Shown here: one piece after another, positions 1 to 49,238 of the stretch | Position numbering within the stretch: position 1 is the stretch's first letter | Layout: every line of letters begins with the position of its first letter | From: Nanobdellota archaeon | Lineage (GTDB): Archaea > Nanobdellota > Nanobdellia > Pacearchaeales > GW2011-AR1 | Assembly (NCBI GenBank): GCA_030647965.1 | Contig: JAUSIT010000017.1 | Location: forward strand, 1-49,238 | Reading direction: 5' to 3' | Length of the DNA: 49,238 bases | Program-made: the position numbers and the translations under genes | Notes under the pieces: generated by a model | The model's input: only the letters and a program-made list of their open reading frames with translations | Databases searched by the model: none | What the model was told of the DNA's origin: nothing

Positions 1-116
1 ACCGAGATTCTCCTCACCTCGTTCAAATCTCGAGATACTAAAAAACATAAATGCTCCCACCGAGATTCTCCTCACCTCGTTCAAATCTCGAGATACTAAA
101 AAACATAAATGCTCCC
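1..116. repeat. Two perfect 58-bp tandem repeats carrying the tRNA-Glu 3' end
   Basis: Bases 1-58 and 59-116 are identical, and bases 117-124 begin a third copy that runs into the tRNA gene. On the minus strand each unit ends with ATCTCGGTGGGAGC, the last part of the T arm and acceptor stem of tRNA-Glu. Each also holds CGAGATTTGAAC, an inverted copy of the tRNA T-loop region. There are no spacers, so this is not a CRISPR array. It could be an attachment-site remnant downstream of a tRNA, a replication-slippage array, or an assembly artefact at a contig edge. Confidence 0.85.
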
Positions 117-280
117 ACCGAGATTTGAACTCGGGTCTTCACCGTTCTCCACAAAATTTCAGAATTTCTAAGTCTTTGTGAAATTCGCAGCTGTCCAAAG
201 AAGGACTGAGTTTATTGTTTCATCAACTAAAACTCGCTGGCTTGAGAGGGTGATATCCTTGGCCTCTAGACTATGGGAGC
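110..280 (-). tRNA. tRNA-Glu (anticodon CUC) with a 98-nt intron
   Basis: Read on the minus strand, the acceptor stem is GCTCCCA (280-274) against TGGGAGC (117-111), with discriminator A at 110 and no encoded CCA. The D arm is GTCTAGAGGCCAAGGAT, the T arm is CCGAG-TTCAAAT-CTCGG, and the anticodon stem is TCACC/GGTGA. The anticodon loop CTCTCA-C is interrupted after position 37 by an intron at 242-145. TCTC (positions 33-36) can pair with GAGA (149-146), giving a bulge-helix-bulge-like splice region as cut by archaeal endonuclease. The intron itself holds three short hairpins (GAGTTT/AAACTC, GTCC/GGAC, GAATTTC/GAAATTC). The canonical 37/38 position supports a functional gene. Confidence 0.93.
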
Positions 281-300
281 CTATATAAAACACTATCAAA

Positions 301-314
301 AAGTTTTTAAATTA
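301..314 (-). promoter_or_regulatory. TATA box of the tRNA-Glu gene
   Basis: The minus-strand sequence ATAATTTAAAAACTT is centred about 27 bases upstream of the mature tRNA 5' end, the normal archaeal TATA distance. Confidence 0.6.
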
Positions 315-340
315 TACTCTTTTAGCTTGTTTATGAATAA

Positions 341-404
341 ACTAACACAAAATACTGCTAGTATTTTAGTTCTTTTAGTGTTAGTCTTGACTCTCTAAAG
401 AGTC
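341..404 (+). other. Two consecutive hairpins in the 281-430 intergenic stretch
   Basis: ACTAACAC (341-348) pairs with GTGTTAGT (378-385), enclosing AAAATACT/AGTATTTT (349-356/360-367). GACTCT/AGAGTC (389-394/399-404) follows. They lie just before the 431 gene and could be its leader or an end signal. No known RNA family is recognised. Confidence 0.4.
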
Positions 405-430
405 ATTTTAATTAAATTATTTCTATTAAA

Positions 431-745
431 ATGATTAACATTACTAATTTAAAACCCTATGCAAGAAAAACATCAGACGATCCTAATTATATTGCTGAAA
501 TAGATTATAATGACTGCGGGGTTATTAAATGTGAAATTTATACTAATTTGAGATTTTATTTTTACGACTGGCTTCCTAAAAAAGATGGATGTTTTCAAGT
601 TTCAGTTTTTGACCATAATTTTGCAAGGCCAAATGGAAATTTATTATTAAGAATAGAAACTGAAAATTCTTGTGATAAAAAATATAAAAAAGATTTGGAA
701 AAAGAATTAAAAAAAATGGCTCATGGGAGCATATTTAAAAATTAG
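431..745 (+). CDS. Hypothetical protein, 104 aa
   Basis: The product is not recognised. It is a soluble, lysine-rich protein of mixed beta/alpha appearance with four cysteines (two in the first half), no signal peptide and no membrane segment. The C-terminal 30 residues are strongly charged and probably helical. It begins shortly after an AT-rich TTTAATTAAATT stretch. Its last codons overlap the TATA box of the downstream leucyl-tRNA synthetase gene, so it is probably transcribed separately from that gene. Base composition matches its neighbours. Confidence 0.6.
   Translation: MINITNLKPYARKTSDDPNYIAEIDYNDCGVIKCEIYTNLRFYFYDWLPKKDGCFQVSVFDHNFARPNGNLLLRIETENSCDKKYKKDLEKELKKMAHGSIFKN
732..741 (+). 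promoter_or_regulatory. TATA box of leuS
   Basis: TATTTAAAAA is centred about 26 bases before the leuS ATG, which implies a leaderless transcript. It lies inside the last codons of the preceding ORF. Confidence 0.6.
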
Positions 746-762
746 AGAAACTTGACTTAAAC

Positions 763-3648
763 ATGGAAGATGAAATTAATTTTAGTGTGATTGAAAAGAA
801 ATGGCAGGAAAAGTGGGAAAAAGAAAAATGCTTTGAAGTTAAAGAAAGCAAGAATATGGAAAATAAGAAATTTTCCAAATCTTCGGCTAAAGAGGTTAGC
901 CTTCAGACAAAAAAGAAATGTTATGTTCTTGAAATGTTTCCATATCCTTCTGGAAGTGGATTGCATATGGGTCATGCTTTTAATTATTCAATTGGAGATA
1001 TATATGCAAGATATAAAAGAATGAAGGGATTTAATGTTCTTTATCACATGGGTTTTGATTCATTTGGATTGCCTGCTGAAAATGCTGCAATAAAAGCAGG
1101 AGAGCATCCTAAAAAATATACTGCAAATGCAATTTCTAATTATATTAAACAGTTAAAAAATCTTGGATTAAGTTATGATTGGAGTAGAAAGGTTGTAACT
1201 TGTGATCCTGAATATTATAAATGGAATCAATTTTTCTTTTTGAAACTTTTTGAAAAAGGTTTGATTTACAAAAAGAAATCAGCAGTTAATTTTTGTAATA
1301 AATGCGATAGTGTTCTTGCAAATGAACAGGTTCATGGAGGAATGTGTTGGAGACATGAAACTAATCCTGTTGAAATAAGACATTTAGAACAATGGTTTAT
1401 CAAAACAACAAAATATGCAGATGAATTATTAGAATTTCTTCCAAAATTAAATTGGCCTAATAGAATAAAGGCAATGCAAGAAAATTGGATTGGAAAAAGC
1501 CATGGAACTGAAATTGAGTTTGAAATCATCAAAACTGAAAGTTTTGGGGATGATCAGAAATTACAAAAGAATAAGAAAATTTCTGACATCAATAATAAAA
1601 AATGGAAGATATTTACAACAAGGCCTGATACAATTTATGGAGTAACTTTTATGGTTGTTTCTGCACAGCATTCTGAATTAATGCAATTGGTTACAAAAGA
1701 ACAAAAAAGTAAAGTTGAAGAGTTTTTGAAAAAATTAAAATCTGTTTCTGAAAAAGAACTTGAAGCAATGGAAAAAGATGGAGTTTTTACAGGAAGTTAT
1801 GCAATAAATCCTTTGACAAAAGATAAAATACCTGTTTATGCAGGAAATTTTGTTGTTGCCGATTATGGTTCTGGAATGGTAATGGCTGTTCCTGCACATG
1901 ACCAAAGAGATTTTGAGTTTGCGAAAAAATATAATATTCCTATTAAAGTTACAATTGAAAATACAAATAAAATAATTGCTATAGAAAAATCATTAAGACT
2001 AGAATTTTATAATAATGTTAGAAAATTTGCAAAAGTTGATATTAAAGATGGTTTAGTTAATATTTATACTGATAAGGTTAATGAAGTATTTGAATTAGCT
2101 AAAAATAATTTTATTGGTGCTCAATGGTATATTCATTCTGAAGGGAATATAAAGAAAATAATGTTTCATTCTGATAAAGAAAATAAAATTTTTGATTGGA
2201 ATTCTGAAAAGGAAATTAAAGAAGCAAAAGATTATGGAAGAAAATTAAAAATTAAAGAAGAACAATTAGATTTTAATGAATTAAGAGGAGCCTATACTGG
2301 TTCTGGAATTTTAATTAATTCTGGAGAGTTTAATGGATTATCAAGTGAAAAAGCAATCGAAGAAATTACCAAACTTCTTGAAAAGAAAAAATTAGGAAAA
2401 AAAGTTATTCAGTATAAATTAAGAGATTGGCTTGTTTCAAGACAGAGATATTGGGGAACTCCTATACCTATGATTTATTGTGCTAAATGTGGCATAGTTC
2501 CTGTTCCTGAAAAAGACTTACCTATTTTACTTCCTGAAAATATAAAATTTGGAAAAGGAAATCCTCTTGAATCAAGTGAAGAATTTGTAAATGTTAAATG
2601 TCCAAAATGCAAAGGAAAAGCAAAAAGAGAGACAGATACAATGGATACTTTTTTTGATAGCTCTTGGTATTATCTAAGATATTGTGATTCAAAAAATCAA
2701 AAAATGCCTTTTGATAAAAAAAAGGTTAATTATTGGATGCCTGTTGACCAGTATGTTGGCGGAGCAGAACATGCATGCATGCATTTAATTTATGCAAGAT
2801 TTTTTACAAAAGCTTTGAGAGATATGGGTTTTGTGAAAATTGATGAGCCATTTACAAGATTATTTAATCAGGGAATGCTTCATGGAAGTGATGGAAATAA
2901 AATGTCTAAATCCTTGGGAAATGTTGTTTTGCCTGAAACTGTTTCAGAAAAATATGGAATTGATACTGCAAGATTATTTTTAGTTTCTAGTGCAAGTCCT
3001 GACAGCGACATTAATTGGAATGTAGAAGGTATTGAAGGAAGTTTAAAATTTATTAAAAAGATTTTTAATTATGTTTCTGATGCAAAATTTGGAAAATCAG
3101 GAATTATTTTTGAATCTAAAATAAACAAAGCAATAAAAGAAATTTCAAGTGATATTGAAAATTTCAAGTATAATATTGCTGTAATAAAATTAAGGGGATT
3201 ATTTGAATCAATTGAAAAAGAAAAGCAAATTGCAAAAAAAGATTTTGAGAATTTTTTAAAATTGCTTGCCCCATTTTGCCCGCATATTACTGAAGAAATG
3301 TGGCATAATCTTGGAAACAAGAATTTTATTTCTCTTGAAAAATGGCCTGTTGCAGATGAAAAAAAGATAAATGAAAAGCTTGAAAAGCAGGAAGAATCTG
3401 CTGAAAAACTTGCTGGAGATATTAATAATATTTTAAAAATTGTAAAGTCAAAAGGTCAGGATGCAAAAAAAGCCTATGTTTATGTTATTCCAAATGAAAA
3501 ACAGGTTTTTTTAGATTATTTGGATGATATAAAGAAAAGAATAGAAGTAGATATTGAAGTTTTTGCAGTTAATGACAAGAATAAGTATGACCCAAAGAAT
3601 ATTGCAGGAAAAACAAAGCCAGGAAAACCAGGGATTTATTTGGAGTGA
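763..3648 (+). CDS. leuS: Leucyl-tRNA synthetase, bacterial type, with an insertion in the editing domain
   Basis: This enzyme charges tRNA-Leu with leucine in the cytoplasm. The HIGH motif is HMGH (68-71) within PYPSGSGLHMGH. The editing (CP1) domain has TTRPDT (285-290) and VPAHDQRDFEFA (376-387), the catalytic core continues with VDQYVGGAEHACMH, and KMSKS is at 713-717. These signatures are those of bacterial LeuRS rather than the archaeal/eukaryotic type. At 961 aa it is about 100 residues longer than typical bacterial LeuRS. The excess is a block at about 400-508, between the conserved FAKKYNIPIK and YTGSGILINSGEFNGL segments of the editing domain. The N-terminus also has a lysine-rich stretch (about 26-52). 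The gene is single and leaderless; acquisition from a bacterium (possibly CPR) is inference. Confidence 0.95.
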   Translation: MEDEINFSVIEKKWQEKWEKEKCFEVKESKNMENKKFSKSSAKEVSLQTKKKCYVLEMFPYPSGSGLHMGHAFNYSIGDIYARYKRMKGFNVLYHMGFDSFGLPAENAAIKAGEHPKKYTANAISNYIKQLKNLGLSYDWSRKVVTCDPEYYKWNQFFFLKLFEKGLIYKKKSAVNFCNKCDSVLANEQVHGGMCWRHETNPVEIRHLEQWFIKTTKYADELLEFLPKLNWPNRIKAMQENWIGKSHGTEIEFEIIKTESFGDDQKLQKNKKISDINNKKWKIFTTRPDTIYGVTFMVVSAQHSELMQLVTKEQKSKVEEFLKKLKSVSEKELEAMEKDGVFTGSYAINPLTKDKIPVYAGNFVVADYGSGMVMAVPAHDQRDFEFAKKYNIPIKVTIENTNKIIAIEKSLRLEFYNNVRKFAKVDIKDGLVNIYTDKVNEVFELAKNNFIGAQWYIHSEGNIKKIMFHSDKENKIFDWNSEKEIKEAKDYGRKLKIKEEQLDFNELRGAYTGSGILINSGEFNGLSSEKAIEEITKLLEKKKLGKKVIQYKLRDWLVSRQRYWGTPIPMIYCAKCGIVPVPEKDLPILLPENIKFGKGNPLESSEEFVNVKCPKCKGKAKRETDTMDTFFDSSWYYLRYCDSKNQKMPFDKKKVNYWMPVDQYVGGAEHACMHLIYARFFTKALRDMGFVKIDEPFTRLFNQGMLHGSDGNKMSKSLGNVVLPETVSEKYGIDTARLFLVSSASPDSDINWNVEGIEGSLKFIKKIFNYVSDAKFGKSGIIFESKINKAIKEISSDIENFKYNIAVIKLRGLFESIEKEKQIAKKDFENFLKLLAPFCPHITEEMWHNLGNKNFISLEKWPVADEKKINEKLEKQEESAEKLAGDINNILKIVKSKGQDAKKAYVYVIPNEKQVFLDYLDDIKKRIEVDIEVFAVNDKNKYDPKNIAGKTKPGKPGIYLE

Positions 3649-3697
3649 GCTAAAAAGCCTTAAAAACTCGATTTACTAATAATTAATAGGTGATAAT

Positions 3698-4669
3698 ATG
3701 AATTGGAATGCGTTTAACTTAATCTCTCCTGCAATTGGGAAAACTAAAAAAAGAATATCTCCATTTAAATTTAAAGAATGGCTTAATTTAGCTATTATTT
3801 CTTCTTTGGCTAAAACAGGTTCTAATTTTACAAGTTTTAATTATGGTTCAGATATTTCATCAGGTTCTGTAAATCAAAATTTTTCAGAAGCTTTTAGAGA
3901 GGGCATAAAAAAATATTGGGTTATTGGGGGAATAATTTTTTTTATATTATTTGCTTTAATAAGTGTTATAAATTATATTCAAAGTGTTTTTAGTTTTATT
4001 TTTATTGAAAATTTAGTTGAAAATAAAAAAGCAAAATATACTTTCAAAAAAAATAATTCAAAAGGAGTTTCATTGTTTTTATTTAATTTTATATTTTCAG
4101 TAATAAGCTTGATTTTAATTGCAGCACTAGCATCACCCTATGTTTATTATCTTATGAAATCAGAACCAGTAATAGCTTCTATTGGAATTCCTTATTTATT
4201 ATTTTCTATTTTTGCTTTTGTGGTTTATTTTCTATTTTTGAGTTTATTATTTTTAATTATAAGTGATTTTGTTGTTCCTTATATGTATAAAAAAGAAGTT
4301 TCTGTTTCTGTTGGACTAAAACAAATATGGAAAGCAATTAGTAAACATAAAAAGGAAAGTTTTGTTTATTTAGTTTCAAAGATAGTATTGGGTTTTGTTG
4401 TTGGGTTTATGGTATTAATTTTCTTTGTAATTGCATTGATTGCTTTAGTTTTAGTTGCATTAATTTTCTTTTTAATTGGATTATTAATATTTAAATTAGT
4501 TGGGGGATTAGGCATATTGGTCTTTTTAGGAATTTTAATTGCTTTAATTTTAATAATAATTTTAATTGTTTTAGTATTTATTGCAGTTATGCCTTTTTCT
4601 GTATTTTTAGAATATTTTGCTCTTATGAATTTTGAAAAATTAACTAAATTAAAAATAATTAATTTTTGA
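3698..4669 (+). CDS. Multi-spanning membrane protein, 323 aa
   Basis: A short amphipathic N-terminus (ISPFKFKEWLNLAIISSL) is followed by a Ser/Asn-rich loop (about 42-70). About six hydrophobic segments then occupy 75-310, the last two long and almost uninterrupted (about 225-305). The layout, with PFKxxEW before the first membrane pass, resembles uncharacterised archaeal DUF7544/DUF4013-like membrane proteins, but I cannot assign it. GGTGAT at 3689-3694 serves as ribosome site just before the ATG. The next gene lies 16 bases downstream and is probably co-transcribed. Confidence 0.7.
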   Translation: MNWNAFNLISPAIGKTKKRISPFKFKEWLNLAIISSLAKTGSNFTSFNYGSDISSGSVNQNFSEAFREGIKKYWVIGGIIFFILFALISVINYIQSVFSFIFIENLVENKKAKYTFKKNNSKGVSLFLFNFIFSVISLILIAALASPYVYYLMKSEPVIASIGIPYLLFSIFAFVVYFLFLSLLFLIISDFVVPYMYKKEVSVSVGLKQIWKAISKHKKESFVYLVSKIVLGFVVGFMVLIFFVIALIALVLVALIFFLIGLLIFKLVGGLGILVFLGILIALILIIILIVLVFIAVMPFSVFLEYFALMNFEKLTKLKIINF

Positions 4670-4671
4670 AA

Positions 4672-4677
4672 GGAGGT
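4672..4677 (+). promoter_or_regulatory. Strong Shine-Dalgarno GGAGGT
   Basis: GGAGGT is eight bases before the ATG at 4686. It is notable because most genes here are leaderless, and it marks 4686 as an internal operon gene following 3698-4669. Confidence 0.75.
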
Positions 4678-4685
4678 ATATTTAA

Positions 4686-5132
4686 ATGGTAGATAATAAT
4701 TGGACTAATTTAACTGTAGATCCTGCGATAGTTGGAACTATTCTTGCTTTTGTGGCTGTATTTTTTGTTTTGTTAATGATTTTATTAATTGCAGTATATA
4801 TTTACACTTCATTAGCTTATATGAAAATTGCTCAAAAGAAAAAATTAAAAAATGTAGGAATTGCTTGGATTCCAATAATAGGGCCAAGTTTAATCTCAAG
4901 TAAAATTGCTAAAATGCACTGGTGGCCTTTGCTATTATTGCTTTTGGTGTTTATTCCATTTATAGGCATTATTGCTTGTTTGGTTTTTATGGTGTTCTGG
5001 TATATTTGGACATGGAAAACTTTTACAGCATTAAAAAGGCCTGGATGGTGGGTATTATTTAATATAATTACTCCTATTGGAACAATAGTATTTTTAATAT
5101 TGCTTGGAGTTGCTGCTTGGGGAAAGAAGTAA
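4686..5132 (+). CDS. Small four-helix membrane protein (DUF5684-like)
   Basis: This 148-aa protein has an extracytoplasmic-looking N-terminus with two N-x-T sites, a first membrane segment (about 16-45), then helices near 80-100, 100-115 and 122-143. The motifs GIAWIPIIGPSLI and KRPGWWVLFNIITPIG resemble the W/P/G pattern of DUF5684 membrane proteins often found near signal peptidases; no biochemical role is known for that family. It follows the 323-aa membrane protein closely with a strong ribosome site, so the two are probably co-expressed. Confidence 0.7.
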   Translation: MVDNNWTNLTVDPAIVGTILAFVAVFFVLLMILLIAVYIYTSLAYMKIAQKKKLKNVGIAWIPIIGPSLISSKIAKMHWWPLLLLLLVFIPFIGIIACLVFMVFWYIWTWKTFTALKRPGWWVLFNIITPIGTIVFLILLGVAAWGKK

Positions 5133-5203
5133 TTTAGTTTATTTTTTTATTTTTTTATTTTTTGATTGAAAGGATTTAAATATCTAAGAAGATAAATAAC
5201 CTT

Positions 5204-5407
5204 ATGAAAGGTTTGGATTTATTGGTTGGTGGAGTGAAGAATGGAATTAATTCTGTTAAAGATTATGTTGAATATATTGGTGCAAAGAAAATTGTAAGAG
5301 ATTATAATAGAAGTTCTAAAAGATATACTTCTTTAGGAATGGAGCTTATGCCAAGAAGTGTTATTAATTCTGAAGTAGATATTATTTGTTATAAGAATAG
5401 AAATTAG
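5204..5407 (+). CDS. Small hypothetical protein, 67 aa
   Basis: A short basic protein with an amphipathic N-terminal helix (LDLLVGGVKNGINSVKDYVEYI) and no membrane segment. It is not recognised. A good TATA box (ATTTAAATAT, 5174-5183) lies about 25 bases before the ATG, which argues that it is expressed. It converges with alaS, the two stop codons being a few bases apart. Confidence 0.55.
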   Translation: MKGLDLLVGGVKNGINSVKDYVEYIGAKKIVRDYNRSSKRYTSLGMELMPRSVINSEVDIICYKNRN

Positions 5408-5411
5408 TATT

Positions 5412-7175
5412 TTATTCTAGTATTGCCTTAATTCTTCTAATCCCACTACCAGAAGATTCTTCTTTTGTGATTTTAAGATGTCCGAGTTCTTTTGTGTTAT
5501 TAACATGAGGGCCTGCACAAATTTCTTTTGAAAAATCACTTATAAAATAAACAGATACTTTTTCTCCGTATTTTGAATCAAAAACTCCTTGAGCGCCTTT
5601 TTCTTTTGCTTCTTTAGGCGACATTTCATATTTGCATACTGAAATTGCTTGTTTTATTTTTTCATTTACCAATTCTTCAATTTTTTTCAATTCTTCATCT
5701 GTTAACTTTCTATCAAAATTAAAATCTAATCTTAATCTTTCAGGAGTTATATTTGAACCTTTTTGATGCAAATCTTTTTTGTTTAAAACTTGTCTTAAGG
5801 CTTCCATAAGCAAATGTGCTGCTGTGTGCAGTTTTGTTGTTGCTTCTGAATTATCTGCCAAACCTGACTTAAAAGTGCCTGCAGAGGCTGTTCTGCTTAA
5901 TTCCTGATGCTTTAGATGAGCTTCTTCAAAGCCTTTTTCATCGAGATTTATCTTTTTTTCTTTAGCAAGTTCTTTTGTCATTTCAATTGGAAATCCATAG
6001 CTTTGATATAAAAGAAATGCATCTTGGCCAGAAATCTTTTTTTTGTCTTTTGCAATTTTTTCAAAAACTTTTATCCCGTTTTCAAGTGTTTCATTAAATT
6101 TGTTTTCTTCTTTTTCTAGTTCTTCTAAAATTTTTTCTTTGTTATTTTTTAAAACTTCATAATCATTGTAAATTACGAATACTGGTTCTGCAATTTGTTT
6201 TGTAAAATTTTGTATATTTATTATTCTTCCGTATCTTATTGCTCTTCTTATTAATCTTCTTAGAACATAACCTCTTTCAATATTTGATGGAATTACACCA
6301 TCTGCCATGAGAAATACAGAAGCTTTAATGTGATCTGCGATAATTCTTATTGATTTTGTTTCTTCTTTATTTTTGTTATATTTTTTTCCTGAAATTTCTT
6401 CTATTTTTTTAATAATTGAAAGAAAACATGAAGAAAGATAGTTATCTTCTAAATTTGAGAGAATGGTGATTGTCCTTTCAACACCCATACCTGTATCAAC
6501 ATTTTTTTGTTTTGCTTCTAGATAGTGTCCCTTTTCATTTTTTACATATTGCATAAGTACATCATTCCAAATTTCAACCCAGTTTTTATCACTTGGATTA
6601 AATTTTATAGGGACTTTTTCTTTTGATTTCCAGTAAAACATTTCTGTGTCTGGACCACAAGGACCTGTTGTTCCTGCTGGACCCCACCAATTATCTTCTT
6701 TTGGCAAAAATGTTATTCTTTCTTTTGAAATTCCTAAATCCATCCATATTTTTGCTGCTTCATTGTCTTTTGGTGCATTTTCATTTCCTTCAAAAACAGT
6801 TACTGCTAATTTTTCAATAGGAATGTTTAAAACTTTTGTTAAAAATTCAAAAGAATACTGAATTGCTTCTTTTTTAAAATAATCTCCTAATGACCAATTG
6901 CCTAACATTTCAAAAAAAGTATGGTGGGTTGTGTCTCCCACTTCATCAATGTCTCCTGTTCTAATGCATCTTTGAACATTGCATAATCTTTTCCCTAATG
7001 AGTGCTGTTGTCCTAAAAGAAAAGGGACTATTGGATGCATGCCTGCTGTTGTGAATAAAACAGTTGGGTCATTTTCAGGGATTAAACTATGATTTGGGAT
7101 TTGTTTATGTCCTTTTGTTTTGAAGAATTCGATATATTTTTTTATTAATTCTTTTCTATCTAATAAATTTTCCAT
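5412..7175 (-). CDS. alaS: Alanyl-tRNA synthetase, short bacterial/CPR-like form
   Basis: This enzyme charges tRNA-Ala and hydrolyses mischarged Ser/Gly-tRNA. The catalytic domain carries LFTTAGMHPIVPFL, CIRTGDIDEVGD and HHTFFEMLGNWSLGDYF. The editing domain has HTAAH and the metal-binding CAGPH near the end. At 587 aa it stops at SSGSGIRRIKAILE, right after the editing domain, so the C-terminal DHHA1/C-Ala oligomerisation domain of typical (about 870 aa) AlaRS is absent. The motifs are bacterial rather than archaeal; I recall similar short forms in CPR bacteria. A TATA-like ATTTAAAAGTC (7195-7205) lies 25 bases upstream. Confidence 0.94.
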   Translation of the reverse strand: MENLLDRKELIKKYIEFFKTKGHKQIPNHSLIPENDPTVLFTTAGMHPIVPFLLGQQHSLGKRLCNVQRCIRTGDIDEVGDTTHHTFFEMLGNWSLGDYFKKEAIQYSFEFLTKVLNIPIEKLAVTVFEGNENAPKDNEAAKIWMDLGISKERITFLPKEDNWWGPAGTTGPCGPDTEMFYWKSKEKVPIKFNPSDKNWVEIWNDVLMQYVKNEKGHYLEAKQKNVDTGMGVERTITILSNLEDNYLSSCFLSIIKKIEEISGKKYNKNKEETKSIRIIADHIKASVFLMADGVIPSNIERGYVLRRLIRRAIRYGRIINIQNFTKQIAEPVFVIYNDYEVLKNNKEKILEELEKEENKFNETLENGIKVFEKIAKDKKKISGQDAFLLYQSYGFPIEMTKELAKEKKINLDEKGFEEAHLKHQELSRTASAGTFKSGLADNSEATTKLHTAAHLLMEALRQVLNKKDLHQKGSNITPERLRLDFNFDRKLTDEELKKIEELVNEKIKQAISVCKYEMSPKEAKEKGAQGVFDSKYGEKVSVYFISDFSKEICAGPHVNNTKELGHLKITKEESSGSGIRRIKAILE

Positions 7176-7204
7176 AATAATCTATAATTAGAAGACTTTT
7201 AAAT

Positions 7205-7585
7205 TTAGTTGTATGAATTTAATTTTTCAAGTTTTTTTTGAATATCTAAAAGTTCTCTATCTATTCCACTTATTTTTTCTTCTTTTACTTTTTTATATTC
7301 AACTTCTTTTTTTTCTTTTTTAGGAAATTTTTTTTCTGTAATTGGTTTTGGAACATTTTTAGGTAATTTGTCCTCTAATTTTTCTAGATAGTCAACAAGC
7401 GAAGAAAATAATGTTGAAAGTTTTGCTTTTAATAGTGCTTCTTCATTATTAATTGATTCAATATTATGGAGATGTTTTATAGAATTTAATAAATCCATTT
7501 CAGAATTAAGTATTACTGATTTTGCTTTTGCATAATTCTGTACATTAAATGACAAATAAACACTTTCGTCTTTTTTAGATTTCAT
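7205..7585 (-). CDS. Lys-rich coiled-coil protein, 126 aa
   Basis: The product is not recognised. The N-terminal half (YLSFNVQNYAKAKSVI ...) is helical. The region near residues 75-105 is lysine-rich and probably flexible, and a short C-terminal coiled coil ends in LLDIQKKLEKLNSYN. I chose the ATG at 7585, one base after the upstream gene's stop (TAA at 7589-7587), over the ATG at 7621, which would need a 35-base overlap. It is translationally coupled to the 195-aa coiled-coil protein, so the two may form a complex. Similar paired coiled-coil genes occur in DPANN genomes as far as I recall, without known function. Confidence 0.65.
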   Translation of the reverse strand: MKSKKDESVYLSFNVQNYAKAKSVILNSEMDLLNSIKHLHNIESINNEEALLKAKLSTLFSSLVDYLEKLEDKLPKNVPKPITEKKFPKKEKKEVEYKKVKEEKISGIDRELLDIQKKLEKLNSYN

Positions 7586-7586
7586 T

Positions 7587-8174
7587 TTAGATTTGGTTAA
7601 AAATTGTAGATTCAATTTCAACTAATCTTGATTTTATTTTGTCTAAATCATTGCCCCATTCATTCAATTCTTGATTTTCTTTGGATTTTACATCTTTTAC
7701 TTTATTTAAAATATTTTCAACTTCTAAAATTTTCTTTTTTATTTCATAAAAATCTTTTTGTGCTGCTTGAAATTTATCTATTCTTACAAAAACAGGTTCT
7801 GTTTTTGATGGTTGTTGAACTTGTTGAGAAGGTTGTGATGTTTGGTATTTTTGCTGATAGTCTTGATATGATGGAATTTGAAATGATGATGTTGGTTGTA
7901 CTTTTCCCCAAGCGTCTTCAGAAGTTTCAGGTAATTCTGCTTCTCCTGAATTGTCAAAATTAAAATCTTTTGGCAATTCTTCTAAGTAATCATCACCCTC
8001 TTTTTCCCCAAAAGAATCGTCAACTGCAGATTTAACCATAAAATTATTCATTCTGTTTCCCATTTCATTATTTGGGAAAGAAGGTAATTCTTGTACTTCT
8101 CTTTTAGGTAATTCAGGAAGGGATGTTGCCTGAGGAAGCTCAGGGACCTTTTCTTTATTTCCAAACCATGCCAT
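7587..8174 (-). CDS. Pro/Gln-rich N-terminus plus C-terminal coiled coil, 195 aa
   Basis: Residues 1-125 are low-complexity, rich in Pro, Glu, Ser and Gln and probably disordered. Residues about 127-190 (PVFVRIDKFQAAQKDFYEIKK onwards) form a heptad-like coiled coil ending in a hydrophobic tail. It has no signal or membrane segment. A CTATAAAAAG TATA box (8196-8206) lies 25 bases upstream, and the gene is divergent from TFE. It resembles a recurring uncharacterised DPANN coiled-coil family; the role is unknown, scaffold-like at most by inference. Confidence 0.65.
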   Translation of the reverse strand: MAWFGNKEKVPELPQATSLPELPKREVQELPSFPNNEMGNRMNNFMVKSAVDDSFGEKEGDDYLEELPKDFNFDNSGEAELPETSEDAWGKVQPTSSFQIPSYQDYQQKYQTSQPSQQVQQPSKTEPVFVRIDKFQAAQKDFYEIKKKILEVENILNKVKDVKSKENQELNEWGNDLDKIKSRLVEIESTIFNQI

Positions 8175-8195
8175 AATTAATTTTTGTGAAATTTC

Positions 8196-8257
8196 CTTTT
8201 TATAGGTTTATATTAATTATATAATGACTACACGGCCTTACGAAAAGTATTTAATAA
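8196..8257. promoter_or_regulatory. Divergent promoters: coiled-coil operon and TFE operon
   Basis: CTATAAAAAG on the minus strand (8196-8206) is 25 bases before the ATG at 8174. GTATTTAATAA on the plus strand (8247-8257) is 25 bases before the ATG at 8277. Confidence 0.6.
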
Positions 8258-8276
8258 CCTTATTTTTTTGGATTAA

Positions 8277-8969
8277 ATGCAAATAAAACTTCTTAAAGGA
8301 CTTATTGATGAATTGGCAGGAGAGGGCGCTGGTCAAATCGCAGATATATTATTTGAAAAAAGAGATGTAAATGAATTCTTAATTGCAAAAAAAATGAATT
8401 TGACTATTAATCAGGTTAGAAATATTTTATATAAATTATCTGCTGACGGACTTGTTTCTTTTACAAGGAAGAAAGATAAAAGAAAAGGATGGTATATTTA
8501 TTATTGGACTTTAGATTCTGAAAAATGTTTGATTCAAATTGAAGATTCTTTATTAAAAAAAATTGAAGAATTTAATCATCAGTTGAAAAATAGAGAAACT
8601 AAAAGATATTATTCTTGTAAACCTTGTAATGTTGAAGTAAATGAAGAAACAGCATTAGAACATGATTTTATTTGTGAAGAATGTGCAGAAGTTTATGTAC
8701 TTTCAGATAATACTCCTGAATTAAAAGATATTCAATTAAAAATTGCAAGAACTGAAAAAGAATTAAAAGTAATAAGAGATGAACTTGAAATTATAAGGGC
8801 TGTTTCAGCAAAGAAAAAAGTTAGCCGTGAAAAAAAAGAGTTAAAAGAAAAAACAGAGAAAAAACAAAAAGATAGAGCTCAAAGAAAAAAAGATAAAGCA
8901 AAAGCAGAAAAAAAATTTCCTCCTAAAAAAGTAAAAAAATCTGTTGTTAAATCTAAGAAAAAGAAATGA
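8277..8969 (+). CDS. tfe: Transcription initiation factor E, alpha subunit
   Basis: TFE helps TBP/TFB and RNA polymerase open promoters. An N-terminal winged helix (about 1-90) includes the KMNLTINQVRNILYKLSADGLV recognition region and the basic wing KKDKRKGWYIYYW. A zinc ribbon follows with C114, C117, C133 and C136 (SCKPC ... ICEEC). The tail after about 175 is extremely lysine/glutamate-rich, longer and more basic than usual for archaeal TFE, and may contact nucleic acid. It heads an overlapping operon with a rhomboid protease and a SpoIIM-like protein. The start is leaderless. Confidence 0.93.
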   Translation: MQIKLLKGLIDELAGEGAGQIADILFEKRDVNEFLIAKKMNLTINQVRNILYKLSADGLVSFTRKKDKRKGWYIYYWTLDSEKCLIQIEDSLLKKIEEFNHQLKNRETKRYYSCKPCNVEVNEETALEHDFICEECAEVYVLSDNTPELKDIQLKIARTEKELKVIRDELEIIRAVSAKKKVSREKKELKEKTEKKQKDRAQRKKDKAKAEKKFPPKKVKKSVVKSKKKK

Positions 8970-9802
8970 TAGGAAAAATTTTTAAGTGGTTGTTTAGAAC
9001 TTATACTAATAAGTTAATTTTAGCTAATGTAATTATTTTTATTTTATTTCTTATATTAAGTGCGATTTTTGGGCAGGAAAATATTATTCCTTTAGTTGCA
9101 ATGCAACCTGCTGCGTTTTTTGCAGGACAGAATTTATGGACTTTAGTTACAAGTATGTTTATGCATGCAGGATTTGCTCATTTATTTTTTAATATGTTTT
9201 CTTTAATGTTTATTGGAAATTTTGTTGAAAAATTAATTGGAAAAAGAAGATTTTTGATATTTTATCTTATTTCGGGTATTTTCGCAGGATTAGTTTTTGT
9301 TTTATCTGCAGGATTATTTGGAGGTAGTATTCTTGGAGGAAAGATTTTTGGAATGCCTTTAAATTACGGAGTTGGGGCTTCTGGAGCAATCTTTGGCTTA
9401 GTTGGCTTACTTGCTGTTTTAACTCCTAGAAATCATGTTTATTTGATCCTAGGACCTTTAATTGCAATAGTACTTCAAGCTATTTTAGAAAATTTTATTA
9501 CAAATGCTTCTTTAATGTCTATAATTTCATTAATAATTAATATTTATTTTATTTTTTCAGTATTTGCAATTATTTCTTTTAATTCGAGAATTCAGAAATA
9601 TTCTGTTCCTGTAAATATGCCATTTTGGATGCTTCCTATAATTGCAATTGTCCCATTAATTATAATTGGATTATTTGTTACATTACCTATTGGAAATATG
9701 GCCCATATTGGAGGATTAATCGCAGGATTAATTTATGGATTTTATTTAAAATATAAATATCCTAAAAAAACAAGTATGATTTCAAGACATTTTTCAAAGT
9801 GA
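8966..9802 (+). CDS. Rhomboid-family intramembrane serine protease
   Basis: It cleaves transmembrane substrates within the membrane. Rhomboid marks are HAGFAHLFFNMFSL (about 67-80), the catalytic GASGA with Ser139, and AHIGG with His247. Six to seven membrane helices span about 18-260, and a short basic tail is cytoplasmic. The start overlaps the tfe stop as ATGA (four bases), so translation is coupled. The linkage of a transcription factor to a membrane protease is probably chance operon packing. Confidence 0.93.
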   Translation: MIGKIFKWLFRTYTNKLILANVIIFILFLILSAIFGQENIIPLVAMQPAAFFAGQNLWTLVTSMFMHAGFAHLFFNMFSLMFIGNFVEKLIGKRRFLIFYLISGIFAGLVFVLSAGLFGGSILGGKIFGMPLNYGVGASGAIFGLVGLLAVLTPRNHVYLILGPLIAIVLQAILENFITNASLMSIISLIINIYFIFSVFAIISFNSRIQKYSVPVNMPFWMLPIIAIVPLIIIGLFVTLPIGNMAHIGGLIAGLIYGFYLKYKYPKKTSMISRHFSK

Positions 9803-9807
9803 TAAAG

Positions 9808-10419
9808 ATGGTGAAAAAGAAAAATAAAAAAATAATTAAAAAGAACGATTTTTTTAAAGAGATTTATAATGATAATTGGGCTTTTTTAAAAAAAATAAAG
9901 AATTATATTTGGTTTGCATCCTTGACTTTTTTGCTTTTTGCTTTGCTTGGCTTTCTTTTTCCAATTTTTTTTAAACAAGAAATTTTTAGTTTTATAAAAG
10001 AAGTAACTCAGCAAATTGCAGATTATAATTCTAGCCAGCTTATTTCTTATATTTTTTTAAATAATCTCAAAGCAAGTTTTTTTGCAATTTTAATTGGAAT
10101 AGTTTTTGGAATATTTCCTTTTTTCATGGCCGTTGCAAATGGATATTTAATTGGTTTTGTTTCAAGATATTCTGTTAATGAAGAAGGATTTTTAATTTTA
10201 TGGAGATTACTTCCTCATGGTATTTTTGAAATTCCTGCTGTAATACTTTCAATAGCAATTGGCATGAGACTTGGAATTGATGTTTTAAAATCAGGAAAGC
10301 AAAAAGGAATTTTTAAGCAAGAGTTTGTTAAAGCGATTAAAACTTTTATTTTTATAATAATTCCTTTGTTAGTTATTGCTGCAATTATTGAAGGGTTTTT
10401 GGTTTATTTTTTAAAGTAG
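9808..10419 (+). CDS. SpoIIM / DUF95-family membrane protein
   Basis: The 203-aa protein has a basic N-terminus and about five membrane helices. The family core ANGYLIGFVSRYSV ... WRLLPHGIFEIPAVILSIAIGMRLG is typical of the stage II sporulation M / DUF95 family, which is widespread in non-sporulating archaea and of unknown function there. I start at ATG 9808, preceded by GTGAT, rather than at the GTG at 9799 that overlaps the rhomboid stop. It is the third gene of the tfe-rhomboid operon. A family-2 hairpin array begins 20 bases after its stop. Confidence 0.85.
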   Translation: MVKKKNKKIIKKNDFFKEIYNDNWAFLKKIKNYIWFASLTFLLFALLGFLFPIFFKQEIFSFIKEVTQQIADYNSSQLISYIFLNNLKASFFAILIGIVFGIFPFFMAVANGYLIGFVSRYSVNEEGFLILWRLLPHGIFEIPAVILSIAIGMRLGIDVLKSGKQKGIFKQEFVKAIKTFIFIIIPLLVIAAIIEGFLVYFLK

Positions 10420-10438
10420 TGATAAACTGAACTATCGG

Positions 10439-10615
10439 AAAAACTCTCTTGTTTATTCGTTGGGTTTTTAGGACTTCAAAATTGTAAGATTTTGACAGCT
10501 TCAGGAATGTAAATTCCTGATAGTGCTCAAGAAATCATATTTCTTGACATGCTCAAGATTTTGCAATCTTGACATAATCAGAAATGAGCTTCCTTAATAG
10601 TACTCATTTCTGATA
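10439..10615 (+). repeat. Family-2 structured repeat: chain of six hairpins
   Basis: P1 is AAAAACTC/GGGTTTTT (10439-10446/10462-10469), then AGGACTTC. P2 is AAAAT/ATTTT (10478-10493), then GACA-GCTTC. P3 is AGGAAT/ATTCCT (10503-10518), then GATA-GTGCTC. P4 is AAGAAAT/ATTTCTT (10529-10545), then GACA-TGCTC. P5 is AAGATT/AATCTT (10555-10570), then GACA-TAATC. P6 is AGAAATGAG/CTCATTTCT (10580-10611), then GATA. Stems vary while the linkers GAYA-xxxTC are conserved. It occupies most of the gap between the SpoIIM-like gene and the next TATA box. The same architecture recurs at 12316, 16456, 45651 and 48725. Confidence 0.8.
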
Positions 10616-10652
10616 TAACAAGCTTTTTAAATTGAAATCTCTTTTGTAAACT

Positions 10653-10835
10653 ATGAATAAATGGTTTGAACTTTTACTAGGATTGATTTTAGTAATCGCT
10701 CCAATTTGGACTGCAATGACTTATGCAACTTGGAAAGCAGCAACAATTGCTTTTGTACAAGGTGGCGTGGTTATTGGAGTTATAATGATTGGTTTACTTT
10801 TCCTATTATTGGGAATAAGCGATTTGAAAGACTAA
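10653..10835 (+). CDS. Small two-helix membrane protein, 60 aa
   Basis: Two hydrophobic segments (about 5-25 and 33-55) are separated by a short TWKAATIAFVQGG loop, with a charged SDLKD end. The fold is hairpin-like with no known domain. A CTTTTTAAATT TATA box (10623-10633) sits 25 bases before the ATG and supports expression. It directly follows the hairpin array. Confidence 0.6.
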   Translation: MNKWFELLLGLILVIAPIWTAMTYATWKAATIAFVQGGVVIGVIMIGLLFLLLGISDLKD

Positions 10836-10933
10836 AATCTAGGAAATATTTTCTTTTTCTTTTATTTTTTTATTTAATAATCTATATTTTTTATTTCTAT
10901 AAATAATATAAACTCTCTTTAGTTTTTTCTCTT

Positions 10934-12136
10934 ATGGAATCTTTATGCATCCAGTGCAAGGGAAAAGGGTTGTGTGGTAAGCCATGTAAGATTCTTGCAA
11001 GATTTATTGATAAGGCCCCTAAAGTAAAACTTCATTTTTCAGGTTCAAGTCCTCCTGAAATTTTTGTTGGCAGAAATGATTATCCAAATGTTTTTTCAGG
11101 AATACTATCCCCTCCTGAAAAAGGAGAGACTTCTATTTTTTCTTCTCCTGAAGAATGGTATAAGAAAAAATTAAGTATTGAGCAAATTTTAGATTTTAGA
11201 GGGCAGTTAATTTATGGAAGAAAAAAATCCCATATAAAATCTCAAGAATCTATGAAAAAAGTTATTCAGGAAATTGCTTTAGCTTCAAAACCTGTTTCAA
11301 CTGAATTTTTTTTAAAAAAACAGCCAACAATGGATTTTAATTCAAGTAAGATGTTTACAATAATGATGAATTCTGCTCCTGTTGAAAAAGTTATTTTAGA
11401 AGAAAATCCCTTTGTTAATAAAAAAGTTGATTATATTGTTTCTGATTATAATGCTAAAAGTGTAACTGCAATAAATGAATTATATAAATCAAAAATTTTG
11501 GTCAGTCATTTGCAAAAATTATTATCTGCAGGATTGTTGGGTTTGAAAACTCAGAGAAAAATGGTTCCTACTCGATGGGCAATTACTGCTGTAGATGATA
11601 TAATTAGTAAAGAGCTTTTGAAAAAAATAAGATTTTATCCTGAAATAAATGAAATTCTTGTTTTTAATTCAGAATATAATGGAAATCACTATGAAATATT
11701 ATTGCTTCCTGATAAGTTTTCTTTTGAAGTTATAGAAGCTGAAATTCCTGGAAATGTTTGGAATCCTACAATGAATTTAAGTTTTATGAAAGATTATGAA
11801 AGTTTTTATGGAAGAAAAAATTATGCAGAAAGTGTTACAGGAGCTTATTATGCAAATAGGCTTGCTGTTTGTGAGTTTTTTGAAAAAGTAAAAAAACAAG
11901 CATCTGTTTTAGTTTTAAGAGAAGTAAGGCCTGAATATTATGCTCCTTTAGGTGTTGGAATATTAAGGGAAGTATCAAGAGATGCTTTTAATAAAGCTCC
12001 TGAAAGAGCAGAGAGTTTAGAAGATGCTTTCAGAATAATGCAATCAAGAATGAAAATAGATATAAATAAATTCAGGGAAATATCTGAATTGCTAAAAAAT
12101 TATGGAAAGCAAAAAAGATTGAATAATTGGGTTTAA
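10934..12136 (+). CDS. nreA: NreA-like DNA repair protein (DUF650/DUF651)
   Basis: Archaeal NreA takes part in DNA-damage repair and binds PCNA. The N-terminal zinc-binding cluster has C5, C8, C14 and C18 (CIQCKGKGLCGKPC). The DUF650 region follows with SPPEIFVGRNDYPNVFSG and ILSPP, and the DUF651 region holds KMVPTRWAITAVDD and REVRPEYYAPLGVGILRE. The length (400 aa) fits the family. The C-terminus KQKRLNNWV is a degenerate Q-x-x-L-x-x-W PCNA-interacting peptide, which is the usual end of NreA. The TATA box TAATATAAAC (10903-10912) gives a near-leaderless start. Confidence 0.9.
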   Translation: MESLCIQCKGKGLCGKPCKILARFIDKAPKVKLHFSGSSPPEIFVGRNDYPNVFSGILSPPEKGETSIFSSPEEWYKKKLSIEQILDFRGQLIYGRKKSHIKSQESMKKVIQEIALASKPVSTEFFLKKQPTMDFNSSKMFTIMMNSAPVEKVILEENPFVNKKVDYIVSDYNAKSVTAINELYKSKILVSHLQKLLSAGLLGLKTQRKMVPTRWAITAVDDIISKELLKKIRFYPEINEILVFNSEYNGNHYEILLLPDKFSFEVIEAEIPGNVWNPTMNLSFMKDYESFYGRKNYAESVTGAYYANRLAVCEFFEKVKKQASVLVLREVRPEYYAPLGVGILREVSRDAFNKAPERAESLEDAFRIMQSRMKIDINKFREISELLKNYGKQKRLNNWV

Positions 12137-12153
12137 ACTCTTTCAAATAATTT

Positions 12154-12272
12154 GCACTTCGTGGGGATACTAGGTCACCTAGAAAAAGTCTTACGCTTAT
12201 ATAGCGTGTTATTAATTGTAAGAGCAAAACTTTTTGCAGTTCCCCTAAATTAATTAATTGCTAATTTTATTA
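12154..12272 (-). repeat. Family-1 structured repeat, copy A (5'-truncated)
   Basis: Read on the minus strand it runs GGGGAACTGC, then the long hairpin (12235-12183), then CTAGGTGACCTAG, TATCCCC and ACGAAGTGC. The hairpin pairs AAAAAGTTTTGCTCTTA with TAAGCGTAAGACTTTTT, with a few mismatches. The other end (CAACTTCGTTG) seen in copies D and E is missing. With the family-2 copy at 12316 it fills most of the 12137-12488 gap. Confidence 0.75.
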
Positions 12273-12315
12273 GAGTATCTTATTTATATCATTTATTTTT
12301 TATTAAAATTATCAA

Positions 12316-12428
12316 TGTCAAGAAAATAAATTGTAGAATCTAGTTAGTAAATGTTGTTTCACAAGGTCAGATTTTCTTGAACATCCAAAAATCCAAACAA
12401 GTTACATGTTGTAAACTCAAGGATTTTT
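12316..12428 (-). repeat. Family-2 structured repeat, minus orientation
   Basis: On the minus strand: P1 AAAAATCC/GGATTTTT (12428-12421/12394-12387), then GGATGTTC, P2 AAGAAAAT/ATTTTCTT (12378-12371/12327-12320), then GACA. Stem sequences differ from the other copies, but the order AAAAA-stem-TTTTT, GGATGYTC, stem, GACA is the same. The apical part of P2 is a large 43-base loop. Confidence 0.72.
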
Positions 12429-12488
12429 TGATAAGAAATATTTAAAAATAAGAAAAACTAGTTATAATTAGAAAAAGAGGAAATAAAG

Positions 12489-12752
12489 ATGAATAAATTT
12501 GTTGGTTATATTGTCGCAGCAGTTGGTCTTTTAGGGCTTGCTGTTTCAAATACAAAAGCAGAAGTAATTCAAAAGTTTATACCTATTAGCATACCTGATT
12601 CTGTTTCTAAATTTGTTTTGCTTTTGAGCTTGGCTTTAGTTGTTTTAGGAATTGTGCTTTTATTTGGGGAAAGCAAACCTAGGCAAAAAACAAAAGAAGT
12701 TCCTATATACGAAGGAAAAGAGATTATAGGCTATAGAAGAGAGAAGAAGTGA
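12489..12752 (+). CDS. Small membrane protein, 87 aa
   Basis: An N-terminal hydrophobic segment (about 4-22) ends in VSNTKAEV. A second segment (about 43-65) follows and the tail is basic (KPRQKTKEV ... GYRREKK), predicted cytoplasmic. The first helix could be a signal peptide cleaved near KAE or an anchor. TATTTAAAAATA (12439-12450) and GAGG (12477-12480) precede the ATG, so this transcript has a short leader. The protein is not recognised. Confidence 0.6.
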   Translation: MNKFVGYIVAAVGLLGLAVSNTKAEVIQKFIPISIPDSVSKFVLLLSLALVVLGIVLLFGESKPRQKTKEVPIYEGKEIIGYRREKK

Positions 12753-12829
12753 TATTTTGATAATGGGCTGAATTTTATAGGTTAAATTTATTATTTATTT
12801 TTAACGAAATTGTATTTAGAATAAATTTT

Positions 12830-13609
12830 TTAAATATATGGTCCTTTTGACATTTGTTTTAATTTATGTTTAGCTTCTTTAATTTGTTTTAATATATTAT
12901 CTATTTGAGCACTTCCAGTTGCAGTGTTTAATGCATTGTTTAAATCTTTTATATCTTTTTGTAGTTTAACCATTGCTAATACATTTGAGTCTTTAAGTCC
13001 TTTATTTATGGCACTTCTTACAAAAAAACCTCTTATTGTTCCGTCAAATAATATCATTAAAATTGAAATAAATGCTGTTGCAACAAAAATCCATGCTGGT
13101 GAACCTATTAGGGGATATCTTGACCACCATAATCCAATAAATATTACTGAATATAATGTCCAAGAGATTTTTCTTAAAAGTTCTGATTCAATGCTAAATT
13201 CAACATAATAAAAGAAAATTACAAAAGGAATTAATGAAAGTAAGGTTACTCCTAAAACTCCATAGGGAAGAAGAATTGCTTGAACCCAACTAAAATCCGT
13301 CATAAATCTTGTTGAAAGAATGGCTACTGATAGTGTTATAATCCAGACAACTGCAGGATTATCTTGGAATGCAGGAAATCTTCTTATTACAACATAAACA
13401 AATGAAATTAAAATAAATAAAAATAAAACTTTTTCAAATAATAATTCAGAAGTTCCAAATATTGCTGCAAAAAAAGTTCCAAAAATTTCTTGAATAATTG
13501 TAATAAATCCTTCTGCACCTTCAAGAGGTGTTTGCTGTGCTGAAATTAATGCAGATGAAATTATTATAGATAAAATAGATGATAAAAATAAATTTAATCT
13601 CTTTTGCAT
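12830..13609 (-). CDS. Exported five-helix membrane protein, paralogue 1 of 3
   Basis: A signal peptide (1-24, ending LISAQQ) is followed by an outside helical segment (to about 50), five membrane helices (about 57-195) and a cytoplasmic coiled coil (about 205-255). Conserved with the 13644 and 14564 genes are ILLPYGVLGVTLLSLIPFVI, AILSTRFMT and PAWIF ... LFDGTIRGFF. No described family comes to mind. It has its own TTTATAAA box at 13630-13641. Together with four neighbours it makes a cluster of signal-peptide-bearing multi-spanners, probably one membrane assembly. Function is unknown. Confidence 0.8.
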   Translation of the reverse strand: MQKRLNLFLSSILSIIISSALISAQQTPLEGAEGFITIIQEIFGTFFAAIFGTSELLFEKVLFLFILISFVYVVIRRFPAFQDNPAVVWIITLSVAILSTRFMTDFSWVQAILLPYGVLGVTLLSLIPFVIFFYYVEFSIESELLRKISWTLYSVIFIGLWWSRYPLIGSPAWIFVATAFISILMILFDGTIRGFFVRSAINKGLKDSNVLAMVKLQKDIKDLNNALNTATGSAQIDNILKQIKEAKHKLKQMSKGPYI

Positions 13610-13643
13610 GATTTATATAGAAAATCTTAATTTATAAATATTG

Positions 13644-14441
13644 TTAGATTGTTGTTACGTGTTGAATTCTTTTCTTTAGATTATCAATTAGTTTTTGAAT
13701 ACTTTTACGTTCTGCATCTGTTGGTGCATTAGAATAAGCTTTAACTAATCCTTCCATTTGATTTTCTAATCTTCCTAATTCTGCATATTTTATAGGGCTT
13801 AGTTGTCTTTCTATATTCATTCTTTTTAATGCTCTTTGAATTGTTCCATCCATTAAAAAGAATATAATACATAATCCTGCTGCTGTTGGATATACCCAAG
13901 CTGCTGCGCCTATTTCCTCATATCTTGTTATCCATAAACCTATAAAAATAACTGCTGCAAAAATCCATGCTGCTTTTCTTAATATTCTTGATTTTGATAA
14001 AGCATATTCAACAAAATAAAAATAAATTAATAATGGGAGAAAAGCAGTTATTGCTATTCCTAAAGCAGAATATGGGAGAAGAATTGTTTGCACCCAGCCA
14101 GCTTCTGTTAAAAATCTTGTTGAAAGTAAAGAAACTGTTATTGAGATTAAAACACTAACCCAAGTATTTGAAGAAAATAATGGTATTTGATCTATAACTA
14201 CCCAAATAATAGAGAATAGTAATAATAAAAATAAAACTTTTGCAAATAATAATTGTCCTGAAGGTGTTGTTCCTAAAATTGTTTCAAAAAAAGGTTGGAA
14301 TACTTGTAAAAATCCGTTTCCAAAAGATTTTAGTGCTTCAATAGGATCTGATACAGTTGGTGTAGCTGCAGAAACTAAATTTAATATAAATATGGATAAT
14401 AGTAAACTGATTGAAAATAATGCAAACACTCTTTTATTCAT
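13644..14441 (-). CDS. Exported five-helix membrane protein, paralogue 2 of 3
   Basis: It has the same plan as its downstream neighbour: signal peptide (1-26, ending LVSAAT), an extracytoplasmic helix rich in Phe/Gln, five membrane helices and a cytoplasmic coiled coil (about 215-262). Shared blocks are SLLSTRFLTEAGWVQTILLPY, ALGIAITAFLPLLIYFYFVE and AAAWVYP ... LMDGTIQRALKR. It is expressed from TTTATAAATA at 14462-14472, divergent from paralogue 3. The close similarity to paralogue 1 suggests a tandem duplication followed by specialisation. Confidence 0.8.
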   Translation of the reverse strand: MNKRVFALFSISLLLSIFILNLVSAATPTVSDPIEALKSFGNGFLQVFQPFFETILGTTPSGQLLFAKVLFLLLLFSIIWVVIDQIPLFSSNTWVSVLISITVSLLSTRFLTEAGWVQTILLPYSALGIAITAFLPLLIYFYFVEYALSKSRILRKAAWIFAAVIFIGLWITRYEEIGAAAWVYPTAAGLCIIFFLMDGTIQRALKRMNIERQLSPIKYAELGRLENQMEGLVKAYSNAPTDAERKSIQKLIDNLKKRIQHVTTI

Positions 14442-14461
14442 AAGATAAATTAAACAAGGGG

Positions 14462-14544
14462 ATTTATAAATATTATGTAATCTCTCTGTTAAATAGTTTT
14501 ATTCCTTTTTTTAAGTTAAAAATTTTAGAAAAGATTTATAAATA
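14462..14544. promoter_or_regulatory. Divergent TTTATAAATA promoters
   Basis: ATTTATAAATA appears at 14462-14472 (for the minus gene starting 14441) and at 14534-14544 (for the plus gene starting 14564), each about 25 bases from its ATG. The near-identical strong boxes suggest matched expression of the paralogues. Confidence 0.6.
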
Positions 14545-14563
14545 CTATTTTTTTATATTAGAT

Positions 14564-15313
14564 ATGAGTATGAAAAAAGAGAGTGTGAATAAACTTTTTG
14601 TTTTAAGTATATTTGCGATGATTATATTAAGTTTTTCTGTTAGTGTTGTAGAAGCGAAAACTTTTAGCCAGGTTTTAAGTGAGACCTTTGGGGAGGTAAG
14701 TTTTTCTGCAGATAGTGATATGCAACTTTTAATATCAAGAATTTTACTTATCTTACTTGTTATTTTATTAGTTTATTCTGCTTCTGATTGGATACCTGGT
14801 ATTGGAGAAAATATGTTGATTAGAACAGGGGTTTCTATTATTATAGGAATTTTATCATTTATGTTTGTTACAAATGAAAATATAAAATATATTCTTTTAA
14901 ATTATGAGGCATTAGGCGTTATGATTACTACAATTATACCTTTTATAATTCTTATGGTTTTTTGCTTTAATTTAAGAATGAATCCTAAAACTGCTGTTGC
15001 TTCTATTATAGTTAATAAAGTTCTTATGATTGGTTTTGTTCTTTATTTAGGATTTAAATGGTTTACATTAACTTTTGTTACTGATTATGGTGTATCTGGA
15101 AATCCCCCAGAATTAGCTTGGGTATATCCTATAACTTTAGTTGCTACAATAGTTTGGTTGTTTTTTGAAGGAACTCTTGTAAAGTTCTTTAGAAGAGAAG
15201 AGGGAAAAGAAATAGAAGATGTTGCAGTGGATAGAATGAAAAGATCTGTTGCTTATGTTAAAAGTACAGCTGGGGCATTGGATGAATTAGGTGGAAAAAA
15301 GAAGAGTATATAA
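14564..15313 (+). CDS. Exported membrane protein, paralogue 3 of 3
   Basis: The signal peptide (about 1-32, ending VVEAKT) is followed by a short outside helix, five membrane segments and a charged cytoplasmic tail with a weak coiled coil. It is the most diverged paralogue: YILLNYEALGVMITTIIPFIIL matches the LLPY-xxLG block, and LAWVYPITLV ... FFEGTLVKFFRRE matches the C-terminal block. It is divergent from paralogues 1 and 2. An AT-rich stretch of about 210 bases with nothing identifiable follows it. Confidence 0.78.
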   Translation: MSMKKESVNKLFVLSIFAMIILSFSVSVVEAKTFSQVLSETFGEVSFSADSDMQLLISRILLILLVILLVYSASDWIPGIGENMLIRTGVSIIIGILSFMFVTNENIKYILLNYEALGVMITTIIPFIILMVFCFNLRMNPKTAVASIIVNKVLMIGFVLYLGFKWFTLTFVTDYGVSGNPPELAWVYPITLVATIVWLFFEGTLVKFFRREEGKEIEDVAVDRMKRSVAYVKSTAGALDELGGKKKSI

Positions 15314-15525
15314 TAAGTTTTATATTTAATTATTAAAAATTATTTTTAAAAGAATATTATTACTTAGCTAATAATTCAAATTTTTTTATTGTTTGGGATT
15401 ATATAATTTTCTTTTATTGTTAATTTCAATAAAGATATCGTTTTTGATAGTATAATTCATTGTATTTTGGTTATTTATTAAAAGAACTATTAATCATTTA
15501 ATTTATTGTTTAATTATTTTAATTT

Positions 15526-16170
15526 TCACTTTCCTAATTCTTCCACACCTTTACTAAATACTTTTGCAGCTTTTTTAGCTTCCTTGATTTCTGTTCCTGC
15601 TTCTTCTCCTTTTGCTATTATAATTTTGTTTTTTATTTTTCTTGATAGGAAATTTATAATTCCTACTAAAATTAATATTAGTAATATTGCGATAACTAGG
15701 CTTAGTGTTGGATGATTTCCAGCAAACTTAAAGAAACTACCTATATCTATGAAAAAGCTTGCTAATAAGTTTAAACTGCCTGTAATTGATATTAGCGCTG
15801 CGATAACTAAGCTTGCTACAAATTTTAATACACCTGTATTTGCAAAAGGCATAAAACTTATGATATCAAATATAATTATGAAAATCATAATCCAAATGCA
15901 AAGATATACTATAAAATGGCTTAAAGAAAATGATTTATCAAGTCCAAATAAGAGTTTTGCAAATGTTTGTAAATAAGAAGGAACTTGTATTTCTTGTTCA
16001 AGCATGTTTTTTGTTTGCTGACTTGCATTTACCTGTGCTTGGTTTAAATCGTTTTTTATGTTTTTGCCAATTTGATCTGTATTTTGAAGCTGGTCTATAA
16101 TGGTTTCTGCAGAAACAAATACTGAAAGCATTATTAATAAGAAAAATACTGCAAAAATTACTCTTTTCAT
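15526..16170 (-). CDS. Exported three-helix membrane protein with helical ectodomain
   Basis: The signal peptide (1-21, ending FVSAET) is followed by a Gln/Asn-rich, probably coiled extracytoplasmic segment (about 22-72), three membrane helices (about 84-108, 112-140, 150-175) and a charged cytoplasmic tail (ending KVFSKGVEELGK). The 213-aa protein at 16617 has the same plan, which makes them likely distant paralogues. The TATA box ATTTAAAATA (16190-16200) lies 25 bases upstream. Not recognised. Confidence 0.75.
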   Translation of the reverse strand: MKRVIFAVFFLLIMLSVFVSAETIIDQLQNTDQIGKNIKNDLNQAQVNASQQTKNMLEQEIQVPSYLQTFAKLLFGLDKSFSLSHFIVYLCIWIMIFIIIFDIISFMPFANTGVLKFVASLVIAALISITGSLNLLASFFIDIGSFFKFAGNHPTLSLVIAILLILILVGIINFLSRKIKNKIIIAKGEEAGTEIKEAKKAAKVFSKGVEELGK

Positions 16171-16237
16171 AATTATCTTATCTTTTTGATATTTAAAATA
16201 CTTTCTGGTTCTTTGTTATGGATATTGACTTTGCATA

Positions 16238-16453
16238 CAACTTCGTTGAATTAGTTTGCTTTACAAGCAATATAAGATGATTGCCTGGCGGCAATCCGCG
16301 ATTTGTTAATATTTATTAATGGATGGTTGGAGAAGTAGGAAGTTTTGTTTTTACAATTATTAATAAAAGTCGGGAGCTGAAAAAGTTTTACCCTTACAAT
16401 ATCAAATAAAAGATATAAGGGCGAAACTTTTTGCTAAGCGACTATTTATAATC
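16238..16453 (+). repeat. Family-1 structured repeat, copy B
   Basis: It begins CAACTTCGTTGAATTAG, followed by the small hairpin TTGCTT/AAGCAA, GATTGCCTGGC and GGGAGCTG. The long hairpin comes next (16380-16432, AAAAAGTTTTACCCTTA with TAAGGGCGAAACTTTTT), then GCTAAGCGACT. Middle pairs are CCC/GGG where copy E has CTC/GAG. The distal ACGAAGTGC end is absent. It fills much of the 446-base divergent gap 16171-16616. Confidence 0.75.
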
Positions 16454-16455
16454 AA

Positions 16456-16521
16456 AAAATTCATGTATACAAATATTGGAATTTTAGGATGCTCAGAAAT
16501 GTCAATGAAACATTTCTGACA
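16456..16521 (+). repeat. Family-2 structured repeat (compact copy)
   Basis: P1 is AAAATTC/GAATTTT (16456-16462/16479-16485), then AGGATGCTC (16486-16494). P2 is AGAAATG/CATTTCT (16495-16501/16511-16517), then GACA. A weaker hairpin GCTAT/ATAGC follows at about 16531-16547. This is the simplest complete example of the family and starts three bases after family-1 copy B. Confidence 0.75.
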
Positions 16522-16616
16522 GAATTAAATGCTATATTTGCAATAGCAACTTGTTAAGGTTGAAAATAATGTAATAGACATGAAACATTTAAAAATTATG
16601 TTTATTATATTAAATT

Positions 16617-17258
16617 ATGATTAGCTTAAAAAAATTAGGTGTATTTTTTGTTTTTAGTTTGCTGTTTTTGTTAGTTTTTGTTAGTGCTGAAAATCTACCA
16701 AATCAAAGCTCTGTTTCTAATGATGTTAATAACATACAAAATGCTGTTAATGATATCCCAATAACTGAAACAGGAGAAATTGATACAACTAAACTTGTAG
16801 ATTATCAATCAAAATTAGAGAAAAATATCGCTGCAATAAATTTATGGCTTGAAAATAATGCTTCTTGGCTTAAAATTGTATTTGGTATGGTTCCTGAAAT
16901 TTCATGGTTATTTTTTATTAATTTTTTAATTATGATAACTTTTTTAAATATTTTAGTTTTAAATGGACATTCTTTATTTGTGTTTTTATCGAAAAGTGCA
17001 GCTATGATTGCAGGACTTGCTGTTTTTGTGATTTTATTAGTATTAAAGGTATTTTTTAATATTGCTTTAATTATTAGAAATGCTTTGAATAAGTGGTGGA
17101 TGCTTTTAATTGGAATTATTTTATTGATTGTTATAAATTATTTCTTTGATTATTTTTTCAAATATAGAAGAAAACAAGAAGAAAACGCAGCAAAAGAAAA
17201 AGAACAGACAAATAGGACTGCCTTGGATAAGTTTGTGAAAAATTCTTTTGGGAAGTAA
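16617..17258 (+). CDS. Exported three-helix membrane protein with Asn/Asp-rich ectodomain
   Basis: The signal peptide (1-25, ending FVSAEN) is followed by an extracytoplasmic helical segment (about 26-90) with several N-x-S/T sites. Three membrane helices (about 93-115, 120-148, 157-178) and a basic/acidic cytoplasmic tail ending LDKFVKNSFGK complete it. It parallels the 15526-16170 protein in every segment. A CATTTAAAAATT box (16586-16597) lies 25 bases upstream. It is the last member of the membrane cluster; function is unknown. Confidence 0.75.
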   Translation: MISLKKLGVFFVFSLLFLLVFVSAENLPNQSSVSNDVNNIQNAVNDIPITETGEIDTTKLVDYQSKLEKNIAAINLWLENNASWLKIVFGMVPEISWLFFINFLIMITFLNILVLNGHSLFVFLSKSAAMIAGLAVFVILLVLKVFFNIALIIRNALNKWWMLLIGIILLIVINYFFDYFFKYRRKQEENAAKEKEQTNRTALDKFVKNSFGK

Positions 17259-17309
17259 TATTTTATATTTAAACAGTTAATCTTATAAGGGCTTTATCTA
17301 TGATTTTTT

Positions 17310-17582
17310 ATGGAAATTGGCTCAAAATATAACCAACTAAGAGAAGAATTTGCAGAAAAAATTAGAACTAATTCTGATGAAATTAGAGAATCAAATGAAG
17401 AAAGAAAAGGATGTTATTTTTGTGGGCAAGAAATAAAAGAAAAAATGTATGTTTGGACAAAAAGGGAAAAATTAGGCAGAGGAAATTATACTACTGAATC
17501 AAAATTTTTTGCAGATGATGTTTGTTTTGAAACAGCAAAAAACTATTTTTGGTTTGATGATAATATTTTTGGATTAAATTAG
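17310..17582 (+). CDS. Small CxxC protein, 90 aa
   Basis: A charged helical N-terminus (about 1-33) precedes CYFCGQEIKEKMYVW, a likely half zinc finger, and a further lone Cys near residue 76 (DDVCFETA). Three cysteines could bind zinc alone or through dimerisation. No family is recognised. It converges on fen, with stop codons about ten bases apart. Confidence 0.6.
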   Translation: MEIGSKYNQLREEFAEKIRTNSDEIRESNEERKGCYFCGQEIKEKMYVWTKREKLGRGNYTTESKFFADDVCFETAKNYFWFDDNIFGLN

Positions 17583-17591
17583 AAATTATAT

Positions 17592-18614
17592 TTAAAATAG
17601 TGTTTTTTGTTTTGCTTTTTCTAAAAGGGTATTTAACTTTTCCAAACCAGAATTTATTCTTTCTTCTGAAAAATCTCTGCTTAGCAGAATTTTTTTTATT
17701 TTTTCTGTATCTGGCTTGTTAAATATTATTTCTTTTGTTGTTGAAGATTCATGCTCATGAAATATTTTGTATATTTCTTGCCAATCAAAGTTTATTTCAT
17801 ATTTTGGATTTGTTTTAACATATTCAAAGATTTTTACAGGATATTGATATTTTCTTACTATATCTAGTGCTGTTTTTTGGCCTATTCCTTTTATTCCACC
17901 AGGATTATAATCTGTTCCAACCAAAATTCCTAAACATATTAGCTGGTCTTTATTTATCTGCAAATGATTAAGCAAATATTCAAATTCAACTAATTCTATG
18001 TTTATTTCAACATAAGCACCTGAACTTGTTTTTCTTTTTCTTGATAAAGTTAAATTTCTTATTAATCTTGGAGTTCCATATAATAAAGAATCATAATCTT
18101 GTGAAGCTGAAGCCCATGCTTTTCCATTTCTTGCTAATAAAGATGCTTCTGCTTCGCCCTCTCCATTTGCTTGAATTACTGGTATTCCCATTGCTTCTAA
18201 AAGTTCTTTGCTTTCTTCAATTATTTCAGGAGTCATTTTAACAAACTGTTGTGAGTATTTTCTCATTGAATCAACATCTTCATCTGATTTTGCTTTTTCG
18301 TATTTTTCTTTTGCAATTTCTTTTGCTTCAATTCTTCTGCCTATTTCCTGAAATTTTAGTTCAGGAGGTTTGCCATCAAAAACATAAACTAGTTTTATTC
18401 CTTCTTGAAGAAGATTTATATTTCTGTAAAATAAGCCTGAAATATGACTTGAAATTCTTTGATGTTTATCCATTAAAGGAGTTCCATCTGCTTGTCTTAT
18501 TGTTGTTAAGAACTGATATAATGTATTCATGGCATCTACTGCTAGTATTTTTCCATTTAGCTCTTTAAGAGTAATTTCTTTTCTTGGAATAATGTCTGAT
18601 ATTTGAATTCCCAT
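17592..18614 (-). CDS. fen: Flap endonuclease 1
   Basis: FEN1 removes 5' flaps during Okazaki fragment maturation and repair. Metal ligands are all present: D27 (VDAMNTLY), D80 (VFDGKPP), E152/E154 (GEGEAEA), D173/D175 (SQDYDSLLYG) and D235 (GTDYNPGG). The helix-hairpin-helix GGIKGIGQKTAL follows. The C-terminus KQKTLF is a short PCNA-interacting peptide. The length (340 aa) is normal. The TATA box is at 18635-18645. It shares this region with nreA and DNA polymerase B, all with PCNA-binding tails. Confidence 0.96.
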   Translation of the reverse strand: MGIQISDIIPRKEITLKELNGKILAVDAMNTLYQFLTTIRQADGTPLMDKHQRISSHISGLFYRNINLLQEGIKLVYVFDGKPPELKFQEIGRRIEAKEIAKEKYEKAKSDEDVDSMRKYSQQFVKMTPEIIEESKELLEAMGIPVIQANGEGEAEASLLARNGKAWASASQDYDSLLYGTPRLIRNLTLSRKRKTSSGAYVEINIELVEFEYLLNHLQINKDQLICLGILVGTDYNPGGIKGIGQKTALDIVRKYQYPVKIFEYVKTNPKYEINFDWQEIYKIFHEHESSTTKEIIFNKPDTEKIKKILLSRDFSEERINSGLEKLNTLLEKAKQKTLF

Positions 18615-18712
18615 GATTTATAGAAGAAAAGAGAAATATAAATAATTATCTATTGCTCGATAATGTGGGATAATTTGTACTTTGTGAGAGTATGCATTAA
18701 GAATATGATATA

Positions 18713-18752
18713 TGCGTCTACAGAGTAAGATTTATAAATAATGTAGACGTAC
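18713..18752 (+). promoter_or_regulatory. Inverted-repeat operator flanking the TATA box of the MntA/HepT operon
   Basis: TGCGTCTACA (18713-18722) and TGTAGACGTA (18742-18751) are inverted copies (core CGTCTACA/TGTAGACG) on either side of TTTATAAATA (18731-18740). The ATG follows at 18760. A protein bound to both arms would block TBP, a layout expected for toxin-antitoxin autoregulation. Confidence 0.75.
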
Positions 18753-18759
18753 AAATAGT

Positions 18760-19227
18760 ATGGTTTATACTGAAATTAAAGAAAGGAACAGAATAAAGTA
18801 TTATTATAGGGTTGTATCTGTAAGAAAAGGTAAAAAGATTTCTAAAAAAAGAAAGTACTTAGGAGTTAATTTATCTAAAGAAAATCTTATTATTAAGGAA
18901 AAAGGGGCAGATATCCAATTAAATCTCAAAAAAGTAGAAAAAAAATCTCGTGAGATAAATAAAATTACTCCAATAATCATAAAAATACTCAAGAAAAATA
19001 ATGTAAAAAGAGCAGGAATATTCGGAAGTTATGCACGTGGAGAGCAGAAAAAAGATAGTGATATTGATATTCTTATAGAACCTCCGAAAGGAATTGGATT
19101 TGGATTTGTAGGAATTCAACTAGAACTTCAGAATAAATTAAAAAAAGATGTGGATTTGTTAAGTTATAATGGAATTCATCATGCATTAAAAAAAAGTATA
19201 TTAAATGATGAAGTTAGAATAATATGA
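18760..19227 (+). CDS. mntA: MntA-like nucleotidyltransferase antitoxin with an extra N-terminal basic domain
   Basis: MntA antitoxins neutralise HepT by adding AMP units to its tyrosine. The nucleotidyltransferase motif GS-x10-DxD is intact: GSYARGEQKKDSDID, GS at 89-90 and D101/D103. Residues 1-58 (YTEIKERNRIKYYYRVVSV, then RKGKKISKKRKYLG) are extra relative to classical MntA. They resemble the short basic region found before some archaeal Fic-type proteins, and may bind the operator upstream (inference). It overlaps hepT by four bases (ATGA). Confidence 0.88.
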   Translation: MVYTEIKERNRIKYYYRVVSVRKGKKISKKRKYLGVNLSKENLIIKEKGADIQLNLKKVEKKSREINKITPIIIKILKKNNVKRAGIFGSYARGEQKKDSDIDILIEPPKGIGFGFVGIQLELQNKLKKDVDLLSYNGIHHALKKSILNDEVRII

Positions 19228-19583
19228 ATCGAGATTTTAAGTTATTTATAGATGATATTTTAGAAAATATTGAATTAATTGAAAATTCTACCTGTAAGTT
19301 ATCAAAAATACAGTTTGAATCAGACAGAAATATTATTGATGCTACGATTAGAAGACTTGAAGTTATAGGTGAAGCTGTTAAAAATCTTCCTGAATTATTA
19401 ATAAATAAATATTCAAATATCCCTTGGGAAGAAATAGCAGGAACAAGAGATAAAATAATTCACCATTATTTTGGAATCGATTTAGATATTATTTGGGATA
19501 TAATTAAAATCAATATTCCGGACTTAAAAATAAAAATACAAAAGATAAGAGAAATAGAAATCAAAAAGAAAAATTTTGCATGA
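19224..19583 (+). CDS. hepT: HepT-like (DUF86) ribonuclease toxin
   Basis: HEPN RNase toxin paired with MntA. The R-x4-H-x-Y motif is intact: R75, H80 and Y82 in RDKIIHHYF. Residues before it, DATIRRLEVIGEAVKNLP, are the typical HepT helix. The length (119 aa) is normal. The intact active-site residues imply a live system. The start overlaps the antitoxin stop, so the two are made together. Confidence 0.92.
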   Translation: MNRDFKLFIDDILENIELIENSTCKLSKIQFESDRNIIDATIRRLEVIGEAVKNLPELLINKYSNIPWEEIAGTRDKIIHHYFGIDLDIIWDIIKINIPDLKIKIQKIREIEIKKKNFA

Positions 19584-19615
19584 ATGATTGATAAATAAAG
19601 AATTAAAAAAATATT

Positions 19616-19936
19616 TTATTCTAAAGAATAAGGTGAAGTTGCAAATATATTTTTAACAAATTCCTTATGTGCTTCGATGTCTATAAAATCGGCAGGGATA
19701 TCTGAATTGCCGCCTTTAGAATGTACAAAACCTATTCTTATTCCACAATAAGTGTAAATTCCGTTTTGATGCATAACATCCCCATAAGAACTTAATTCTT
19801 GAATGTATTGTCCTGCTGTTATTTTTCCATCTTGAATTTTAAAGTCTTTTATTGTTTCAAATTCTAAATCACCCATACCCTTTTTTCTTGTGATTTTGTT
19901 TCTTAATTCTCTAATAGATATTGTTTGTTCATTCAT
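19616..19936 (-). CDS. Hypothetical protein, 106 aa
   Basis: A soluble protein with a basic N-terminus (ISIRELRNKITRKKG) and a C-terminal mixed region holding a lone YCGIRIGFVHSKGG segment. No family is recognised and it has no signal peptide. A TATA-like GTTTAAAAGAT (19957-19967) supports a leaderless start. It lies just upstream of the strand change after hepT and converges with it. Confidence 0.6.
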   Translation of the reverse strand: MNEQTISIRELRNKITRKKGMGDLEFETIKDFKIQDGKITAGQYIQELSSYGDVMHQNGIYTYCGIRIGFVHSKGGNSDIPADFIDIEAHKEFVKNIFATSPYSLE

Positions 19937-19983
19937 GATTTTAATAATAAGAAGTAGTTTAAAAGATTTTAGGTGATAGTTTC

Positions 19984-20919
19984 TTATTTTTGTGCAATCC
20001 TGCCTTTTTGCGTTAAAGCATAAGTTACAAAATTAACTGCCATTTTCTGCTGTGGCTCATTAGCTGAAATTTCTGTTAGTTTTCGTCCATAACCTTTTCC
20101 TGAATAAACTAGTACTAATCTATCCTCTAGGAAAATTCCTTCAAGATATGGTCGAGGTTTAGACATTGTTGTAATTTGTGCTTGGCCGGGACTATTTAGG
20201 CCAGATATATTTGTGCTCATAGCTGTATTTTCTGTTCCTTGAGGAGGGCCGTCATTAAAATCAAAAAAGCAGTGATATAAATCATGTGAGTTTGGAATTG
20301 GCAAAAATCTTACATCTTTTTTTAATGTATCTTTTATCATTTGTTTTAAAGATGCTTCTGCAGAACTATAATCTAATTCAGGGGTTAGAGATTCAAGAAG
20401 TGCAAAACCACCATTTCTCAAATAATTTTCAAAATTATCTTTTTCTGTTTTTGTTAATTCAAATTGTTTGTCTGTTGCAATATAAATAAAAGGATATTTC
20501 TTTAGTTTTTGAGAGCTTAGGTATAGTGCAGGATCAGATTTAGCAATAATATTAGTATATTTATTAACAGATTCTACTAATCCAATATTTAATCTGGCTA
20601 AATTTGTTGAAGTTCTTATATAACCCCTAACTATTTCATCTAAATCTGGTATTTTTAATTGCTCGCTCCAAATAGAGGGAATATATACAAATCCTTTGAT
20701 ATTTTGCTTGTTTGATTGATCTTGGACTACAAATCCTTTTGAATCTAGCATATTTTTTCTTTGAAGTTTTTTTATTTGCTTTTCTATGTCTGTTCGTGTT
20801 TTAAGGTTTCTATAAATATCTATGCTTGAATCATTTTCTTGTCCATAAGCTTGAGATAAAGATGCTAATAATCCTGTGCTTGCTAATCCTGCATTTATTA
20901 AGAAGTTTCGTCTGTCCAT
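19984..20919 (-). CDS. Tat-exported DUF4159-family protein
   Basis: The N-terminus MDRRNFLINAGLASTGLLASLSQAYG is a twin-arginine signal (RRNFL, hydrophobic stretch, A-x-A-like cleavage near QAYG). The DUF4159 region includes KYPFIYIATDKQFELT, ENYLRNGGFALLESLTPELD, SHDLYHCFFDFNDGPP and GIFLEDRLVLVYSGKGYG. The family is uncharacterised, with a GATase-like fold by common annotation. Residues 35-95 are an extra helical segment. Export as a folded protein implies an intact Tat system in this organism. It is divergent from polB. Confidence 0.85.
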   Translation of the reverse strand: MDRRNFLINAGLASTGLLASLSQAYGQENDSSIDIYRNLKTRTDIEKQIKKLQRKNMLDSKGFVVQDQSNKQNIKGFVYIPSIWSEQLKIPDLDEIVRGYIRTSTNLARLNIGLVESVNKYTNIIAKSDPALYLSSQKLKKYPFIYIATDKQFELTKTEKDNFENYLRNGGFALLESLTPELDYSSAEASLKQMIKDTLKKDVRFLPIPNSHDLYHCFFDFNDGPPQGTENTAMSTNISGLNSPGQAQITTMSKPRPYLEGIFLEDRLVLVYSGKGYGRKLTEISANEPQQKMAVNFVTYALTQKGRIAQK

Positions 20920-21002
20920 GTTTTTTAGATTATATTGAAATTTTTAAGCTTTTCTATACTTGATTGAACAAAATATATAAACTAAAATTGCCTTTTTGAT
21001 AT

Positions 21003-23474
21003 ATGAAAATAGAGTTTATTCCAATTGATTTTAATTATATTGATTTTGAAGGAAAGAGTTATATTAAGTTAATTGGAAGGACAAGACAGGGCAAGAGAAT
21101 ATGTGTTATTGATAGTTATGAAGCTAATTTTTGGGCTATTTTAAATGAGGGAGTTTCTGACAAGAAAATTGATGAAGTTAGAAAAAAGATTGAGAAAATC
21201 GAGGTTAAACTTGTTTCAAGAACAACAAATGTTTTGAAAACAGAATTACATAATAAAAAATTTTTGGGAAAAGATGTTAAAGCAATAAAAATTTTTATTA
21301 CAAATCATAAAGATGCTCATGCTGTTGCAGATGAAATTGGTTTTGAAGAGATTTTTAAAAGAAGAGAGTATGATGTTCCTTTGATTTCTAAATATATAAT
21401 TGAAAAAAAAGTTTTACCTTTGAATTGGCATGAAGTTGAAGGAGAGATTTTGAATAATTCTTTAGAATTTGGGGGAATTGATTCTGTTTTAGATGTTGAT
21501 ATTTGTATTAAAGCTAATAGTATAAAAAAACTAGAAAAGCAGGAAATATATGAGCCAAAAATTCTTGCATTTGATATTGAAACAAATGAATTTGAAATTG
21601 GAAAAGGAAATGTTTTAATGATTTCTTTATATGGAAAAAATTTCAAAAAGGTTTTAACATGGAAAAAATGTGCACTAAAACAAGATTATGTTGAGTGTTT
21701 TAAAACAGAAGGAGAGATGATTAAGAAGTTTATTGAATATGTTAAGTCCTATGGCCCTGATATTTTAGCAGGATATTTTTCAGATGGTTTTGATTTGCCT
21801 TATTTAAGAGCTGTTGCTGAGAAAAATAAAATAAAATTAGCAATTGGGATTGATGGAAGCCAGCCAAGTTTTGCAAGAGGCAGAATTCCTTCTGGAAAAA
21901 TTAATGGTATTGTTCATATTGATTTATTTAGATTTATTGAAACTGCTTATTCTCAGTATTTGCAATCAGAAACTTTATCATTAAATGAAGTTGCTTCTGA
22001 ATTATTAAATGAAAAAAAGCATGATTTTGATTTTACAAAACTTTCAAATATGAAAGAAGAAGATTGGAGAGATTTTTTTTCATATAATTTGCAAGATTCT
22101 GCTCTAACTTACAAACTTGCTGAAAAAATATGGCCAGATATGTTTGAATTTAGTCAGGTTATGCAAGAACCATTGTTTGATATTACTCGAGATAAGATGT
22201 CTTCACATGTGGATAATTATATTCTTCATAATTTAGAAAGATTTAATGAAATTGCTGAAAAAAGACCTTTAGATAAAGAGATAGGAGAAAGAAGAAACAG
22301 GGAAAAATATGAAGGTGCTTATGTTTTTCAGCCAATTCCGGGATTGTATGAAAATATTGGAATATTTGATTTTACAAGTATGCATGCAAGCATTATTGTT
22401 TCTTATAATCTATCAAAAGCAACTTTGCTTGAAAAGAAAGAAAAAAATTGTATAGAATCCCCTGAATTTGAATTAAATAAAGAGAAAAGAAATTTTTATT
22501 TTTCAAAAGAAAAAGGATTTTTCCCTTTATTGCTTGAAGAAATTGTCGAATTGAGAAAAAAATATAAAAAAGAGCTTAAAGAAAAACCAGATGCAATAAA
22601 AAAAGCCAGGAGCAATGCATTTAAGCTTCTTGCAAATGCTTATTATGGGTATCTAGGTTTTTTTGGTGCCAGATATTATTCAATAGAGTCTGCTGCAACA
22701 ACTCTTGCTTTTGTAAGGAAATTTAATAAAGAAATAATAGAAAAGGTAAAGCAAGAAGGTTACGAAGTTATATTTGGAGATACAGATAGTGTGGGCTTTG
22801 TACTTGATAAAAAAACAAAACAGCAGACTTTTGATTTTTTAAAAAAATTAAATTCAGAATTGCCGGGAATTATGGAATTGGAATTAGAAGATTTTTATAA
22901 AAGAGGAATATGGGTTACAAAAAGAAGCGGAGAATTTGGAGCAAAGAAAAAGTATGCTTTGATTAATGAACAAGGAAAATTAAAAATAAGGGGTTTTGAA
23001 ACAGTAAGAAGAGATTGGTGTGGTTTGGCAAGAAGTTTGCAAAATGATGTTTTAAGAAAAATATTAAATGAAGGCAATGAAAAATCTTCTGTAAAAATTG
23101 TAAAAGAAACAATTGAAAGAATAAAAGAAAGAAAAATTGATTTAAAAGAATTAATGATTAGAACACAATTGAAAAAGCCAATAAATGAATATCTTTCTAT
23201 TTCTCCACATGTTGTTGCTGCAAAGAAAATGGAAGAACAAAATATTCCTGTTTCACAGGGAATGCTGATTGAATATTATATTTCAGAAACAAATGGAAAA
23301 AAATCTTTAGTTAGAGACAAAGTTAAACTGCCTAATGAAAAAGGATTGTATAATATTGAATATTATTTAGACAGGCAGATTTTGCCTTCTGTTGAAAACA
23401 TACTGGATGTTTTTGGAATAAAAATAAAAGAAATTATTGACGGCAAAAAGCAGATGAATTTGGGTGAGTTTTAG
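21003..23474 (+). CDS. polB: Family B DNA polymerase with proofreading exonuclease
   Basis: Replicative or repair polymerase, 823 aa and undivided (split in some nanoarchaea). Exo I is FDIETNEF (D191/E193), Exo II is GYFSDGFDLPYL and Exo III is YNLQDSALTY. Polymerase motif A is DFTSMHASI (D456), motif B is KLLANAYYGYLG (541-552) and motif C is FGDTDSVGF (D593/D595). The linker YEGAYVF is the expected Y-GG/A-type motif. Exo II has Gly where Asn is common (SDGFD instead of SDNFD). The last seven residues, QMNLGEF, fit a PCNA-interacting Q-x-x-L-x-x-F. TATA AATATATAAAC is at 20971-20981. Confidence 0.96.
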   Translation: MKIEFIPIDFNYIDFEGKSYIKLIGRTRQGKRICVIDSYEANFWAILNEGVSDKKIDEVRKKIEKIEVKLVSRTTNVLKTELHNKKFLGKDVKAIKIFITNHKDAHAVADEIGFEEIFKRREYDVPLISKYIIEKKVLPLNWHEVEGEILNNSLEFGGIDSVLDVDICIKANSIKKLEKQEIYEPKILAFDIETNEFEIGKGNVLMISLYGKNFKKVLTWKKCALKQDYVECFKTEGEMIKKFIEYVKSYGPDILAGYFSDGFDLPYLRAVAEKNKIKLAIGIDGSQPSFARGRIPSGKINGIVHIDLFRFIETAYSQYLQSETLSLNEVASELLNEKKHDFDFTKLSNMKEEDWRDFFSYNLQDSALTYKLAEKIWPDMFEFSQVMQEPLFDITRDKMSSHVDNYILHNLERFNEIAEKRPLDKEIGERRNREKYEGAYVFQPIPGLYENIGIFDFTSMHASIIVSYNLSKATLLEKKEKNCIESPEFELNKEKRNFYFSKEKGFFPLLLEEIVELRKKYKKELKEKPDAIKKARSNAFKLLANAYYGYLGFFGARYYSIESAATTLAFVRKFNKEIIEKVKQEGYEVIFGDTDSVGFVLDKKTKQQTFDFLKKLNSELPGIMELELEDFYKRGIWVTKRSGEFGAKKKYALINEQGKLKIRGFETVRRDWCGLARSLQNDVLRKILNEGNEKSSVKIVKETIERIKERKIDLKELMIRTQLKKPINEYLSISPHVVAAKKMEEQNIPVSQGMLIEYYISETNGKKSLVRDKVKLPNEKGLYNIEYYLDRQILPSVENILDVFGIKIKEIIDGKKQMNLGEF

Positions 23475-23505
23475 GATTTTTTAAGATATTATAAAATGCT
23501 CGTAA

Positions 23506-23700
23506 ATAATGTTGCTTTCAGCAAAGATAAATGAAATTGTCTAGCGAAAATTACAATTAATTAATGTCCTCATACTAATTAATGGATAAGAAGTAAAGTT
23601 AACTTCTACTATCAATCCTTGCTTAAAAATAATAAAAATCTCAAATAACTAATAAATCGTCAGGAGCCGCGAGCCGACTTAATATCTTAACAAAGTGCTA
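23506..23700 (+). repeat. Family-1 structured repeat, copy C (lacks the long hairpin)
   Basis: A small hairpin TTGCT/AGCAA is followed by AAATTGTCTAGCGAAAATTAC (split here as AAATTGTCTAGC and GAAAATTAC), as in copy E. An unrelated middle segment follows, then AGGAGCCGC and CGACTTAATATC, ending CAAAGTGC. Where copies A, B and E carry the AAAAAGTTTT hairpin after AGGAGxxGC, this copy has only GAGC. Confidence 0.65.
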
Positions 23701-23715
23701 ATAATTATGCAAGTA

Positions 23716-24639
23716 CTATATTATCTTCATTTTTCTAAATGTAAAGAACATTACTATCCATAAAATTATTACAAGTGTTGCTAAAATTTCAAAAGCACTT
23801 GCATTTCCTTGAAGAGGAATTTCGATATTCATACCAAATAAGCTTCCAATTAGCATAGGTATTGCTAGAAAAACAGTAAAGATTGTTAAAACAGTTAATA
23901 TTTTATTTAAATCTCCTGAAATTGTTGTTGCATAATAATCCCTCATATTTGAAATTGATTTTAAAGCAAACTCACAAGTATTAAATGTCTGATTTAAATC
24001 AACGATTAAATCTTCGATAAATTCTTTGTCTTTGTCAAGAAATTTTATTGATTTTATTCTTAAAAGTTTGTTATACATATCCATTAAAGGTCTGAAAGAT
24101 GATAAGTAGTCATTTAAGATATCTTCCTGAAGAACTAATTCATGAATATCTTTTTCAACTAATTTTAAAAGATTTTTTTTATTGCTTTTGACTTCTTTCA
24201 TTATTTTTCTAACATTAAAATTATATTTTTCTGAAATCTCTGAAAGAATTTTAAGAATCATTTTTGTTTTTTCAGTTGTAATTAATTTCATTTTTGGGCC
24301 AATCATTGCTTCAAATATTTCAAGATTTTCCTTAGATATTGTAATTATATTATTTTTTGCAATAATTACTAAAAGAGAATATGTTGTTTGTTGAGGTACT
24401 GTCATTGTTGGAACTCTTACGAAAAGATAAACTACTTCTCCCCCATCTTCATCAATTCTTGGAGTTTCATATGCATCAAGTCCGTCGTGAATAGCGGATT
24501 TATCTAGTCCAAATTTTTCAGATAGTAAATCTATTTCTTCATTTGTAGGATCTATAACTTTTACCCATGAATTTGGAACATATGAGCTAGAAATCTTGAA
24601 AGGCTCTTCTGGTCTACCTCTCTTATAATATTCTATCAT
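23716..24639 (-). CDS. corA: CorA-type divalent metal ion transporter
   Basis: Mg2+/Co2+ channel of the CorA superfamily. The cytoplasmic N-terminal domain (1-245) includes DEDGGEVVYLFVRVPTM and a long helix (KNLLKLVEKDIHELVLQED ...). Two C-terminal membrane helices (about 243-265 and 280-300) flank LFGMNIEIPLQ, the GMN signature followed by the outside loop. The length (307 aa) is typical. The TATA-like TTTTAAAAGG box (24660-24669) is 25 bases upstream. Confidence 0.93.
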   Translation of the reverse strand: MIEYYKRGRPEEPFKISSSYVPNSWVKVIDPTNEEIDLLSEKFGLDKSAIHDGLDAYETPRIDEDGGEVVYLFVRVPTMTVPQQTTYSLLVIIAKNNIITISKENLEIFEAMIGPKMKLITTEKTKMILKILSEISEKYNFNVRKIMKEVKSNKKNLLKLVEKDIHELVLQEDILNDYLSSFRPLMDMYNKLLRIKSIKFLDKDKEFIEDLIVDLNQTFNTCEFALKSISNMRDYYATTISGDLNKILTVLTIFTVFLAIPMLIGSLFGMNIEIPLQGNASAFEILATLVIILWIVMFFTFRKMKII

Positions 24640-24697
24640 TGAATAATATAGAAATTATGCTTTTAAAAGGTTTTTGTATCCCTGATAAAATGAGAAA

Positions 24698-25027
24698 TTA
24701 TTTTTTATTATTATTCTGGTAAAAAATATGATACATTGTAGAATCAATAAGAAAAACCAAATCCTCTTGACTTGAAATTACTAATTTTCCTTGAGGATTT
24801 TCATATGCATTTGTGACTGAAATTATTTTTGAAAATCCATCATTTTTTGGTTTTAAATGTATGGAAACGGAAATTTCATCTGGATTTATATTAAAACATG
24901 AGCTTACACTTATTATTCCAGAGCAAGCTATAGAATATTTTTTTAGGAGTTTATCGATTTCAGGTTCTAATGTTTTTAATTCATCACTATTTTTTACAAT
25001 ATATTCTATATTTGATTTTGTGGCCAT
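24698..25027 (-). CDS. Hypothetical protein, 109 aa
   Basis: A soluble alpha/beta protein with a short helical N-terminus (ELKTLEPEIDKLLKKY) and then beta-rich segments (GIISVSSCFNI, ISVSIHLKP, KLVISSQEDLVFLI). Not recognised. A GTTTTTAAAG box (25048-25056) gives a leaderless start and lies in the short region shared with the divergent methyltransferase gene. Confidence 0.6.
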   Translation of the reverse strand: MATKSNIEYIVKNSDELKTLEPEIDKLLKKYSIACSGIISVSSCFNINPDEISVSIHLKPKNDGFSKIISVTNAYENPQGKLVISSQEDLVFLIDSTMYHIFYQNNNKK

Positions 25028-25118
25028 GTTTTTATTAAATGAAAATTGTTTTTAAAGATAATTATGATTGGATATAGTAATTCAAAAAATAATTAAAGCG
25101 ATTTTACAAGGAAATAAT

Positions 25119-26096
25119 ATGACAATTAGAAAACACTACGAGCCAAAGCCGATGTTTGTTGAGAGAATGAAAAAACTTATACCTGATTATGAAAAGTTTT
25201 TTGAAATTTCTTATACAGATACTCCTCATTCTATTAGATGTAATACTCTTAAAATGAGTCCTGAAGAATTAAAAAAAAGGCTTGAAGCAAGAGGATGGAA
25301 AATAAAACAACCATTTTCAGAGCATCCTGAGATAATGATTGTTGAAAGCAGACTTGGACCAGGCGAGTTAGGGAAAACAAAAGAGCATTTACTTGGTTAT
25401 TATTATGTTCAGGAAATTAGTTCTATGCTTCCTATTTTAGCTTTAGATCCTCAACCAACAGAAGTTATGCTTGATTTATGTGCAAGCCCTGGAAGTAAAA
25501 CAACTCAGGCTTCTGCAAAAATGAATAATACTGGAACAATATTTGCAAATGATAGTGAGTTGCCTAGAATTGCAATTTTAAATGCTAATTTGGAAAAATG
25601 TGGAGTTATGAATACGATTGTAACAAAAATGGATGGAGTTAGATTATGTGAGAAATTACTAGCTAAAACTAATTTAAAATTTGATAAAATTCTTGTTGAT
25701 GCTCCTTGTTCTGGGGAGGGAACTTTAAGAAAAAGTCCTAAAACTTATGAAATGTGGAATTTAAAAGTTATACAAAAATTTTCAAGAGTTCAGAAAAAAC
25801 TTGCATCTAGTGCTTTGAAATTGTTAAAGGTTGGTGGTACAATGGTTTATTCTACTTGTACTTTATCTCCTGAAGAAGACGAATCTGTTGTTGATTATTT
25901 AGTTAAAAATTTTGATATTGAAGTTGAAGAAATAAAGCTTCCTTTGAAAGTAAGATGTGGGGTTTGTGAGTGGGAAGGAGAGAATTTTTCAGGCAAAGTA
26001 AAAAATGCATGCAGGTTATACCCTCAAGATAATAATACTGATGGGTTTTTCTTAGCAAAAATTAAAAAATTAAGTGATGGGGAGATGAGGGAATAA
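25119..26096 (+). CDS. NOL1/NOP2/Sun-family RNA m5C methyltransferase
   Basis: It methylates cytosine C5 in rRNA or tRNA using S-adenosylmethionine. The SAM site is DLCASPGSKTTQ (119-130), motif IV is DAPCSGEGT with Cys197, and motif VI is STCTLSPEEDE with the nucleophile Cys247. A C-x-x-C-like pair (CGVC) lies near the C-terminus. I start at ATG 25119, nine bases after an AAGGA site, not at the TTG at 25068. The substrate is not deducible. The following PUA protein begins one base after the stop and is a plausible RNA-binding partner. Confidence 0.93.
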   Translation: MTIRKHYEPKPMFVERMKKLIPDYEKFFEISYTDTPHSIRCNTLKMSPEELKKRLEARGWKIKQPFSEHPEIMIVESRLGPGELGKTKEHLLGYYYVQEISSMLPILALDPQPTEVMLDLCASPGSKTTQASAKMNNTGTIFANDSELPRIAILNANLEKCGVMNTIVTKMDGVRLCEKLLAKTNLKFDKILVDAPCSGEGTLRKSPKTYEMWNLKVIQKFSRVQKKLASSALKLLKVGGTMVYSTCTLSPEEDESVVDYLVKNFDIEVEEIKLPLKVRCGVCEWEGENFSGKVKNACRLYPQDNNTDGFFLAKIKKLSDGEMRE

Positions 26097-26097
26097 T

Positions 26098-26586
26098 ATG
26101 GCATCTGTAAACATCTTAGACAAAACAAAAAAAGCGAAATTTATTGAGAAAATCTCAATTGGAATTGAAAAAATACCTTATTTACTTATTAAGATTGGTG
26201 GAGAGAGAATAAGGGCATATTCTGGTTCTTTTTCAACAGATGAATTATACAAAATTTTTTCATTGCTTCCTGTTGAAGGATGTGGCTTGTATTTTGCAAA
26301 AGAATTTGATGATGATGCAAGATTAAGCTTAGATGCTTTGCATTCTGTAAAAAATGAGATAATCAAAAACGGGAAAAATATAATTGAAGTTAGTGAAAAA
26401 CAAGAACAAGATTGGTTTTATGGAAAAACAATTGAATTAGATGAAGAACAGCAGAAAAAATATCAAGATGCTGTTGGTTTTGTTGCAGTTAAGTCTGGAG
26501 AAGATTTTATAGGCACAGGTAAGATATCTGCTGATAAAAAATCAATTGCAAATTTTCTGCCAAAAGAGAGAAGGGTTAGGAGTTAA
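26098..26586 (+). CDS. PUA-domain protein, partner of the m5C methyltransferase
   Basis: The C-terminal half (about 110-162) reads as a PUA RNA-binding domain: AVGFVAVKSGEDFIGTGKIS and the ending NFLPKERRVR, which is common in archaeal PUA proteins attached or adjacent to RNA methyltransferases. The N-terminal half is a separate alpha/beta unit. In several archaea this piece is fused to the Sun-type enzyme, so the pair probably acts as a split two-subunit enzyme (inference). It starts one base after the preceding stop. Confidence 0.8.
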   Translation: MASVNILDKTKKAKFIEKISIGIEKIPYLLIKIGGERIRAYSGSFSTDELYKIFSLLPVEGCGLYFAKEFDDDARLSLDALHSVKNEIIKNGKNIIEVSEKQEQDWFYGKTIELDEEQQKKYQDAVGFVAVKSGEDFIGTGKISADKKSIANFLPKERRVRS

Positions 26587-26626
26587 TTGACTATAATTAT
26601 ATAAATCTAGAATTTCTGTTTAAATA

Positions 26627-27520
26627 ATGAATAAAAATGAAATTGAGTCATATAAGAAAGCAGGGGAAATAGTTGCAAGAACAAAAGAGTTTGCAAAGAT
26701 TTTTATTAAAAAAGATATGTTGCTTATTGAAATTGCTGAAAAAATTGAAGAAGATATTATAAAACTTGGGGGCAAAATTGCTTTTCCTACAAATCTTTCT
26801 TTAAATGAAGTTACTGCACATTATACTCCTTCTTCTAAAGATAAAACAAAAGCAAATGGATTGTTAAAAATTGATTTAGGTGTTGAGATAAATGGGTGTA
26901 TTGGAGATAGTGCTTTTTCTTTGGATTTAAGTGATGATGGGAGATTTAAGGATTTAATTGAAGAAAATGAAAAAGCTCTTGAAAATGCAATTTTAAAATT
27001 AAAAAGTGAAGCAAATCCTTTAGTTAAAAATATTGGAAGTGCAATTCAAGAAGTTGTTGAAAAAACAAATTATTCTGTTATAAGAAATTTATCAGGTCAT
27101 TCTTTAGGAAAAAATTTAATTCATGCTGGTTTAACAATTTCAAATTATAGAAACGATAATAAAACTCCTTTGAAAAATATGGCAATTGCAATTGAGCCTT
27201 TTTTAACAGAAGGTGTTGGAGAGGTTTATGATTCTTCTGTTTCAGAAATTTTCAAATTAGAAGGAGAAGGAAATGTTAGGGATAAAGATGCAAGGGAAAT
27301 ATTAAAATTTATTAAAGAAAATTATAATACAAAGCCGTTTTGCAAAAGATGGCTTGAAAAACAAGGATTTCAAAAAGTAGATTTTTCACTAAAGACTTTA
27401 GTTAGTCAGGGAATAGTACATAACTATCCTGTTTTAATTGAGCAAAGCCAAAAGCCTGTTAGTCAGTTTGAAGAAACCTTGATTTTCTATGATGATAAGG
27501 TTGTTGTGACGACGAGATAG
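26627..27520 (+). CDS. map: Methionine aminopeptidase, type II
   Basis: It removes the initiator methionine from nascent proteins. The metal ligands are visible: the first Asp in KIDLGVEI, the second in GDSAFS, His in SGHSLG, Glu in IEPFLTEG and Glu in QFEETLIF. His in VTAHYTP is the usual substrate-facing residue. The helical insertion between IEPF and the last Glu (about residues 205-260) marks type II, the archaeal/eukaryotic kind. The TATA box AATTATATAAAT (26596-26606) gives a leaderless start. Confidence 0.95.
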   Translation: MNKNEIESYKKAGEIVARTKEFAKIFIKKDMLLIEIAEKIEEDIIKLGGKIAFPTNLSLNEVTAHYTPSSKDKTKANGLLKIDLGVEINGCIGDSAFSLDLSDDGRFKDLIEENEKALENAILKLKSEANPLVKNIGSAIQEVVEKTNYSVIRNLSGHSLGKNLIHAGLTISNYRNDNKTPLKNMAIAIEPFLTEGVGEVYDSSVSEIFKLEGEGNVRDKDAREILKFIKENYNTKPFCKRWLEKQGFQKVDFSLKTLVSQGIVHNYPVLIEQSQKPVSQFEETLIFYDDKVVVTTR

Positions 27521-27564
27521 GATTAAAAATTACATTCTGTTGATAAACTACTTAAATTAACCTG

Positions 27565-27743
27565 CAACTGCGTTGAGATAGTTTGTTCAGATGAACAAAA
27601 TAACAAGATTGCCTAGCAAAAAAGTTTTATTCTTATAATAGATAACTTAAGGATATAAGAGCGAAACTTTTTCAATCACAATTTATTAATTGATAGTAGG
27701 AGATGCTAATCAACTTAATATCCCCACGAAGTGCAATAATTAG
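27565..27743 (+). repeat. Family-1 structured repeat, copy D (both ends present)
   Basis: It starts CAACTGCGTTGAGATAG. The small hairpin TTTGTTC/GAACAAA and GATTGCCTAGC follow, then the long hairpin 27618-27672 (AAAAAAGTTTTATTCTTA with TAAGAGCGAAACTTTTT), AGGAGATGC, CAACTTAATATCCCC, ACGAAGTGC and AATAATTAG. Here the long hairpin sits after CCTAGC, about 35 bases earlier than in copies A, B and E. It fills most of the 27521-27833 gap. Confidence 0.78.
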
Positions 27744-27795
27744 TAAATATAAAGTCTGCAGATTTATTTAATTGGCAGATTTCTTAAAAACAAAG

Positions 27796-27827
27796 ATTTA
27801 TAAATATGTAAGTACATGTAAGAACAT
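27796..27827 (+). promoter_or_regulatory. TATA box followed by a 22-bp dyad
   Basis: ATTTATAAATATG (27796-27808) overlaps a perfect dyad at 27806-27827: ATGT-nnn-TACATGTA-nnn-ACAT. Placed at the expected transcription start of an operon encoding an AbrB-type protein, it is a good candidate for an autoregulatory operator. Confidence 0.6.
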
Positions 27828-27860
27828 ATATAATTGGTCATATTTTGGGGTTTGTGGAAA

Positions 27861-28061
27861 ATGGGAAAAGATAGAAAACATATGAAAAAAGTCAGGGAGA
27901 AAAGGATAAAATCAGTTGAAAGACAGATTGATAAACATGAAGATAAAATTGAAAATGAAAGAGGCAGGCTTGATACTACAAAAGATTATTGGAAAAAGGA
28001 AATCGATGAAAAGTTTTCAAAACAAATAGAAGAAGATGAAAAATATTTGGAGGAAAATTAA
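27861..28061 (+). CDS. Small highly charged helical protein, 66 aa
   Basis: An almost wholly charged sequence (HMKKVREKRIKSVERQIDKHE ... KQIEEDEKYLEEN), predicted as one long helix or coiled coil. I prefer the ATG at 27861 to the in-frame TTG at 27834, although the latter would suit a leaderless transcript from the 27796 TATA box. It lies 17 bases before the AbrB-nucleotidyltransferase gene and is probably co-transcribed. It could be a small partner of that protein (inference). Confidence 0.6.
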   Translation: MGKDRKHMKKVREKRIKSVERQIDKHEDKIENERGRLDTTKDYWKKEIDEKFSKQIEEDEKYLEEN

Positions 28062-28078
28062 AATAGAAGAGAATAAAA

Positions 28079-28870
28079 ATGGAAGTTCAAATAAAAAAAG
28101 CAATAAAGGCAGGAAATTCGTCAGCAGTTATACTTCCAAGAGCATGGCTGAATAAAGAAGTGAGAATTGAATTAGTTAAAAAAACACCTGAAATAATATT
28201 AAGTGATGTACTTGAAATTTTAAGAAAACATATTCTTTTAAAATCAATAATAGGGATTTATCTTGTTGGAAGTTATGCAAGGGGGGAAGAAGATAAAAAT
28301 AGTGATATAGATTTATTAATTATAACTGATAATATTGATAAGGAAATGGTTAGTGAAGGAATTTATAATATTTTAATAGTCTCTTATCAATTGCTCTATC
28401 AAAAATTAAATAAAAATTTATTTCCTATTGGCCAGATGATAAAAGAAGCAAAACCTATGATAAATGCAGATTATATTAAGGGTTTAGATATAAAAGTAAC
28501 AAAGCAAAATGTAAAATGGTATATTGACACAACTAAAGAAAAATTAGAAATGATTAAAGGGCATATTGATGGTGCTAAAAATCAAAAGAAGAAAAACCTT
28601 GGGGATAAGATTGCATACACTCTTATTTTAAGAATAAGAACACTTGAAATAATCAAAAAATTAATACAAAATAAAGATTATTCAAAAAGAGAGTTCATGG
28701 AATTAATGAAAAAAATTTCAAATTCAGCAAATGCTTATGAAAGATATTTAGCTGTTAAAGATAATAAAGAAGAAAAAAACATGCTAAAAATCCAAGAAGC
28801 TGAAGCATTATATGAATATTTAAAAAAAGATTTAGAAAGAGTTAAAGAGATGTGTGCGGGAAGGAAATGA
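28079..28870 (+). CDS. AbrB domain fused to a MNT nucleotidyltransferase and a C-terminal helical domain
   Basis: Residues 1-35 (VQIKKAIKAGNSSAVILPRAWL) form a SpoVT/AbrB DNA-binding half, as in MazE-like antitoxins. The middle domain has the complete GS-x10-DxD motif (GSYARGEEDKNSDID, 64-78) of minimal nucleotidyltransferases. The C-terminal 110 residues are helical and look HEPN-like, but I see no R-x4-H motif, so RNase activity is unlikely. The single chain joins DNA binding, nucleotide transfer and a HEPN-like part that are usually separate toxin-antitoxin proteins. Function as an antitoxin or regulator is inference. Confidence 0.8.
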   Translation: MEVQIKKAIKAGNSSAVILPRAWLNKEVRIELVKKTPEIILSDVLEILRKHILLKSIIGIYLVGSYARGEEDKNSDIDLLIITDNIDKEMVSEGIYNILIVSYQLLYQKLNKNLFPIGQMIKEAKPMINADYIKGLDIKVTKQNVKWYIDTTKEKLEMIKGHIDGAKNQKKKNLGDKIAYTLILRIRTLEIIKKLIQNKDYSKREFMELMKKISNSANAYERYLAVKDNKEEKNMLKIQEAEALYEYLKKDLERVKEMCAGRK

Positions 28871-28877
28871 GTATCTA

Positions 28878-28929
28878 GGGGGCAAGGGGGAAGATTAGTT
28901 GGGGGATTAGTGGTGGGGATAGAGGGTGG
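28878..28929 (+). other. G-run cluster, possible G-quadruplex
   Basis: Runs of five, five, five and four G (28878-82, 28886-90, 28901-05, 28915-18), then GGG and GG, follow the stop of the AbrB fusion gene and end in a T tract (GGTTTTTT). This is a strong compositional exception in an AT-rich sequence. It could form a G-quadruplex in DNA or RNA and act in termination. TATA ATTTATAC for the next gene follows at about 28951. Confidence 0.6.
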
Positions 28930-29027
28930 TTTTTTAAGAAATTGAAAAAGATTTATACTTTTTTGAATATTGCGGGAAGGAATGGGGAAAGAGAAAAGGA
29001 TAAAAAGATATAAGAATTATAGTAATC

Positions 29028-29810
29028 ATGTTAGGAAGATATCATGTTGGACTTTCTTTAGGAACTATTTTACCCTTTTTAATTCCGTTATTCTTTTTAT
29101 CAAATTCTAATGCAATTCAATATGGGATTGTTTTTTTGATAGCCATTATAATTGGCTCATTGACTCCTGATGCTGATTGTGGCGGAAAATCTAAATTATA
29201 TTATGATTTTGAAATTGTTTATATTTTAATGCAACCAATACAAAAAATAACTGAATTAATATTTAAAAGCTCTCATTTAAAAGATAAAGTGAATTTAGAA
29301 TATGAAGTTAAAAAAGAACATCGAGGGATTATGCATGCTCCTATTGGGATTTTAATAAGTACAATACTTTTATTATTAATTCTTTCTACTTTTTTAGTAA
29401 TATTTAAGTTGTTTAACCCAATTTTTTTATTGATTCTTTTTTTTGGTTTATTGATAGGACAATTTTTACATTTACTAGAAGATTCCTGTACTATTAGTGG
29501 GATAAATTGGAAATTTCCTTTTGGAACTAAAATAATGAATGGAGAAATTTATACATGGGATAAAAAAGATTTAAGATGCAAAAATTTTCAAATTATATTA
29601 ATTATCACTATAATTTTATTAATTTTAGGTTATTCTTTTAATAAGATTTCTACTAATTTTTGGGTAATTTATCCATTAATTTTTATTATAATTGTATTCC
29701 TTTGGTTTATCTTTATGGGTGTAGTAAAGGTTAAAGTTTTTAATTCTTTAATAAACAAAGAAGAAAAAAGAATAGTTAATCAAGTTGATAATGTAGTAAG
29801 ATTAAATTAA
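29028..29810 (+). CDS. YdjM-like membrane-bound metal-dependent hydrolase
   Basis: Predicted membrane hydrolase of the YdjM (LexA-binding, inner-membrane) family, substrate unknown. It has the family pattern: an early His (RYHVGLS), GSLTPDAD, EHRGIMHAPIG and GQFLHLLEDSCT, giving His/Asp metal ligands near membrane helices. About five to six membrane helices are present. The leader is unusually long for this genome and purine-rich (GGGAAGGAATGGGG at about 28974-28987). Confidence 0.85.
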   Translation: MLGRYHVGLSLGTILPFLIPLFFLSNSNAIQYGIVFLIAIIIGSLTPDADCGGKSKLYYDFEIVYILMQPIQKITELIFKSSHLKDKVNLEYEVKKEHRGIMHAPIGILISTILLLLILSTFLVIFKLFNPIFLLILFFGLLIGQFLHLLEDSCTISGINWKFPFGTKIMNGEIYTWDKKDLRCKNFQIILIITIILLILGYSFNKISTNFWVIYPLIFIIIVFLWFIFMGVVKVKVFNSLINKEEKRIVNQVDNVVRLN

Positions 29811-29826
29811 AAATAAAAAAATTCTT

Positions 29827-32379
29827 TTACCCAGTATAACTCAAACAAGATGTATCCTGTAATGCTGCTTTTGCACTTCTCAAGTATTGTTGTTCAATTT
29901 GCTTATATTTATCTGCGTCAGACTTTGATACACTAGCACCAACTCTTTCTAGGGCTTTATCAAAATGAGCCTTACTGACTTTTTTTGTTTCTATGTCTTC
30001 TCTTAATGCAAGCATTGCAGCTTCTCTTGCTGCTGATTCTAAATCTGCTCCAGTATAACCTTCTGTAATATCTGCAATTTTATCTAAATCAACGTCTTTG
30101 TCTAAAGGCATTGATTTTGTATGAATCTGCAATATTTTTAATCTGCTCTTTTTATCCGGAACTCCAACATAAACTATTCTATCAAATCTTCCTGGTCTCA
30201 TTAAAGCAGCATCTAACATGTCTGGTCTGTTTGTTGCTCCTATTACTATAACATTTTTCAATTCTTCTAAACCATCCATTTCTGCTAATATTTGATTTAA
30301 TACTCTTTCTGTAACCTTTGTTCCTGAATCATATCCTCTTTTTGAAGCTAAGGCATCAATTTCATCAAAAAATATTATGCAAGGTGAAACTTGTCTTGCT
30401 CTTTCAAATATTTTTCTTACTCCTTCTTCTGATTTTCCAACCCACATGCTTAATAAACTTGGGCCTTTTACTTGAATGAAATTTGATTCTGATTCACTTG
30501 CAACTGCTTTTGCTAATAATGTTTTTCCTGTTCCTGGGGGGCCATATAATAAAATTCCTCTTGGAGGTCTTATTCCCATTCTTTCAAATGCATCTGGATA
30601 TTTTAATGGCCATTCAACAGCTTCTTTTAAATCTCTTTTAACTTCATCTACTCCGCCAACATCTGCCCATTTTACATTTGGATTTTCAACTAAAACTTCC
30701 CTCATTGCAGAAGGTCTTACAACTTTTAGAGCATCATCAAAATCTTTTTTTGAAACTATTAATTCTTCTAAAAGTTCTTTTGAAATTTCTGTATCCTCTT
30801 CTAATTTAAATTTTGGCAATAATCTTCTTAAAACTGCCATTGCAGCTTCTTTTGCTAGTGAAGATAAATCTGCTCCAACAAATCCATGTGTTTTTCCTGC
30901 TAGTTCATCTAGTGAACCTTCTAAGAATATGATTTTTAGTTTTTCTTGTTCTTTTTGTGAGAAACTTTTAAAGATTTTTTCATCTTTTTTTTCATCCCCT
31001 GTAAGTAATTTAGATATTTCATTTAACCAGTTTAATTCTTTTTCATTTTGTTCCAATGTATCTAGAACTTGTTTTTCACTTTCATGATCTTTAATATTTT
31101 TTAAACTTTCTTTTATTTCTTTTATAGAATTGTTTAATAAAATAATTTTTGTTTCTAAATAACCTTTTTTTATAGGTGGTTCTAAAGGCATTCCTCTTGT
31201 ATGAATTTTTAAAATAGATAGTCTTCCTGGTTTGCTTGGAACAGAAATTTCAACTTCTCTATCAAATCTTCCTGGCCTTCTTAATGCAGGGTCTAATGAA
31301 TTTGGTCTGTTTGTTGCTCCGATAACAACAACTTTTCCTCTTGAATTTAATCCATCCATCATTGTTAATAATTGTGAAACAACTCTTCTTTCAACTTCTC
31401 CACCTGTTTCTTCTCTTTTTGGAGCAATTGCATCAATTTCATCTATAAAAATTATTGAAGGTGCTGATTTTTCAGCTTCGTCAAATATATCTCTTATTTT
31501 CTTTTCTGATTCTCCATAAAATTTTGACATTATTTCAGGACCATTTAATAAAATAAAATGAGCTTCTGATTCATTTGCAACTGCTTTTGCTAATAGTGTT
31601 TTACCTGTTCCTGGAGGACCGTATAATAAAACTCCTTTTGGTGGTTCTATTCCTAATTTTGAAAAAATTTCAGGATGTTTTAATGGAAGTTCAACCATTT
31701 CTCTTACTTTTTTTACTTCTTCTGTTAATCCGCCAATGTCCTCATAAGTTATTTGAGGAATATTATCTTCTGAAACTTCAACTGCTTTTGGACTTAAAGT
31801 AATTTGAGTATTTTCTGTTATAATAACTGGTTGATTTGGAGTTGCACCAACAACCATGAATCTTATTTGTCCTATTCCGCCCATTCCATTCATTCCCATT
31901 TGATTCATAATATCATTAATTTCTCCAAAGAAATCTCCAAATCCTTCTGACATTAAATCTCTTCTTCTTTGTGTTCCACCTAAAACTAAAATATCTCCTT
32001 TAACAACTGCTCTTCCTAATAGTCCTCCTTTTAATCCTTCTGGATCTCCTTGAACCATTATTCCTTGCTGTGCAGGTGCTATTGTAATTTTTTTTGCTTC
32101 TTTTATATCTGCTTTTTTAATTTCAACTAATTCTCCAACACCTGTTTTTGCATTTTTTCTAATAATTCCATCTATTCTAATTATATTTTCTCCTAAGTCT
32201 GCTGGATAGGCTCTATCAACAATTGCAACTGTTTCTCTTCCACCGATTATAGAAACAATATCTCCCCTTACTAATTTTAATTTTCTCATTAATTCAGAGT
32301 CAACTCTAGCAATTCCTTTATATGCATCGTCTTGCAATGCTTCAACTACTCTTAATTTTATTTTTTTATCTTCCACCAT
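29827..32379 (-). CDS. cdc48: Cdc48/VAT-type AAA+ ATPase with an insertion after D1
   Basis: A ring unfoldase that pulls proteins from complexes and feeds proteases. The N-domain is about 1-200. D1 Walker A is GPPGTGKT (254-261) and Walker B is FIDEIDA. D2 Walker A is GPPGTGKT (612-620) with FFDEIDA. At 850 aa it exceeds archaeal VAT (about 745) mainly by a charged coiled-coil block at about 401-488, inserted in the D1 small domain between [11 protein letters not shown] and [15 protein letters not shown] Gly/Met-rich stretch (about 143-172) lies before the D1 linker. The C-terminus YTG lacks the HbYX proteasome-docking motif. It overlaps the upstream zinc/AbrB-like gene by 14 bases. Confidence 0.95.
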
Positions 32380-32734
32380 TTATTCTCCTTGGTTCTAGAC
32401 CTTCAAAATTTAGTGAAATTCTTCCCATTTCTTCAAAACATAAACTTACCATTTCATCCATTTGTTTTTCCTGCTCTTGCATAAAATCAATTATTTCTCT
32501 TGGAATTGAAACAGCATAACTATTTCCTACAAATCTTAATTTAACTTGAAAGTTTTTTTTCTTTAAATTTATAAAATTTTCATATTCTGCTAAATCTTGA
32601 GGATGGATTATTTTATTTTCACAATGAGGGCATTCAAGAGCTCTAAGTATAAAACCATTTTTTTCTACATCTGCTTTTTCCATTTTTTTATTGCAATTCT
32701 TGCATAAAATAGTATTGTCAAATATATCTGCCAT
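32366..32734 (-). CDS. Zinc-ribbon plus AbrB-like domain protein, translationally coupled to cdc48
   Basis: The N-terminal zinc ribbon has C11, C14 and then CPHC (about 35-38). It is followed by an AbrB/SpoVT-like strand pattern, FQVKLRFVGNSYAVSIPREII, and a Met/Glu-rich helix. This suits a small DNA-binding regulator. Its 3' end overlaps the cdc48 start by 14 bases. The dyad in its promoter suggests that it controls its own operon and therefore cdc48 (inference). Confidence 0.75.
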   Translation of the reverse strand: MADIFDNTILCKNCNKKMEKADVEKNGFILRALECPHCENKIIHPQDLAEYENFINLKKKNFQVKLRFVGNSYAVSIPREIIDFMQEQEKQMDEMVSLCFEEMGRISLNFEGLEPRRINGGR

Positions 32735-32736
32735 GT

Positions 32737-32765
32737 GTATACATAAGGTATATACTATTTAAATC
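32737..32765 (-). promoter_or_regulatory. Promoter of the zinc-ribbon/cdc48 operon with a GTATAC-type repeat
   Basis: CTATTTAAATC (32755-32765) is the TATA box, 25 bases from the ATG at 32734. Between box and start lie GTATAC (32737-32742) and GTATATAC (32748-32755), two self-complementary blocks that could be operator half-sites. Confidence 0.5.
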
Positions 32766-32801
32766 TTTTGTTGATTTTAGTATTATTTATAAGTTGTAAA
32801 A

Positions 32802-33467
32802 TTAAGAATTTAAAACACCGGATAGTGTAGAAGTAGATTTATTATTTGCATTTCTTATATAACATCCATATCTTTCCATTTTGTCTGTTAATTTATCACA
32901 TTCATTATATGTTGCTAATCCTGAAAGTTCTTTTACTTTTGCTGTGCAATAATCTTTATCAGAAGTATTTTGTATATAATTACATATTGAAACATTTTGT
33001 TTAGCTTCTGCTAGTGTATAATAGCAAATATCTGTCCAATTTGACATTTTTTTACATAATGATTCGTCTTTTTTATCTCGTGCAATATAATAATAACATA
33101 AATTAACCATACTTTGATTTTTTATTTCACTACATATTTTTGAGTTGTGTTGCATTGCATAAAAATAATAACAATCATAAATTAGATTTCCTTGTATTTT
33201 TTTGCATATTGAACTTGAATTTATTTCACTAAAAAAAGTAATATAACAATCATTTTTAGCATTTTGATTTGGCATATTTGTGCATATTGTAACATTTTTT
33301 GTTAAAACTGCCACATTAAAATTGCATAAAATGTTTTGTGTTTGATTTGTAAATTTAGTGCAATCTGGTATTTCTGGTTTATTTGTAGTATAAAGATAAT
33401 AAAAAGACGATGCTACTATTGCTAAGATAATTAATGATGTAAAAAATTGTTTATTGTTAAATCCCAT
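32802..33467 (-). CDS. Membrane-anchored Cys-rich repeat protein with many N-glycosylation sites
   Basis: An N-terminal signal anchor (about 8-27) is followed by an outside domain of five to six degenerate repeats of about 25-30 residues, each containing I/V-C followed by C-Y-Y/C-Y-I patterns (for example DCYYFYAMQHNSKIC and NLCYYYIARDKKDESLC). Cysteines are evenly spaced and probably disulphide-bonded. At least seven N-x-S/T sequons are present, so it is likely a glycosylated surface protein. A superhelical Sel1-like fold is possible but not shown. Confidence 0.7.
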   Translation of the reverse strand: MGFNNKQFFTSLIILAIVASSFYYLYTTNKPEIPDCTKFTNQTQNILCNFNVAVLTKNVTICTNMPNQNAKNDCYITFFSEINSSSICKKIQGNLIYDCYYFYAMQHNSKICSEIKNQSMVNLCYYYIARDKKDESLCKKMSNWTDICYYTLAEAKQNVSICNYIQNTSDKDYCTAKVKELSGLATYNECDKLTDKMERYGCYIRNANNKSTSTLSGVLNS

Positions 33468-33508
33468 GTTTTTCTTATATTTTTTAAATTTAAAAGGTTT
33501 ATGCTAGT

Positions 33509-34159
33509 TCATTTTATTTTAGATTCTTTATAAAATTGATCTAAAAAATTCAGCATGAATTCATGTCTTTGTTCTGCAATTTCTTTTGCTGTTTTAGTGT
33601 TCATTAAATCTTTTAATAAAAGTAGTTTTTCATAGAAATGATTGATAGTTGGACTTTTGTTATTTTTATACTGTTCAAGGGTTTCATGAATTTGTGGCTT
33701 TATTTCTGGATTGTAAATTTCTCTTCCTGTCGCTCCGCCATATGCAAATGTTCTGGCAATCCCTATTGCACCTATTGCATCTAACCTATCTGCATCTTGA
33801 ACAATCATACCTTCTATTGTTTTTATTTTTGAATCAACTTTTGCTCCTTTGAATGATATGTCCCTTATTATATTATAAACATTTGAAATTGTATTTTTTT
33901 CAACACTTAATTTTTCAAGAAATTCTTTTGCTAGTTTTGGACCAATTAAATCATTGCCATTGTTAAATTTCCAGTCAGATATATCATGCAATAAAGATGC
34001 AAGTTCAATTGTAAATAAATCTCCTCCTTCTTTTTGTGAAATATAATTTGCATTTTTCCAAACGCTATAGGCATGCCACCAATCATGGCCAGAGCTTTCT
34101 CCAGATAGCTTGTTTTTTATGTAATCTGCTGTTTGAATGATAATTTCTTTTTTTTCCAT
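33509..34159 (-). CDS. HD-domain phosphohydrolase
   Basis: Metal-dependent phosphohydrolase of the HD superfamily, YedJ-like. Visible ligands are GHDWWHAYSVW (His at 24 and 28), the central LLHDISDW and the distal QDADRLDAIGAIGIAR. The substrate is unknown; nucleotides are usual for the family. The length (216 aa) is typical. TATA GATTTATAATTA (34179-34190) is 25 bases upstream. It is divergent from the signal peptidase gene across family-1 copy E. Confidence 0.9.
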   Translation of the reverse strand: MEKKEIIIQTADYIKNKLSGESSGHDWWHAYSVWKNANYISQKEGGDLFTIELASLLHDISDWKFNNGNDLIGPKLAKEFLEKLSVEKNTISNVYNIIRDISFKGAKVDSKIKTIEGMIVQDADRLDAIGAIGIARTFAYGGATGREIYNPEIKPQIHETLEQYKNNKSPTINHFYEKLLLLKDLMNTKTAKEIAEQRHEFMLNFLDQFYKESKIK

Positions 34160-34239
34160 TGTTAAAATTTAGATTCTGGATTTATAATTATTTATATTCT
34201 ATTTGAACAAAACTGTAAACTTTACATTTACTGATTATA

Positions 34240-34413
34240 GCACTTCGTTTTTATACTAAGTCGACTAGAAAAAGTTTTGCTCTTATATTTTTTCGTTCTT
34301 ATTGTAAGAGTAAAACTTTTTGCGTCTCCTAATAATTTATTAACTAATCGTAATTTTTGCTAGAAAATTCCATTTATTCTTGTTTGTTAAAACAAACTAT
34401 TTCAACGAAGTTG
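34240..34413 (-). repeat. Family-1 structured repeat, copy E (both ends present)
   Basis: On the minus strand: CAACTTCGTTGAAATAG, small hairpin TTTGTT/AACAAA, AATTTTCTAGCAAAAATTAC, AGGAGACGC, long hairpin (34321-34269), CTAGTCGACTTAG and ACGAAGTGC. The long hairpin pairs AAAAAGTTTTACTCTTA with TAAGAGCAAAACTTTTT. This is the most complete copy and the best reference. It fills the 300-base divergent gap 34160-34459 together with two promoters. Confidence 0.8.
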
Positions 34414-34459
34414 TTAGTTAGATGTTTAAATTTAAATAGTTGTTTTGCTGTATTGAAAT

Positions 34460-35020
34460 ATGGGTAAAATTAAAAAAATTTGGAACTTTTTAAAAAGCGA
34501 TTCTTGGAGTGCTTTGCTTGTGAATTTTGTAATTGCATTTATTATTATTAAATTTATTTTCTTTCCTTTGCTTTCTCTTGCAACAGGAACTGCATTGCCC
34601 TTAGTTATTGTTGAGTCATGTTCAATGTATCACTCACAGAATTTTCAGCAGATTTTATCAGGCCCTATTTATTCAGATTATAATATAAGTTTTAGTGATA
34701 CTCAAAAATGGAATTTTAAAAATGGAATTAATAAAGGAGATATTATTTTTGTTGTAGGGCCTAAAAATCTGAAAAAAGGAGACGTTATAGTTTTTGCAGC
34801 AGGAACTCCTAATCCTATAATTCACAGAATAATAAAAATTGACAATAAAATTATTACAACAAAGGGCGACCATAATAATGGTTTGCTTGAAGTTGAGAAA
34901 AATATTCCTGAAGAAAATGTTTATGGTCGTGCAGTTTTTAGAATTCCTTATCTTGGTTGGGTTAAATTAATATTTTTTGATATATTTAAAGCACCTGGAG
35001 AAAGGGGATTGTGTGTTTAA
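34460..35020 (+). CDS. Type I signal peptidase (S26, Sec11-like)
   Basis: It cleaves signal peptides of Sec-exported proteins at the outer face of the membrane. One N-terminal anchor (about 18-45) is followed by the box VESCSMYHS with nucleophile Ser55. NPIIHRI carries His122 (archaeal Ser-His pairing instead of Ser-Lys) and TKGDHN holds Asp137. The length is 186 aa. This is the likely processing enzyme for the many signal-peptide membrane proteins nearby. TTTAAATTTAAATAG lies about 25 bases upstream. Confidence 0.92.
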   Translation: MGKIKKIWNFLKSDSWSALLVNFVIAFIIIKFIFFPLLSLATGTALPLVIVESCSMYHSQNFQQILSGPIYSDYNISFSDTQKWNFKNGINKGDIIFVVGPKNLKKGDVIVFAAGTPNPIIHRIIKIDNKIITTKGDHNNGLLEVEKNIPEENVYGRAVFRIPYLGWVKLIFFDIFKAPGERGLCV

Positions 35021-35050
35021 GACTTAAAAGATAAATAATTAATTATCTAA

Positions 35051-36079
35051 TTAATTGTTCCAAAAAGGAAGAATATCTGAATTTCTTTTCCCATCTAAAT
35101 ATCCTGGTTTAATTTTTTCATCTATAATATCTTTTATTAATTTTGCATATTCTGTTGCTGCCCCTTGCTTTGATGTAATAAATTCTTGAGCTTTTTGTCT
35201 GCTAATTTCTAAATCTTTTTTTGCAGGAGGATTTAATATTGCATTCATTAATCCTAAATCATTATTAACTTTGACTAATAATTTGCTTTCTCTTAATCCA
35301 TTATAAGCTTTTTTATTCCAGTTATTATCATGATTGCCATAAAGAGTTCTTTTGCCATAAAAAGCTGGTTCAAGAGGGTTTTGCCCAGTGTTGTAGTTTT
35401 TAAATGTATTTCCAATTATTGCACTATCGCATATAGAGTATAATTTATCTAAACATCCTTTTTCTTCAATCATAAGACGTTTTTTTCCTCCCGTTATATT
35501 TGAATCTGTTTCAAATTCTGTCTCTTGAAAATCTCCTAGATAAAACTGGCCTCTTGGAACAAAAATAAATTTAATTTTTGGATTTTTCTTTAATATGTTC
35601 CAAGAAATATCCCAAATCATACTCATTTCATATTGGTTTAATGACCCACCTAAAACTACTTGTTCATCTTCTCTTATTTTGTATTTTTCCCTTAAATCTT
35701 TTATTTCAGATTCGTTCAATAGTCTTCTTTTCTCAAATTTTAAAGGGTCTATCCAAAAATCAAGAAGTTTATCATTTCCTTTTATAAAACAATCGCTTAC
35801 TTCCATATCTGAATAAATGTCTATTTTGCTTTTAGTTTTTGTTATTATATTATGCTGGCTTATTCCTTCAAAACATAAATCTTTTTTCAATATTTCTTGA
35901 TAGTTTGGTTCGCAACGAATCATGATTTTTGTTTTTGGCGAAATTTTTTGAATTGCCTTTATTAAAAAAGGCATTTGCTTAATTGAACCAAGATAATCTC
36001 CATTTATGCATATTACTTTTCTTTTTCTAATTATAGGGGATTTGTTTTTTTCGTCCAAACTATCTGTTAAACTTTTCAT
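35051..36079 (-). CDS. GT-B glycosyltransferase-like protein (Kdo transferase/WaaA-like C-terminus)
   Basis: An uncharacterised 342-aa soluble protein. The C-terminal half carries GQNPLEPAFYGKRTLYGNHDNNW, close in form to the NPLEP-A-G-P-x-x-GPH block of Kdo transferases (GT30) that binds the sugar nucleotide. VVLGGSLNQYEM and KIKFIFVPRGQFY follow GT-B strands before it. The N-terminal half is shorter than in WaaA and has no membrane anchor. Archaea lack lipid A, so another acceptor is expected. TATA TAATATATAAATG (36098-36110). Confidence 0.65.
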   Translation of the reverse strand: MKSLTDSLDEKNKSPIIRKRKVICINGDYLGSIKQMPFLIKAIQKISPKTKIMIRCEPNYQEILKKDLCFEGISQHNIITKTKSKIDIYSDMEVSDCFIKGNDKLLDFWIDPLKFEKRRLLNESEIKDLREKYKIREDEQVVLGGSLNQYEMSMIWDISWNILKKNPKIKFIFVPRGQFYLGDFQETEFETDSNITGGKKRLMIEEKGCLDKLYSICDSAIIGNTFKNYNTGQNPLEPAFYGKRTLYGNHDNNWNKKAYNGLRESKLLVKVNNDLGLMNAILNPPAKKDLEISRQKAQEFITSKQGAATEYAKLIKDIIDEKIKPGYLDGKRNSDILPFWNN

Positions 36080-36220
36080 GAAATTTTAGAGAAATATTAA
36101 TATATAAATGTTACTCTTATAGAATGATAACTCAATATTTATTTCTCCCTTGAATCAAAAGATGCAGGGGGGATTGCAAGAGTAAGATATTTTGCTATTT
36201 GGGGGTTTAAATTCAGTCTT

Positions 36221-37771
36221 TTACTTTAAATTTTTTAATTCCATTTTTATAATTTTTCCAGAATTAGTTTTTGGAAACTCTTTTATGAATTGAATTTGCT
36301 TTGGATATGAATGGCCGGCATAGTTTTGCTTTACAAAAGACATTAGCTCTTCTTTTAATTGATTGGTTTCTTCAAATCCTTTATTTAGGACAATAAACGC
36401 CTTTATTATTTGTCCTTTAATCTCATCTGGAATTCCTATTACTGCTGTTTCTTTTACTGCTTTATGTTTCATTAGTATTGATTCTATTTCAATTGGAGAT
36501 ATTCTTTCTCCTGAACTTTTTATCATATCATCTTTTCTTGCTTCAAAAAAGAAATAACCTTCATTATCTATTCTTGCTAGGTCATTTGTTTTAAACCATT
36601 TTTTATTAAAATATTCTTTATACATTTTTTCATGTTTGTAAATTCCCGTCATCATTGCAGGCCAGGATTTTTTAATTATAATCATTCCATCTTTTATTGT
36701 TGCATTTATTCCTGGCAATGGCTTTCCCATACTTCCCGATTTCTTTTTCATTAAAGGAGTATTTGAAATCATTAAAGCACCTGTTTCTGTTTGCCAATAG
36801 CTATCATTAATTTCAATGCCTAAATTTTTATAAAAATCAAAAACACTTGAAGTTAAAGCTTCCCCAACACTTGCAATATTTCTAATTCCTTTGAAATCCT
36901 CTTTTTTTATTTCTGGTTTAAGCATTCTTAAGGCAGTAGGAGCAGTATACATTACAGATATTTTATTTCTTTTTAAAAATTCAATCCATTTTTTTGCATC
37001 AAAATGAGCTTCTAAAATAAAATTTGTGCATCCTATTGATAAAGGTGCTAAAATTCCATAAACTGCTCCTGTAATCCATCCAGGATGTGCAGTGCACCAG
37101 TAATTATCTTTTTGTTTTAAATCTAGGACTAGTTTTGCTGTGAAATGCTGTTGAATTAAGGCATAGTGTGGAATTTGAATTCCTGCTATTGGTGTTCCTG
37201 CTGTTGAAGAAGTAAAAATCATAAATGCTGTATCTTTTTTATTTTTTAAAACTGCTTTAAATTCTGTTTTTTGTTTTTCTAGCTTTTTTTTGAAATCTTG
37301 GTCATCAATAATTATTATATTTTTTAGTGTTTTGATTTTTTTCTTGACTTCTTTGCTTAATCTTTTTGTTAGTTCTTTATTTGTAATTAGAACATCTGCG
37401 TCTCCTCTTTGTAATCTTAAGTCTAAGCCTTCACTTTGAAATGCTTCAAATAACGGAACTGCAATGCTTCCTTGTTTTATTACTGCTAAAAAGGCAATAT
37501 ACATCTCAGGAAGTTTTGGAAGAAATAAAAAAATTCTTGAATTCTTTTTTATTTTTAATGAATTTAAATAATTTGCAAATTGATTAACTTCTTTTTCTAA
37601 TTCTTTGTAAGTATATTTTTTTATGCTTTTATTTTCAAATTCAAAAACAAAAGCTAGTTTGTTTGGATTTTTTTTAGCATGTCTGTCAACACAGCTTTCA
37701 ATTATATTTAGTTTATTGGCTTGAAAAATGATATCTTTTTCTTTATCTTCCCAAAACTCTTTGTTATTCAT
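36221..37771 (-). CDS. AMP-forming acyl-CoA synthetase (ANL superfamily)
   Basis: An adenylate-forming ligase that activates a carboxylic acid to its CoA thioester, or runs in reverse. Visible motifs are NDSYWQTETGALM (A5), WFKTNDLARIDNEGYFFFEARKDDMIKSSGERISPIEIES (A7-A8, given as positions about 405-445), and the catalytic Lys region PKTNSGKIIK near the end. The phosphate-binding A3 loop reads FTSSTAGTPIAGI instead of T-S-G-T-T-G-x-P-K, lacking its usual second Gly and Lys. It is divergent from the oxoacid:ferredoxin oxidoreductase operon, so it may process that enzyme's acyl-CoA. Confidence 0.88.
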   Translation of the reverse strand: MNNKEFWEDKEKDIIFQANKLNIIESCVDRHAKKNPNKLAFVFEFENKSIKKYTYKELEKEVNQFANYLNSLKIKKNSRIFLFLPKLPEMYIAFLAVIKQGSIAVPLFEAFQSEGLDLRLQRGDADVLITNKELTKRLSKEVKKKIKTLKNIIIIDDQDFKKKLEKQKTEFKAVLKNKKDTAFMIFTSSTAGTPIAGIQIPHYALIQQHFTAKLVLDLKQKDNYWCTAHPGWITGAVYGILAPLSIGCTNFILEAHFDAKKWIEFLKRNKISVMYTAPTALRMLKPEIKKEDFKGIRNIASVGEALTSSVFDFYKNLGIEINDSYWQTETGALMISNTPLMKKKSGSMGKPLPGINATIKDGMIIIKKSWPAMMTGIYKHEKMYKEYFNKKWFKTNDLARIDNEGYFFFEARKDDMIKSSGERISPIEIESILMKHKAVKETAVIGIPDEIKGQIIKAFIVLNKGFEETNQLKEELMSFVKQNYAGHSYPKQIQFIKEFPKTNSGKIIKMELKNLK

Positions 37772-37798
37772 TTCAACCTCTTTTTATTAATTTGCTAT

Positions 37799-37818
37799 CA
37801 ATATATTTAAATATATTG
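37799..37818. promoter_or_regulatory. Perfect 20-bp palindromic bidirectional TATA element
   Basis: CAATATATTTAAATATATTG is fully self-complementary and lies between the ligase gene (start 37771, minus) and korA (start 37835, plus), 26 and 37 bases from the two ATGs. One TATA box could serve both directions, coupling the two genes. The minus gene also has a GAGGT ribosome site (37778-37782). Confidence 0.65.
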
Positions 37819-37834
37819 TAAAACTTTTAAGCTA

Positions 37835-39325
37835 ATGAAATATAGTGTTTTATTTGGGGGAAAAGCAGGTCAGGGGCCAAATATTTTGTCTCAGCTAACT
37901 GGGGAGATTTTAGTTGAAAAAGGATATTATGTTTTTTATTCAAGAGATTATCAATCTTTAATTCGGGGAGGCCATAATTTTAATGTTTTGACTTTTTCAG
38001 ATGAACCTGTTTTAAGCAATGAATCAAAAATAGATATTTTGATTTGCTTGGATGAAAATACAGAAAAGATGCATAAAAATGAGCTGAAAAAAACTGGCCT
38101 TGTTTTAAAAGGAACTGAAGATAATATGTACTTTGCAGGTAGACTGTTTAAGATTTTAGGACTTGATTTTAAATTGCTTGAAGAAAAACTAAAAAAATTA
38201 AAAAATTTTGATGAAAATTTAAAGCATGCAAAAAAAGGACATGAAACAGAAAAAAATAAAATTGAAATTGTAAAACCTAAGAATAATTCTAAAAAAAGTT
38301 TTAGAAATGGAAGTCAGGCTATTGCTGATGGTTCTATTAAATCTGGATTAGATATTTATTGTGCATATCCAATGACTCCTGCAACTCCTTTATTATTTGA
38401 ATTAGCCCCAAGACAATTTGATAATAATTTTTTAACACTTGAATTAGAAAATGAGATTTCTGTTATAGGAAGTGCTGTTGGAGCTGCTGCAACGGGGGCA
38501 AAAGCAATGGTTGGAACTTCTGGTGGAGGTTTTGATTTAATGACTGAATTTTTTTCAATGTCTGCTATTGCTGAAATTCCAATTGTAGTTTATCTTTCTT
38601 CAAGGCCAGGGCCTGGAACTGGTGTTGCAACTTATACTGGGCAGGGAGATTTAAATTTAGCAAGACATTGTGGGCATGGAGAGTTTTTTAGATTAGTTTT
38701 AGCTCCTGGAGATTCTATTGAATCAGAAGAATTAACTTCCCAGTGTTTTTATTTTTCACAAAAATATAAAATTCCTGCAATTTTACTTGGAGACAAACAT
38801 TTAGGAGAGAGTTTTTACACTTCAGAAGCAAATGCAAAAATAACAAAATCAGAAAAAACAATTAGTTTGAAAAAATTTAATTCTTATGAAACAGATGAAA
38901 ATGGAATTGGGACAGAAAATGCAGAGATTATTAAGAAAAATGTTGAAAGACGATTAAAGAAAACAAAAGAAATTGAAAAAGAAGCTGAAAAGTTTGAAAT
39001 GTTTAAAGTTTATGGAAAAAAAGATAGTAAAAATATAATTGTTTCGTGGGGTTCAACAAAAGGGGCAATAATTGATGCAATAAAAGATTTAGATTGCAAG
39101 TTTATTCAGATTTTATATATAGAGCCATTTTCAGAAAAAATAAAAATTGAATTAGCAAAAGCAAAAAATATAATTCTTGTAGAAAATAATACAGGAACTT
39201 TAGCAGATTTAATAGGGGAAAAAACATGCATAAGAATTGAAGATAAAAATAAAATTTTAAGGTATGATGGCAGGCCTTTTTTATGCGATGAATTAAATGA
39301 AGAGATAAAGGGGAGATTAAGATGA
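37835..39325 (+). CDS. korA: 2-oxoacid:ferredoxin oxidoreductase, fused gamma-alpha subunit
   Basis: Oxidatively decarboxylates a 2-oxoacid to acyl-CoA and reduces ferredoxin. The gamma domain (1-120) has FGGKAGQG and SRDYQSLIRGGHNF. A linker is followed by the alpha domain (about 155-490) with AYPMTPATPLLFEL, ENEISVIGSAVGAAATGAK and TSGGGFDLMTEF. The length of 496 aa is short of the common 560-600 aa, mainly in the linker. KorB is encoded 1.6 kb downstream with three genes between. Substrate class (2-oxoglutarate versus pyruvate or branched-chain) cannot be told by eye. Confidence 0.92.
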   Translation: MKYSVLFGGKAGQGPNILSQLTGEILVEKGYYVFYSRDYQSLIRGGHNFNVLTFSDEPVLSNESKIDILICLDENTEKMHKNELKKTGLVLKGTEDNMYFAGRLFKILGLDFKLLEEKLKKLKNFDENLKHAKKGHETEKNKIEIVKPKNNSKKSFRNGSQAIADGSIKSGLDIYCAYPMTPATPLLFELAPRQFDNNFLTLELENEISVIGSAVGAAATGAKAMVGTSGGGFDLMTEFFSMSAIAEIPIVVYLSSRPGPGTGVATYTGQGDLNLARHCGHGEFFRLVLAPGDSIESEELTSQCFYFSQKYKIPAILLGDKHLGESFYTSEANAKITKSEKTISLKKFNSYETDENGIGTENAEIIKKNVERRLKKTKEIEKEAEKFEMFKVYGKKDSKNIIVSWGSTKGAIIDAIKDLDCKFIQILYIEPFSEKIKIELAKAKNIILVENNTGTLADLIGEKTCIRIEDKNKILRYDGRPFLCDELNEEIKGRLR

Positions 39326-40065
39326 GCTACCCTCAATTTAAAAATAAACACTTGGAAGAAGCTTTATTTGGTCCTGCGGATTTTATAAAGTATAAAAATT
39401 TAAAAGGAAATTTTCCAACAAAATATATTCTTGTTTATTCAATGAAAGCGTTTAATTATTTTAAAAGAAAATATCATCCTAAAAAAATTATGGAGTTAAA
39501 TTCTTTAAATAATATTTACAAATATAAAGATACTGGGTTTATGATCATGAAAGGAATTGGAAGTCCTAATGCTGCAGCCATTTTTGAAGAATTAATTATA
39601 TTAGGTGGAAAAACATTTTTGAATATCGGATTTGCAGGTGGTTTAAAAGAAGATGGAATTTTTTTATGCAATAAGGCATTAAGAGATGAAGGGACAAGTT
39701 ATCATTATTTACCTCATGGTTGTTTTGTTTATCCTGATGAAAATTTAACTAAAAAATTAGGAAAAAGCATAAATCAAGTTGGTTTGAATTATAAAGAGGG
39801 TAGTACTTGGACACTTGATGCTCCTTATCGGGAGACAAAAGCAGAGATAGAGTGTTATGCAAAAAAAGGAATTTCAACAGTTGAAATGGAAACTTCTGCA
39901 TTGTTTGCAGTAGCAAAGTATAGAAAAGTAAAGATTGCAGCAGCATTTGTTGTTAGTGATGTTTTAGAAAAAGAATGGATTCCAAAGTTTGATAAAAAAG
40001 AAGTAAGAAGAAATTTAAATTTACTTATAGATGCAGGAGTAAACTGTTTGGAGGAATTAAAATGA
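39322..40065 (+). CDS. Nucleoside phosphorylase (PNP/UDP family)
   Basis: Phosphorolysis of a nucleoside to base and sugar-1-phosphate. Marks are the phosphate-binding GFAGGLKED region, LRDEGTSYHYLPHG and the substrate-site STVEMETSALFAVA (uridine phosphorylase-like). The length (247 aa) is normal. ATGA overlap with korA and with the next gene places it inside the kor operon. This is an unexpected partner; it could return pentose phosphate to central metabolism or be there by operon fusion (inference). Confidence 0.88.
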   Translation: MSYPQFKNKHLEEALFGPADFIKYKNLKGNFPTKYILVYSMKAFNYFKRKYHPKKIMELNSLNNIYKYKDTGFMIMKGIGSPNAAAIFEELIILGGKTFLNIGFAGGLKEDGIFLCNKALRDEGTSYHYLPHGCFVYPDENLTKKLGKSINQVGLNYKEGSTWTLDAPYRETKAEIECYAKKGISTVEMETSALFAVAKYRKVKIAAAFVVSDVLEKEWIPKFDKKEVRRNLNLLIDAGVNCLEELK

Positions 40066-40610
40066 AACTTGAAACACAAAGATTGATTTTAAGAGATTTG
40101 ACAATGAAAGATGCAAGAGATAGCCTAAAAAATTTAAATAATCTAAATATTTCACAATATTTACTCTCAGTTTCTTACCCTTATACTAAAAAAAATGCTG
40201 AATGGTGGGTAAATCATTGTAAAGAACAACAAAAGATAAAACCAAGAACTAGTTATGAATTTGGCATTGTTATCAAACCTATTAAGGAAGTTGTTGGGGG
40301 TATTGGATTAACCCATATTGATTATGAACAAGGTACTGCAGAACTTGGTTATTGGATTGCAGAAACCCATTGGAGAAATGGTTATGTTTCAGAAGGAGTT
40401 AGAAAATTAATTGATTATTCATTTAATACATTAAAATTAAGGAGACTTACAATTCCTGCTTTTGCAACTAATAAAGGTTCAAATGGTTTGGCAAAAAGTT
40501 TAGGATTTACATATGAAGGAACATTGAGACAAGCAGCAAAATGCAAAGCAACTGGGAAGATTCATGATGAAAATGTGTATGGATTATTAAAGGAGGATTG
40601 GAAAAAATGA
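40062..40610 (+). CDS. GNAT-family N-acetyltransferase (RimJ/RimL type)
   Basis: Transfers an acetyl group to an amine, typically a protein N-terminus or small molecule in this subfamily. It begins LETQRLILRDLTMKDA and has LGYWIAETHWRNGYVSEGVRKLIDY (acetyl-CoA loop with a degenerate R/Q-x-x-G-x-G/A) and TNKGSNGLAKSLGFTYEGTLRQA. The GGAGG site is 40050-40054. It is third in the kor operon with a four-base overlap. Confidence 0.9.
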   Translation: MKLETQRLILRDLTMKDARDSLKNLNNLNISQYLLSVSYPYTKKNAEWWVNHCKEQQKIKPRTSYEFGIVIKPIKEVVGGIGLTHIDYEQGTAELGYWIAETHWRNGYVSEGVRKLIDYSFNTLKLRRLTIPAFATNKGSNGLAKSLGFTYEGTLRQAAKCKATGKIHDENVYGLLKEDWKK

Positions 40611-40927
40611 AAACATTATATTCAATAATATCAACAATGAAAAATGAAGAAATAGAATATAAATTTGAAGGTAAAGCTAATGCTGATTCAAATACTAATA
40701 AACCTTATTCAGAGCCTATTGGAGAAAGGCGATGCGAGATTACAAGAAAAACAGAAATGTTTAGTAAAGATTTGTTAAATGAATATGGTAAAGATGGATT
40801 AACTAAGGTAACAATAACTTTTGAAACAGGAAAACTTGAAACAGAAGAAAATATATCAAATCCATTAAAAAGATTTTTAGATAATATTTATACTCACACA
40901 ATTAAATATTTTTCTGGATTAAAATGA
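40607..40927 (+). CDS. Hypothetical protein within the kor operon, 106 aa
   Basis: A soluble, beta-rich small protein (IEYKFEGKANADS ... KVTITFETGKLETEEN) with no membrane segment and one Cys. It is not recognised. I start at ATG 40607, ten bases after the strong AGGAGG (40591-40596), rather than at the TTG nine bases earlier. It overlaps the GNAT stop (ATGA) and the korB start, so it is made with the oxidoreductase. Confidence 0.65.
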   Translation: MKTLYSIISTMKNEEIEYKFEGKANADSNTNKPYSEPIGERRCEITRKTEMFSKDLLNEYGKDGLTKVTITFETGKLETEENISNPLKRFLDNIYTHTIKYFSGLK

Positions 40928-41757
40928 CAAACCTATCAACAAACATACAAAATACCTGGTGCCCTGGATGCTGGAACTTTCAAATACTAGCAGGCGTGAA
41001 AAATTATTTAGCAAAGCAAATAAAAAATGAAAAAGATAAAGAAAATTGGGCGATGGTTTCTGGAATTGGATGTCATGCAAAGATATTTGATTATATTAAT
41101 TTAAATGGTATTAATTCTCTTCATGGTAGAGTTCTTCCTACTTGTCTTGGATTAAAAGTTGGAAATCCTAATTTAAATGTAATTGGATTTTCAGGCGATG
41201 GAGATGCTTATGCAGAAGGTATGGAGCATTTAATTCATATGGCCAGATATAACTCAAATATAAAATATTTTGTTCATAATAATCAGGTTTTTGCTTTGAC
41301 TGTTGGAGAACCAACTCCTGTTACTGAAATTGGATTTAAAGATAAAACAACTCCTAGAGGAACAACTATTGCACCATTAAATCCTATAAAATTAATGCTT
41401 GCTGCTGGGTGTGGTTTTGTTGCAAGAGTTTATGCAGATGTTAAACAAGTTGAACAGGTTTTTGATGAAGCAATGAAACATAATGGTTTTGCTTTTATTG
41501 AAATTTTACAACCTTGCTTGATTTTTCATCCTGATATTGGATTAAAAGAAAAAACATACAATTTGCAGGAAAAAGGCCATGATAAAACAAATTATTTTGA
41601 AGCAATGAAAAAAGCAGAAGAATTTGATTATAATAAATCTGAAAAAATTCCTTTAGGAATTTTTTATCAAAAAGAAAAGCCAGTATTTGAAGAGCAGTTT
41701 GAACAATTAAGGAAATTAAAATCTGAAAAAAAGAGTTGGAAGGATTTGAAAAGATAG
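40924..41757 (+). CDS. korB: 2-oxoacid:ferredoxin oxidoreductase, beta subunit
   Basis: Carries thiamine diphosphate and the iron-sulphur cluster of the oxidoreductase. WCPGCWN (12-18) and GIGCHAK give cluster cysteines, with a further Cys in GCGFV. The TPP/Mg motif is GDGDAYAEG followed by HNN. IGF-type loop and FIEILQPC follow. The length (277 aa) is normal. It ends the korA operon, separated from korA by three non-homologous genes. Confidence 0.93.
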   Translation: MTNLSTNIQNTWCPGCWNFQILAGVKNYLAKQIKNEKDKENWAMVSGIGCHAKIFDYINLNGINSLHGRVLPTCLGLKVGNPNLNVIGFSGDGDAYAEGMEHLIHMARYNSNIKYFVHNNQVFALTVGEPTPVTEIGFKDKTTPRGTTIAPLNPIKLMLAAGCGFVARVYADVKQVEQVFDEAMKHNGFAFIEILQPCLIFHPDIGLKEKTYNLQEKGHDKTNYFEAMKKAEEFDYNKSEKIPLGIFYQKEKPVFEEQFEQLRKLKSEKKSWKDLKR

Positions 41758-41793
41758 AGAAAGGTTTATAACCGATTTCTATTGAACTATTTG

Positions 41794-42147
41794 ATGGAAA
41801 ATAAAGAAGATTATGGGCATTTTATTGATCAATATTTGTTTTATGCGAATAGTGATAATACTATTGTTCATGAAGGATTTTTAGAAAAGGCTGGTTTGAC
41901 ATTAGAAAAATGTTTGAAAAGAATAAATAGTAATAAATTCTTTTTTAGAACTAATTTGAATTTATTAATGATCACAAATCACAATGTGAATCTTCCATCT
42001 GGGCTTGATTTAAAATTAAATGAAATTTATGAAAGGGCTGATTTTGATTGGGGAGATTATAAAGAATTCAAGAATTTTATAGGATGGTATGTTGAAAATA
42101 TTCATAATCCTTATTTTGAAAATACTTCAAGAAATATTGATGAATAA
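41794..42147 (+). CDS. Hypothetical protein, 117 aa
   Basis: A soluble, mostly helical protein with clusters of aromatic residues (YGHFIDQYLFYANSD, FDWGDYKEFKNFIGWYVENIH). No recognised domain. GGTTTATAACC (41762-41772) lies 25 bases before the ATG at 41794, so that ATG is preferred over the TTG at 41782. Confidence 0.55.
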   Translation: MENKEDYGHFIDQYLFYANSDNTIVHEGFLEKAGLTLEKCLKRINSNKFFFRTNLNLLMITNHNVNLPSGLDLKLNEIYERADFDWGDYKEFKNFIGWYVENIHNPYFENTSRNIDE

Positions 42148-42195
42148 AAAATAATTAATTTTAAATAGTTTCTTATTTTGTTAAATATTGTTAAG

Positions 42196-42518
42196 ATGAG
42201 AGATATTGCAAAAAGAATAACTGGAATGACTGAAGAAGAATTATTTAATACACGTAAAAATCTACAACATTTATGTTGTAGAAATTATTTGTTTAGGTAG
42301 ATTTTTCCGGTTCTCACAAAATCACGAACAAACCCTCTTTTTAAGTGGAGGTAAAAATTATTCAGGGTTTTGTGATTTATGAATCTCCAACAGAGTATTC
42401 TTTAGTTAGAACTCATAAATACCTTCTTAATTTAAGAGAATTAGATGATAAAAGAGAATTTCTTAAAAATAATGTTCCTGATGCCTTGAAACTTAAGAAA
42501 GATCATTTGTATAAATAA
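42196..42518 (+). pseudogene. Interrupted small gene: 34-aa ORF and 57-aa remnant
   Basis: A good leaderless start (TTTTAAATAG at 42159-42168, ATG 42196) opens MRDIAKRITGMTEEELFNT, which then runs into hairpin-rich DNA and stops at 42298-42300. From about 42345, in another frame, translation gives GFVIYESPTEYSLVRTHKYLLNLRELDDKREFLKNNVP... to a stop at 42516-42518. This looks like the rest of a roughly 80-aa protein. The simplest reading is a small gene broken by an inserted palindromic segment. The alternative is an upstream leader peptide and a separately regulated second ORF. Confidence 0.5.
42254..42375 (+). repeat. Nested inverted repeats inside the interrupted gene
   Basis: AAAAATCTAC (42256-42265) can pair with GTAGATTTTT (42297-42306), while TCTACAACAT (42261-42270) pairs with ATGTTGTAGA (42273-42282). 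The two structures exclude each other. Further on, CCTC/GAGG could hide a GGAGG ribosome site, and TCACAAAA (42314-42321) pairs with TTTTGTGA (42368-42375). With the flanking ORFs it accounts for the 42148-42555 gap. Confidence 0.65.
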
Positions 42519-42555
42519 ACTTAAACTTTTTATATAGGTTTTTCTTTATATTATC

Positions 42556-43410
42556 ATGCAAGAAAAAGGGGTTGAGCAATTAGAATCTGAATTAAATAAA
42601 AAAACTAAGTTAGTAGTTATGCTCGCACCTAGCTTTGTTGCTGAATGGAGTTATCCTGAAGTTTTGCTAAAGTTGAGAAAGTTGGGTTTTGATAAAGCTG
42701 TTGAGCTGACTTTTGGTGCAAAAATGATAAATAGGATTTATCATAAGAAATTAAAGAATTTGAAAAAAGGAGAGATTGTGATTTCTTCTGTTTGTGCAGG
42801 AATACAACAAACAATCCTGGGCAAATATCCAAAACTTAAAAAAAATCTTATAAAAATTGACAGCCCTATGATTGCAATGGGAAAAGTATGCAAGAAATTT
42901 TATCCTGATTATAAGATAGTTTTTATTGCTCCTTGTGAATTTAAGAAAATAGAAGCAAAAAATTCTGAAAATATAGACTTTGTAATTAATTATCAAGAGT
43001 TAAATAAATTATTTGATAAATATAAAATTAAGATTAATAAACTGGAATGTAAAGGGCATTCTTGTTTGTTTGATAAATTTTATAATGATTATACAAAGAT
43101 TTATCCTTTAGCAGGGGGTTTGTCAAAAACAATTCATTTGAAAGGTATTTTGAAAAAAGATGAAATAGAAATTATAGATGGGATTTTAAAAGTTGAAAAA
43201 TTCTTAGAAAATCCAAAAAAAGGAATTAAATTTTTAGATGTTAATTTTTGTGAAGGCGGATGTGTTGGCGGGCCTGCACTAAGAAAAGATTTAACACTGA
43301 AACAAAAAAAGCAAAGAGTTTTAGATTATATTAAAGTTTCAAATGTAGAATGTATTCCTGAAAATAGAAAAGGATTAATTGAAAAAGCAAAAGGATTGAA
43401 GTTTGGATGA
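42556..43410 (+). CDS. Minimal [FeFe]-hydrogenase-like H-domain protein
   Basis: 284 aa consisting only of the H-cluster domain of iron-only hydrogenases, without ferredoxin-like or PAS domains. The cluster cysteines match: C80 (SSVCAG, L1), C127 (APCEFKKIEA, L2), C232 and C236 (NFCEGGCVGGP, L3). The opening VVMLAPSFVAEW and LRKLGFDKAVELTFGAKMINRIYH is as in the sensory-type branch. L1 has Val in place of the proton-relay Cys of TSCCP. It could be a catalytic minimal enzyme, a sensor or an electron-transfer protein. CTTTTTATATAGG (42526-42538) gives a leaderless start. No HydE/F/G maturases are in the window. Confidence 0.82.
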   Translation: MQEKGVEQLESELNKKTKLVVMLAPSFVAEWSYPEVLLKLRKLGFDKAVELTFGAKMINRIYHKKLKNLKKGEIVISSVCAGIQQTILGKYPKLKKNLIKIDSPMIAMGKVCKKFYPDYKIVFIAPCEFKKIEAKNSENIDFVINYQELNKLFDKYKIKINKLECKGHSCLFDKFYNDYTKIYPLAGGLSKTIHLKGILKKDEIEIIDGILKVEKFLENPKKGIKFLDVNFCEGGCVGGPALRKDLTLKQKKQRVLDYIKVSNVECIPENRKGLIEKAKGLKFG

Positions 43411-43411
43411 T

Positions 43412-43819
43412 TTATTTAAGTTTAACCATTTCATAAAATTCATTTGAGATTTTTTCTAATTCTCCAATTTCTTCTTTTGTTATGCTAAGATATTTTTTAA
43501 TAGTGGTATTATAAAAATGGGGTTTTGTAGAGGGGGTTGTAATTTGATATGCATTTTCGTCTATCCCATACCCTTCTATTAGATTTGTTCCATTCATTGC
43601 CCATAATGCAAAATCTACGTCGTGGCTGTATGGATAAGAACTATCTAAATCAAAATCAAATCCTTTTAGTAATCTTGAATCAGAGTATTTTTGTTTTAAA
43701 GAATATATTGCTCTTTGTATTTTTTCAGGGTCTTGTGTAATCTTTTGATTGGGTTCAATAAAACTTAAAATTCCTAGTAAAATATCTTCAGGAGATTGTT
43801 CTGGTGTTTCTTTTTCCAT
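43412..43819 (-). CDS. Hypothetical protein, 135 aa
   Basis: A soluble acidic protein with a disordered-looking N-terminus (EKETPEQSPEDI), helices and a central segment HDVDFALWAMNGTNLIEGYGIDEN. The C-terminus is helical. No family is recognised. The TATA-like TAGTTTATAAG (43838-43848) supports expression. It converges with the hydrogenase-like gene at one base. Confidence 0.6.
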   Translation of the reverse strand: MEKETPEQSPEDILLGILSFIEPNQKITQDPEKIQRAIYSLKQKYSDSRLLKGFDFDLDSSYPYSHDVDFALWAMNGTNLIEGYGIDENAYQITTPSTKPHFYNTTIKKYLSITKEEIGELEKISNEFYEMVKLK

Positions 43820-43872
43820 AATTTTAAAAGATAAAATTAGTTTATAAGAATTAGTGTGATTTGTTGTATGGT

Positions 43873-44652
43873 TTATTTTTCAAGCTGGTCACTTCTTAAA
43901 ACTTTTAGATTTAAACTTTCAAGCATATTAATTAATTCCTGCCTTTGCTCTGACTTGCCTGTTCCTTTCCAGTCAATTATAACTGAATCTGTTTTTTCTT
44001 GAGTTTTTTCAACTGCTTCTTCAATTATCTCTTTTGTTAGGGGGAATATATATTCTGGGATAATGTGGCTGACTGCATATTTTTCACCTAATTGAATTTT
44101 ATTAAAATTTGGGCAATAGTGTGGACCTCCGATTCCTATGACTGGAATAAAGTTAGTTTGTACTTTTTCTTTTATTGCTCTTTGAATTGTTTTTGCAATT
44201 ATCTGCCCTGCTTTTTTATCATTCCATTCATCTTTCCCAGAGCCAATTTCAATAAATAAGCATGGCTTTTCAATTAAAGGCCCGTGATGAGTGCATTCCA
44301 TTGAAACCTGATATTCTGATTTTTCTTTTATATTTTCTTTATTTAAAATTGTAAAAAAATGTTTTAGAACAAATGCTGAAGTTGGACAGATTTTTCCTTC
44401 TTTTCCTCCGAAATCTGCTTTTTTCCAGTTTCCAGGAGCATGAATTGTTAGTGTTTTAGAGTGTTTTTCAGATTGATGTTTTGTTGCAAAGATAATAAAG
44501 TCTGCATCTTTAAATTCTGGGTTCTTATCTATGTTTTCAACATAAATTGAATTTTCTTTTATGATTGAATGGGAAATTTTTAATTCTTTTAGTGCAGATG
44601 CTATGTTTAGTCCTGCTTCATCTTGTTTTGAGGAGATTATTGCGAATTTCAT
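43873..44652 (-). CDS. dtdA: D-aminoacyl-tRNA deacylase, archaeal type (DTD2/GEK1 family)
   Basis: Hydrolyses D-amino acids from tRNA as a quality check on translation. Family marks are ATKHQSEKHSKTLTIHAPGNW, CTHHGPLIEKPCLFIEIGS and GIGGPHYCPNF with conserved His residues for zinc. The length (259 aa) is typical. It is archaeal/plant in origin, in contrast with the bacterial-type LeuRS and AlaRS. It shares a short divergent region with the 44711 gene. Confidence 0.94.
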   Translation of the reverse strand: MKFAIISSKQDEAGLNIASALKELKISHSIIKENSIYVENIDKNPEFKDADFIIFATKHQSEKHSKTLTIHAPGNWKKADFGGKEGKICPTSAFVLKHFFTILNKENIKEKSEYQVSMECTHHGPLIEKPCLFIEIGSGKDEWNDKKAGQIIAKTIQRAIKEKVQTNFIPVIGIGGPHYCPNFNKIQLGEKYAVSHIIPEYIFPLTKEIIEEAVEKTQEKTDSVIIDWKGTGKSEQRQELINMLESLNLKVLRSDQLEK

Positions 44653-44710
44653 TTTATCTAGCTTATTGATTTTTAATTAAACTTTTAAATCCATTTATCT
44701 TTAATAATTT

Positions 44711-44938
44711 ATGCAGAATTTAATTTTATATGTTTTAGCATTAGTATTGTCGTTTCCTTTGGCATTTATAGTTGCAAGTTTGACAAAAGATGAAAAGCCA
44801 ATTTACAAAAAGTATTTTCCTTATTTTTTAGTTGTTATTGGTGTTTTGGCACTTGTTTTTTATTTTTTAAACAATCTAGTTGAGGCTTTAACTTTAACAT
44901 TTATGTTTTTGGTTGTGTTGATTTGGAGGTTTATGTAA
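44711..44938 (+). CDS. Small three-helix membrane protein, 75 aa
   Basis: Three hydrophobic segments (about 2-24, 37-53, 57-74) are separated by TKDEKPIYKKYF. It is not recognised. The TATA-like CTTTTAAATCC (44682-44692) is 25 bases upstream. dphB begins two bases after its stop with a GGAGGT site inside this gene, so the two form an operon. Confidence 0.65.
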   Translation: MQNLILYVLALVLSFPLAFIVASLTKDEKPIYKKYFPYFLVVIGVLALVFYFLNNLVEALTLTFMFLVVLIWRFM

Positions 44939-44939
44939 A

Positions 44940-45644
44940 ATGTTTTATTTAATAGGTATTGGCTTGAATTTGAACTCAATTTCAGCAGAAGCTCTAGAAG
45001 CCTTGGCTAAATGTAATAAGGTTTATCTTGAAAACTATACTGTTGATTTTCCTTATAATATTAAAGATTTAGGAAAATCAATTGGAAAAGAGATTATTGA
45101 ATTAAATAGGGAGAAAGTTGAATCAGAAAAGTTTTTAGAAGATGCTAAAAAAGAAGATATTGCTCTTCTTGTTTACGGAGATGCACTTTCTGCAACAACC
45201 CATATATCTTTAATATTAAAATGCAAAAATGCAAAAATAAAATATAAAATATTTCATAATGCTTCTGTTTTAACAGCTGTTTCTGAAACAGGGCTTCAAT
45301 TATACAAATTTGGAAAAACAGCAAGTATGCCTGCATGGCAGAAAAACTATGAGCCTGATTCTTTTATTGAAATTGTTTTAAATAATCAGAAAATAAAAGC
45401 ACATAGTTTGATTTTGATTGATATTGGTTTGGAATTAAAAAAAGCAAAAGAACAATTAAAAAAATCTGCTGAAAAACATGGTTTAAAATTAGATAAAATT
45501 ATCGTTTGCTCTGAATTAGGTATTGAAAATAAGATTATTTATAATAAACTTGATCAACTGCCAGATAGCATTAAACAGCCTTTTTGTTTTGTAATTCCTT
45601 CTGATTTGCATTTTACAGAAAAAGAGTTTCTGGAACAACTTTGA
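44940..45644 (+). CDS. dphB: Diphthine synthase
   Basis: SAM-dependent methylation of the modified histidine of elongation factor 2 on the way to diphthamide. It belongs to the tetrapyrrole-methylase fold: MFYLIGIGLN at the N-terminus, LLVYGDALSATTH (usually GDPL-ATTH; here Pro is Ala), and HNASVLTAVSETGLQLYKFGKTASMP as the family signature. The length (234 aa) is slightly short. A family-2 repeat starts seven bases after the stop. Confidence 0.93.
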   Translation: MFYLIGIGLNLNSISAEALEALAKCNKVYLENYTVDFPYNIKDLGKSIGKEIIELNREKVESEKFLEDAKKEDIALLVYGDALSATTHISLILKCKNAKIKYKIFHNASVLTAVSETGLQLYKFGKTASMPAWQKNYEPDSFIEIVLNNQKIKAHSLILIDIGLELKKAKEQLKKSAEKHGLKLDKIIVCSELGIENKIIYNKLDQLPDSIKQPFCFVIPSDLHFTEKEFLEQL

Positions 45645-45650
45645 TACCAA

Positions 45651-45763
45651 AAAAATTGTTTTTCGCAAACTCCCTACTTTAGTTCGCGAGTAAGAAAAAA
45701 CAATTTTTAGGGTGCTCAAGAACCCGAGACACGCCCTGGAATTTATTCCAAGGGTTCTTGACA
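45651..45763 (+). repeat. Family-2 structured repeat after dphB
   Basis: P1 is AAAAATTGTTTTT/AAAAACAATTTTT (45651-45663/45696-45708), then AGGGTGCTC (45709-45717). P2 is AAGAACCC/GGGTTCTT (45718-45725/45752-45759), enclosing GAGACACGCCC and the hairpin TGGAA/TTCCA (45737-45750), then GACA. Its position just after a stop codon would also suit transcription termination. The TATA box of ileS follows at 45791-45806. Confidence 0.78.
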
Positions 45764-45825
45764 AGATTTAAAAAATAATTTTAATCATTGGTTAAATATT
45801 TAAATTGAGTCTTAATCATAATAAA

Positions 45826-48651
45826 ATGTATAACTTCAAAGAAATTGAGCAACAGGCAAAAGAATATTTAAATAAAAAAGATATTCAAAAGGCAGTAAGA
45901 AACGATTCTACACGGAAAAAAACTTTTAGTTTTTTAGAAGGGCCTCCAACAGCAAATGCACCTCCTGCATTGCATCATTTAGAAGTTAGGACTTACAAAG
46001 ATATTATTAATAAATTTAGATATATGCAAGGATATAATGTTCCTAGAAAAGCAGGTTGGGATTGTCATGGTTTACCTGTTGAAGTTCAAATTGAGAAAAA
46101 ATTAGGATTAAATTCTAAAAAAGATATTTTAAAATATGGGGAAGCAAAATTTATAAATGATTGCAAGGAAAGTGTTTTCTCTTATATCAAAGAATGGGAT
46201 AAATCAACTGAAAAATTAGGTTATTGGATAGATTTAGAAAATCCATATATTACTTTAGATAATAATTATATAGAAAGTGTATGGTGGTCATTAAAACAAT
46301 TATATCAAAAGAAATTATTATATGAAGCACATAAGGTTGTTCCTTTTTGCCCTAGATGTGAAACTCCATTATCTAGCCATGAGGTTGCTCAGGGATATAA
46401 GAAAATAAAAGAAGATTCAATAATTGTAAAATTTAAAATAAAAGGAAAAGAAAATGAATTTTTTTTAGTGTTTACCACTACTCCTTGGACATTACCTTCA
46501 AATTTAGGAATTGCTATAAATCCTAATTTTACTTATTCTTATGTAAAAGATGAATCTGGAGAGATTTATATTATAACAAAAAAACTTGTTGAAACTTATT
46601 TTAAAAATCCTGAGATTATTAAAGAAGTAAAAGGAAAAGATTTAATTGGTTTAAGATATGAACCTTTATTGGATTATTTTGAAGATTTAGATGCATTTAG
46701 AGTAATTGCAGGCAATTTTGTAACAGAAGAAGATGGAACTGGATTAGTGCATATGGCTCCTGCTTTTGGAGAAGTTGATTATGAGGCATGTAAACAAAAT
46801 AATTTGGGTTTTGTTCAACCTGTTGATGAAACTGGAAAATTTACAGAAGAAGTTCCTGAATACAAGGGAAAATTTATTAAAAGTATTGATAAAGAAATTA
46901 TTCAAAGATTAAAAGAAGAAAATAAACTTTTTAAAATATTAAAATACGAACATGATTATCCTTTTTGTTGGAGATGCGATACTCCCTTAATGTATTATGC
47001 TATTAAATCCTGGTTTATCAAAGTTACTGACTATAAAGAAAAATTAATTAAATTAAATGACAAAATAAATTGGACTCCCCAACATATAAAAGAAGGAAGA
47101 TTTGGAGATTGGCTTGAAAATGTTAAAGATTGGGCATTATCTAGGAAAAAATTTTGGGGCACTCCTTTGCCTGTTTGGAAATGTGAATGTGGGAATGAAG
47201 AAATTATTGGAAGTATAGAAGAATTAAAGAAAAGATCAATTAGGAAAATATCTGATAAAGAATTGGATTTACATAAACCTTGGATTGATTTTATAAAGTT
47301 TAAATGTAATAAGTGTAAGAAAGAAATGTCAAGAGTTCCAGATGTAATTGATTGTTGGTATGATTCTGGTTCTGCTTCATTTGCACAATTCCACTATCCT
47401 TTTGAAAATAAGAAAGAATTTGAAAAAAGAGTTCCCTATGATTTTATTTCAGAAGCAATTGATCAAACAAGAGGATGGTTTTATACTCTTCATGTTTTAT
47501 CAACAATTCTTTTTGAAGATATTGCATATAAGAATGTAATTTGTGCAGGTCATATTATTGATGAAAAAGGAGAAAAAATGAGTAAGAGTAAAGGAAATGT
47601 ACTTAATCCTGATATGGTTTTAGAAACTTTAGGAGTTGATGCAACTCGTCTTCAATTTTGCACAGTAGATATTGGAAATTCTAAGAGATTTGGTATAGAA
47701 GCTGTAAAAAAAGATATTTTTCCTTTTTTAAATGTACTTTGGAATACTTATCAATTCTATAACCAAGTAGATAATGATAAAAAAGTTGAAGAAAATATAG
47801 AAGATGAATGGATTTTATCTAAATTAAATTCTTTAATTAAAAAAACTACTATTAACTTAGAAAATTATCAGATTGAAAAAAGCTTAAATTTAATAATTGA
47901 TTTTATAATTGAAGACTTTTCAAAAACTTACATAAAAATTATTAGAGATAGAGACGATAAAAATGTTCAGAAAATTATTGGAGAAATTTTAGAAAAAATA
48001 TCAAAATTAATTGCACCTTATGCCCCCAATATTTCTGAAGTTATTTATCAAAAATTTGGAAAAACTTCAGTTCATTTAGCTTCATGGCCAAAATACGAAG
48101 AAAAAAAGATTAAAGAAGAGCTTGAATTGAAATTTAATATTGTTCTAGGGATTATTGAAAAAGGTCTTGCTGAACGAGATAAGGAAAAAATAGGATTAAA
48201 ATGGCCTTTAGCTAAAGCTACAATTGGGTTTAATGAAAAAATATCTGACAAATTTTATGATATTTTAATGAAACAATTAAATATAAAGAAAATTGAACAA
48301 AAAATTGATAAAGAAATCAAAGAATTATCTGTGAAACTTGATACAAAGATGACTCCTGAACTTGAAGCAGAGGGTTATGCTCGAGAATTGGCAAGATTTA
48401 TTCAAAATGAAAGAAAGAAGGCAGGACTTGTTAAAGAAGATAAAATTAATTTACATGTTTCTGTTGTAGGGTTAGATTTCTTAAAAATGATTTCCAGACC
48501 AGAAACTACTTTTATTCAAGATAAGGTTGGAGCAAAAAAAATTTCGAGAGGACAATTATTGGATGATAAAGAAGAGAGAAATTATCAATTTAAAGCAGAA
48601 GGCGAAATAAAAGGGAAGAAATTTAGTATTTTTTTCAATAAAATAGCTTAA
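45826..48651 (+). CDS. ileS: Isoleucyl-tRNA synthetase, eukaryotic/archaeal-like type
   Basis: Charges tRNA-Ile and edits valine. FLEGPPTANAPPALHHLEVR carries a degenerate HIGH motif (HHLE, 50-53), as in some type-2 IleRS. AGWDCHGLPVEVQIEKKLGL, the editing block TTTPWTLPSNLGIAIN and GTGLVHMAPAFGEVDYE follow, as do WYDSGSASFAQFHYPF and GEKMSKSKGN. Zinc-type CPRCET and CNKCKKEM pairs are present. I start at ATG 45826, 26 bases after the GTTAAATATTTAAATT promoter, not at the TTG 21 bases earlier. The product is 941 aa. Confidence 0.95.
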   Translation: MYNFKEIEQQAKEYLNKKDIQKAVRNDSTRKKTFSFLEGPPTANAPPALHHLEVRTYKDIINKFRYMQGYNVPRKAGWDCHGLPVEVQIEKKLGLNSKKDILKYGEAKFINDCKESVFSYIKEWDKSTEKLGYWIDLENPYITLDNNYIESVWWSLKQLYQKKLLYEAHKVVPFCPRCETPLSSHEVAQGYKKIKEDSIIVKFKIKGKENEFFLVFTTTPWTLPSNLGIAINPNFTYSYVKDESGEIYIITKKLVETYFKNPEIIKEVKGKDLIGLRYEPLLDYFEDLDAFRVIAGNFVTEEDGTGLVHMAPAFGEVDYEACKQNNLGFVQPVDETGKFTEEVPEYKGKFIKSIDKEIIQRLKEENKLFKILKYEHDYPFCWRCDTPLMYYAIKSWFIKVTDYKEKLIKLNDKINWTPQHIKEGRFGDWLENVKDWALSRKKFWGTPLPVWKCECGNEEIIGSIEELKKRSIRKISDKELDLHKPWIDFIKFKCNKCKKEMSRVPDVIDCWYDSGSASFAQFHYPFENKKEFEKRVPYDFISEAIDQTRGWFYTLHVLSTILFEDIAYKNVICAGHIIDEKGEKMSKSKGNVLNPDMVLETLGVDATRLQFCTVDIGNSKRFGIEAVKKDIFPFLNVLWNTYQFYNQVDNDKKVEENIEDEWILSKLNSLIKKTTINLENYQIEKSLNLIIDFIIEDFSKTYIKIIRDRDDKNVQKIIGEILEKISKLIAPYAPNISEVIYQKFGKTSVHLASWPKYEEKKIKEELELKFNIVLGIIEKGLAERDKEKIGLKWPLAKATIGFNEKISDKFYDILMKQLNIKKIEQKIDKEIKELSVKLDTKMTPELEAEGYARELARFIQNERKKAGLVKEDKINLHVSVVGLDFLKMISRPETTFIQDKVGAKKISRGQLLDDKEERNYQFKAEGEIKGKKFSIFFNKIA

Positions 48652-48670
48652 TTTTTCTTTTGAAACACAA

Positions 48671-48697
48671 ATTTTCTTTTTTCTAAAAAGAAAAGAG
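48671..48697 (+). terminator. Probable terminator of ileS
   Basis: An A/T-rich hairpin with CTTTTTTC against GAAAAG lies about 25 bases after the ileS stop. The 48652-49013 gap otherwise holds a family-2 repeat, unassigned AT-rich sequence and the promoter of the next gene. Confidence 0.35.
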
Positions 48698-48724
48698 TGT
48701 AAGAGTTAATGCAAAAAATATTTA

Positions 48725-48834
48725 TGTCTGAAATTAAAATCTAATTTTTTAGAGTAAAATTTTAATTTCGGAGCATCCTAAAAACAAGTACATATCTTAA
48801 ACTAATTTTCTTAGTATCTATGTACATTGTTTTT
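48725..48834 (-). repeat. Family-2 structured repeat, minus orientation
   Basis: On the minus strand: P1 AAAAACAATGTACATA/TATGTACTTGTTTTT (48834-48819/48794-48780, one bulge), then AGGATGCTC (48779-48771). P2 is CGAAATTAAAAT/ATTTTAATTTCA (48770-48758 region / 48740-48729), then GACA (48728-48725). The 14-15 bp P1 and 10-12 bp P2 are unrelated in sequence to other copies, yet keep the same order and linkers. Confidence 0.78.
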
Positions 48835-48983
48835 CTGATTTTAGATAGTCTGGAAAAAATTTGACTACTCTAGAAAAGGAAAAATAAGAGAAAAAGATTC
48901 TGAAATAAAATTTAAAAAAATATGATTTTATATTCGATGAATTGTGTTTTCACTCCCGTCTCGGGGGGATAAAAAAAAGAAAC

Positions 48984-48993
48984 CTTTAAATAC
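48984..48993 (+). promoter_or_regulatory. TATA box of the TrmB-like gene
   Basis: CTTTAAATAC is centred 25 bases before the ATG at 49014. CCCGTCTCGGGG, a short dyad, lies immediately upstream (about 48956-48967) and could be a regulator site. Confidence 0.55.
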
Positions 48994-49013
48994 CTGCACA
49001 TATTAAATTAATT

Positions 49014-49238
49014 ATGATTGTTAAAGAGGAATTTTTAGGAAGATTAAGAAAAATCTTTGACTTAAATTTATATGAAGTTAAAGTTTGGACAGCGTTACTT
49101 TCAAGAGGAACTTCTACTGCTGGTGAACTTTCTTCTATTAGTGATGTACCTCGTTCTAGAACTTATGATATTTTAGAAAGTTTGGAAAAGAAAGGAATTA
49201 TTGTAATGAAGATTGGAAAACCTATAAAATTTGTTGCA
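49014..49238 (+). CDS. TrmB-family transcriptional regulator, N-terminal part (runs off the window)
   Basis: The 75 visible residues form a TrmB winged helix: FDLNLYEVKVWTALLSRGTSTAGELS, then the recognition part SDVPRSRTYDILESLEKKGIIVM and KIGKPIKFVA. TrmB proteins control sugar or other metabolic genes. The effector domain is outside the window. The reading frame is open to the last base. Confidence 0.88.
   Translation, partial: MIVKEEFLGRLRKIFDLNLYEVKVWTALLSRGTSTAGELSSISDVPRSRTYDILESLEKKGIIVMKIGKPIKFVA

Follow-up and report, generated by a model that had tools for sequence, protein, structure and literature searches.

The window, by which we mean the whole 49,238-nt stretch of archaeal DNA analysed here, contains dispersed copies of a palindromic repeat that we call Family-2. 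The preliminary description had reported five intergenic loci sharing one hairpin-linker plan, and all five were found to follow it, with the corrected cores listed below; two of them lie on the minus strand and three on the plus strand. One copy, inserted in the leucyl-tRNA synthetase (LeuRS) gene at 1526-1588, had been left out. The features are given below, where R1 denotes a covariance model built from 24 compact copies, and the strict finder is a two-hairpin search applied to 852 kb of stretches around matches.

763..3648, plus strand: leucyl-tRNA synthetase gene, 961 aa, which hosts an in-frame copy (phmmer to 1h3n, E 2e-218)
1526..1588, plus strand: 63-nt in-frame copy (21 codons) in the leucyl-tRNA synthetase gene (R1 E 3.9e-6); segment missing from T. 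thermophilus LeuRS
10435..10497, plus strand: Family-2 element at the head of a hairpin chain, with P1 AAAAACTC..GGGTTTTT, variant linker AGGACTTC, P2 AAAATT..GATTTT and GACA (read directly; R1 10434-10498, E 0.007)
10498..10549, plus strand: chained two-hairpin module, GCTTC-(AGGAAT..ATTCCT)-GATAGTGCTC-(AAGAAA..TTTCTT)-GACA (read directly); L022, but not L025, holds a module of this type, inserted exactly
10550..10574, plus strand: chained hairpin, TGCTC-(AAGATT..AATCTT)-GACA (read directly)
10575..10616, plus strand: chained hairpin, TAATC-(AGAAATGAG..CTCATTTCT)-GATA, a degenerate P2-type end (read directly)
12316..12431, minus strand: Family-2 copy, intergenic (R1 E 1.9e-4)
16452..16521, plus strand: compact Family-2 copy between divergent genes (best R1 match, E 3.1e-10)
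45647..45763, plus strand: Family-2 copy of the ACC/GGT variant, with left end ACCAAAA and linker AGGGTGCTC (strict finder)
48725..48838, minus strand: Family-2 copy, intergenic (R1 E 0.0013)

The copy at 45647, whose P2 stem is a different variant, is not among the listed R1 matches and is recovered by the strict finder. Several other features of the window were observed. A perfect 58-nt tandem duplication (ACCGAGATTCTCC...AATGCTCCC twice) occupies positions 1-116 at the contig end, where it may mark the edge of the assembly or the beginning of a tandem array. Another family of palindromic repeats, of the AAAAAGTTTTGCTCTT..AAGAGCAAAACTTTTT type, is present at 12154-12257, 16387-16434 and 34240-34343, and its members are nested in the P1 loop of two Family-2 copies (L007 and L015). 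The LeuRS gene also encodes another segment of about 100 aa (residues about 402-506) that has no T. thermophilus counterpart.

When read on its own strand, the element has the plan A^TCA(A/G)AAAAA - P1 loop - TTTTT - linker - P2 hairpin - GACA^T, in which carets mark the insertion boundaries. The linker between P1 and P2 is the near-constant (A/G/T)GGATGCTC, that is, (A/G/T)GGATG(C/A/T)TC. The 5' arm of P2 is mostly AGAAAT or CGAAAT and most P1 stems start with AAAAAC, and the subfamilies covary. The cores range from 53 to about 180 nt, and are larger when other repeats nest inside. The shortest, of 53-54 nt, are exemplified by ATCAAAAAAACCGGTTAGGTTTTTAGGATGCTCAGAAATGCGGACATTTCTGACAT (L130, with the flanking A and T included), while the longer copies carry extra hairpins or entire other repeats within the P1 or P2 loop. 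Two further loci (L106 5298-5431 and L076 about 7356-7459) hold palindromic three-hairpin versions with linker-like sequence flanking P1 on both sides; their layout, TGTC-hairpin-..ATCCTAAAAACCC..GGGTTTTTAGGATGCTC-hairpin-GACA, resembles head-to-head dimers.

We searched the genome that carries the window, a 982-kb MAG that is 85% complete. The 14-base linker TTTTTAGGATGCTC gave 74 matches at up to two mismatches against 19 in the reversed control, and the 20-base pattern TTTTTRGGATGMTCMGAAAT gave 34 at up to one mismatch against none. The reversed TTTTTRGGATGMTCMGAAAT pattern also had no match across 200 genomes of the order, and the strict finder returned 131 copies against none on reversed sequence. 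The linkers thus occur far above chance. R1 detected 52 copies at E<0.01 in the same genome, and other DPANN genomes carry the pattern as well. With many additional copies, significant covariation and linkers in such excess, the family withstands the refuting test that the preliminary description had set.

The stems of the 24 compact copies are paired in 98.7% of cells, with changes on both sides in 6 of the 13 pairs. The covariation score was 0.227, compared with 0.065 in shuffles (0/500 reached it) and at most 0.076 in slid controls, which upholds the claim that the structure is maintained. From the outside in, P2 varies between A-U and C-G at the closing pair, then between G-C and A-U, then between A-U and G-C, and finally among G-C, C-G and U-A. 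The inner P1 pairs covary too in a set of 72 cores, although this set was picked partly for complementarity. The preliminary description had also stated that the stems differ completely between copies while their arms stay complementary. The complementarity stands, whereas "completely" does not, as most P2 stems carry AGAAAT and most P1 stems AAAAAC.

The insertion site is well defined. The left flanking base is A in 134 of 138 copies, and the right flank starts with T in 120 of 126, followed by any base and then A in 107 of 126. Insertion is precise between the A and the T, with a duplication of at most 1 nt. Nested copies can be compared with paralogous empty sites (L022 with L025, and L147 with L003), and other copies begin exactly at an older GACA^ (L120, L127 and C29:29284). 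Since nearly every copy ends in GACA^T, each copy leaves a new A^T site, and new copies landing there beside an older one would build chains of hairpins. The six-hairpin chain at 10435-10616 appears to have arisen in this way, by nesting and by insertion at GACA^T. The nested two-hairpin modules (CATCAG-hairpin-GTGCTC-hairpin-GACA) may have a left boundary lying 2 nt further out than that of the main family.

About ten copies lie within open reading frames, of genes read on either strand. Their cores, from TCA to ACA, measure 63, 63, 72, 81, 87, 102, 102, 105, 111 and 126 nt, and 10/10 are divisible by three (chance 1.7e-5, for a set defined after the data were seen). The hosts are a YggS/PLP-homeostasis protein, a radical-SAM protein, a Fic/Doc protein, LeuRS, a Hef-like helicase and an NAD-dependent epimerase (the last two at the C-terminus), and four unassigned proteins at C20:10531, C34:58142, C39:26269 and C40:4696. 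The helicase gene (L155 3-2744, named by reading the sequence) also contains an apparent intein upstream of the palindromic element, which lies in frame near the C-terminus.

Homologues of four of these genes lack the insert, which shows precise in-frame insertion into protein-coding sequence. The 37-aa insert of the radical-SAM protein is missing from 17/17 aligned homologues, and that of YggS, of about 31 aa, from YggS homologues and structures. The T. thermophilus LeuRS is short by 19 residues at the place of the 21-codon insert, and the empty-site sequence is gagtttgaaa^tcaataataa. In the Fic/Doc gene, which reads GGAAA-(TCAG..GACA, 105 nt)-CAAAAGA, the empty site is GGAAA^CAAAAGA and the insert is exactly 105 nt long. 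The motif HPFSDGNKRTA, unbroken in at least 12 relatives, is divided by this insert (L148 1501-1605) into HPFSDGN and KRTAA; the protein with the split motif is probably inactive or altered. The inserted peptide, which is common to these two unrelated proteins, led a YggS query to match the genome's own radical-SAM gene. The open frames suggest that the in-gene copies are translated, and the predicted element peptides include HFGASQKPNKPEGFSD and SFLDAPKSRPAK. In-frame copies occur in other species too (L072, L095 and L103), although not every in-gene copy is benign, as one puts a stop into an ADP-ribosylglycohydrolase gene (L003). Errors of MAG assembly are possible, yet precise in-frame inserts in independent genes are hard to obtain in that way.

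Reading of the common intergenic sequence showed a TAG in TTTTTAGG in the forward frame and, on the opposite strand, a TGA at the P2 base and a TAA at the linker. These stops fall in the frames that most in-gene copies use, and the in-gene copies have no stops in the host frame while their hairpins are still paired. The first linker base is A in 0/9 in-gene copies against 17/27 other copies (p 0.001), and P2 is closed by a C-G pair in 7/9 against 3/27 (p 0.0004). The swap of this pair to C-G removes the stop and keeps the hairpin. Most likely, the bias arises because only certain variants persist within genes, and it need not involve selection on the hairpin after insertion; host genes would tolerate those copies that can, by chance, be translated.

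The element is present in 20 of the 200 genomes of the order and in 14 of the 104 genera, with 0 to 129 matches per genome; the pattern search gave 129 in one genome (G022) and 34 in the genome of the window. In a public collection with one genome per species, pattern matches came nearly all from Pacearchaeota, Nanoarchaeota and Woesearchaeota MAGs. Matches in bacteria (Bacillus, Treponema, Bacteroidetes and others) were rejected, being single matches without the element structure; one R1 match among these candidates was weak (L110, E 0.07). One MAG, JAUYDD, has the repeat at the start or end of many of its contigs. No exact match was found among 2.9 million viral contigs. Judging by these relatives, the genome of the window is that of a DPANN archaeon of the Pacearchaeota type.

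Copies are spread genome-wide in both orientations, and they have entered between genes, into other family copies, and in frame into genes. We suggest, with a probability of about 0.86, that Family-2 is a non-autonomous mobile palindromic element of the same kind as the Rickettsia palindromic elements (RPE). The preliminary description had also offered a structured ncRNA or protein-binding RNA tag, or a terminator-like 3' element. The stem covariation, the mostly intergenic location and the T-rich P1 arm would suit such an RNA. When we examined the 18 clean intergenic copies for which both neighbours were called, however, the neighbouring genes relative to the element were (+,+) in 6, (-,+) in 5, (+,-) in 4 and (-,-) in 3, and these mixed orientations indicate no fixed relation to transcription. 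A terminator or UTR role was rejected on this ground and on the 5/18 copies between divergent genes. The copies within genes on either strand, the patchy occurrence in 20/200 genomes and the lack of any Rfam match at the gathering score also fit an RNA element poorly, and we regard that explanation as very improbable. Still less credible is that the in-gene copies are removed from RNA or protein like an intron or intein, leaving the host proteins unaltered. Splitting of the Fic catalytic motif would be easier to tolerate if the copy were removed, but the ten in-gene copies keep the frame and avoid stops, which would be unnecessary under removal.

A narrower form of the mobile-element reading is a MITE- or REP-type element for which an IS200/IS605- or RAYT-type Y1 (HUH) TnpA, supplied in trans, performs single-strand cut-and-paste at A^T. 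This we consider possible, at somewhat less than even odds. The lack of target duplication, the hairpins at both ends, the asymmetric target flank and a linker that can pair with both termini all agree with it, and Y1 genes exist in 79 of the 200 genomes of the order. Against it, the search for a TnpA-Y1 gene in the genome of the window found none, and no Y1 was detected at E<=0.001 in the element-bearing G002, G009, G014 and G018; the Y1 searches covered the 200 genomes of the order and eight element-bearing genomes. About half of the element-positive genomes have Y1, which is little above 79/200 and thus gives no clear association. In addition, 19 Y1 loci of relatives contained no ends matching the element. 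G022 has a single Y1 remnant (L190 1-260), which is cut off by the end of a contig, directly beside an element copy. A Y1 transposase as the resident mobiliser was rejected on these searches; of the earlier proposal of a palindromic element mobilised by an IS200/IS605-type enzyme, the mobile palindrome is supported, while the enzyme is a less likely part. Neither a serine recombinase nor TnpB exceeded the cut-off in the same genome, whose 85% completeness means that absence of an enzyme is not proof. A tyrosine recombinase acting on single-stranded hairpin sites, as in integrons or Xer systems, would fit conservative insertion without duplication, and a Phage_integrase-family protein is encoded in 12/12 element genomes tested. 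However, the same family is found in 14/14 control genomes, the copies are dispersed singly with no cassette arrays, and attC core motifs were not noticed in the ends by eye; this reading seems improbable.

Under the mobile-element reading that we prefer, the hairpins would be what a transposition machinery working on single-stranded or cruciform DNA recognises. Precise insertion without duplication, together with the hairpin ends, points to single-strand or recombinase chemistry and not to DDE transposition. The linker GATG could switch between pairing with ATC at the left end and with CAT at the right end. The ATC-GAT pairing is present in 124 of 129 copies and the co-changed ACC-GGT in 2 of 129, and pairing with CAT on the right in 109 of 129. 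As the motif is almost invariant, alternate pairing with both ends is suggestive only. A bolder idea, which we rate as rather unlikely, is that Family-2 is a fragment of a still-moving single-stranded DNA transposon, in which the constant linker would serve as a shared guide to the left and then the right cleavage site. An enzyme of an undescribed class would move it, and such a system would explain the spread of RPE-type coding palindromes.

RPE are described as palindromes of about 100-150 bp that are found in intergenic positions as well as in frame within unrelated protein genes, with a recognisable peptide and no known mobiliser (Ogata 2000, as reviewed in PMC2229807 and PMC10969869). Family-2 is likewise palindromic, intergenic and in frame in unrelated ORFs, with no known transposase, and for four of its host genes homologues without the insert were found. 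It differs from RPE in its DPANN host, its two hairpins with a constant linker, its shortest core of 53 nt, its A^T target, and its nesting and chaining; the comparison is of organisation, not of sequence. Coding palindromes are known in Wolbachia too. In Archaea, palindromic repeats fused into protein genes have been reported in Methanocaldococcus jannaschii (Suyama 2005, as cited in PMC2996958 and PMC2229807). Going by that secondary description, these share with Family-2 an archaeal host and a location in protein genes, although they reside in a methanogen from a different phylum. Our literature search, outside which most subscription journals lay, found no report of such elements in DPANN archaea.

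The CGTC-tagged REPs, RPE-4 and RPE-6 among them, have a CGTC/TGTC tag beside a short hairpin, with copies within ORFs and no dedicated transposase (PMC3733652). The complement of P2-GACA is likewise TGTC followed by a stem (TGTC-AGAAAT..), which is a resemblance and not proof of descent. In contrast to these REPs, which have A-T in the first two positions, the commonest second stem pair of Family-2 is G-C; moreover P1 and P2 differ and do not form head-to-head dimers (an overall palindromic look is confined to L106 and L076), and the hosts are archaeal. The GTAG REPs with RAYT transposases are short high-copy hairpins proposed to move as single-stranded DNA (PMC3733652), whereas Family-2 has the ends ATCA and GACA without GTAG, and no RAYT/Y1 gene was found in the genome of the window. 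Like DDE-type MITEs, the element is small, non-autonomous and AT-rich, but it lacks terminal inverted repeats (its ends are TCAAAAAAAC and GACA) and its duplication is at most 1 nt at the Fic empty site. As in IS200/IS605-derived MITEs, copies insert beside a short target without duplicating it, but no partner Y1 gene with the same ends was found in the genome of the window or at the Y1 loci of relatives.

The lack of an attached transposase has left the movement of coding palindromes such as RPE an open question. Family-2 offers clean empty sites, a defined A^T target, a 53-nt core and compensatory changes that avoid stops. With element counts from 0 to 129 per genome, the defined target and core make a presence/absence search for the mobiliser feasible. 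For the archaeon itself, these copies mean that housekeeping proteins encoded in a small DPANN genome, an aminoacyl-tRNA synthetase among them, contain inserts of 21-42 aa.
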